Under the pieces are notes generated by a model, which made no database searches, had not been told where the DNA came from, and saw nothing but the letters and a program-made list of their open reading frames with translations. This document shows positions 1-38,984 of a DNA stretch of 38,984 nt, piece by piece (position 1 is the stretch's first letter; each line of letters begins with the position of its first letter). Source of the stretch: Myxococcales bacterium (GTDB lineage Bacteria; Myxococcota_A; UBA9042); the NCBI GenBank assembly GCA_009692425.1, contig SHZF01000041.1, positions 1-38,984 of the forward strand. Direction: 5' to 3'. A program made the translations under genes and the position numbers.

Positions 1-52
1 GCGATCGCGCGGGCGAGCCAGGCGGGTTGGGTCGAAGTGTGCAGGCAGAGCA

Positions 53-625
53 TCAGGTGTCCGTGCGGGCGAGGGGCGTGGAGCGTGCGGTGCGGCCCGG
101 TGAACGCGTGCCCGCCACGCTGCACCTGGCGCCGATGGTGCACGCACGACCCACCTTGCCCGCCGGACATGCGCTGGCCAGCCCCGCCAGCCCCGTGACC
201 TTGGAGACCGGAATGCCGTCTTTCAGCATCCCGGCATCGATCGGCGTACACAACAGGCTGCCGTCGCCAGCCAGGCCACCCAGCACGAGCCCGCTGCCAC
301 ACTGACTGCCGAGGGCGGGCAGGACGGCTTGTTGGCGAGGTCCTGGTAACTGCCGCTCGTCGCCACCTTGGCCAGCACGGGCGTGCCTGTCAGGTCGGCA
401 TACGCGCCCGTGATCGCGGTGGCTGACAGCGCTGCCGCCGCTCGACGTGGGATACAGCGAGAACACCAAGTTGTATTCGCCGTCGGCAACGCTCGTCCCG
501 CCAGCCGCCAGCAATGCGCCGCTCACGTGCGTGACCGCTGGCACGTCTGCCGCCGCCGGGCGAGTTGGCAGCGCAGCCAGCGCCACCACGAGGAACGGCG
601 CCCAAGGTCGGGCAAATCGGAGCAT
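53..625 (-). pseudogene. Secreted repeat-type surface protein, frameshifted twice
   Basis: The ATG at 625 has a good ribosome site (AAGGA) and a signal peptide (MLRFARPWAPF, then a hydrophobic core ending around AAADVP). The N-terminal half reads GEYNLVFSLYPTSSGG, a pattern I associate with large secreted proteins of deltaproteobacteria. At about 420-450 the sensible reading moves one frame (ITGAYADLTGTPVLAKVATSG, DLANKP). At about 325-331 it returns to the first frame (VLPALGSQCGSGL, LLCTPIDAGMLKDGIPVSKV, SACPAGK). The two shifts are opposite and cancel, so the C-terminal part is again in the starting frame and stops at 53. No enzyme motif is visible. It is either a decaying gene or an intact gene carrying two compensating indels or sequence errors. 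The function is unknown, probably cell-surface. Confidence 0.6.
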
Positions 626-732
626 GCTGGTCCTTTCGCAGCGGCGACACGGACACCGGGGGCCACCGTACGCTGGGGTGCGTGTGCAGGCAAGGGCGCG
701 CGTGGCCCAGCAGCCACCGGCCAATCCAGCGA

Positions 733-761
733 TTGACGTCGAATTCTTACGCAGTTATAGT
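733..761 (+). promoter_or_regulatory. Sigma70-type promoter upstream of the 930-1733 gene
   Basis: TTGACG (733-738) and TATAGT (756-761) are separated by exactly 17 bp, matching the -35/-10 consensus at five of six positions each. They sit in the only AT-rich patch of the 304-bp gap between the divergent genes at 625 and 930. Transcription would start near 768 and give a leader of about 160 nt. Nothing else is recognisable in the gap. Confidence 0.6.
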
Positions 762-929
762 AACATAGGAAGCAGGCGGACACCACACGAGCCAGCAGTG
801 GCGCGATCTCCAAGATGCGCTGCGGGTGCGTCGCGGTACCGGCCGAACTCCGCGCTGGCATTGCGCCGCGCCGCACGCCGCTGGACACTGCCCTGGCTTG
901 GCTCCCGGGCCAACACCGAGGTGACGAAA

Positions 930-1733
930 ATGCTCCGCACGCCTCCGGCCCATCGGTGTGCACCCCAGCCAGCAGGGGCCACCCAGCTTCACACTGCAAC
1001 CCTCGCCGCAATCGCCTGCATCGCTGCCACCACGGTGGCGTGGGCGACGCCCGACCTCATGGCCGCACCCAGGAGCAAGGCTGCGGGCGCCCCGTCCGCT
1101 GCGTCCACCCCGTCTGCCGCTGCCGCCCAACCCGGCAAGCCCGCTGCCAAGGTTGCCGCCACACTGCCACCCCCAAGCGGCACGCTGCCTGCCACGGCAA
1201 GTCCCGCGGCAGTCCCATCCAGTCCACGCGACCCCGCCACGGCCGCGGTCCTCAAGGGCCTGCGCGCCGCGCTCGCCGAGTCCGCCCGCGCCGGGGAGCA
1301 GCCCGACCTCGCAGAAGCCTTGCTCTCCAGCCTCGCCGAGGCGACGTGGGTCGGCCTCGTCCACGGGCACTACGGCCTCGCCGGCAGTGGCCACGCGCTG
1401 CGGGCGGGCGCCCTGCCGGCCGCGGACGCCCAGACAATCGCCGCCGACACCGCCCAGAACTTCCAGCGCGTGGCCGCGATGTATGCGGGCCTCGCGGGCC
1501 GCAAGCAGTTCGACCTGACCCTGGCGGGCGTGTTCCGCGACCTCAGCGCGCTGAGTTCACTGGGCGACCACGCGGCCCGATCGCTCGGTGCCTGGGCCAA
1601 GGAGAAGGCCGACGCCGCCAAGGCCGACGCCGCCAAGGCCGACGCCGCCAAGGCCGACGCGTTCGAGACTGCGCTCGAGGCCTACCGGGTACGCCTGCAG
1701 GAGGTCGCGCGCGCGCTCCGGGGTCCGCAATAA
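930..1733 (+). CDS. Exported helical protein with KADAA repeats, unknown function
   Basis: A 267-residue protein. I chose the ATG at 930 because GAGGTG lies just upstream and a signal peptide follows (hydrophobic LAAIACIAATTVAWA, cleavage near ATP). Residues about 45-105 are a low-complexity Ala/Pro/Ser linker. The rest is predicted helical and amphipathic (LKGLRAALAESARAGEQPD, AEALLSSLAEATW), and near the C-terminus a short Lys-Ala-Asp-Ala-Ala repeat looks like a charged helix. The open frame extends upstream to 447 but that part has no coding character. No family was recognised. The high Ala/Leu/Lys content fits a periplasmic helical protein. The gene stands alone behind the promoter at 733-761 and its stop codon lies inside a 20-bp tandem duplication. 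Confidence 0.65.
   Translation: MLRTPPAHRCAPQPAGATQLHTATLAAIACIAATTVAWATPDLMAAPRSKAAGAPSAASTPSAAAAQPGKPAAKVAATLPPPSGTLPATASPAAVPSSPRDPATAAVLKGLRAALAESARAGEQPDLAEALLSSLAEATWVGLVHGHYGLAGSGHALRAGALPAADAQTIAADTAQNFQRVAAMYAGLAGRKQFDLTLAGVFRDLSALSSLGDHAARSLGAWAKEKADAAKADAAKADAAKADAFETALEAYRVRLQEVARALRGPQ
1608..1652 (+). repeat. 15-bp in-frame tandem repeat (three exact copies)
   Basis: The unit GCCGACGCCGCCAAG occurs three times without mismatch and continues for nine more bases. It encodes A-D-A-A-K and keeps the frame of the host gene, so it is a slippage-prone length polymorphism in a helical segment. Confidence 0.9.
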
Positions 1734-1767
1734 TACGGCGGGGTCCGCAATGGTACGGCGGGGACCC
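1721..1767 (+). repeat. 20-bp tandem duplication across a stop codon, with a weak hairpin
   Basis: Positions 1721-1740 and 1741-1760 are two copies of one 20-bp unit beginning GGGTCCGCAAT and differing at two positions. The TAA of the upstream gene (1731-1733) is in copy one. GGGTCC in either copy can pair with GGACCC at 1762-1767. There is no T-run, so it is at best a weak terminator. Confidence 0.75.
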
Positions 1768-1890
1768 TGACGACACGACGGGCGCCCCACAACCTGCCTG
1801 CGAGTGCCCGAAGCAGTGATCCGCGCTTGCGCCGTGACCTCACCCTGCCTACGCTGCGGCGCGGCCGGGCGGGGCCACCGCAAGGGCACC

Positions 1891-4134
1891 ATGCGCGTTT
1901 CATCTTCTGGCAGCGCATCCTGCGTGGCCCTCTCGTGGCTCCTGGCCTGCAGCACCCCGCCGGGCGGTACGGGCACGGCAACGGGCCTGCCCGGCCAGAA
2001 CGAGCCGCCCGGCTCCGTGGCATTGACCGACGGCAGTTCGCCCCAAACCGACGCTGCGACAGCCAAGACCGACGGTGCGACAGCCAAGACTGACAGTGCG
2101 GCGTCGGGGTCCGACATCGCCGCCCCAGCCGACGCGGGCTCCCCGCCAGACTCGGCGCCGGGCGATGCTGGCAGCCCTCCCGTCGAAGTGGTCGACTGGT
2201 CCGATCAGTTGGACCCGATCGACCAGATGGACCCAATCGATGCCCCCGCGTCGGCGGACACGCCCGCATCCACAGACACAGGTGGCTCGGCCGATGCGGG
2301 CCCCGACGTTCCCGTCCTCGTCATGCCCAAAGGCTGCGTCGGCAAGAACATCGGCTCCGATGGGTACGAGTCCTTGGCCATCACGGCACCCGTCCAGCCG
2401 ATGATCGTGCCGGCGGGCAAGGCGACGGCCCTGGTGTTCCTCGTCCACGGCGTCAAGGCCGATGGCACCAAGGGCAACCTGCCCGCCGCCGCCACCTGGG
2501 AGATCGCGCCACCGACCGCCGGCACGTTCGACGCGACCGGCACGTTGACGACGGACGGCAGCGTGGGCGGCGAGGCGACCGTCTATGCGACGTTCAAGTC
2601 GATGTGCGCCCCGGCCAAGGTCCAGTTCGTGGTCCACGCGTTGCACGTGGTCGCCGAGTCGTCGCCCGGCGCTGGGCTCGCGCTTCAGCAGGCGGTCGCC
2701 AAGGACGACGCGGCCGGCGGACCGCAGATCGTGTACCCGCCGCCGGACGCGATGGCGCCCAAGGACTTTGCGCCGATTACGCCGCAGTGGAAGCCGCCGA
2801 CCGCGGTCAACCCGAACGTGTACTCGGTGCGCTTCACTTCCGATGTCGCCCAACTCGACATCGTCGGCACGCCCGCCGCCTGGAAGCTCGGCGCCGGCCT
2901 CGGCGTGACTCTGCCAGCGGCCGCGTGGGACAAGCTGTTCTCGTTGCCAGCCAAGCAGTGGTCCCTGCGCGTCGTCGCCGCCAACGTGGTCGGCAAGGTC
3001 GTGCAGCAGGCGGTGGCGAGCGCGCCGCAGTCGTTCTTCGTCGCGCACGAAAAAGCCGGGGGCGCGATCTACTACTGGAACACCGCACTGTCCGCCGTGC
3101 GCGTGCTCGAACCGGGGCAGACCCAGGCCAAGTCGCTCGCCACGCCCGGCGGCATGTGCCCGGGGTGCCACTCGATCAGTCCGGACGGCTCGACCGTGGC
3201 GGTCAGCTTCATGATGGGCGCGGGCATGTCGTCGATGTCGATGGCGCTGTTCACGGCGAAGTCTGGCGTCACCCCGCCGTGGCTTCATCCGGACGCCAAG
3301 GCCAAGCTTGCGTCTTCGTTTACGATTGGCGCCACCTTCTCGCCGAAGTATTGGAGCGGCACCGACCGCCGCCTCGTCGTGCCGACGTCGGGCGTGGCCG
3401 GGTTCTTTCCGGTGCCGCCCAAGCTGCAGGTGGTCGATCTGATGAAGGGCACGCTGAACGCGCTCGTCAAAGGCGGCGACGCGGGGCAGCAGGCGTTCCC
3501 CACCTGGAGCCCCGACGGCCTGACGGTGGTGTACGCATCGTCGAAAGACGTCGGCAACGGCTTTGCGGCGGCCCAGCCGACGGCGTTGTACCAGGTGCCC
3601 TTCAATGGCGGCGCGGGCGGGCAGGCGGTCAAGCTGGCGGGCACCGACACGGCCGGCGTCTACCACTACTACCCGGCGTTCACGCCCGACGGCCAGTTCA
3701 TCGCCTACAACCGCGGCGTGCAGAACACGCAGGCGTGCCCGCAGAATGCGAACCAGGGGCAGAACGGCGGGCCCGGCAACGCGGACTCGGGCACCTACGA
3801 CAACTGCGACGCCGAACTGTGGGCGACGTCGCTCAATGGCGCCGCACCGATCCGCTTGGACAAGGCGAACGGCCCCTTCAAGACGATGACGAATTCGTGG
3901 CCCACGTTCGGCATCGTCAAGGGCCAGTACCACTGGTTGGCGTTCTCGTCGCGGCGCGAGTATGGCTTCGTGCACGGCGGCAACCCGCCCGCGCCGCAAA
4001 TCTGGATCGCGGCCGTCGACGGCAAGCAACTCGCCCAGGGCAAGGACGGCTCGTTCGCCGCGCTGTGGCTGCCGGGCCAGGACCTGAAGGCGGGTTGCCA
4101 CATCGCGCGTTGGAGCGACACGCCGCGCGACTGA
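1891..4134 (+). CDS. Lipoprotein with TolB/PD40-like repeats and one CxxCH haem motif
   Basis: A 747-residue lipoprotein. The ATG at 1891 follows AAGGG and is followed by a lipobox (LLAC, Cys20), which argues against the longer frame from 1804. A long Asp/Ser/Thr/Pro linker (about 25-150) is followed by Ig-like beta-rich segments (TWEIAPPTAGTFDATGTL) and a propeller-like region with PD40-type repeats (TWSPDGLTVVYASS, AFTPDGQFIAYNRG). One of these begins with C-P-G-C-H at residues 423-427, a single c-type haem attachment motif directly before ISPDG. It probably sits at the outer membrane or cell surface and could bind haem or sense redox state. The family is known to me from deltaproteobacteria but has no assigned function. 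It is followed at 68 bp by the DUF4384-like gene. Confidence 0.7.
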   Translation: MRVSSSGSASCVALSWLLACSTPPGGTGTATGLPGQNEPPGSVALTDGSSPQTDAATAKTDGATAKTDSAASGSDIAAPADAGSPPDSAPGDAGSPPVEVVDWSDQLDPIDQMDPIDAPASADTPASTDTGGSADAGPDVPVLVMPKGCVGKNIGSDGYESLAITAPVQPMIVPAGKATALVFLVHGVKADGTKGNLPAAATWEIAPPTAGTFDATGTLTTDGSVGGEATVYATFKSMCAPAKVQFVVHALHVVAESSPGAGLALQQAVAKDDAAGGPQIVYPPPDAMAPKDFAPITPQWKPPTAVNPNVYSVRFTSDVAQLDIVGTPAAWKLGAGLGVTLPAAAWDKLFSLPAKQWSLRVVAANVVGKVVQQAVASAPQSFFVAHEKAGGAIYYWNTALSAVRVLEPGQTQAKSLATPGGMCPGCHSISPDGSTVAVSFMMGAGMSSMSMALFTAKSGVTPPWLHPDAKAKLASSFTIGATFSPKYWSGTDRRLVVPTSGVAGFFPVPPKLQVVDLMKGTLNALVKGGDAGQQAFPTWSPDGLTVVYASSKDVGNGFAAAQPTALYQVPFNGGAGGQAVKLAGTDTAGVYHYYPAFTPDGQFIAYNRGVQNTQACPQNANQGQNGGPGNADSGTYDNCDAELWATSLNGAAPIRLDKANGPFKTMTNSWPTFGIVKGQYHWLAFSSRREYGFVHGGNPPAPQIWIAAVDGKQLAQGKDGSFAALWLPGQDLKAGCHIARWSDTPRD

Positions 4135-4202
4135 CGATGCTCCGGAAAGGGAGCGCGCCGCGCCCTCAGGGCGACCTTCTGCCAACCCGACAGGGTGACG
4201 CC

Positions 4203-4853
4203 ATGGCCACACTGCGCCCCGAGTCGGACTCGCTGCCCCCACGCGTGCGGGTGAACGCGGCGCCCGCGCTGCAGAGCGGGTCAGCCCTGCGCTGGGCCGC
4301 CGCGCTGGTTCCCGTGGTGGCGGTGGTCGGGCTTTTCGTGGCGTTGCGCCCGCCCGGGGTTCCGGTCGATGGCCCGGGCCCTGCGCCGGCTGCGGTCGCG
4401 CCCGCCGCTCACCTCGACCGCAGCGAGCGCTCGCAGCCGCGCCTCGTGCTGTACCGCAAGGTCGGTGGGCTCACCGAAGCCGTTGCGGGCAACAGCCAGG
4501 CACGGCGCGGCGACTTGGTGCAGGTGGGCTACGTCGCTGCCGGTCTTCGCCACGGCGTCATCGTGTCCATCGACGGGCGCCGGGCGGCGACGCTGCACCT
4601 GCCGACGTTCGGCCAGCCCGCCACGCTCGAGCCGCTTGGCGAACACCTCTTGCCGAACACCTACGAACTCGACGACGCCCCGGCGTTCGAGCGCTTCTTT
4701 TTCGTGGCGGCCTCCCAGTCGGTCGATGCCATGGTCGTGCTCGAGAGTGCCCGCCGGCTCGCGCTGGACCCCGACCGCGCGCGATCCGAACCGCTGGTGT
4801 TGCCTGTCGGGTGCACGCAAGCGTCGCTGCTGTTGCACAAGACCGCGCCGTGA
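4203..4853 (+). CDS. One-TM protein with DUF4384-like domain
   Basis: A 216-residue protein starting at ATG 4203 behind AGGGTGA. A short cytoplasmic tail (residues 1-28) is followed by one membrane helix (about 30-48, WAAALVPVVAVVGLFVAL), a Pro/Ala linker, and a C-terminal beta domain. That domain has the pattern of DUF4384/ActD-like proteins: GDLVQVGYVAAGLRHGVIVS, a conserved LHLP, and LLPNTYELDDAPAFERFFF. Such proteins often follow an ECF sigma factor and a zinc-finger anti-sigma gene, but no sigma factor lies upstream here. The upstream neighbour is the PD40 lipoprotein, possibly co-transcribed. The biochemical function is unknown; the topology suggests a periplasmic sensing domain. Confidence 0.65.
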   Translation: MATLRPESDSLPPRVRVNAAPALQSGSALRWAAALVPVVAVVGLFVALRPPGVPVDGPGPAPAAVAPAAHLDRSERSQPRLVLYRKVGGLTEAVAGNSQARRGDLVQVGYVAAGLRHGVIVSIDGRRAATLHLPTFGQPATLEPLGEHLLPNTYELDDAPAFERFFFVAASQSVDAMVVLESARRLALDPDRARSEPLVLPVGCTQASLLLHKTAP

Positions 4854-4934
4854 ACCTGTGCCTGGCCCGCACGGACCGGGCGCGCAGACGACCGCCCGGG
4901 TCCGCTGCGGTTCGCGGTGCACGGCATCATTCCC

Positions 4935-4963
4935 TTGACGCGCGCGGGTCTCGGCCCTAGGGT
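4935..4963 (+). promoter_or_regulatory. Possible promoter of pilB
   Basis: TTGACG (4935-4940) and TAGGGT (4958-4963) are 17 bp apart, about 60 bp before the pilB start. The -35 is strong and the -10 weak, which is common in GC-rich deltaproteobacteria. Confidence 0.4.
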
Positions 4964-5021
4964 TGGACGGGGCTGCGCGCCGCCCGGTGCGAGTTGCGCC
5001 CCCGCTTGAGGAATCCCCCGC

Positions 5022-6791
5022 ATGGCTGACCCGCCAGACCGCAACACCCGCCCGCAGAGCCAGTTTCTGCCGGCGCCCACTCGTTCCATCGGCGAAATCC
5101 TGCTGCGCGAGCGCATGGTTTCGATCGAGCAACTCAAGAATGCGGCCGCTGAGGCGCAAAAAACCGGCAAGCACCTCGGCTCCGCGCTCAACGCGTTGGG
5201 CTATGTCGATGGCACGCAACTCGTCGACTTCCTCAGCCGCCAGTATCAGGTGCCGAGCATCGACCTGGCGTCGGTCGACATCTCCGAAGACGTCGTCCAC
5301 TTGGTGCCCAAGGAGGTCTGCGAGCGCCACCAACTGCTGCCCATCGCGCTGCACGGTTCGACGCTCGTGGTCGCGATCAACGACCCCGGCAACTACCACG
5401 CGATCGACGACCTCAAGTTCTTGACCGGCCTGAACATCGAGGTCGTGGTCGCGGCCGAAGACGACATCACGAAGGCGCGCACGAAGTTCTACGGCGCCCG
5501 CGAACAGATGGCGCTGCTCGACGACATGACCGAGCAGTTCGCCTCGATGGACGACGGCGTCGAGACCGTGCAGGACGAAGAGGTCGTCGATCTGGCCGCG
5601 CTCGAGAAGTCCAGCCAGGACGCGCCGATCGTGCGCTTGGTGAACCTGATCCTCGTCGACGCGATCCGCCGCGGTGCCTCGGACATCCACATCGAGTCGT
5701 ACGAAAAGATGTTCCGCGTGCGCTACCGCATCGACGGCGTGCTGCACGAGATGATGCGCCCGCCGCTCAAGCTGCGCAGTTCGATCGTCAGCCGCGTGAA
5801 GATCATGTCGCAGCTCGACATCGCCGAGCGCCGCCTGCCGCAAGACGGCCGCATCAAGCTCAAGCTTGGCGACGGCAAGGAGTGCGACTTTCGCGTCTCG
5901 GTGCTGCCGACGCTGTTCGGCGAGAAAGTCGTGCTCCGGTTGCTCGACAAGCAGAATCTGCAAACCGACATGACCAAGCTCGGCTTCGACCCCGGGGAAC
6001 TGGCCAAGTTCAAGAAGGCAATCCTCCAGCCGTACGGCATGATCCTCGTCACCGGCCCCACGGGGTCGGGCAAGACGACGACGCTCTACTCGGCGATGAC
6101 GGAGTTGAACAAGGTCACGGAAAACGTATCGACGGCCGAAGACCCGGTCGAATTCAACCTGGAGGGCATCAATCAGGTCCAGATGAACGATGCGATCGGC
6201 TTGAACTTCGCCTCCGTGCTGCGCTCGTTCCTGCGGCAGGACCCCGACATCCTCATGGTGGGCGAGATTCGCGACTTCGAGACGGCGGAAATTGCCATCA
6301 AGGCCGCGCTCACCGGACACTTGGTGCTGAGTACCTTGCACACGAACGACGCGCCGTCGACGATCTCGCGCCTGCTGAATATGGGCGTGGAACCGTTCAT
6401 GGTCACGGCTTCGCTCAACATCATCGCGGCCCAGCGCCTCGTACGCAAGACGTGCGCCGAATGCCGCCAGCCCATCCAACTCGACCGCAAAGCGTGCCTG
6501 GACGCCGGCATGACCGAAGAGGCGTTCGAGAAAGCGACCTTCATGAAGGGCGTGGGATGCCGCACCTGCGGCGACTCCGGCTACAAGGGGCGCATCGCGG
6601 TGTACGAGATCATGCCCATGACTGAGGGTCTCAAAGAAGCAGTATTGCAAGGGTTGTCTGCGGTCGAGATGAAGAAGTCCGCGATTGTGGACGGGCTCCA
6701 GACCCTGCGGGCTTCGGGGCTGCTGAAGATGGCACTGGGCCTGACCACGATCGAAGAGGTGCTGCGCGTCACGCGCGCTGACGATGCGTGA
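5022..6791 (+). CDS. pilB: Type IV pilus assembly ATPase PilB
   Basis: A 589-residue GspE/PilB-family ATPase that powers pilin polymerisation at the cytoplasmic face of the inner membrane. The N-terminal GspE-N domain (about 20-170: IGEILLRERMVSIEQL, VPKEVCERHQLLPIA) is followed by the second N-domain (DASDIHIE-type motif, here ASDIHIESYEKMFRVRYRIDG). Then come Walker A GPTGSGKTTT (345 onward), an Asp box, Walker B ILMVGEIRDFETAEIA (410 onward) and the His box. A zinc-binding tetracysteine follows (C478, C481, C513, C516), which marks extension ATPases rather than PilT. The length is typical. The start at 5022 has GAGGAA upstream. It heads a block with pilC (102-bp gap) and pilS (6-bp gap). 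A type II secretion GspE is the main alternative, but the adjoining PilS favours pili. Confidence 0.9.
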   Translation: MADPPDRNTRPQSQFLPAPTRSIGEILLRERMVSIEQLKNAAAEAQKTGKHLGSALNALGYVDGTQLVDFLSRQYQVPSIDLASVDISEDVVHLVPKEVCERHQLLPIALHGSTLVVAINDPGNYHAIDDLKFLTGLNIEVVVAAEDDITKARTKFYGAREQMALLDDMTEQFASMDDGVETVQDEEVVDLAALEKSSQDAPIVRLVNLILVDAIRRGASDIHIESYEKMFRVRYRIDGVLHEMMRPPLKLRSSIVSRVKIMSQLDIAERRLPQDGRIKLKLGDGKECDFRVSVLPTLFGEKVVLRLLDKQNLQTDMTKLGFDPGELAKFKKAILQPYGMILVTGPTGSGKTTTLYSAMTELNKVTENVSTAEDPVEFNLEGINQVQMNDAIGLNFASVLRSFLRQDPDILMVGEIRDFETAEIAIKAALTGHLVLSTLHTNDAPSTISRLLNMGVEPFMVTASLNIIAAQRLVRKTCAECRQPIQLDRKACLDAGMTEEAFEKATFMKGVGCRTCGDSGYKGRIAVYEIMPMTEGLKEAVLQGLSAVEMKKSAIVDGLQTLRASGLLKMALGLTTIEEVLRVTRADDA

Positions 6792-6893
6792 CCTACACCG
6801 GCTCAGGTGAGCACAGAAGGGCCTTGAGTTAGCGCGGCAGGGCCCAGGGCGAGTGCGGCAGGACCGGAGCGCCCGACGGCGGAGGGGGACACG

Positions 6894-8105
6894 ATGGCTA
6901 CTTGGACCTGGGAAGGCCCCAACGACGCGGGCGACTACAAGCGCGGCGACATCGACGCCGACACCAAGACCGTCGCCACGCAGAAGCTGCAGACGATGGG
7001 CATCAAGGTGCTCAAGATCAAGCGGAAGTCAAGCGGATTCGAACTGGTCATCCCGGGCATCACCGATACGATTCCACTGAAGACGATGGTCATCTTCACG
7101 CGCCAGATGGCGACGATGATCGACGCCGGCCTGCCGCTGATGCAGGCCCTTGATTTGATTGGTAACTCTGAGTCAAACCCTAACATGAAGAAGACCATCA
7201 TGGGCGTCAAGGCCGCCGTCGAAGGGGGCTCATCGTTTTCGGAGGCGCTCAAGCGGTATCCAAAAGCATTCGAGGATTTGTACGTCAACTTGATCTCTGC
7301 CGGCGAGATGGGCGGCATTCTCGACACAATCATGTCACGCTTGGCCGATTACATGGAAAAGTCCGCCCAGACGAAGGCCAAGATCAAGGGTGCGATGAAG
7401 TACCCCCTCACCGTGTTCACCGTCGCAATGTCCATCACCGCTGGCCTGTTGTGGAAGGTGGTGCCGACGTTCGCCGCGACGTTTCGTTCGATGGGGGCCA
7501 AGCAACTGCCGGCCATCACGGAATTCGTGGTTAGCATCTCCAACAACTTCATTTCCACCGCACCCTTCATCATGGGTGGCGTCGTGGCGCTCGCGTTCGC
7601 GTACAAGGGTGCGATGAAGACGAAGCGGGGACCGTACGTGCGTGACTGGCTCATCTTCCATTCCCCGGTCATCGGCAACGTGGTGCGCAAGGGCGCCGTC
7701 GCCCGATTCACCCGCACGCTGGGCACGCTGGTGACGGCAGGCGTACCGATCCTCGATGCGCTCGCGGTCGTGGGCAAAACGTCGGGCAACCTCGTCATCG
7801 AGCGCGCGCTCGACTACACCCGCACCAAGATTTCCGAAGGCAAGAACATGACGGGTCCCCTGATGGAGACGCAGGTCTTCCCGACGATGGTCATGCAAAT
7901 GATCGCGGTCGGTGAGGCGACGGGCGCCATGGACACGATGCTGACGAAGATCGCTGAGTTCTATGACGGCGAGGTCGATGAGGCGATCGATGGCATGACC
8001 GCTATGATGGAGCCCCTCATCATGGTCGTGCTCGGCGGCATCATCGGTACCGTCATGATGGCAATGTACATGCCGATCTTCACCATGGGTGACCACGTCA
8101 AATAA
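6894..8105 (+). CDS. pilC: Type IV pilus inner-membrane platform protein PilC
   Basis: A 403-residue GspF/PilC-family polytopic protein that couples PilB to pilin extraction from the inner membrane. It has two repeated cytoplasmic T2SSF domains: the first is about residues 68-190 (FTRQMATMIDAGLPLMQAL, ISAGEMGGILDTIMSRLADY), the second about 270-395 (FTRTLGTLVTAGVPILDAL, VGEATGAMDTMLTKIAEFY). Membrane segments lie near 170-195, 220-240 and 372-395. The start is ATG 6894 behind GGAGGGGG. Unlike the Myxococcus order, no pilT lies between pilB and pilC. A short stretch near 7140-7350 uses visibly more A/T-ending codons than its neighbours. The gene is 6 bp upstream of pilS, so the two are almost certainly co-transcribed. 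Confidence 0.9.
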   Translation: MATWTWEGPNDAGDYKRGDIDADTKTVATQKLQTMGIKVLKIKRKSSGFELVIPGITDTIPLKTMVIFTRQMATMIDAGLPLMQALDLIGNSESNPNMKKTIMGVKAAVEGGSSFSEALKRYPKAFEDLYVNLISAGEMGGILDTIMSRLADYMEKSAQTKAKIKGAMKYPLTVFTVAMSITAGLLWKVVPTFAATFRSMGAKQLPAITEFVVSISNNFISTAPFIMGGVVALAFAYKGAMKTKRGPYVRDWLIFHSPVIGNVVRKGAVARFTRTLGTLVTAGVPILDALAVVGKTSGNLVIERALDYTRTKISEGKNMTGPLMETQVFPTMVMQMIAVGEATGAMDTMLTKIAEFYDGEVDEAIDGMTAMMEPLIMVVLGGIIGTVMMAMYMPIFTMGDHVK

Positions 8106-8111
8106 GGTTCC

Positions 8112-9950
8112 GTGCAAGAATCCCCCAATCGACGTGCTGCGTTGACCTCGGCTTGGTTTGAACCCGACGACGCGGGGCCGGTGCCCATCGCAGACGACGC
8201 CCTGGTCGATCGCATCAAGTGGACCACCTTTGCGCGCGTGCTCGTGCTGACCGCCGTGCTGCTGTTTGGCATCGCGATGGACCTCGGCATGGGTCCGCAG
8301 CCCATCGCCGGCATGCCCGAGACGGGGCTGTACAAGTTCGCGACGGCGTTCTACTTCCTGTCGTTCTTCACGCTACTCGCGACGCTCTTGACGCGCCACC
8401 GGCCGCGCGTGCTGCGGGCGCTGGCGTTGGCGTCGATCGTCATCGACGTCGCGATGGCGTCCGCATTGGTGGCGAGCACGGACGGCTTGGAGTCCGTGTT
8501 CCTCTTTGGGTTTCCGCTCGCTGTGCTCAACGGCGCCGTCCTGCTCGAGCGGTTCGGCGCCGTGTGTTCGGCGACTTTGGCGGCAGTCGTCGTGGTCGGG
8601 CTGTGCGCCGTCGACATCGGTGCGCTGCCCTGGAGCCTGCTGCCCTGGCGGGTCGCGTGGCTGCGCGGGCTGGCGCCGCCCACGCCGCCATCCACGTTCG
8701 AGGCGGGGATGCAGGCGCTGGTGCAAGTGGCGGCAGTGTATGGCACGGCGCTGCTCAGTTCGCACCTGGTGCACGAACTCGCCCGCACCCGGCAGCGTGC
8801 GACCCAGCAACGCCGCGAGTTGGCGCGGTTGCGCGTGCGTTACCAGGACCTGGTGCAGAACCTGCCCGACGGCCTGCTCACGACAAGTCCCGATGGAAGG
8901 GTCACCGGAATCAATTTCGCCGGCCTGCACATCCTGCAACTCAGCGGCGGCGACGTGCTGGCGCATCCCTTGACCGACCTCCTGCCTGCACTCGCCCAGG
9001 CTCCGCTGGCCGGCGAGTTGCAGGTTGCGCGCGACTCTGGCGTGGGCGGGCACACCCAGGAACTGGCCCGCGAACGGCACGGGGGCCCGCCCCAGTTGCT
9101 GGCCTGCCGGCGCGTGGCGTTCTCGGATCCGGCGGGTCCAGCCGGCGAACTCGTCGTGTTCCGGGACATGACCGACGCACGCCGTCGCGAGGAGGAACAC
9201 CGGTCGCGCGAGCGGTTGGCGGCCATCGGCGCGATGGCGGCCGCGGTCGCCCACGAAATCCGCAACCCGCTCGCGTCGATTTCCGGGGCGGCCCAGATGC
9301 TGGAGTCCGATGGGGCTTCTTCGGATGTCGAGAGGCAACTGCTGCGCATCGTGCAGCGCGAGTCGGCGCGGCTGTCGGACTGGATCGATGAGTTTCTCGA
9401 CTTTGCGCGCCCGCGACCACTGCGGCCGACGCCATGCGACGTGCGCGACATGGTCGCCGAGACACTGGCTGCCGTGCAGCGAGACCCGCGAGCGCTGGAG
9501 GCGGGGGTCCAGGTGCGGATGGCCGCGGGGATGCGGGCCGCGCTGACCGACGTGGCGGGCGCCGGGCGCTGGAGGGTGGTGGCGGACGTCGAACTCCTGC
9601 GTCAGGTGGCGTGGAACCTGCTGATCAACGCGCTGCAGGCCGTCGTGGCCACCGACGTGCGGGTGGTCGAAATCGACCTGGGCGGGGACGACGACACAGT
9701 GGTGATCGCGGTCGATGACAGCGGCGCGGGCATTGAGCCGGAAGAATTGCCGCACATCTTCGAGCCGTTCTGGACGACGAAGGGGGGCGGTACCGGGCTC
9801 GGCCTCGCGACCGTCGAGCGCCATGTCGCGGCGCACCGTGGCGAAGTGCACGTGGAGCGCTCTGCCTTGGGCGGCGCACGCTTCATAGTGCGGTTGCCGC
9901 GGCGGGCGCCGACGAGCGCGTTTGCGGGCGGCGGCGTGCTACCCGGGTGA
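8112..9950 (+). CDS. pilS: Membrane sensor histidine kinase PilS
   Basis: A 612-residue histidine kinase with a GTG start at 8112, six bases after the pilC stop, with AAGG just upstream. The N-terminal 220 residues contain about six hydrophobic segments, typical of PilS. A PAS domain follows (about 250-345, DLVQNLPDGLLTTSPDGRVT). The HisKA domain has H381 in AAAVAHEIRNPLASISGAAQ. The HATPase domain shows the N box (LLINALQAV), G1 (DDSGAGI), the F box (HIFEPFWTTK) and G2 (GGGTGLGLATVERHVA). PilS phosphorylates the sigma54 activator PilR to control pilin transcription. Here no pilR follows: the next gene is convergent, 13 bp downstream. Either PilR is encoded elsewhere or this kinase serves another regulator. 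An NtrB-type kinase is the alternative, but the context favours PilS. Confidence 0.85.
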   Translation: MQESPNRRAALTSAWFEPDDAGPVPIADDALVDRIKWTTFARVLVLTAVLLFGIAMDLGMGPQPIAGMPETGLYKFATAFYFLSFFTLLATLLTRHRPRVLRALALASIVIDVAMASALVASTDGLESVFLFGFPLAVLNGAVLLERFGAVCSATLAAVVVVGLCAVDIGALPWSLLPWRVAWLRGLAPPTPPSTFEAGMQALVQVAAVYGTALLSSHLVHELARTRQRATQQRRELARLRVRYQDLVQNLPDGLLTTSPDGRVTGINFAGLHILQLSGGDVLAHPLTDLLPALAQAPLAGELQVARDSGVGGHTQELARERHGGPPQLLACRRVAFSDPAGPAGELVVFRDMTDARRREEEHRSRERLAAIGAMAAAVAHEIRNPLASISGAAQMLESDGASSDVERQLLRIVQRESARLSDWIDEFLDFARPRPLRPTPCDVRDMVAETLAAVQRDPRALEAGVQVRMAAGMRAALTDVAGAGRWRVVADVELLRQVAWNLLINALQAVVATDVRVVEIDLGGDDDTVVIAVDDSGAGIEPEELPHIFEPFWTTKGGGTGLGLATVERHVAAHRGEVHVERSALGGARFIVRLPRRAPTSAFAGGGVLPG

Positions 9951-9963
9951 CGACCGCGCACGA

Positions 9964-11409
9964 TCACGAACCGACGCTGAACCGCCATTGCAGCACGTCG
10001 ACTTGCGCACTGCCCTTGGTCGCCTTGAATTCGATGCGGACGCGGTAGCTGCCCTTGGCGAGTGGCTTGTGTGCGTACAGCACCTTCGTCCACGCGTCGA
10101 ACGCGCCCAGCGTGCTGTCGGTCTTCGCATCGAGCCAGACGTGGGGGACTTCGGCGGCCTTGTCGTCGAGCAACACATGCACTACCACCTCGACCGTGTT
10201 CGGGAAGCGCGCGGTGATGATCGGCCCCGAAGGATAGCCCTGCGGCGGCTTGGGTGGCTGCGGGCCTTCGAGGCCGTTCCACGACGCGGGCACGCCCGCC
10301 TGGCCGGGCCACGGGTACACCACGATCGTCGCCGGCACGGGGGCGCCTGCGCCAAAGTCCATCACCTCGCACGCCGCGCCCTTGGTCGATTGCCCGTAGC
10401 CCACCGCCGACGAGCGCGGGTCGATGAGCGGCAGTCGGTGGTAGACGGTATCGAGCCAGCCCTGCACGGCGCCGCTGGGCGAGCCGGTGAACGCCATGAT
10501 TTCAGGCCCCGGCGCCCCGCTGTAGCCCGCGGCCGAGAGCCGTTGCGGCAGCGTCGTGCCGGTGAAGCCGTCGCCGAAGCTGGCGTCCTCGTCGTGGGGT
10601 GACACGCCCTTGGCCTTGTATTTGCTCGCGTGGACGCCATAGAACGCCGCGTGAGCTTGGGCGGCCTGGCGCAGCGCGGAGTCGCCCTTGATCGCGAGCA
10701 CGCCGACGTGGGCGCGCAGGGTGTTGAGCAGATCGACGGCCTGCACCTGCTGCGGGCTCGCTCCCGGTGGCGGCGGCGTAGCCTGGACGGGCAGGCTCGG
10801 GCCGGGGTGGACGCTGCCGGTGGATGCTCCGCCCCAGTCCTTGGGCCCCGGCTGGGCGGCGTTCGTGTCCAGTGCGGGGCCCGCGTCGCCCTTGCCGACG
10901 GTCGCATCGGCCGCCGTGCCGCCCGTATCCGGCGCACGGTTTCTGCTCGTCACGGGTCCCGAGCCGGGCACCCACTGGGCAGCCCACACGCCCGCCACCT
11001 TGCAGCACGCCGCATCCGAAGCGTAGGTGCCGGCAGCCTGGGTCGCCGAGGTGAAGCGACCGTCGAGTTGGATGCCGTTGCCCGCCAGTTTGAAAACGGT
11101 GCCCGCGCTGGTCGTAGCACCCAGCGGACCTTGGGCCTCGCCGGTGCAGGCGTTGGCCTTGCAGGTCTGTCTCACGAGCAGGAGGTCGACCACCTGACCG
11201 GATTCGACGCGGAAGGTCAATTCCTGGCCCTGCCATGCTCCGGCGTTGGGGGCGACGGCAATGCCTCCGGCGCCGCCGGGTGGCGCGGTCGTGCATGCCA
11301 GCGCGGCGAGGGCGCCGACGCAGCAGGCGACGCTATGGAGCGTGCAGCCAGACGGCGTCCAGCCAGACAGGGTGCGGGTGGGTGCGGGTCGGGCGCGGGG
11401 TGCGGGCAT
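9964..11409 (-). CDS. CAP/SCP-domain lipoprotein
   Basis: A 481-residue predicted lipoprotein: the signal segment HSVACCVGALAALAC ends in a lipobox with Cys39. The start at 11409 is the best ATG before the signal segment but lacks a clear ribosome site, so it is uncertain. An N-terminal beta domain with paired cysteines (about 45-165) is followed by an Asp/Gly/Pro linker and a CAP (SCP/PR-1) domain at about 225-375. Signs of the latter are VDLLNTLRAHVGVLAI, LRQAAQAHAAFYGVH, GPEIMAFTGSPSGAVQGWLDTVYHR and SSAVGYG. A C-terminal beta-sandwich (about 385-480) ends in WRFSVGS. CAP proteins are secreted and often bind lipids or act on other cells. The stop is 13 bp from the convergent pilS stop. Confidence 0.7.
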   Translation of the reverse strand: MPAPRARPAPTRTLSGWTPSGCTLHSVACCVGALAALACTTAPPGGAGGIAVAPNAGAWQGQELTFRVESGQVVDLLLVRQTCKANACTGEAQGPLGATTSAGTVFKLAGNGIQLDGRFTSATQAAGTYASDAACCKVAGVWAAQWVPGSGPVTSRNRAPDTGGTAADATVGKGDAGPALDTNAAQPGPKDWGGASTGSVHPGPSLPVQATPPPPGASPQQVQAVDLLNTLRAHVGVLAIKGDSALRQAAQAHAAFYGVHASKYKAKGVSPHDEDASFGDGFTGTTLPQRLSAAGYSGAPGPEIMAFTGSPSGAVQGWLDTVYHRLPLIDPRSSAVGYGQSTKGAACEVMDFGAGAPVPATIVVYPWPGQAGVPASWNGLEGPQPPKPPQGYPSGPIITARFPNTVEVVVHVLLDDKAAEVPHVWLDAKTDSTLGAFDAWTKVLYAHKPLAKGSYRVRIEFKATKGSAQVDVLQWRFSVGS

Positions 11410-11519
11410 CGGCGTGGGTGGGCGGGCGGGCGCAGGAGCCGGCCGGGGGCAAGAGGATAACAGGTTGGGGCGCAGTTGCACTGGGGAAAAACGCTTGCGT
11501 GCGTTGTGCACCGAGCATC

Positions 11520-11686
11520 GGCTGGCGCTGCCGGTGCGTGACGAGGATTTGCGCGCCAGCAGCAGCGCCTGGGGGTCGTCGAGCACGCATGTCCGGCGGC
11601 ATTCATCAGCAGCGTCGTCTTGCCGACCTGACGGGCGCCTGTGATCAGGACGACCGGCGCCAGGCGAGACAAGCGCGGCAGAGCGC
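11520..11686 (-). pseudogene. Remnant of an AAA ATPase (DUF4143-type), frameshifted
   Basis: Directly after the phosphatase stop codon, in another frame, lies LPRLSRLAPVVLITGARQVG followed by KTTLL: the N-terminal P-loop of the large family of ATPases with a C-terminal DUF4143 domain. After AAGHA the homology continues one frame over as VLDDPQALLLAR, the conserved YVxLDDPxAxxLAR block. It then ends, with no downstream ATPase or DUF4143 sequence. It is a fragment of about 55 residues of a gene normally about 400 residues long. These ATPases are often toxin-antitoxin-like accessory genes and are frequently decayed. Confidence 0.65.
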
Positions 11687-12661
11687 CTACAAGTTCGCGA
11701 CCAACCCGCAGTCGAACGCCTCGATGAACGCGACGTTCTCGGCCTCGAACCCGCCGGGGTCCGCCGCGCTCCGCCACGCGACGTGGCGCCGATAGGCCGC
11801 CTCCCACTGCGTCCGATCCACGCCGTTGAGGCAGCGTTCGATGACAGCGACGACCATCCCCGTGCGGTGCATCCCGCCGCCGCAATGGACCATCAGGTGG
11901 CCGCTGGCCGGGTTGCCGCCGGGGCGCACGACCTCGCGCACGATGGCGGCGACCGCTTCCATCGCCGTGCGCGCTGCGGCATGGGCGTCTTCTCCCTCGC
12001 GCAGGCCCTCGCGCCAATTCGCACGGGCGTCGCCGACCTCGCGGGCCAGGAAATACGTGCCGCCGCGCTCCGCCACCACCTTGCGTTCGGCGGCGTCGAG
12101 GTCGGCGAGCGGCATCGGGCCGGAGTACAGGTTCGCTACATGGCGCACGCCGCCGTGTTCGACGAGGCTGCGAAAGCACGACTCAGCGTGCAGCGGCGCG
12201 GGCGTGTAGCCGGCGCGGAAAAGCAGCAGTGGGCGGCCGTCGGCAGTCGTGCGCCCCTTCATCGCATGGACGCCGAGGTTGTTGAAATTGCCCTCGATCA
12301 GCGACGTGCGCACCATGCGCCAGAACAGGGCGTCCGTGACCAGGCGGCGCGCGGCGTCGGCCTTGTCGGCGGGTACGGCCACACCGAGCCCGGCGAGGCC
12401 TTCGAAGATGTCTTGCGTCGTCAGCCTGGCTTCGGCGCGCAGGGTCGTGCTCCATTGCTGGTGGGCGTTGCAGCGCAGGCCCGCCGGATCGACCGTGGCC
12501 GCGCTCAGCAGCGCCCCTTCGGCGGCGGGCAGGCCGTCCGGGGTCGCGGGCTGGGGCGATTCGGCGCTGTCGGGCGCACGTTGTGGACTGCCGCACGCGG
12601 CCGCAACGAACAGCGTCATGGCGAGAACTGGGTGCACGGGCAGGACTACGGATCCGTTCAT
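11687..12661 (-). CDS. Lipoprotein tyrosine/dual-specificity phosphatase
   Basis: A 324-residue protein starting MNGSVVLPVHPV, with a short signal and a lipobox (VAAAC, Cys23), followed by an Asp/Ser/Pro linker. The C-terminal half carries the cysteine phosphatase signature HCGGGMHRTG: catalytic Cys260 and Arg266 in the C-x5-R P-loop. The upstream general-acid loop could be the segment around YFLAREVGDARANW. Residues 60-150 are helical and not recognised. It is predicted to act outside the cytoplasm, on phosphotyrosine, phosphoinositide or another phosphoester; the exact substrate cannot be told. No Shine-Dalgarno is visible at 12661, but a TATGCT hexamer (a possible -10) lies about 20 bases upstream of the ATG. 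It is 61 bp downstream of the radical-SAM gene and in the same direction. Confidence 0.75.
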   Translation of the reverse strand: MNGSVVLPVHPVLAMTLFVAAACGSPQRAPDSAESPQPATPDGLPAAEGALLSAATVDPAGLRCNAHQQWSTTLRAEARLTTQDIFEGLAGLGVAVPADKADAARRLVTDALFWRMVRTSLIEGNFNNLGVHAMKGRTTADGRPLLLFRAGYTPAPLHAESCFRSLVEHGGVRHVANLYSGPMPLADLDAAERKVVAERGGTYFLAREVGDARANWREGLREGEDAHAAARTAMEAVAAIVREVVRPGGNPASGHLMVHCGGGMHRTGMVVAVIERCLNGVDRTQWEAAYRRHVAWRSAADPGGFEAENVAFIEAFDCGLVANL

Positions 12662-12722
12662 GGCGACAAGGGGAGCATAGCTGGGGCGCGCGGGCAACTG
12701 GCACCGAAATCGGCAGGCAGGG

Positions 12723-14678
12723 TCACGAGGGCCTCTCGGACTCGCCCGCCGCCGCGGCAAAATCCAACAACCGCAACCCCGCGCCGCGCCACCCCAGCGA
12801 CCCTACCGGCGCCCCCGTGCGGAGTACGTCGAGTCGGTCGCCGTGCCACACCAGTTCATCGCCGTCCGCCAGCAGGCCCACGACTGCCGCGTGGAAGGCG
12901 CGCGCACCGATCCGTTCCGCAACCCCTGCGTCCAGACCCAGATCAGCAAAACCGAGCACGCCACCATAACGGATGCGTTGCCCGCCGCCATCGACTGCCT
13001 CGACGCGGCCTGCGCCGGTCAGCGCGGCCACGCGATCGAATGCCTGCACGAGCACCGGAGTCGCCAGCACGTTCAGGAGCGCCGTTGCCCATTCGGGCTG
13101 GGCCCGGGCCAGTTCGGCGTGCGCATTGCGGGCCTGACGTTCGGCCTCACGGCATCCGAACCGACACGGCCAGAACGAGCCCAACCGCAGGGGCACGACC
13201 GCCGCGTTCTGGAACGGATTGCCGCGCAGCACCGTGCTTGATTCCAAACTGCCCGCGCCGGCCCAGCGCGCGAGCAGCCCGGCGTCGGACTGGTCCGTGG
13301 CGCGCACGTAGGCATCGACGCAGCACGCCGGGTAGCCAAACAACTCCCCCAGGCGCCGCATGGCGCGGTCACGCGCCGCCGCCGGACCGGCCAGTTCTCG
13401 GTCGAGCGCGGCGGCTTCCTCCAGCGTGGCAGAGTTGAGCGCCGCGAACACATGGACCCGCGCTCGCCCGGTCACGCCTTCGAGCGCGGACGCCACCACG
13501 CGTGCGCCGAAGCCCAGACGTTCAAAGGTCTCCACGACGGCGCCGGCCTGCTCCGGTCGTGGCAGTTCGCGCCGCAGCAGCGTGCGCAACCCTGCAGCCA
13601 ATTCGAGGGCCTCGCGATCCGGTGCCGGGCCGTGGCGATGGGCCCAGGTCTTCTCGGCAACCGGCAGGGTGGCGTGCAGGCGACCGCGGGCGGCGGAGCC
13701 GGGGTCGCCGACGAAACCGAGCGCGGCAAAGGGGTCGTCGGGTTGGGCGGCGGCACCTGGTTCCACTTCGAAGCCATCTGGGGCCAGCGTCCTGGGGTCC
13801 AGGGTCAACGGCAGCGCGCGATCGCCCCACGATTGTGCGCACGCGGCGGTCGCGCCCGGGCACACAGACGCCACGGTGCAGGTCGCACACGCTGGCAGCC
13901 GCACGTACCGAGTCGCCTCGCGTGCGACGAGGGCGCGTCCCAGGCGCAGCACGGCGACCACGGCCACTGGGTCGACGAAGGCACACGGCGGCAGTTCCGA
14001 CTGGGGCGCCACGCGCAAAGCCAGTGCGCCCGGCAACGCGGTCGCACGCACCGCAGCGGCGAGTTCGACTGCCAGATCAGGCACATTGAGCGGTTCAAAG
14101 CCGGGCGCGCCGCGCAGGATCGGCCGCGCGATGACTGCTCCCAAGGGCCGGCTTGCGCCGAGGGCGTCCCGTGCCCCGCCCACGATCGCCGCGAGCGCAC
14201 CGCGGTTGGCGGGAGTCAGGGCGACGGCCAACTCGACGTCGATGCCGGCGTCGCACAACTGCCGCACGCCGGCCAACGTACGCGCGGTGCCCCCAGGGTC
14301 GCCCGTGACGGCATCGTTGACGTCGGCGGCAAGCGCATTGCACGCGACGACGGCGGCATCGAGGCCGGCCGCCCGCAATTCCCGCGCGGTGTTGCCCGTT
14401 GCGAGCAGGGTCGCATTCGTTTCCAGCCGCAGTCGGCCAATGCCCGCCCGCTTTGCCGCCGCGACGATGCGCGCCAGCCACGGCTCTCGCGTCGGTTCGG
14501 CGCCGGTAAAGACCACCTCGCGCACGCCCGCCCGCACGGCCCCCTGCACCTGGTCCAATGCGCGCCGGGCCCTCACTTCGGCGGGCTCGCGTTCGGCCCC
14601 GCGCACGACGCAGAACGCACACCCCTGATTGCAGGCGCGGTTCAGGCTGATGGACACCGAGGTGTCGTCCGCCGCCAT
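12723..14678 (-). CDS. Radical SAM protein fused to a DUF483-like cysteine domain
   Basis: A 651-residue protein. The N-terminus is a radical SAM domain: the [4Fe-4S] cysteines are C16, C20 and C23 in CNQGCAFC, and GAEPT (59-63) takes the place of the usual GGEPT. It is followed by an auxiliary-cluster-like set of cysteines (C232, C264, C267, C273, C280; CATCTVASVC), suggestive of a SPASM-type region. A separate C-terminal domain begins about residue 355. It has ELFGYPACCVDAYVRA (C452, C453) and later PFQNAAVVPLRLGSFWPCRF with C505 and C509, which matches my memory of the DUF483 pattern (GYPxCC then PCxxxC). The four cysteines could form a metal site. The start at 14678 is 6 bp after the carbonic anhydrase stop, so the two are probably co-transcribed. 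The reaction is unknown. Confidence 0.75.
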   Translation of the reverse strand: MAADDTSVSISLNRACNQGCAFCVVRGAEREPAEVRARRALDQVQGAVRAGVREVVFTGAEPTREPWLARIVAAAKRAGIGRLRLETNATLLATGNTARELRAAGLDAAVVACNALAADVNDAVTGDPGGTARTLAGVRQLCDAGIDVELAVALTPANRGALAAIVGGARDALGASRPLGAVIARPILRGAPGFEPLNVPDLAVELAAAVRATALPGALALRVAPQSELPPCAFVDPVAVVAVLRLGRALVAREATRYVRLPACATCTVASVCPGATAACAQSWGDRALPLTLDPRTLAPDGFEVEPGAAAQPDDPFAALGFVGDPGSAARGRLHATLPVAEKTWAHRHGPAPDREALELAAGLRTLLRRELPRPEQAGAVVETFERLGFGARVVASALEGVTGRARVHVFAALNSATLEEAAALDRELAGPAAARDRAMRRLGELFGYPACCVDAYVRATDQSDAGLLARWAGAGSLESSTVLRGNPFQNAAVVPLRLGSFWPCRFGCREAERQARNAHAELARAQPEWATALLNVLATPVLVQAFDRVAALTGAGRVEAVDGGGQRIRYGGVLGFADLGLDAGVAERIGARAFHAAVVGLLADGDELVWHGDRLDVLRTGAPVGSLGWRGAGLRLLDFAAAAGESERPS

Positions 14679-14684
14679 GGCTCG

Positions 14685-15398
14685 TCAGACCCGCGTGCGG
14701 AATCGCGTGAGACTTGCGCTCGCCGATTCGAAACGGCCGTCTTCGGGGTCGAACACGTTCAGTTGCAGGGAATAAAGGTCGTAGACCCAGCCGTGCAGTT
14801 CGAGGCGACCGCTTGCAACGGCCTCTGCCACCAGCGGAAAGGTCGCAAGGTTGGAAAGCTGCACGAGCACGTTCCACTCCACCGCCGCGCGAAACTGGGC
14901 GGCCGCGCGCGCCGCCGGGTCGGCCGCATCGGGCGGGTCGTCCTTGGGCGCCGCCGACTCGCTACCCGGCCCGCCGCCAACCGTGCGCGCCCTCTCGACG
15001 GCAGGCACGACGCCGAGCAACCACTCCCGCAAGGACGTCGCTGGCGCGGGCAGGTGGTCGATGCCGTCGAGCACCGCCTGGACGCCGCCGCACCCGTAGT
15101 GCCCGCACACGATGATGTGCGGCACCTTCAAGTGGACGACCGCGTAGTCGAGCGCCGCGCCCACGCTGGCGTCGGCGTGATCGACGGTCGGCACGAGGTT
15201 GGCGACGTTGCGAATCACGAACAAGCGCCCCGGGCTCGATGCCGTCAACACTTCAGGCACCACACGCGAATCGGAGCAGCCGACGTAGAGCGCGTCCGGA
15301 CTCTGGCCGTCGCTGGCGAGCCGGCGCAGGAAATCGATCGTGCCGCCGAGCGCACCCTCATGAAAGCGGCCGTGACCGTGGAGCAATTGTTGGACCAT
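14685..15398 (-). CDS. Beta-class carbonic anhydrase
   Basis: A 237-residue zinc enzyme interconverting CO2 and bicarbonate in the cytoplasm. The zinc-site motifs of the beta class are present: C41 and D43 in GCSDSR, then H100 and C103 in CGHYGCGG, giving a Cys2HisAsp site with the usual Asp-Arg dyad. The start is ATG 15398 with an excellent GGAGG six bases upstream; the frame is open to 15683 but the extension has no recognisable sequence. An insert rich in Gly/Asp/Pro/Ala (about 140-165) makes it slightly longer than usual. It is the first gene of a minus-strand cluster with the radical-SAM gene. Confidence 0.88.
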   Translation of the reverse strand: MVQQLLHGHGRFHEGALGGTIDFLRRLASDGQSPDALYVGCSDSRVVPEVLTASSPGRLFVIRNVANLVPTVDHADASVGAALDYAVVHLKVPHIIVCGHYGCGGVQAVLDGIDHLPAPATSLREWLLGVVPAVERARTVGGGPGSESAAPKDDPPDAADPAARAAAQFRAAVEWNVLVQLSNLATFPLVAEAVASGRLELHGWVYDLYSLQLNVFDPEDGRFESASASLTRFRTRV

Positions 15399-15721
15399 AG
15401 CGCCTCCACCGCAGGCCGCCTCTGCCGCGCGGGTGCGGAATGCTGCGGGGCGGGCGCCGCCAACGCAAGCGGTCACGAACGCCCCGATCCGCTGCCGTCG
15501 GCGCAGCTCTGCGTTGTCGCAGCGGAATCGGCGTTCGCAGTACCGGGTGTACGTCTTCACGCCGATTCCTTGCTCCGCCTTGTCGAGCGCAAGCGAGCCA
15601 ACCGGCAACGGACATCCGAATTCGGCGGCCGGGGATGGGAGTCGGTGGTGGGTCCTGAAACGAGTTGCGCGGCTGAAGGGCATGGCGCAGCATGCCGCCC
15701 ACGTCCGCTGAGGCGCCTGCC
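15399..15721 (+). other. Intergenic region between divergent genes
   Basis: These 323 bp separate the carbonic anhydrase (-) from the GMC oxidoreductase (+) and must hold both promoters, but no convincing -35/-10 pair was found. An in-frame open extension of the carbonic anhydrase covers most of it and is judged noncoding. Confidence 0.5.
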
Positions 15722-17473
15722 ATGTCGTTCTCCACGCCCGCGCCCCCCGCCACTCCGACTACTGGCCCTTCGACTCCAGGCACCTTGACTCCAGGCACCT
15801 CGACGCCCGTGGCCGATCTCGCCCGGGACGCTGAGGGCTTTCACGCCGACTGGCTCGTCATCGGCTCGGGCTTCGGCGGCTCGACCTCGGCGCTGCGGCT
15901 GGCCGAAAAAGGCTACCGCGTGGTCGTCGTCGAGCGCGGCCGGCGCTGGCGGGCCGACGAACTGCCACGCACCAACTGGAACGTGTTCCGCTCGATGTGG
16001 GCGCCGCGCTTGGGCTGCGAGGGCCCGCTGACCATGGCGCTGCTCGACGACGTGCTGGTGCTGTCGGGCTCGGGCGTCGGCGGCGGCAGTCTGGTCTACG
16101 CGAACACGCTGCTGGTGCCTCCCGAGCCGTTTTTTCGCGATCCGCAGTGGGCCGGCCTGGCCGACTGGCGTGCCGAGTTGACACCTCATTATCGCACCGC
16201 CCAACGCATGCTGGGTGCCGTGCCCAACCCGGTGCTGGGCCCCGCCGATGCCGTGCTCAAGGCCGTGGCCGACGAGATGGGGCGCGGGCACACGCTGGCG
16301 GTCACCGACGTCGGCGTCTGGTTCGGCACGCCCGGCGTCACCGTCCAGGACCCCTACTTCGGCGGCGCCGGCCCCGACCGCACCGGCTGCATCCGCTGTG
16401 GGGCCTGCATGACGGGCTGCAAGCACGGCGCCAAGAACACGCTCGACAAGAACTACCTGTGGTTGGCGGAGCGCGCCGGCACCCGCGTGGTCGAGCGGAT
16501 GGAAGTGACGGCGCTGCGCAGCGTCGACGGTCCGGCGCGCCACGGCCTCGACGGCTGGGAGGTTGATCTGCGCCCGTCGTTGGGTCTGGCGCACTGGCTG
16601 GGCGGCACGACCACGCTGCGGGCGCGCCACGTCGTGCTGGCGGCGGGCGTCCTCGGCACGCTACGGCTGCTGTTTTCGAGCCGCGCCGCCGGCCACCTGC
16701 CGTTTCTGCCGGCCCAACTCGGCGACAAGCTGCGCACAAACAGCGAGGCGATCGTGGGCGCAATGGCCGGCGCGGATGGAGTCGACTATTCTCAGGGCGT
16801 CGCCATCACGTCCGGCGCGTTCGTCGACGACCACACCCACGTCGAGGTGGTGCGCTACGGCAAGGGCCACGACGCCCTGTCGCTGCTGGCGACGCTGCTG
16901 ACCGATGGCGGCGGCCGGGTGCCGCGGGCGCTGAAGTGGGTGGGCACGGTCGCGCGCCATCCGCTCCAGTTCTTGCGCACGCTGTGGAAGTTCCGCTGGG
17001 CCGAGCGCGGCATCATCCTGCTGGTCATGCAGACGCTCGACAACAGCCTGCAGGCGGTGTGGCAGCGCCGGTTGCCGTGGCCGTTCCCGCCGACCCTGCG
17101 CACCGTGCGGCCGCCAGCGGGGGCAGTCGGCGCAGCGGGGAAGACCGCAGCCGCGAATCCGACCTACATTCCGATCGCCAACGACGTCGCGCGGCGGGTG
17201 GCCAAGCGCATCGGCGGCATTCCGATGAGCGCCCTGAACGAGGTGCTGCTCGACATTCCGACGACCGCGCACATTCTCGGCGGCTGTCCGGTCGGGGCGC
17301 CGGGGCGCGGCGTGATCGATGCGGCCCACCGGGTCTACGGCTGCGACGGCCTGCTGGTGTGCGACGGCTCTGCGGTGCCGGCGAACCTGGGCGTCAACCC
17401 GAGCCTGACGATCACCGCGATGACGGAGCACGCGATGGCGCAGGTGCCGGCCAAGGGCTCCGGACTAGGGTAG
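15722..17473 (+). CDS. GMC-family FAD oxidoreductase, cholesterol-oxidase-like
   Basis: A 583-residue flavoprotein. ATG 15722 was chosen because TGAGG is well spaced upstream; an alternative ATG at 15692 would add ten residues. A Pro/Thr-rich N-terminal tail with a small tandem repeat (TPGTLTPGTSTP) is followed by the FAD-binding Rossmann motif VIGSGFGGS (G48, G50, G53) and by SGSGVGGGSLVYANTL, the second FAD-contact motif. A four-cysteine motif C-x2-C-x2-C-x3-C (C223, C226, C229, C233; CIRCGACMTGC) is typical of this subgroup and could bind an Fe-S cluster. The C-terminus has HILGGCPVG and NPSLTITAM, matching the catalytic His/Asn region of cholesterol oxidases. The substrate is probably a sterol or other hydrophobic alcohol. 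The stop is 3 bp from a convergent gene. Confidence 0.8.
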   Translation: MSFSTPAPPATPTTGPSTPGTLTPGTSTPVADLARDAEGFHADWLVIGSGFGGSTSALRLAEKGYRVVVVERGRRWRADELPRTNWNVFRSMWAPRLGCEGPLTMALLDDVLVLSGSGVGGGSLVYANTLLVPPEPFFRDPQWAGLADWRAELTPHYRTAQRMLGAVPNPVLGPADAVLKAVADEMGRGHTLAVTDVGVWFGTPGVTVQDPYFGGAGPDRTGCIRCGACMTGCKHGAKNTLDKNYLWLAERAGTRVVERMEVTALRSVDGPARHGLDGWEVDLRPSLGLAHWLGGTTTLRARHVVLAAGVLGTLRLLFSSRAAGHLPFLPAQLGDKLRTNSEAIVGAMAGADGVDYSQGVAITSGAFVDDHTHVEVVRYGKGHDALSLLATLLTDGGGRVPRALKWVGTVARHPLQFLRTLWKFRWAERGIILLVMQTLDNSLQAVWQRRLPWPFPPTLRTVRPPAGAVGAAGKTAAANPTYIPIANDVARRVAKRIGGIPMSALNEVLLDIPTTAHILGGCPVGAPGRGVIDAAHRVYGCDGLLVCDGSAVPANLGVNPSLTITAMTEHAMAQVPAKGSGLG

Positions 17474-17476
17474 CGG

Positions 17477-18037
17477 TCACGGCACCCCGCACAACCCGTC
17501 CCACGTCGGCGTGATGAAAGCCTCGTCCTGACCATGCACTCCATAGAGGTCCATTACGTCGAATTTCACTCGCAGCTTGCGGTTCTTGACCTTGCACGGC
17601 TCCTTGACGAACGCCGGGATGCCCGCGTGCAATGACCAGGCTTCGACGTCGGGCTTCAGCGAAATCGTGACCTCGACGCGGCCCGGCTTCATCGCGTCGC
17701 CGGTCTCCGCGTCGAACATCTCCACTCCCAGCCGAATCTTCTTGGGGTGAAAGCCCTTGCAGCGCACGCTCACCCAGATGTGCTGACCGCCCTGAGGGCC
17801 GCGGATGATGACGGGTGTCGCCTTGCCGTCGTCCCACTCCACGAAGCCTGAGCCATCGCCGAGCGAGCCGCCGCCCCACGCGACCGGCGCCGTCGCCGCG
17901 TCGGGGTCCGCGCTGTCGGGGCTGGGGCAGTCCGCCACCGCGTCGGGCGCGGCCACCTCGCAACTGGCCACGCACACGCCCAGCACGAGCGCAGAACCCA
18001 GAGCAGCGCGACGGTCAACGGTCGAGCAAGGGCGCAT
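17477..18037 (-). CDS. Small lipoprotein, unknown function
   Basis: A 186-residue predicted lipoprotein (signal DRRAALGSALVLGVCVASC, lipobox VASC with Cys26) followed by an Asp/Ala/Pro linker. The globular part (about 60-186) is beta-rich: GSGFVEWDDGKATPVIIRGP, QGGQHIWVSVRCKGFHP, RVEVTISLKPDVEAW, and a C-terminal WDGLCGVP. Two or more cysteine pairs suggest disulphides. No family was recognised. GGAGGTG occurs upstream of ATG 18037 but 13 bases away, so the start is likely but not certain. It is on the opposite strand to the GMC gene with only 3 bp between stops. Confidence 0.6.
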   Translation of the reverse strand: MRPCSTVDRRAALGSALVLGVCVASCEVAAPDAVADCPSPDSADPDAATAPVAWGGGSLGDGSGFVEWDDGKATPVIIRGPQGGQHIWVSVRCKGFHPKKIRLGVEMFDAETGDAMKPGRVEVTISLKPDVEAWSLHAGIPAFVKEPCKVKNRKLRVKFDVMDLYGVHGQDEAFITPTWDGLCGVP

Positions 18038-18161
18038 GGCGAAGCCGGCACCTCCACCGCGCACGCTACCAGAACCTCCACTGCGGGTGGAAGCGGAGGC
18101 GCCCGACAGGAGGCACGTCTGAAACCTACGCCCACGCGTGCGGGGACGCTCTGGTGCGCGG

Positions 18162-19106
18162 CTACGACCGAAAAGAATCGGTCGCGGCCACGAGCCGATC
18201 GACGATGCCAGCCTCCAGCGCGGAGTGGCCGGCATCGGCAACGAGATCGAACTGCGCCGTCGGCCAGGCCCGGTGCAGGTCCCACGCCGAGCGCGCCGGG
18301 CACACCACGTCGTAGCGCCCTTGCACGATCACGCCGGGGATGCCGCGCAGCCGGTGGGCGTCGCGCAACAGTTGGTCGTCGATCTCGAACCACGCCCCGT
18401 TGACGAAGTAGTGCGCCTCGATGCGGGCGAAAGCCAGCGCAAAGTCGTCTTCTTCGTAGTGGGCGACCATGTGCGCGTCGGGGTGCAGGCGCGACGTCGC
18501 CCCTTCCCAACGGCTCCAAGCCCGGGCACAGCGCAGGCGGGCGGCCAGGTCGTCGCCGGTCAGGCGGCGGTGATATGCCCCCATCAGATCGCCGCGCTCG
18601 ACCGGCGGGATCGGCGCCAGGAAGCCCTCCCATGCGTCGGGAAAAATGTGACTCGCGCCATCCTGGTAGAACCACAGCAGTTCCGAGCGCCGCAGCAGGA
18701 AGATGCCGCGCAGCACCAGTTCACAGACGCGCTCCGGGTGCGTTTCGGCGTAGGCAAGAGCAAGGGTCGAGCCCCATGAGCCGCCGAACACCTGCCAGCG
18801 CGCGATGTCGAGGTGGCGGCGCAGGGCTTCCATGTCGGCGACGAGGTCCCACGTCGTGTTGTCGACGAGGCTGGCCTGCGGTGTCGACTTGCCGCACCCG
18901 CGCTGATCGAACAGCACGATGCGCCACGCGCGCGGGTCGAAAAACTGCCGGTGCCACGCGTCGGTGCCGCCGCCGGGGCCGCCGTGGAGGAACACGACGG
19001 GCTTGCCGTGCGGGTTGCCCGACTCCTCGAAGTACAAGGTGTGCAGCGGGCTGACGGCGAGCCGGCCGGTGCGGTACGGAGCGAGCGGAGGGTAGAAGGT
19101 GCGCAT
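18162..19106 (-). CDS. pip: Proline iminopeptidase
   Basis: A 314-residue alpha/beta hydrolase of peptidase family S33, releasing N-terminal proline from peptides in the cytoplasm. It has the oxyanion motif HGGPGGG (about 41-47), FDQRGCGKS, the nucleophile Ser110 in GGSWGS, the general Asp266 in GRYDVVCP and His294 in DAGHSA. The length and motif order are typical of the bacterial monomeric enzyme. It starts at 19106, divergent from the TPR gene at 19197, across a 90-bp gap. Confidence 0.92.
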   Translation of the reverse strand: MRTFYPPLAPYRTGRLAVSPLHTLYFEESGNPHGKPVVFLHGGPGGGTDAWHRQFFDPRAWRIVLFDQRGCGKSTPQASLVDNTTWDLVADMEALRRHLDIARWQVFGGSWGSTLALAYAETHPERVCELVLRGIFLLRRSELLWFYQDGASHIFPDAWEGFLAPIPPVERGDLMGAYHRRLTGDDLAARLRCARAWSRWEGATSRLHPDAHMVAHYEEDDFALAFARIEAHYFVNGAWFEIDDQLLRDAHRLRGIPGVIVQGRYDVVCPARSAWDLHRAWPTAQFDLVADAGHSALEAGIVDRLVAATDSFRS

Positions 19107-19196
19107 AGGGCGCGCAGCCTAGTCGCGGAGGGCGCGCGCGACAACGCGAACACCTCCGGACAGCGGCAGAATGGTGGTCTGAGGCCCCTTCCCGCC

Positions 19197-20957
19197 ATGC
19201 CCACCTTTCGCTATGCTCCGCCGCCGACGTCCCGCGTAGGCCCGCCGCTCGTGAACCGCCCGCCGAACCGCCGCCCTTTCGCGTGCGCGAGCCTGCTCGT
19301 GTGCCTGATGTCGCTTGCCTTGGCCGCGCCGGTATGGGGCCAGGGTGCGCCCGCGTTCGCCATCCGCAACGTCGCCGTCCACCCCGACCTCTCCGCCGCC
19401 AAGGAGTTGATCGACGACGAGAAGTTCTACGACGCCTTCTCGAAGCTCGCCGACCTGCTGCCGACGCTGCCGCCCGACGACTCCAACCGCCTGCTTGCAC
19501 AACTGTTGCTTGGGCGCACGCTGTACGGCTTGCAACTCTTCCAGTCCGCACTGCGCGCGTTCGACAGCGTGCTTGTGCCCGCCGACAACCCGCTGTATCG
19601 CGAAAAGATTCGATACTATTTGCTGATCCAGCGCGCGGTGCCCGGCGACCTTGCGACGATCGAACGGCTCGCCGATGCCCCCGAATCCGTCCACAAGAAG
19701 GAGGACCTCGACGAGACCCGCTTCCTGCTCGGCCGCTACTACTACTCGATCGGCGACGAGAAGCGCGCGATCGAGCAGATGGCCACGATAAAGCCCGGCG
19801 CCGGCGAAATCTACTTGAAGTCCAAGCACCTGCTCGGCGTCGTCTACGTCAAGCTGAACCAGGCGCAGCCGGCGCTCGAAGCGTTCAAGGACATCCTGCG
19901 CTTTGAAGAACGCGTCGGCACCCCCAAGTTCTACGCCCAGTACAAAGACATGGCCAACGTGCAACTTGGCCGCTTGTTCTACTCGATCGGCCAGTTCGAG
20001 ACCGCTGGCCGCTACTACGACAATGCGACCGAAGGCACGACGATGTGGCTCGACTCGCTGTTTGAGCTCGGCTGGACGTATTTCCAACTCGGCCGCATCG
20101 ACCGTGTGCTCGGCCAGTTGCACACGCTGAACTCGCCGTACTTCGAGGACCGCTACTACCCCGAGGCGCGCGTGCTCGAAGCGCTGATCCTGTTCCGCAC
20201 CTGCCGTTTTCCTGAGACGCTGGTCGTCGTGCAGCGCTTCCTGCGCGACTACAAACCGCTGAAGAAGGAACTGGACGCCCAGCTCGCCGGTGCCCGGACC
20301 GACGCCGAGTTCTACGAATACCTCGCCGCCCTGGCGCGCGACAAGGCGTCGCTGTCGGTGCAGTTGCGGCGCATCTTCAACGTGGCGCTCAACGACAAGC
20401 GGCTGCAGCGCGCCTTCTCGGCCGTCGTGCTCGCCAACGAGGAGGTTGCCGGGCTCGAAAAGCTCGAACGCAACGTGTCGAACCAGAAGTTCGCGCACCA
20501 TCTCACCGAAGACATGGGCCGCGTCCGCGCCGTGATGATTGCCGAAGCGGGCGGGCTGGCACGCCAACGCCTGCAGCGCGTGCGCGAGGACCTGACCGAG
20601 ATCATCCGCCAAGGGTTGCGCATCAAGTACGAGTCGTTGAAGGCGCGGCGCGGCAGCATCAACGACCAGGTGCGCAAGGAGATGCAGGACACCGCGAAGA
20701 TCGCGTCGGAGCCGCGCGAAGACGACAGCGAGCACATTGTGTGGCCGTTCGACGGTTCGTACTGGCGCGACGAACTCGGCGGCTATACCTACGACACGCG
20801 TTCCAAGTGCACGGCGGCGCAAATGGGGGCCGGCGCCGCCGCTGTGCCGTCGGCGGCCAAGGACAAGTCCGGGCGCAACAAGGCCCCGCCCGCGCGCACC
20901 GACGCCGCCCCGGCTCCGGCCGTGGAGTCGGGTGGCAAGCAGGAGGTGGCCCCATGA
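19197..20957 (+). CDS. Exported TPR protein, GltE-like
   Basis: A 586-residue exported protein. The signal peptide (core ACASLLVCLMSLALAAPVWG) is preceded by a long basic stretch; a GTG at 19251 would give a more standard n-region, so the start is uncertain. TPR-like helical repeats cover about 55-330: FYDAFSKLADLLPTLP, RFLLGRYYYSIGDEKRAIEQ, YLKSKHLLGVVYVKLNQAQP, NVQLGRLFYSIGQFETAGRYY. A predicted helical coiled region (about 420-510) and a Pro/Ala/Lys-rich C-terminus follow. Periplasmic TPR proteins of this size next to a giant TPR protein recall GltE and GltD of the Myxococcus gliding machinery. The assignment is by architecture only. Its TGA overlaps the ATG of the next gene, indicating translational coupling. 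Confidence 0.65.
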   Translation: MPTFRYAPPPTSRVGPPLVNRPPNRRPFACASLLVCLMSLALAAPVWGQGAPAFAIRNVAVHPDLSAAKELIDDEKFYDAFSKLADLLPTLPPDDSNRLLAQLLLGRTLYGLQLFQSALRAFDSVLVPADNPLYREKIRYYLLIQRAVPGDLATIERLADAPESVHKKEDLDETRFLLGRYYYSIGDEKRAIEQMATIKPGAGEIYLKSKHLLGVVYVKLNQAQPALEAFKDILRFEERVGTPKFYAQYKDMANVQLGRLFYSIGQFETAGRYYDNATEGTTMWLDSLFELGWTYFQLGRIDRVLGQLHTLNSPYFEDRYYPEARVLEALILFRTCRFPETLVVVQRFLRDYKPLKKELDAQLAGARTDAEFYEYLAALARDKASLSVQLRRIFNVALNDKRLQRAFSAVVLANEEVAGLEKLERNVSNQKFAHHLTEDMGRVRAVMIAEAGGLARQRLQRVREDLTEIIRQGLRIKYESLKARRGSINDQVRKEMQDTAKIASEPREDDSEHIVWPFDGSYWRDELGGYTYDTRSKCTAAQMGAGAAAVPSAAKDKSGRNKAPPARTDAAPAPAVESGGKQEVAP

Positions 20958-23900
20958 GCTGCGCCCACCTCGCGCGCGTTCGCGCCTGTCACTGCCTGAC
21001 CCCGCTGCTGACGCTCTTGCTGACCCCGTGGCTGATCCGCCGCGTGCCGACGCTCCTTTTGGCCGCGCTGCTGGGAGTGCCGGCAGCCGTGACCGCGCAG
21101 ACGCCGCCCAAGCCCGCCGCACGTCCCGGCGCCGCGCCCATCACCGGCAAGACGTCGGGCGAAGTCACCACGTTCAAGCGGCCGGAGTTGCCGAAAGACG
21201 ACAAGAAGGACGACCAGAAGAAGGCGCCCGGCCCCGGTGGCCCCGAGCAGCGCCGCACCCGCGAACGGTCGAGCGCCGAAGACATTGACGACGAACTCTC
21301 GATCTTGCGGGAATTGCTCGATATCGAGCGCGGATCGGAGACGGAGGCCGACACGCTGCTCGAAATCAGCTACGTGCTGTGGGACCGCGCCGAGGCCTAC
21401 GAACTCGAGGCCTACGACGAGAGGTACGAGATCGGCATCGCCAAGCTCAAGGAGGCGGGCGAGAAGCAGCAGGCGCGCCGGCTCGAAGTGGAGCAACAGA
21501 GCCTGCTCGAACAGGGCCGCGCCGCCAAGCTCGACGTGATCAGCCACCTGAAGCGCATCGAGCGCAACTTCCCGCGCTACGGCAAGCTCGACGAGGTGCT
21601 GTACAGCCTCGGCTTCCACCTCAACGAACTCGAGCGCCCCGGCGAGGCGGTCGACGCGTTCATGCGACTCGTGCGCAAGGTGCCGAAGTCGAACTTCCTG
21701 CCCGACGCCTACCTCGGCATCGGCAACTACTATTTCGGCAAGAACCAAGGCGGCGAGGCGCTCAAGTGGTACGCCAAGGTCGCCGAGTTCCCCGACAGCG
21801 CGGTCTACGGCTGGGGCCTCTATTACATCGCGTGGGTCCAGTACAACCAGCAAGCGTGGGACGCCGCGGTCAAAGGCTTCATCCGCGTGCTCGACTACTC
21901 GAAGAACGAGGCGCGCGGCCGGGTCAGCTTCGTCGAAGACGCCTCGCGCTACCTGGTGCGGTCGTGGGCGGAGATCGGCAACCCAAAGAATTCACTCAAG
22001 TTCTTCAAGCAGGTGGCGCCCGGCGTCGAGGTCATGCTGCTCGACCAGCTCGCGCTCTACTACGCCGAGGTGTCGCAGTACGAGAATTCGAACATCGCGC
22101 TCGACGACCTGATCGATTTCGCCAGGGATGACGCCCAGATGCTGCGCTACCTCACGCAGCGACTCGACAACAGCTTCAAGCAGCGCGACGTCGAGCAGAC
22201 CGTGAAGTCGGCGCTCATGGTGTCCAACGAACTCTCGCAGCACGGCAAGACGCTGACCGCCGTGCTGCCCCAGCTCGAACTGCTGCTCGCCGAAATTGGC
22301 TCTACCTACCACGCGGAATCGGAGCGCACGCTCGACGACCACGCGCTCAACGCCGCCGAGAAAGTCTACCGCGTCTACGAGGAGCACTTCGGCGACGGCA
22401 AGTTCACCTACGACATGACGCACAACCATGCGCTCGCCCTGTTCCAACTCGGCCAGCGCGCCGCCGCCCGCGCCGACGTGGCCAGCGCCCAGAAAAAGGC
22501 CGACATCGCCGCCCAGCAACGCGAACTCGCGAACGGCTACTTCAAGGAAGCCGCCGGCATCTACGAAAAGGTCATCGCGCTGCAGCCCGAGGGCAAGTAC
22601 GCCGCGGCATCGGCCCACCGCAGCCTGATTTCGTACCTGCAGTTGCAGAACCTGAATGCGGAGACGGGCGTCAAGGGCGTCGATACCGCCGACCTTCGCG
22701 CCCAGGCGCTGGGCCCCGACGAGCAGCGCGTGGCCGATGCCTGCCAGCGCTACGTGATTGCCGCGAAGTACGACAAGACCGACGACGACGTCATGAAGGC
22801 CCTGTTCATCGAAGGCCGCTTGTACTACCAGCACAACCAGTTCGACCAGGCGGGCGAGAAGCTCTCGAAATTCGTCGAGATTTTTGCGGACTCGAGCTAT
22901 GCCGTGCAGGGCGCCGCGCTGATGCTGTCGGCGTATAACCTGAATCAGGACGGCAAAGCCCTGATCCTGTGGACAAACAAGCTGATCGGCGACGCGCGCT
23001 TCAACCAGGGCGAGTTGGGCAAGACGCTGACCGAGATCAAGTCCAACGAAGAGTACAACAAGTGCTTGGAGCTCAAGGATGATCCGGTTCGCGCGGCCCA
23101 GTGCCTGACGAAGTACGCCGAGACCTTCCCCGAGAATCGCGTCCAGGCTGCCCGCGCGTTGGCCGGCGCCGCCCGGTTCTACCGCCAGGCCAAGAAACGC
23201 GACGACATCATCGCAACGTACAAGAAGCTGGCAGCCGCCTTCCCGGATGACCCGCGCGCGCCGCAGTCGATCTTCGAGATTGCGGAAATCTTCCGCGAAT
23301 GTGCTGACTTCGACGCCGCAGCGACCGCCTACGAGGACTACGTCAAGGCGTACCCGCAGCACGAGAAGGTGCCGCAGGCATTGTCGACCGCTACGCGCAT
23401 CCGCGAGAGCCTGGGCCAGTTCGACAAGGTGGTCGAAGACGGTGAACTGTTCCTGCAGCACTTCAGCAAGGACGAGCGCGCGGTGCAGGTCGCCTTCAAG
23501 CTGACCACGCAGTACATCAAGAAGGGGGACTGGAAGGGCGTGGTGACGGCGTCGGAGAAGTTCACCAAGCGCGGCCTCAACATCCCCACCGAACTGCAAC
23601 TGGCGACCGCGGCGAACATGGGGCTGGCGCAGTTCAAGCTGCTCAAGGGCGACAAGGGCAAGAAGTTCTTCGACGAGGTCATCAAGCGCGCGGTCGAGAT
23701 GGCGGGCGCCGACCAGTTGAAGGGCATGCCCGAAGTGGGCCGCGACGCGATCGCCCAGGCGTTGTTCATGAACGGCGAACTGGAGTTCGAGAAGGTCAAG
23801 GCGATCAAGGGCGCGCCCAAAGACCTGAAAGCGGCGACGGAACTGATCACGAAGAAGATCACGGCCGCCAAGCCCGCCGAGGCGTTCTACGGCCAGGTTG

Positions 23901-24982
23901 AAGACAGCAAGAACGCGCGCTGGATCGCGGCGGCGGCGTCACGGCGTGGCAAGATCTTCCAGGAAATCGCGGCGAGCATCCAGGCCCTGCCGCCGCCGCC
24001 CGCACTCGCCCGCAGCGAGGAGCTCAAGAGCGAGTGGGCGGCCCAGTTGGCCGACAAGGCGCGGCCGCACAACGAGACCGCCGTGGCCCGTTACCGCGAA
24101 GCGCTGCGGAAGTCGGCAGAATCATTTGCGTTCGACAGCTACTGGGCCGAGGCCCGCGACAGCCTGAAGACGCTCGACACGAAGTTCGCCGAGCAGGTGG
24201 ACATCAAGGAGTTCATGGTCGAACTCGTGCCGTACAAGTGGACCGATGCCGCCAAACCCTTGGACGCGATCCGGGACTTGCGGACGCGCCTGTTCACGCT
24301 GTCGTCGGGCGTCACGGTCGAGGACGGCAAGGTGGCGGCCGAGACTGTCAAGGAAGCGGGGCCTGAGGTCGCCCAGGCCTGGTTCAAGCTCGCCGCCGCT
24401 CACCACGCCGCCGGTCAGCACCGCGAGGCGCTGGTGGTCGGCGCAGTCGGAATGCTGGCGGCGCCCGAACTGAAGAAGCTGTCGGCGTTGTGGAACGTGC
24501 TTGCGCTTTCGCACCTGGCGCTGGGCAACACGCGCGAGGCGCTGCTGGCCTTCAAAGAAGCCGGGCGCGTCGACGAGAAGGCTACAGAACCCTTGCTGAA
24601 CGCGGCGAGTGTGACGGCGCGCAGCCTCGGTTTTTCCGAGACCGTCGAACTGCTCGACGAGGTGCTCAAGCGTGATGGCGACAACTACTGGGCACGCGTG
24701 ACGCGGCCGGTCGCATTGCGGCGGTCGGGCGACGACCCGGAAAAGACGAAGACGGCGCTTCAGGCGCTGGACGAGCTGGCCAAGTCGAGCGACCGGCCGG
24801 AGGGCCACTACAACCGCTGCGTCATCGCGCAGGCGACCCTGACGAATGGCAAGCCGGAACTTCAGCAGGCGCTGACCGCCTGCAAGGACTCGCTCTCGGC
24901 AGTCGGCACGAAGCACACGCTGTCGAAGGAACTGCAGAAGCGCGTCAAGGGCCTCGAGGATACGATCTCGTTCATGCCCTAG
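20954..24982 (+). CDS. Giant exported TPR protein, GltD/AgmU-like
   Basis: A 1342-residue protein. ATG 20954 overlaps the preceding TGA (ATGA) and has a near-perfect AGGAGG upstream (20941-20946). A hydrophobic segment (about 28-45, VPTLLLAALLGVPAAVTAQ) reads as a signal peptide or anchor. A Lys/Asp/Pro/Arg-rich linker (about 55-105) is followed by many TPR/helix-hairpin repeats to the C-terminus: KLDEVLYSLGFHLNELERPG, FLPDAYLGIGNYYFGKNQGG, RWYAKVAEF-type units, RAAQCLTKYAETFPENRVQ, PQSIFEIAEIFRECADFDAA, and at the end AWFKLAAAHHAAGQHREAL. The architecture resembles the periplasmic gliding protein GltD (AgmU). No catalytic motif is seen, so a scaffold role in the envelope is likely. It is coupled with the upstream TPR gene and 47 bp upstream of ugd. 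Confidence 0.7.
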   Translation: MSCAHLARVRACHCLTPLLTLLLTPWLIRRVPTLLLAALLGVPAAVTAQTPPKPAARPGAAPITGKTSGEVTTFKRPELPKDDKKDDQKKAPGPGGPEQRRTRERSSAEDIDDELSILRELLDIERGSETEADTLLEISYVLWDRAEAYELEAYDERYEIGIAKLKEAGEKQQARRLEVEQQSLLEQGRAAKLDVISHLKRIERNFPRYGKLDEVLYSLGFHLNELERPGEAVDAFMRLVRKVPKSNFLPDAYLGIGNYYFGKNQGGEALKWYAKVAEFPDSAVYGWGLYYIAWVQYNQQAWDAAVKGFIRVLDYSKNEARGRVSFVEDASRYLVRSWAEIGNPKNSLKFFKQVAPGVEVMLLDQLALYYAEVSQYENSNIALDDLIDFARDDAQMLRYLTQRLDNSFKQRDVEQTVKSALMVSNELSQHGKTLTAVLPQLELLLAEIGSTYHAESERTLDDHALNAAEKVYRVYEEHFGDGKFTYDMTHNHALALFQLGQRAAARADVASAQKKADIAAQQRELANGYFKEAAGIYEKVIALQPEGKYAAASAHRSLISYLQLQNLNAETGVKGVDTADLRAQALGPDEQRVADACQRYVIAAKYDKTDDDVMKALFIEGRLYYQHNQFDQAGEKLSKFVEIFADSSYAVQGAALMLSAYNLNQDGKALILWTNKLIGDARFNQGELGKTLTEIKSNEEYNKCLELKDDPVRAAQCLTKYAETFPENRVQAARALAGAARFYRQAKKRDDIIATYKKLAAAFPDDPRAPQSIFEIAEIFRECADFDAAATAYEDYVKAYPQHEKVPQALSTATRIRESLGQFDKVVEDGELFLQHFSKDERAVQVAFKLTTQYIKKGDWKGVVTASEKFTKRGLNIPTELQLATAANMGLAQFKLLKGDKGKKFFDEVIKRAVEMAGADQLKGMPEVGRDAIAQALFMNGELEFEKVKAIKGAPKDLKAATELITKKITAAKPAEAFYGQVEDSKNARWIAAAASRRGKIFQEIAASIQALPPPPALARSEELKSEWAAQLADKARPHNETAVARYREALRKSAESFAFDSYWAEARDSLKTLDTKFAEQVDIKEFMVELVPYKWTDAAKPLDAIRDLRTRLFTLSSGVTVEDGKVAAETVKEAGPEVAQAWFKLAAAHHAAGQHREALVVGAVGMLAAPELKKLSALWNVLALSHLALGNTREALLAFKEAGRVDEKATEPLLNAASVTARSLGFSETVELLDEVLKRDGDNYWARVTRPVALRRSGDDPEKTKTALQALDELAKSSDRPEGHYNRCVIAQATLTNGKPELQQALTACKDSLSAVGTKHTLSKELQKRVKGLEDTISFMP

Positions 24983-25029
24983 GGGTTCGGCCGCTCCCCT
25001 GCTGTGCCCAAGGGAAACCGGACCCCGCC

Positions 25030-26331
25030 ATGCGCATCTCCGTGATCGGAACCGGCTACGTCGGCCTCGTTGCCGGCGCCTGCTTCGCCAAGGGCGGCCA
25101 CGCCGTCACGTGCGTGGACATCGACGTCGAGAAGGTCCGCGCGCTGCGCCACGGCGTGATCCCCATCTACGAGCCCGACCTCGACGCGGTGGTCAAAGAA
25201 GGGGTCGCCGCTGGGCGTCTGGACTTCACCACCGACACGGCCGCCGCCGTGCGCGAGGCCGCCGCCGTGTTCGTGGCGGTCGGCACGCCGCCGGGCGAGG
25301 ACGGTTCGGCGGACCTGCGCCACGTGCTCGGCGTCGCCCGCACGATCGCACGTCACCTGCGGCCCGATGCGATCGTTGTGATGAAGTCGACGGTTCCGAT
25401 CGGCACGTGCGACAAGGTCGCCGCGCTCATCAAGGACCTGGCGGGCACCGGCTGTGAGGTCGTGTCGAACCCGGAGTTCTTGCGCGAGGGCGTCGCCGTG
25501 CGCGATTTCCTCCAGCCCGACCGCGTTGTCGTCGGCACCCGCAGCGAGCGGGCGCGCGGGGTGATGCGCGACCTGTACGCACCGTTCCTTCGGCACCCGA
25601 CACAGTTGCTGACGATGGACGTGCGCTCGGCCGAGATGACGAAGTACGCCGCCAACGCGATGCTGGCCACGCGCATATCGTTCATCAATGAAATCGCAAC
25701 ATTGTGTGAAGCGGTCGGCGCTGACGTCGGCGAAGTGGCGCGCGGCATCGGCTCGGACGCCCGCATCGGCCCCCACTTCCTGCAAGCGGGCATCGGCTAT
25801 GGCGGCTCGTGCTTCCCCAAGGACGTCAAGGCGTTGATGGCAACCGGCCGCGCCCACGGCCACGGCATGGAGGTGATGGCCGCGGTCGAGGCCGTCAACG
25901 CCCAGCAGAAGGCCGTGCTCGCGCGCAAGGTGCTGCAGCGGTTCGGCTCCGATCTGACGGGGCGCACCGTGGCCTTGCTCGGGCTCGCGTTCAAGCCCGA
26001 CACCGACGACATGCGCGAGGCGCCGGCGATCGTGGTCGCGAACCTGCTCAGCCAGGCCGGCGCGACGGTGGTGGGCCACGACCCGGCGGCGCTGGCAACG
26101 GCGCGCAAGGAACTCGGCGACGCCATCCAGTACGCCCCGACGTGGCAGCAGGCAGTGGCGGCCGCCGACGTGATCCTGATCGTGACGGAGTGGAAGCTGT
26201 ACTGCGAACTGGACCCGCGTGCAGTGGCCCACGCGACGGCGTGCCGGCTGGTGTTCGATGGACGCAATGCGTTGGATGTCGAAGGGTGGCGGGCGGCGGG
26301 GTTCGAGGTGGAGGGGATGGGGCGGGCGTGA
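25030..26331 (+). CDS. ugd: UDP-glucose 6-dehydrogenase
   Basis: A 433-residue cytoplasmic enzyme oxidising UDP-glucose to UDP-glucuronate with NAD, supplying acidic sugar for exopolysaccharide or LPS. The N-terminal NAD-binding domain begins MRISVIGTGYVGLVAG (G7, G9, G12). The catalytic Cys261 lies in YGGSCFPKD. Central SNPEFLREG and KYAANAMLATRISFINE, and C-terminal LGLAFKPDTDDMREAPA, are family hallmarks. The length is normal. The Shine-Dalgarno at 25030 is weak. It follows the giant TPR gene by 47 bp on the same strand; a short AGGGG/CCCCT inverted repeat in that gap is too weak to call a terminator. Confidence 0.93.
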   Translation: MRISVIGTGYVGLVAGACFAKGGHAVTCVDIDVEKVRALRHGVIPIYEPDLDAVVKEGVAAGRLDFTTDTAAAVREAAAVFVAVGTPPGEDGSADLRHVLGVARTIARHLRPDAIVVMKSTVPIGTCDKVAALIKDLAGTGCEVVSNPEFLREGVAVRDFLQPDRVVVGTRSERARGVMRDLYAPFLRHPTQLLTMDVRSAEMTKYAANAMLATRISFINEIATLCEAVGADVGEVARGIGSDARIGPHFLQAGIGYGGSCFPKDVKALMATGRAHGHGMEVMAAVEAVNAQQKAVLARKVLQRFGSDLTGRTVALLGLAFKPDTDDMREAPAIVVANLLSQAGATVVGHDPAALATARKELGDAIQYAPTWQQAVAAADVILIVTEWKLYCELDPRAVAHATACRLVFDGRNALDVEGWRAAGFEVEGMGRA

Positions 26332-26369
26332 AGCTCCGGTGACCGTCCGTCACGAACTGGCGCTCTCCT

Positions 26370-26790
26370 TCACCGCCCCATGACCAACAAGACCCCATCC
26401 ACCACCGCCCTCAACACGTCGCCCGCGACCTGCCCCGCCCGCTCCGTCAGCAGCGCCCGATCGATCGCCGTCACCAGTGATACCAAATCCGTTGAATCCG
26501 GCTCGGTGCTCGCTTGCCCGCGACGGCTGCGGCTGCGTTGCTCAGCCTTGAAATAGCGGTGCTATTCCTGCGGCTTCGCGCCTTGCCTCGCTCGCCGCGT
26601 TCGGCGCGATCCCTCGATCCGATTCTGCCGGCTTTGGTATGACACATTCGCCACCGAGTCGACGCGCCGCCCCGAAGCCTGTGCAGACATGCGGACATTG
26701 CCCGGCGCATCGGCGCGCAGCAGGTTGCTTGTGAGTGGCACCACGACGACCGTCGCGACCGTGTGCGCGACATCGGCCACCCCGGCCATC
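26370..26790 (-). pseudogene. MazF/PemK-family toxin remnant, split by a foldback element
   Basis: Two pieces of one toxin lie either side of a 159-bp insertion. The upstream piece (minus strand, about 26641-26770) reads ATVVVVPLTSNLLRADAPGN, then VDSVANVS. The downstream piece (26477 to the stop at 26370) reads LVTAIDRALLTERAGQVAG, then LRAVVDGVLLVMG. Together they match the MazF pattern of VPLTSNL, APGNV, DSVVNVS, LVT..R..LTERVG and the C-terminal helix. Removing the insertion and one copy of its 3-bp target repeat joins the pieces in frame (NVS-LVT). The N-terminal 40 residues, including the usual RRPVLVV strand, cannot be recognised, so the gene was probably broken at that end too. No antitoxin is visible nearby. 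MazF toxins are RNA interferases; this copy is dead. Confidence 0.75.
26481..26639. mobile_element. 159-bp foldback (MITE-like) element with 3-bp target duplication
   Basis: The element starts TACCAAATCCG and ends with the inverted form CGGCTTTGGTA, so the terminal repeats share TACCAAA. It is flanked on both sides by TGA (26478-26480 and 26640-26642). The whole element is an imperfect palindrome: the arms share GAATC-G and TCG blocks, GC-rich arm segments, and a central GAAATAGC/GCTATTCC hairpin with a GGT loop. It has no coding capacity and would fold into one long hairpin as DNA or RNA. It sits inside the mazF remnant. It is probably mobilised by a transposase elsewhere in the genome, which cannot be identified here. 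Confidence 0.7.
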
Positions 26791-26879
26791 CGTGGATGGT
26801 TGTCGCGGCGCCGGAGTCCGATCCGCCGTCTGCAACCCTTGGCCGGCGCAGCATCGGATGTCTCCAACACCGCGCATTG

Positions 26880-28484
26880 CTACGGAAAACAAACGTTGAA
26901 CAGGCTCGAACTCGTCGGCACGACCTGCTGGCCCGCCTTGCACGTCCACTTCGGGCAGTCCTTGTCGATGATGCAGGTCTTGCCAGTCGACGAGCACTTG
27001 CCCGCCTTGCACTGGGGTGCCAGCGTCTGGCAATCCGCGTCGTTCTTGCACAGGTCCAAGCATCCGCTCCCGCTGCACAGGTTGTTCTCGCACAGCATGA
27101 TGGGCTGGGGTGGCGCGCCCGCTGGGTTCTCGTTGCACCCCGCCGAGCCCACCGCTGCCGCCGAGCCCGCCGGGTTGTGGAGCTTCGGCCCACAGCGCGG
27201 CTCGTGGTCGCCGTTGAGGAAGTACAGCCGGCACACCTCGCCCTTGGCGCAGTCGGCGTTCGCCTCGCACTTCTTGAATGCCCCGCCCGGCGCGCAGAAC
27301 GGCGACGAACTGCCCGACTGGACCTCGAACGGCGAGGCCTGCTCGACGCACAGGAACTTCGCGCCGTTGGGGCCGTCGGCCGCGCCGTCGCACTCGGACT
27401 TCACGCCCTGGTCCTCGATGCCGTCGGCTCCCGGCTTGCCCGACGCGTTGTCGACGGCGTCCTTGGCGATCTTGCAGGGCTTCGTGCAGTAGCCGCCCTG
27501 GCAGTGGTCCGACTCGCACTGCTTGTCGAGGCACGCCTTGTACTTGATCTGGCCGGTCTGCGGACTGCCCGGCGGCGGCGGCACGCACTCGGCGATCGGC
27601 CCGCACACCTCGCCGTACTTGCGGTTGCACGGCTCGCCCACCTTGCACGCCGGCTGCGGGATGCACACATTGCCCGCGCACACCTTGCTGGTGCCGCACG
27701 CCTTGCACGACGCCGGGCACGCCGGATGGGCAAAGCCGCACTCGATCGCGTCGCAACTGCAGTCGAAGGCATCGACGCACGCGAACGCCTTGTTGCACTT
27801 CAGGCCCGGCGCGCAGCCCCCGCAGTCTTTCGGGCACCCCGGCGGCTGGCCGCACGTGCCGGGCTTGCACGCACACAGCGGGTCGGCCACGCATTCGTTC
27901 TTCTCGCACAGTGTGCCGGGGCCGGCGATGTCCTTGCACTCGCCGCACGACTTCTCGCAGCCCGGCGGGGCGCCGCACTCGATGCCCAGGCACTTGCACG
28001 ACGGCACGCAGAAGTTGTTGTCGCACAGTTGGTTCTTCGGGCACGTGCCGCACGAGTCCACGCAATTGGGCAGCACGTCGCATTGGCCGGGCTTGCACAG
28101 GCAGGCGGAGTCATCGAGGCACTTGCCCTTGATGCAGACCTGCCCGCCGCCGCACTTGCCGCAGTCGTTCTTGCACGCCGCGCTCGGGCTGCCGCACTTG
28201 AAATTCGTGCACACGCACGGCCCGCCGGGGATCGGCGCGCCGTCGGGCAGCAAGCCGAACCCGCCGTCGGGCAGCAGGCCGGAATCGCCGCCGCCCACCG
28301 ACACGCCGTCTGGCACGGTGCCGCTGGCGCCGTCGGGCAGCGTGGCCAGGCCATCTCCGAGTCCGCCACCCTTGCCGTCACCGCCCAGCGTCGCGCCTGC
28401 CGAGACGTACGGGTTGGCGGGCGGCGGACTGCTGCACATCGCGGCCACGGCACCGGCGAGCAGGACGAGCGAGCGGACGAACAT
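26880..28484 (-). CDS. Cysteine-rich repeat lipoprotein (69 Cys)
   Basis: A 534-residue secreted protein starting at 28484 with TGAGG upstream and a lipobox-like AAMC at residue 17. A Gly/Asp/Pro linker with repeated LLPDGG-like units precedes five tandem cysteine modules of about 40-45 residues each (about residues 80-290). Their pattern is C-x-C-x4-C-x(5-6)-C-x3-C-x2-C followed by a C-x(4-6)-C pair, for example CKPGTCGQPPGCPKDCGGC. A further cysteine-rich C-terminal half contains DADC and CDNNFC-like units. With 69 cysteines (13%), nearly all probably in disulphides, it should be a rigid extracellular stalk or adhesin-like surface protein, not an enzyme. Its C-terminus is directly followed by the mazF remnant. 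Confidence 0.75.
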   Translation of the reverse strand: MFVRSLVLLAGAVAAMCSSPPPANPYVSAGATLGGDGKGGGLGDGLATLPDGASGTVPDGVSVGGGDSGLLPDGGFGLLPDGAPIPGGPCVCTNFKCGSPSAACKNDCGKCGGGQVCIKGKCLDDSACLCKPGQCDVLPNCVDSCGTCPKNQLCDNNFCVPSCKCLGIECGAPPGCEKSCGECKDIAGPGTLCEKNECVADPLCACKPGTCGQPPGCPKDCGGCAPGLKCNKAFACVDAFDCSCDAIECGFAHPACPASCKACGTSKVCAGNVCIPQPACKVGEPCNRKYGEVCGPIAECVPPPPGSPQTGQIKYKACLDKQCESDHCQGGYCTKPCKIAKDAVDNASGKPGADGIEDQGVKSECDGAADGPNGAKFLCVEQASPFEVQSGSSSPFCAPGGAFKKCEANADCAKGEVCRLYFLNGDHEPRCGPKLHNPAGSAAAVGSAGCNENPAGAPPQPIMLCENNLCSGSGCLDLCKNDADCQTLAPQCKAGKCSSTGKTCIIDKDCPKWTCKAGQQVVPTSSSLFNVCFP

Positions 28485-28587
28485 GGCAGCCTCAGGCCGG
28501 AGGCGATCAGGGCGGCCTCCGGGCGGAAGCAAAACGTAGCATTGGCACATGGGCCGGGGCAAAGAACGCCCGCCCGAATCGCGCCGG

Positions 28588-30339
28588 CTAGGCGTACAGC
28601 CCCGCGATCTGTTCGGCGTACTTCGTGTTCACGACCTTGCGCTTGACCTTCATGGTCGGCGTCAGTTCGCCGCCCTCGATGGAGAACTCCACCGGGATCA
28701 CGATCCACTTCTTGATCTTCTGCACCTGGGCGAGGCCGTCGTTGACCTTGTCGATTTCTTTCTGCAGCTCCGCCAGCATGGCCGGGTCGGTCGATGACGC
28801 CGCCACGTTCGGCACCTTTTCGGGATCGAGCGTGAGCAGCGCAGCGAGGTACTTCATGCGATCGCCGACCACGACGGCCTGGCCGACGACGTTGATGCTC
28901 TTGAGCAGCCCTTCGAGCACCTGCGGCGCGATGTTCTCGCCGCCGGCCGTGATCAGCAGGTCCTTCTTGCGGTCCGTGATCTTGAGCAGGCCGCGCGCAT
29001 CGACCACGCCTACGTCGCCAGAGCGCAGCCAGCCGTCGCTGTCGAGCGCCTCGGCCGTCGCTTCGGGGTTCTTGTAGTAGCCCTTGAAGATGTGGCGACC
29101 GCGCATGCAGATTTCGCCGTCTTTCGGGTCGATCTTGATCTCGGCGCCCGGCAGCACGAAGCCGGCCTTGGTCGTCTCCCACACCGCGTGGGTCGAGACC
29201 GTCGCGGGTCCTGTGCACTCGCTCATCCCGTAGACCTCGTGGATGATGACGCCGAGCGACAGGAAGAACTCGAGCGTGTCCTTCGAGATCGGCGCCGCCG
29301 ACGTCACCTGGAGCCGGCAGCGGTCCAACCCCAGCTTTTCGCGCACCTTGCTGAACACGATCTTGTCGGCGAGGCCCCAGTTCCACGGCAGCGCCTCGTT
29401 GCGCTGCTTGGCATAGCCACCCTTCAACCCGACACCGCGCGCCCACGCAGCGATCTTCTTGCGCAACGGTGGGTTGGCGGCGCCGGCGGCCTGCATCTTG
29501 GCCTGGATCTTTTCCCACACGCGCGGCACGCCCAAGAAGTAGTGGGGGCGCACCTCGCGCAGGTTGTCGCCGAGTTTGTCGATGCTCTCGGCGAACCACA
29601 CGCAACCGCCCAGCATCATCGGGCCGTGCAGGCTGACGACCTGTTCGGCGATGTGCGACAGCGGCAGGTAGCTGATCGTGTTGTCGCCGACGCGGACATC
29701 GAGCGCCGTCAGCGCCGACTTCGCCGTCCACGTGATGTTGTCGTGGGTGATCATCACCGCCTTCGGGTTGCCGGTCGTGCCCGAGGTGTAGATGAGCGTG
29801 CAGACGTCGTCGGGCTTCTGTGCCGCGATGCGCGCATCGAGGTCGGCTTCGGCGACCTTGCCGCCGAGTTCGAGCAGCTTGTCCCAACTGACGACGCGCT
29901 CGTCGGTGTCGGAACCGTGCATGAGGACGACGTACTTCAGGTCCGGCAGATTGTCCCATACCGCCTTGAACTTGGCGAGGTGCGACGCGTTCTCGACGAT
30001 CGCGATGGCGGCTTCGCAGTGGCCGGCGATGTACTCGCACTGATCGGCCGTGTTCGTCGTGTAGATGCCCGCCGGCACGCCGCCCGCCAGGATGGCGCCG
30101 ATGTCAGCGAGGAACCACGCGGGTTGATTGTAGCCCATGATGCTGACGCCTTGGCCGGACTGCAGGCCGAGGTGCATCAGGCCCTTGGCGACGGCGCGCG
30201 ACTGGTCGCGGTACTCGCGCCACGTGGTCACGCTCCACAGGCCGTCGCGCTTGACCTTCATGGCGGGCTGATCGCCGTAGGCGCGGGCGGTCTGGTCGAG
30301 GATGTCTGAAACACGGACGGCGTCTGCGGGCAGCGGCAT
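28588..30339 (-). CDS. Long-chain fatty-acid CoA ligase (AMP-forming)
   Basis: A 583-residue ANL-superfamily enzyme that activates fatty acids to acyl-CoA with ATP. ATG 30339 has GGAGGT six bases upstream. It shows the P-loop YTSGTTGNPKAV (184 onward), the acyl-site segment YLPLSHIAEQ, the motif EVYGMSECTGP (Y370, E374), GEICMRGRHIFKGYYKNPEA, and the hinge/catalytic loop SDGWLRSGDVG and ITDRKKDLLITAGGENIAP. The bubblegum-type subgroup (FadD15-like) of long-chain ligases fits best. No other beta-oxidation genes are adjacent. Upstream, 100 bp from the start, lies one copy of the repeat also found before the aminomutase gene. Confidence 0.9.
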   Translation of the reverse strand: MPLPADAVRVSDILDQTARAYGDQPAMKVKRDGLWSVTTWREYRDQSRAVAKGLMHLGLQSGQGVSIMGYNQPAWFLADIGAILAGGVPAGIYTTNTADQCEYIAGHCEAAIAIVENASHLAKFKAVWDNLPDLKYVVLMHGSDTDERVVSWDKLLELGGKVAEADLDARIAAQKPDDVCTLIYTSGTTGNPKAVMITHDNITWTAKSALTALDVRVGDNTISYLPLSHIAEQVVSLHGPMMLGGCVWFAESIDKLGDNLREVRPHYFLGVPRVWEKIQAKMQAAGAANPPLRKKIAAWARGVGLKGGYAKQRNEALPWNWGLADKIVFSKVREKLGLDRCRLQVTSAAPISKDTLEFFLSLGVIIHEVYGMSECTGPATVSTHAVWETTKAGFVLPGAEIKIDPKDGEICMRGRHIFKGYYKNPEATAEALDSDGWLRSGDVGVVDARGLLKITDRKKDLLITAGGENIAPQVLEGLLKSINVVGQAVVVGDRMKYLAALLTLDPEKVPNVAASSTDPAMLAELQKEIDKVNDGLAQVQKIKKWIVIPVEFSIEGGELTPTMKVKRKVVNTKYAEQIAGLYA

Positions 30340-30441
30340 GGGAACCTCCGGAGCTTGAATCCGCGGCGGTTTACCATGCGGAGGTGGCGGCGGCAACGGA
30401 GAATCGGCCGACCGCCGCGAAACCGGAGTCGTCACGCGCTA

Positions 30442-30488
30442 CCCCAAATCCACCACCCCCAAACCTTCCCGGGACGCAGATGGGCCCA
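30442..30488 (-). repeat. Dispersed ~48-bp repeat, copy 1
   Basis: On the minus strand this stretch reads TGGGCCCATCTGCGT, then GGTTTGGGGGTGGTGGATTT. The second copy at 34583-34631 (plus strand) reads TGGCCCCATCTCGATGG, then GACTTGGGGTGGTGGATTT. The two match over about 48 bp with a few mismatches and small gaps. Both lie upstream of a gene in the same relative orientation, about 90-105 bp before its start codon. Confidence 0.65.
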
Positions 30489-30504
30489 AGGCGGCGGATC
30501 CGGG

Positions 30505-31020
30505 CTACAGGGAGTTCGTCCGGATCCACCAGCGCCCGCCCTCGTTGACGCACTGCACCGGCACCGGCGAACGCTCGGAGTGCACCTGATCCTTCACGAA
30601 AATCTTGATCTGGTTGGCATCTTCTAGCATCTCGCGCTTGACGACCTGAAACGTCACCGGCTTGCGCGCCGTCAGGTACCAGGCGGCCTGGGCCTTGAAG
30701 CGCTTCCACTCGTAGCGCTCCTTCTGCTTGCGCTGCTCTTCGCCGTCGCGCTCGGCCGGCACGATCTGCGCGAGGTAGGCCGCAAAGTTGCCGGCCAGCG
30801 CGGCTTCGAGGGCGGCCTGAATCGCGGCCTCGGCGGAATCCTTGACTGGCGCCGACACGCTCTCCGAGCCGGGCTGGCCGGGCGCTCCTGGCGTGGGCGC
30901 GGGCACGGCCGACGGCGGGTCGCCGGGGCGCGCCAGGGCGGGAACGGCGGCTGCCAGGGCGACCATGGCAGCGAGCAGGCGCAGCGGGATTCGACGGGAC
31001 GCGGACAGCGGGCAGTACAT
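30505..31020 (-). CDS. Small exported protein, DUF4878-like architecture
   Basis: A 171-residue protein from ATG 31020 (GAGG upstream) with a signal peptide (IPLRLLAAMVALAAAVPALA). A Pro/Gly/Ala-rich linker (about 32-55) is followed by a small alpha+beta domain: helix DSAEAAIQAALEAALAGNF, a charged helix KQKERYEWKRFKAQA, then strands KPVTFQVVKREM and IKIFVKD, ending VNEGGRWWIRTNSL. A helix-plus-curved-sheet layout ending in a G-x-W-W/WKI strand is typical of NTF2-like lumazine-binding or DUF4878 lipid-export proteins; that match is a guess from layout. It has its own candidate promoter upstream. Confidence 0.55.
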   Translation of the reverse strand: MYCPLSASRRIPLRLLAAMVALAAAVPALARPGDPPSAVPAPTPGAPGQPGSESVSAPVKDSAEAAIQAALEAALAGNFAAYLAQIVPAERDGEEQRKQKERYEWKRFKAQAAWYLTARKPVTFQVVKREMLEDANQIKIFVKDQVHSERSPVPVQCVNEGGRWWIRTNSL

Positions 31021-31058
31021 GGAGGACCTCGGCTCGAACGAAACGGCGGGGAGCGGCC

Positions 31059-31087
31059 ATCGTAGGCCGCGATCACCGGAGCGGCAA
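31059..31087 (-). promoter_or_regulatory. Possible promoter of the 30505-31020 gene
   Basis: On the minus strand, TTGCCG (31087-31082) and TACGAT (31064-31059) are 17 bp apart, each matching four of six consensus bases, about 40 bp upstream of the start at 31020. Confidence 0.35.
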
Positions 31088-31204
31088 GCGCATCCGACCC
31101 CGGGCGGCCGCCAGGGCATCACGTTTGCGTCGGTGCCGCAGATCGAACCGACCCTCGGCGCGTCTGAGCGGGGCGGCCCCAGTCCCGGTCGCGCGAGGCG
31201 CACC

Positions 31205-31786
31205 ATGACAACGCATCCGACGGTCCCTTTGTTCGGTCTGAGCCACGGCGCGTGGCTGTGGCTGGCCGTGCCGCTCGCCGCCAACGTCGGACTGGCGCTC
31301 AGCGTGTTGGCCGAAGCGGCCCCGGGCCTCGCCGGTCCGCCAGCGCCCAAGACGGTCGCGCGCGTGCACGCCTCCGCCATCGACGGCAGTGGCGACGACG
31401 CGCCGGTCGATGCCTACGCCGCGCTGGTCGGCCACCTGCCGCCGCTGACCAAGGCCGTCACGCCGACGCCAGTCGGAGCACAGCCCGGTGGGGCCCCCGC
31501 CATCGACATCGCCGCGCTGTTTGCGGGCCGCGCCGACCCGCGCGCGGTGGCTGCCGCGCTCGATGCCGTCACGACCGAGGAACTCGGCAGCGCGCCGCCC
31601 GAGCGCGCCCAGGGTGTCAGCCACCTGGTGGTGTTCCCCAGTTGCCGGTCGACGCACAACTACCCAGAGGTCGACGTGCCGGATTCGCGCAATGTCGAGA
31701 CGCTCACGGTGGAATTGCCCAACCCCGCGCCGGAGCAGCGTGCCATCGACCGCGCAGGCGAAGACGTGGACGACGTGATCCGGTAG
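31205..31786 (+). CDS. Hypothetical exported protein
   Basis: A 193-residue protein starting at ATG 31205 with GAGG upstream. The N-terminus has a hydrophobic segment (GAWLWLAVPLAANVGLALSVLA) that could be a signal peptide or anchor, followed by an Ala/Pro-rich region. Later segments include DPRAVAAALDAVTTEEL and VSHLVVFPSCRSTHNYPEV. The C-terminus is acidic and Pro-rich. No family was recognised and no catalytic pattern is visible. It is convergent with the next lipoprotein, 51 bp away. Confidence 0.5.
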   Translation: MTTHPTVPLFGLSHGAWLWLAVPLAANVGLALSVLAEAAPGLAGPPAPKTVARVHASAIDGSGDDAPVDAYAALVGHLPPLTKAVTPTPVGAQPGGAPAIDIAALFAGRADPRAVAAALDAVTTEELGSAPPERAQGVSHLVVFPSCRSTHNYPEVDVPDSRNVETLTVELPNPAPEQRAIDRAGEDVDDVIR

Positions 31787-31837
31787 CCGGGCGCAATGCG
31801 CGGTTTTCGGCGACGACAAGCGCGCGGGGCTCCGCGA

Positions 31838-32482
31838 CTACAGCGGCGACACCACCACATCGAGCTTGAGTTCAAGCTTGAGTTCGACCTTGCCGCCCGG
31901 CACCTTCTCGCCCTTCTTGACCACCAACTTCGTGACGGTCATCGCGTCGAACTGCAGCGTGGTCAAGAACTTGCTGGCAGCCGTCGCGTTGCCGGCATCG
32001 ACCACGGCCGTCACCGCGGCCGTCGATGCGGGCGGGATGACGGGCAACGACGCGAGCTTGGCGCCGTCGGTCGGCTTGGCCAAGCCGGGGGCGCCCACCA
32101 CGAGGTCCAACGCGGGCAGGTTGCCCGACAGCGAATTCGCGGTCGGCGTCGCGGTGATGCCGGTGACCTTGATCGACTTCACCTTGCTCTTGTATTGCGC
32201 AAGCTTGGGCTCGGTTTTGATCAGATCGATGGCCTGGCCGGGCGTCGTCACGTCCTGAGCGAGGTCGGCTGCCGCGATCTGGCCGGCGAGCGTGCCGAGA
32301 ACCTTGTCGGCATCGATCGTCACCGTGATCGTGTGGGCGACCGGGATCGTGATGTCGAGCTTGTTCTTGTTGGCATCCAGGGTTTTGGACACATCGCACG
32401 CGCTCGCACCGCCCAATGAGGCGAGGGCGAGGGCGGCGGCAAATGCGGTACGCGGGGCGAATCGGGCAGAACGGGCGGGCAT
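31838..32482 (-). CDS. Small lipoprotein, unknown function
   Basis: A 214-residue protein with a signal peptide (FAAALALASLGGASAC, lipobox ending at Cys29). The mature part is beta-rich with repeated hydrophobic/polar strands: NKLDITIPVAHTITVTIDAD, KSKVKSIKVTGITATPT, ATAASKFLTTLQFDAMTVTK, and a basic C-terminus KVELKLELKLDVVVSPL. Such a profile fits a periplasmic beta-sandwich, but no family was recognised. A TTGACT hexamer lies about 80 bp upstream on the minus strand without a convincing -10 partner. It is 80 bp downstream of the flavoenzyme gene on the same strand. Confidence 0.55.
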   Translation of the reverse strand: MPARSARFAPRTAFAAALALASLGGASACDVSKTLDANKNKLDITIPVAHTITVTIDADKVLGTLAGQIAAADLAQDVTTPGQAIDLIKTEPKLAQYKSKVKSIKVTGITATPTANSLSGNLPALDLVVGAPGLAKPTDGAKLASLPVIPPASTAAVTAVVDAGNATAASKFLTTLQFDAMTVTKLVVKKGEKVPGGKVELKLELKLDVVVSPL

Positions 32483-32562
32483 GGCGAGGGTCTCCGGGCG
32501 TCAGGTCGACGCGTGGTCTGGGGAACTGGCGGCGCGCAAGTGTGCGGAAGTGCGGAGCGCAG

Positions 32563-33744
32563 TCAAGCGCGCGCGGCCTGAAAACGCTGCGCGTCAAGAA
32601 ACCCGATCGGCAACGCACTGCGCCCATCGAGCGCCAACTGCGCCAGGGCCTCGCCGATCACTGGCGCAAACTTGAAGCCGTGGCCCGAGAAGCCGCCCGC
32701 GACCACGACCTGGGGCGAACGCGGGTGGGCCTGGACGACGAAGTGCTCGTCGGGCGTCATTTCGTACAGGCAGGTCGCGACCCGGGTCACGCGCGGGCCC
32801 ACGCCGGGCAGGCAGCGCGCGGCAAATGTGACGACAGGGTCGGAGTCGCGAGTCGTCGTGGCGCGCTCGACGTGGTCGGGTTCCGTGACCGGGTCGCCAG
32901 GCAGGTGGAGCGCCGCCTTGACGCCGCCCTCGTCGAGCGCGGGGAACCCGTAGAAGAACCCGCCCGCAAAGTCTGGCGTCGCGGGCAGATCGAACCCGAA
33001 ACACGGCGCGCCGCGCTCGAGCCGGTGGCTGGGCGGTGCTTCGAGCCACACGAGGACGTTGCGGTGAACGCGCAGGTCGACGCCGAGGTCGCGCAGCACC
33101 GCTCCGCTCCACGCCCCTTGCGCGAGGATCAGGCGGGCTGCGCGCAGAGTCTCGCCGCCCACGTCCACATCGACGCTGCCGCCGTCCGGGCCCTCGACCG
33201 CCCGCCATGCCGTGACGAGCGCGCCGGTGCGGACTGCGGCGCCCGCCCGCTGGGCCGCCGCGACGAGAGCCGCGACGCACGCTTCGACGTGCAGGAAGCC
33301 TGCGCCCGGCTCGGACACCGCCGCAAACCCGTCGGGCGCGCGATGCAGGGGGAAGGCGTGACGCGCCGCCGCGGGCTCCCACTGTTCGATGGGCACGTTG
33401 TGCAACTGCGCGCTCGCGACGACGCCAGGCAGCACGCGACCGCCGGTCGGCGGACCCCACAACACGAGCCCCGTGCGCTCGAAAAGCGTCGCGCCGGCAT
33501 CGTGCTCCAGGTCCGCCCACAGCGCGTACGCCCGCCGCAGCAGCGGCACGTAGTCCGGGTGCTCGAAGTAGGCCTGACGAATCAGGCGCGTCTGGCCGTG
33601 CGAACTGCCCTGGTCGTGGCCGATCGCGCGCGCTTCGAGGCCGAGCACGCGGGCGCCGCGGCGGGCACAGTGCAGCAAGGCCGCCGCGCCCATGCCGCCG
33701 AGACCGACGACGATGACATCTGCACTGCGCTGCGTGTCGGTCAT
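32563..33744 (-). CDS. Sarcosine oxidase/N-methyltryptophan oxidase-family flavoenzyme
   Basis: A 393-residue FAD enzyme of the MSOX/SolA family, oxidising N-methylated amino acids or similar amines with H2O2 release. The N-terminus has the FAD Rossmann motif VIVVGLGGMGAA. The family's covalent flavin attachment Cys is present: Cys325 in ATCLYEMTPDEHF. SSHGQTRLIRQAYFEHPDY (the conserved active-site Arg/His region) and VVAGGFSGHGFKFAPVIGE near the C-terminus also match. The length is typical (about 390). The start at 33744 lacks a clear ribosome site; the frame is open to 33978 but the extension is unlike the family. The substrate cannot be told from sequence alone. Confidence 0.85.
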   Translation of the reverse strand: MTDTQRSADVIVVGLGGMGAAALLHCARRGARVLGLEARAIGHDQGSSHGQTRLIRQAYFEHPDYVPLLRRAYALWADLEHDAGATLFERTGLVLWGPPTGGRVLPGVVASAQLHNVPIEQWEPAAARHAFPLHRAPDGFAAVSEPGAGFLHVEACVAALVAAAQRAGAAVRTGALVTAWRAVEGPDGGSVDVDVGGETLRAARLILAQGAWSGAVLRDLGVDLRVHRNVLVWLEAPPSHRLERGAPCFGFDLPATPDFAGGFFYGFPALDEGGVKAALHLPGDPVTEPDHVERATTTRDSDPVVTFAARCLPGVGPRVTRVATCLYEMTPDEHFVVQAHPRSPQVVVAGGFSGHGFKFAPVIGEALAQLALDGRSALPIGFLDAQRFQAARA

Positions 33745-33838
33745 TGTGCCCAGCACTGAAGCGTTCAGGGTTGCGATCCTGTCCGGTCTCGGGCGCCGTC
33801 GCAACCGGGCCCCGTCAGCGCTGACCATGGGGCCTCCG

Positions 33839-34018
33839 ATGTTGCCTCGCTTCGCCACCCGCGCCGCGGTCGCCCTGTGTCTCTTGACCAGCACCACGAG
33901 CGCGACGGCGGCCCCACCGGCAGCCGACCGGCCCGGTTTCGAGAACGGTTGGGTGCTACACCGGGCCAAGCCCGCCAACCCGACGTTGCATCATGATGCG
34001 AAGTGCGTAGCATGTTGA
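33839..34018 (+). pseudogene. Truncated secreted ORF cut off by the vapBC region
   Basis: A short ORF (59 residues) beginning with a good signal peptide (AAVALCLLTSTTSATAA) and continuing PAADRPGFENGWVLHR. It ends soon after, with its last codons inside the vapB promoter/operator. It is probably the N-terminus of a secreted protein truncated when the toxin-antitoxin locus inserted. Confidence 0.45.
33986..34013 (+). promoter_or_regulatory. vapB promoter with palindromic operator
   Basis: TTGCAT (33986-33991) and TAGCAT (34008-34013) with a 16-bp spacer lie 34 bp before the vapB ATG. Overlapping them is the perfect 12-bp palindrome GCATCATGATGC (33988-33999), the kind of site bound by ribbon-helix-helix VapB antitoxins. 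The operator appears intact although the genes it controls are broken. Confidence 0.55.
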
Positions 34019-34046
34019 TGGGGCCTCACCCTCCCCCGGAGCCCTT

Positions 34047-34330
34047 ATGTCGCGCACCACCCTCGACCTCGACGCCGACCTGTTGCGCGCACTCAAGAGG
34101 CTCGCAGCAGGAACTCGACGCCCTGTGACTTCGCAGCCCGGGCGCTGGAATCCGACGACTCCATGACGCGCGTCGCCAACCGGGCGGTGCGCGCAGGCTT
34201 GGCGGCAATGGCCGGCCGCCCCCAGTCAGGCGTGCCGACCGTCACTCCCGTGGACCTCGGCGCCTGCCGCATCCCGCTCGACAACGTTGCCGAGGCCCTA
34301 GCGATCGCGGAAGGAGACGCGCACCCGTGA
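34047..34330 (+). pseudogene. vapB: vapB antitoxin, split into two overlapping frames
   Basis: The first half (34047-34166) starts MSRTTLDLDADLLRALKRLA, the ribbon-helix-helix strand and first helix of a VapB-type antitoxin, then runs out of sense and stops. The second half is two bases out of frame (34163-34330): MTRVANRAVRAGLAAMAGRP, the second helix, continuing to ALAIAEGDAHP. The stop of the first and ATG of the second overlap as ATGA. Between the conserved parts are about 50 extra bases. The second half's TGA overlaps the GTG start of vapC, the usual antitoxin-toxin arrangement. Normally about 80 residues; here the fold is disrupted and it is probably nonfunctional. Confidence 0.7.
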
Positions 34331-34578
34331 TCCTGGTGGACGCCAACCTGCTCGTCTATGCGAAGGTCAGTTCGATGGCGCAGCACGCAGCGGCGCGGGT
34401 CTGGCTCGAGGGTGCGCTCGCCGGACCGGAGCGCGTGGGGCTGCCGTGGGAGTCGCTGCTGGCGTTTCCCGGACCCGCCGGTATGGGGCCATCTGCGGCG
34501 TTGTCGCGGCGGTGTTGGTGCTCGACGCACACGTACGCACCCGATTGCGCCTTCACCCCAACCCCTCGCTCCGCCTAG
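34327..34578 (+). pseudogene. vapC: vapC PIN-domain toxin, truncated
   Basis: It starts GTG at 34327, overlapping the vapB stop. The first 47 residues (MILVDANLLVYA, RVWLEGALAG, GLPWESLLAF) are a typical PIN-domain N-terminus, with catalytic Asp5 and Glu42. After about 34470 the homology stops abruptly; the remaining acidic residues and helices of the normal 130-residue toxin are absent, and the frame continues as meaningless sequence to 34578. The break lies next to the ATGGGGCCA inverted repeat. No RNase activity is expected. Confidence 0.7.
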
Positions 34579-34592
34579 CATCTGGCCCCATC
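34483..34592. repeat. ~110-bp segment bounded by inverted repeats at the vapC break
   Basis: ATGGGGCCA near 34484-34492 and its complement TGGCCCCAT at 34583-34591 bound about 110 bp of noncoding sequence that starts about 12 bp after the vapC homology ends. It could be a small mobile or deletion scar. The right boundary coincides with the start of the dispersed repeat copy 2. Confidence 0.4.
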
Positions 34593-34631
34593 TCGATGGA
34601 CCGGCAAAGACTTGGGGTGGTGGATTTGGGC
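34583..34631 (+). repeat. Dispersed ~48-bp repeat, copy 2
   Basis: Counterpart of the repeat at 30442-30488, in the same orientation relative to the downstream aminomutase gene (start 34720). A TATGCT hexamer (34663-34668), a possible -10, lies between the repeat and the start codon. Confidence 0.65.
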
Positions 34632-34719
34632 CGTCTCCGTCCCTCGACCGCGTCGGTGCGCCTATGCTACCGTGGCGGCCCCCGATCGCCCACCGCGACC
34701 GGCGCGACCGAGGCCTCCG

Positions 34720-36213
34720 ATGCTGCCGCTCTCGCCTGCCCAGATTCCGCCGGCCCAGACTGCGCCTCTCCCGACCCCGGCTGTGCCGGCAGCGCCGCCC
34801 GCTGCGGCCAGCCCGCTCGCCACCGGCCAGCCGCCTGTCATCCCGTTCATTCCGCAGCCCGGCCACCGCGTCAAGCCGCCCGCACCCGCGTCCGCCCTGG
34901 CCCACCATGCCCTGCGCACCGGCCCGTTCTGGCGCGTGATCCCCGCCTGGCACGACATCGACGAAGACACGTTCCTCGATTTTCGCTGGCAGGGCCGCAA
35001 TTCCATCACCAACCCCGACAAGCTGCTCGCTGCGCTCGAAGGGCTGACTTCGCCCGCCTTCATCGCCGATGCCCGTGCCGGCTTCCAGCACTCGCCGATG
35101 AGCGTGCGCGTCACGCCCTACCTGCTCAGCCTGGTCGACTGGTCGAACCCCTACACCGACCCGCTGCGGCGCCAGTTCGTGCCGCTGGGCTCCGAATTGC
35201 GGCCCGACCACCCGGAACTGACGCTCGACAGCCTGCACGAACAGGACGACATGCCGGTGCCGGGCCTGACCCACCGCTACCCGGACAAGGCGCTTTTCCT
35301 CGCGCTCGACACGTGCCCGGTCTACTGCCGCTTTTGCACGCGATCGTACGCGGTCGGGCTCGATACGGAGCTGGTGGACAAGGTCCACATGAACGCCGAC
35401 ACCGCGCGCTGGGAGCAGGTTTTTGCCTACATTGCGACGCGGCCCGAGTTGGAGGACATCGTGCTGTCGGGCGGCGATGTCTACAACCTGCCGGCGCGCC
35501 ACATCCGCCACATCGGCGAGCGCCTGCTCGGCCTGCCCAACATCCGCCGCATCCGCTATGCGACGAAGGGGCCCGCGGTGCTGCCGCAAAAGCTGCTCAC
35601 CGACACGGACTGGACTCAGGCGTTGGTCGATGTCGTCGAACTCGGCCGCCGCTTGCACAAGGACGTGGTGCTGCACACGCACTTCAACCATCCCAATGAA
35701 ATCACGTGGATTACCAAGGCTGCGCTGGATCGGCTGGTCGAGCGCGGCGTCCACGTGCGCAACCAGAGCGTGCTGCAGCGCGGGGTCAACGACACCGTCG
35801 ACACGATGCGCGCGCTCGGGCGGCGGCTCGGGCTCATCAACGTGCACCCGTATTACGTGTACCTGCACGACCTGGTCAAAGGGGTCGAAGACCTGCGCAC
35901 GCCGCTGCACGTCGCGGTCGACATCGAGAAGGCGCTGCGGGGCGCGACGGCGGGCTTCAACACGCCCGTGTTCGTGGCCGACCTGCCCGGCGGTGGTGGC
36001 AAACGCGACGTGCACAGCTACGATTTCTACGACCGCTCGACGGGCATCGCGGTGTACAGCAGCCCGAACGTCGAGCCCGGCAAGCAGTACTTCTGCTATG
36101 ACCCGATCGCGTCGCTGCCGGTGGAGTCGCAAGCGCGCTGGGGAGTCGCGGCGGAGCGGGTGCGGATGCGGGAGGAGGCGGCGGGGCGGGCGCGGGCCCA
36201 AGTCGATCGGTAG
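34720..36213 (+). CDS. kamA: Lysine 2,3-aminomutase-family radical SAM enzyme
   Basis: A 497-residue PLP- and radical-SAM-dependent aminomutase; family members interconvert alpha- and beta-lysine or glutamate. ATG 34720 has GAGG upstream and was preferred over the upstream in-frame ATG at 34612. The first 70 residues are a Pro/Ala-rich extension not seen in standard family members. The radical SAM cysteines are C199, C203 and C206 (CPVYCRFC), followed by SGGDVYNL (the GGE-like SAM contact). The PLP lysine K428 sits in LPGGGGKRD, which supports the aminomutase over PLP-free relatives. TRSYAVG and NQSVLQRGVND are also conserved. Which amino acid it uses cannot be told. Beta-lysine is a known osmolyte and peptide building block. 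A glutamate 2,3-aminomutase is an alternative. Confidence 0.85.
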   Translation: MLPLSPAQIPPAQTAPLPTPAVPAAPPAAASPLATGQPPVIPFIPQPGHRVKPPAPASALAHHALRTGPFWRVIPAWHDIDEDTFLDFRWQGRNSITNPDKLLAALEGLTSPAFIADARAGFQHSPMSVRVTPYLLSLVDWSNPYTDPLRRQFVPLGSELRPDHPELTLDSLHEQDDMPVPGLTHRYPDKALFLALDTCPVYCRFCTRSYAVGLDTELVDKVHMNADTARWEQVFAYIATRPELEDIVLSGGDVYNLPARHIRHIGERLLGLPNIRRIRYATKGPAVLPQKLLTDTDWTQALVDVVELGRRLHKDVVLHTHFNHPNEITWITKAALDRLVERGVHVRNQSVLQRGVNDTVDTMRALGRRLGLINVHPYYVYLHDLVKGVEDLRTPLHVAVDIEKALRGATAGFNTPVFVADLPGGGGKRDVHSYDFYDRSTGIAVYSSPNVEPGKQYFCYDPIASLPVESQARWGVAAERVRMREEAAGRARAQVDR

Positions 36214-36408
36214 GCGAAGGTGGGCGATGGTCGGCTGGACTTGCTCCGCCCCCGGTTCCCCCGCCATGAACTGCCCCGCATCCCTTCCAGCGCCTGAGCG
36301 CCGACCCCGAGGCGGATGGCAGACGAACGGGCCGCAGCCGCGTCGCTTCGAAGGCATCGACATCCTGCCGTGGGCGCTGTTCCTTGACGAACTGTGGGCG
36401 GGCGGGTT
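36214..36408 (+). other. Gap after the aminomutase
   Basis: No confident gene. A plus-strand frame ends RRFEGIDILPWALFLDELW, with good third-position GC, and stops at 36412, overlapping the stop of the Cys-rich fragment on the other strand. It could be a gene tail, but no family was recognised. Confidence 0.3.
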
Positions 36409-36625
36409 CTAGAAACAATACCCCATCGCGCACGTGCCGCCGACCGTGCTCGAGTCGGCGTCGAGCGCGCACACGCACACGTCGGTGCCGCCGCTGCACT
36501 TGCCCGCCTGGCAGATTTCGCCCTGGGTGCAGCCGTCGCCATCGTCGCATGCCCCCGGGACCGTCGCAGTGGCGCCGAGCCCGCTGGCGCAGGACACGAC
36601 CGTCGCCGGGTTGACCTGGCACGCC
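36409..36625 (-). pseudogene. Fragment of a cysteine-rich secreted protein
   Basis: The minus strand reads ACQVNPATVVSCASG, then GACDDGDGCTQGEICQAGKC, then GGTDVCVCALDADSS and a C-terminal GTCAMGYCF. The C-D-D-G-D-x-C-T-x-G-E-x-C unit is a common disulphide repeat of large secreted Myxococcota proteins. Only about 70 residues of a C-terminus are present, with no upstream coding sequence in frame, so it is a remnant. Its last codon overlaps the plus-strand stop at 36410-36412. The remaining 36626-36816 shows nothing recognisable apart from the ribosome site of the next gene. Confidence 0.55.
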
Positions 36626-36816
36626 CTCCAATTGCTACACGGCGTGCGCCGGGGTCGACATCGCGCGGGGCCGGTGCCGACGGCGGTTGCGTTCGGCGCC
36701 AAAGGTTTACAGCCCCGTGCACCTTGGGCAAGATGCGCGTGTCGCTCCCGCACTGTGGGTGCCGACGAATGCTGCGCATCACGGCCGCCGTGGCGTGCGG
36801 GCTGGTGAGGACGAAG

Positions 36817-37689
36817 ATGGCTTTCCGATTGCCGAGTCGGCGCGCGCGCACCCTGCATGTGGCACTCGTCGCCGTGTGTACCGTGGCGAGTTCCAGCGTC
36901 GTGGGCGGGTGGGCAGGTGGCAGCACCGCGGTGGCGCGCCCGCTGGACATCCACCTCGAAAAGCTCGCCGACGCCCGCGTCAACCCGACGGAGAAGCTGG
37001 AGTGTCAGACCTGCCAGAGCCTGCTGCGCGAAGTTGGCCTCGCGATGGGCAGCCGCATGGTCGGGCCGGCGGCGTCGCTCGGGCCGTTGGGCGTTGAGGC
37101 CGCGTACGAGGTGAGCTTTGCCCAGGTCAACTCGAAAGCGTCGTACTGGCAGCGCGCGGTCGAGAAGCCGCAGGCCTCGCTGACGACCGGGCAGGTGCGC
37201 GTGCGCAAAGGGCTGCCGTACAGCATGCAGTTCGGCACGGTGCTCAGCTACCTCAGCGACTCGAACCTGTGGGGCATCGGCGCGGAGATGAACCTGTCGC
37301 TGGTCGATGGGTTCCGCAAGATTCCCGACCTGTCGGTGCGACTCAATGGCACGACGGTGCTGGGCAATTCGGACATGAGCATGGTGGTGTTCGGTGGCGA
37401 CGGGGTCCTGTCGAAAAGCTTTGGCATCGCGGGCCTGCTGTCGCTGCAGCCGTGGGCGGGGTACTCGTTCGCGACGACGTATGTGAAGTCAAACCAGATT
37501 CCCGTGTTCCCCGACGCATTCGCCACGCGGCCGGAGCTGCTGTTGATGAAACAGTTCTTCGACTACAGCCACCGCGCCGCGTTCGGGCTGCGGATGATCG
37601 TGACGCGCGTGCAGCTAGGCGCTGAGTTCCTGCGGTCCTTCACGGAGGACCTCAACGTGACGACGCTCAAGGTCGGCGTGGTGTTCTGA
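36817..37689 (+). CDS. Predicted outer-membrane beta-barrel protein
   Basis: A 290-residue protein from ATG 36817 (GTGAGGA upstream) with a signal peptide (LHVALVAVCTVASSSVVGGWA). An N-terminal CQTCQSLLREVG pair is followed by alternating amphipathic strands through the C-terminal part: GQVRVRKGLPYSMQFGTVL, EMNLSLVDGFRKIPDLSVRL, GILGLLSLQPWAGYSF-type segments, and HRAAFGLRMIVTRVQLGAEF. It ends VTTLKVGVVF with a terminal Phe, a BAM-recognition feature. This fits a small outer-membrane barrel. No family name can be given. It is 38 bp upstream of meaB on the same strand. Confidence 0.6.
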   Translation: MAFRLPSRRARTLHVALVAVCTVASSSVVGGWAGGSTAVARPLDIHLEKLADARVNPTEKLECQTCQSLLREVGLAMGSRMVGPAASLGPLGVEAAYEVSFAQVNSKASYWQRAVEKPQASLTTGQVRVRKGLPYSMQFGTVLSYLSDSNLWGIGAEMNLSLVDGFRKIPDLSVRLNGTTVLGNSDMSMVVFGGDGVLSKSFGIAGLLSLQPWAGYSFATTYVKSNQIPVFPDAFATRPELLLMKQFFDYSHRAAFGLRMIVTRVQLGAEFLRSFTEDLNVTTLKVGVVF

Positions 37690-37727
37690 GCGCGCCGCTG
37701 CCTGAGCACCCTCCTGGCGGGCCCGCT

Positions 37728-38693
37728 GTGGAGAACGTGATCTCGGCCACGGCCGCGGCGGTCCTGCGCGGCGAAGTGCGCGCCACGGCCCGCCTGATGC
37801 GCGCCCTCGACGACCGCCTGCCCGGCTCCACTGACGTGCTGCGCGCGCTCTACCCCCACACCGGCCGCGCCCGCGTGATCGGCCTGACGGGCAACCCGGG
37901 CTCGGGCAAGTCGACGCTGGCCGCCCGCCTGGTCGGGCATTGGCGGGCGGCGGGCCTCAAGGTCGGCGTGCTGGCGGTGGACCCATCGAGCCCGTACAGC
38001 GGCGGGGCCATTCTGGGCGACCGCATCCGCATGATGGAGCACGCAGCCGACCCGGGCGTGTTCATCCGGTCGCTGGCGACCCGTGGCGCGCTTGGCGGCC
38101 TGTCGCGCTCGACGGGCGACCTCGTGCACGTACTCGACGCGATGGGTTGCGATGTGGTGCTGATCGAGACGGTCGGCGTCGGGCAGGACGAAATCGACAT
38201 CATGCGCACGGCCGACACGGTCGCCGTCGTCGTCGTGCCGGGGCTCGGGGACGAGGTGCAGGCGATCAAGGCGGGCATCCTCGAAATCGCCGACGTGTTC
38301 GTGGTCAACAAGGCCGACGTCGATGGTGCCGACCGCACCGTGGCCGACCTGCGGACGCTGCAGATGCTCCAGTCGGTCACGCCGCCGTGGCAGCCGCCGA
38401 TCGTATCGACGGTGGCCGCGCGCGGCGAAGGCGTGGCCAGCCTGGCCGCTGAGCTGGACCGGCACGGCGCGTGGTTGCGCAAGACCGGGGCGGCCAGCGG
38501 GCGCCTGCGCGAGCGCGCCGCGTTCGTGATCAGCAGCCTCGTGCGCGACGCTTGCGGGCGCGCTGTCGATCGGTGGCTCGCCGGGCCTGGGGCCGCGCTG
38601 GTCGATGAAGTTGCACAGCGCCACACCGACCCGTTCGCTGCCGCGCACCTTGCCCTGCAGGCGACAGTGCTGCAGCGCGCACCCGTCCTGTAG
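37728..38693 (+). CDS. meaB: Methylmalonyl-CoA mutase-associated G-protein chaperone MeaB
   Basis: A 321-residue MeaB/ArgK-family GTPase that loads and protects the adenosylcobalamin of methylmalonyl-CoA mutase (or a related acyl-CoA mutase). The GTG at 37728 is the chosen start; no clear ribosome site is visible. It shows the P-loop GNPGSGKST (G55, K61, S62), the MeaB hallmark DPSSPYSGGAILGDRIRM, G3 ETVGVGQ and G4 NKADVDG. The length is standard. No mutase gene lies within the window; it may follow downstream or be elsewhere. The start of a membrane protein follows at 12 bp. Confidence 0.9.
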   Translation: MENVISATAAAVLRGEVRATARLMRALDDRLPGSTDVLRALYPHTGRARVIGLTGNPGSGKSTLAARLVGHWRAAGLKVGVLAVDPSSPYSGGAILGDRIRMMEHAADPGVFIRSLATRGALGGLSRSTGDLVHVLDAMGCDVVLIETVGVGQDEIDIMRTADTVAVVVVPGLGDEVQAIKAGILEIADVFVVNKADVDGADRTVADLRTLQMLQSVTPPWQPPIVSTVAARGEGVASLAAELDRHGAWLRKTGAASGRLRERAAFVISSLVRDACGRAVDRWLAGPGAALVDEVAQRHTDPFAAAHLALQATVLQRAPVL

Positions 38694-38705
38694 CGGTCGG
38701 GGACC

Positions 38706-38984
38706 ATGAACGAGCCCGGGTTGCCCGCGACATCGAACGTGCCAGCCGCACGCGCCGCGACCGCCCTGCAGGTGGTGCTTCTCTGCAGCGTGGTCGCCGC
38801 GGTGGTGGCCGTGTTCCTGCCCCTGCGCGGCGGGGTAGACCCTGTCGCACCGTGGGCCGGGTTCGGGCCCGCCACTGTGCCGGTCGCATGGCCGGGGTTC
38901 CTGCAGGCAGCCGTCGTCGCGGTCGGCGCGCTGGCGCTGGCTGCAGTCGGGGCCATTCGCGCGCTGCGGAGCTCTGCCGTCCCT
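38706..38984 (+). CDS. Membrane protein, partial (runs off the edge)
   Basis: An open frame from ATG 38706 to the window end (93 codons). It contains two hydrophobic segments: ALQVVLLCSVVAAVVAVFLP and FLQAAVVAVGALALAAVGAI. It probably continues as a polytopic membrane protein. The family cannot be told from the fragment. Confidence 0.5.
   Translation, partial: MNEPGLPATSNVPAARAATALQVVLLCSVVAAVVAVFLPLRGGVDPVAPWAGFGPATVPVAWPGFLQAAVVAVGALALAAVGAIRALRSSAVP

Follow-up and report, generated by a model that had tools for sequence, protein, structure and literature searches.

The window analysed here, a 38,984-nucleotide stretch of Myxococcales DNA, carries an open reading frame of 651 amino acids with an ATG start, in which a radical SAM (rSAM) core is joined through a low-confidence linker to a C-terminal region containing the DUF483 domain (Table 1). 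The Pfam Radical_SAM model matches residues 11-148 of this protein at 63.7 bits against a cut-off of 29.5, and this score together with the CX3CX2C motif places it in the radical SAM superfamily. AlphaFold2 models the whole protein as two confident parts (mean pLDDT 87.6) around a disordered linker at residues 300-313, and the C-terminal region modelled alone reaches a pLDDT of 85 and a pTM of 0.82. Directly upstream, a carbonic anhydrase gene ends 6 nt before the fusion start codon, and the two genes are probably co-transcribed.

Table 1 Features of the rSAM-DUF483 gene and its upstream neighbour in the window
Feature	Position	Strand	Basis
rSAM-DUF483 fusion gene	12723..14678	(-)	ORF; Pfam PF04055 and PF04467; full-length orthologues
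Radical SAM core, about residues 1-190	14109..14678	(-)	PF04055 E=3e-17; Foldseek
CX3CX2C cysteines C16, C20, C23	14610-14633	(-)	Part of rSAM core
Auxiliary (twitch-like) four-Cys site C232, C264, C267, C273	13860..13985	(-)	Conservation; cluster binding inferred
Low-confidence linker, residues 300-317	13728..13781	(-)	AlphaFold2 pLDDT <50 at residues 300-313
DUF483-containing C-terminal region, residues 318-646	12741..13727	(-)	PF04467, hhalign, AlphaFold2
C452-C453 of GYPxCC motif	13320..13325	(-)	Invariant
C505 and C509 of PCxxxC motif	13152..13166	(-)	Invariant in aligned bacterial and archaeal rows
Beta-carbonic anhydrase gene	14685..15398	(-)	PF00484 E=4e-42; longest ORF runs to 15683

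Across a 40-row alignment, C16, C20 and C23 are cysteine in all rSAM-bearing rows, as are C232, C264, C267 and C273 (9/9 such rows), which may hold an auxiliary iron-sulfur cluster; C113, C142 and C280 are not conserved in this alignment. The four cysteines that an earlier note on this DNA had singled out in the C-terminal region (452, 453, 505 and 509) were placed exactly, and are cysteine in 39/39 non-gap rows. Mean column identity in the C-terminal alignment (A4, 38 rows) is 22%, yet the G, Y and P of GYPxCC and all four cysteines are invariant. In the AlphaFold2 model, the CC pair opens one predicted helix and CxxxC directly precedes another, and the start of a helix or the position just before it is a usual place for metal ligands; we infer that these four residues could together hold a metal.

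The same note had described an rSAM protein with auxiliary cysteines and a separate DUF483-like domain, a reading borne out by both Pfam and the alignment, and had suggested comparing the C-terminal region with PF04467 (DUF483). By itself, the Pfam match at residues 441-515 (E=2.3e-4, 21.6 bits) lies just below the gathering cut-off of 25, with further scores of 23.0 bits from hmmscan and 24.4 bits in the genome search, or 26 with neighbours in frame. Profile-profile comparison between the window's type and a canonical DUF483 profile (14 rows, from Bathyarchaeota, Bacillota and relatives) gave an hhalign probability of 99.5% (E=2e-23) over 154 columns with motif aligned on motif, and PF04467 is matched by 14/14 canonical rows and 36/38 rows of the alignment on the window's side. 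This comparison identifies the C-terminal domain as a homologue of PF04467/DUF483 with conserved cysteines. In structural searches, the rSAM half matched SkfB, BlsE and viperin-like enzymes (Foldseek E<=4e-8) and is also similar to DesII. For the C-terminal region, no PDB or viral structural match was better than E=0.02 (best 2guk, E=0.024), sequence searches found no solved structural relatives of the DUF483 domain, and a PqqD-like RiPP recognition element (RRE) was detected neither as a Pfam PqqD match nor as a clear PDB match (best E=0.024).

Four further genomes of the family carry full-length orthologues (38-42% identity); three of the four are MAGs (L078-L080). Genes of this type were thus found in 5/22 genomes of the family. 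Recurrence of the architecture at full length in these four genomes shows that it is neither a chance ORF nor a fusion created by assembly. On a tree built from 87 DUF483 domains, the window protein groups with four others in a clade whose members are all rSAM-fused, and the sister pair of this clade (L081/L082) carries the fusion as well; the fusion is conserved in relatives, a point that the earlier note had proposed testing. The rSAM-fused state requires about six changes on this tree, and related arrangements include the reverse order with DUF483 before rSAM (L089, L035), an rSAM-DUF483 protein in a Nanoarchaeota MAG (L092), an FAD-oxidoreductase-like-DUF483 fusion (L077) and a carbamoyltransferase-DUF483 fusion (L064). 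The last of these, at 1206 aa, lies in an operon with rSAM/SPASM and rSAM-Gfo/Idh genes (L064:4342-12125, L066:7347-15127). A viral contig (L158) encodes DUF483 joined to what we read from its sequence as a methyltransferase, near an rSAM; relatives of the window's domain in phages were reached only through this contig, with none found by tblastn, and no plasmid copies were found.

The rSAM-DUF483 architecture is not new. A 2024 paper on Thermus phages (PMC11437467) describes adjoining rSAM and DUF483 genes in Cumys and phiMa, notes from InterPro that DUF483 can be fused to rSAM or methyltransferase domains, and suggests DNA modification; it also reports cyanobacterial homologues close to genes for deazapurine modification of DNA. 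We observed the pair in phages phiLo and Cumys, in the latter directly after baseplate and tail-fibre genes and with the first cysteine of PCxxxC (the third of the four) replaced by histidine (PHSLRC; L160:4974-5912, plus strand). A further DUF483-like variant, in which HWACxxC replaces PCxxxC (L127, L129, L148 and similar), occurs in Latescibacterota, Krumholzibacteriota, Planctomycetes and similar MAGs, where some of the domains are fused to repeat-rich, exported-looking proteins. A P.CC motif at L191:18444-20000, flagged as DUF483 by a simple pattern, is probably a chance match.

Genes in the neighbourhoods were called with a simple codon-usage caller, and their borders are approximate. Carbonic anhydrase is beside none of the four orthologues, and no other neighbour of the window gene recurs there. 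The earlier note was correct in placing carbonic anhydrase upstream, but because the gene is beside 0/4 orthologues it provides no evidence for a functional cluster; carbonic anhydrase and a phosphatase were both rejected as functional partners on the ground that neither is conserved beside orthologues. Nor was a short substrate peptide, whose presence nearby the earlier note had proposed inspecting, conserved between the window locus and the four orthologue loci: no small ORF is common to the window locus and its orthologues, and the only small ORFs shared among loci of this type are between the syntenic pair L058/L060. Neither a repeat peptide nor another rSAM gene lies near any of the five genes, and HxsA, HxsB and HxsD are not adjacent to the fusion gene in the window or at the four orthologue loci. 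Elsewhere in the window, an ORF at 34720-36213 (plus strand) contains a weak second rSAM match at 35311-35796 (PF04055, 22.5 bits, below the cut-off).

Extending the analysis to DUF483 loci generally, we found 60 other rSAM genes at 43 core-clade loci against 5.6 expected from the density in the window's own genome (42 in 4.94 Mb), an approximately 11-fold excess, and HxsB at 6/43 of these loci against 0.13 expected; 25/43 have no other rSAM gene. The MutL-associated DUF483 clade exhibits no clear rSAM excess (5 vs. 2.2 expected). This separate clade (L093, L104, L106, L114, L125, L147, L153) comprises Bacillota and Bathyarchaeota, and several of its members adjoin genes for MutL-like ATPases and an AYTPGLK-type protein, not rSAMs.

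Scanning all ORFs revealed H-x-S-repeat ORFs inside five DUF483 loci (L085, L107, L119, L145 and L096, the last from Woesearchaeota), and four more (L082, L142, L154, L155) share a contig with a repeat peptide at a distance of about 14-20 kb, the contigs having been matched by length. The bacterial repeat peptide has the HCSH(GSH)nGSW form of NCBIfam HxsA4. Among genomes in few contigs, DUF483 and the repeat lie no more than 18.2 kb apart in 3/5, for which the chance is about 7e-7 with the distance set post hoc and ancestry ignored. Outside the window's class, the repeat peptide is present in 16/20 genomes with DUF483 vs. 10/60 without (Fisher P=5e-7, ancestry ignored), and within family f18 in 8/8 vs. 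2/7; some families, such as f33, have the repeat peptide with no DUF483 match. What is new here is that DUF483 loci are enriched in other rSAM genes, and that many adjoin genes of His-Xaa-Ser (Hxs) RiPP systems, namely those for HGS-repeat precursors, HxsB and HxsD, the Hxs-adjacent loci being from Myxococcota and a DPANN archaeon.

The strongest link of the window's type to Hxs systems is a protein from its sister clade, L082:6569-10888 (plus strand), whose 1439 aa comprise a B12-rSAM-like part, an rSAM of the window's type (46% identity), a further rSAM and DUF483, and which is encoded about 6 kb from HxsD and about 7 kb from HxsB, the cluster containing six additional rSAM genes. Two RiPP clusters in Chromobacterium (L091:5899-14218 and L101) have two DUF483 genes each and also hold, in one gene run, an Os1348-type NHLP precursor, HxsB-like and HxsC-like rSAMs, two aKG-HExxH peptide hydroxylases and a YhhC-like oxygenase. 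Separately, two DPANN archaeal contigs (L092, L096) carry between six and eight rSAM genes within 12-14 kb, and the second also encodes HxsB, HxsD and two HxS-repeat ORFs. At L226:10059-10751 (plus strand) we observed an HxsA4-type peptide of unusual length, containing about 50 HGS repeats.

The window's own genome encodes one HxsA4 peptide (contig 45, 108736-109044; 92 bits against a cut-off of 55) and, on contig 32, one HxsB together with HxsD, an HxsD-like gene and further rSAM genes. The fusion gene, HxsA4 and HxsB are thus on separate contigs, and since the Hxs parts of this genome are themselves dispersed, the fact that no peptide adjoins the window gene is uninformative. HxsA4 and HxsB are nearly universal in the family and genes of the window's type were found in 5/22 genomes; the window protein is therefore no core HxsA4 maturase, and could at most carry out an accessory step on HxsA4 or act on another target. 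It also belongs to neither HxsC (28.5 vs. 267.9 bits) nor HxsC4 (54.6 vs. 500 bits). HxsA4 is a possible substrate in this genome, and we consider it an unlikely one. The genome has a second DUF483 gene (L062:9331-10452, minus strand), with its gene order kept in L072 and L074.

Taken as a whole, these observations are compatible with a peptide-modifying or MoaA-like rSAM enzyme with one auxiliary site, in which DUF483 is a metal-stabilised module for docking the substrate or partner enzymes, a reading to which we give slightly less than even weight. The rSAM half would make a 5'-deoxyadenosyl radical and alter a side chain of a ribosomally synthesised peptide or introduce a crosslink into it, and the DUF483 domain, stabilised by a metal on its four cysteines, would dock the substrate peptide or partner enzymes. 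Such a docking role would explain why DUF483 is fused to or found beside chemically different tailoring enzymes. Given that rSAM and RiPP genes cluster with those for DUF483, the maturase or modification role suggested by the earlier note is plausible, but no conserved peptide lies beside genes of the window's type, and for the window protein itself a peptide substrate is about evenly balanced against other targets. A broader and more doubtful proposal is that DUF483 serves as a metal-stabilised recognition module, a counterpart of the RRE, for HxS-repeat and related peptides in Bacteria, Archaea and phages, with the window enzyme a free-standing member whose peptide is encoded elsewhere.

If peptides are not the target, the substrate might instead be a small molecule or cell-surface sugar made or altered by a pathway in which DUF483 has a catalytic or a structural role. 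BlsE and DesII are among the enzymes that the rSAM half resembles, the carbamoyltransferase-DUF483 protein shares an operon with an rSAM/SPASM protein and a double rSAM-Gfo/Idh protein (G005, G013), and the second DUF483 gene of the window's genome adjoins a conserved set resembling exopolysaccharide export genes. Genes of the window's own type have no such neighbours, however, and their sister clade includes the L082 protein in its Hxs cluster, and we regard this explanation as rather unlikely.

Modification of nucleic acid, an example being the unusual base suggested for DNA of Thermus phages (PMC11437467), draws on the pair in Cumys and phiMa and on the cyanobacterial homologues near deazapurine DNA-modification genes in that report, and on the pair in phiLo and Cumys and the DUF483-methyltransferase near an rSAM in L158 here. 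The position of the Cumys pair after baseplate and tail-fibre genes would fit modification of a tail protein equally well, though, and the RiPP-specific neighbours of DUF483 (HxsA4, HxsB, HxsD, NHLP precursor, HExxH hydroxylase) point to peptides, making a nucleic-acid target improbable. We attach similarly little probability to DUF483 acting as an iron-sulfur domain, for electron transfer or as a second catalytic site, instead of as a docking module. Several rSAM enzymes do use extra clusters, and the four invariant cysteines would suit one, but DUF483 also occurs standalone or fused to non-redox carbamoyltransferase and methyltransferase domains, and the histidine in place of the third cysteine in Cumys fits zinc better than 4Fe-4S.

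DUF483 has almost no literature, a full-text search finding a single paper that discusses it (PMC11437467), and its tie to multi-rSAM and Hxs RiPP clusters provides concrete substrate candidates for the docking reading. Many of these clusters pack between five and eight rSAM genes into 12-20 kb, in several cases close to an HGS-repeat precursor, and the literature search found no description of their product; a domain that possibly organises their tailoring enzymes would offer a handle on an unexplored peptide class.

Among known systems, the sactipeptide maturase SkfB (PDB 6efn) is the solved structure that best matches the rSAM half, by sequence as well as by fold, at about 18% identity and with the match limited to that half and absent from the DUF483 region. 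With His-Xaa-Ser systems (HxsA4, HxsB, HxsC, HxsD; NCBIfam), in whose clusters relatives of the window's domain sit, the window's genome shares HxsA4, HxsB and HxsD, but the fusion gene is not beside them. The Thermus phages Cumys and phiMa pair rSAM with DUF483 as the window protein does, but as separate genes. Canonical PF04467 members share the GYPxCC and PCxxxC motifs with the window's domain, and whereas that clade is standalone, found in Bacillota and archaea and often beside MutL-like genes, the domain described here is fused to a radical SAM enzyme.
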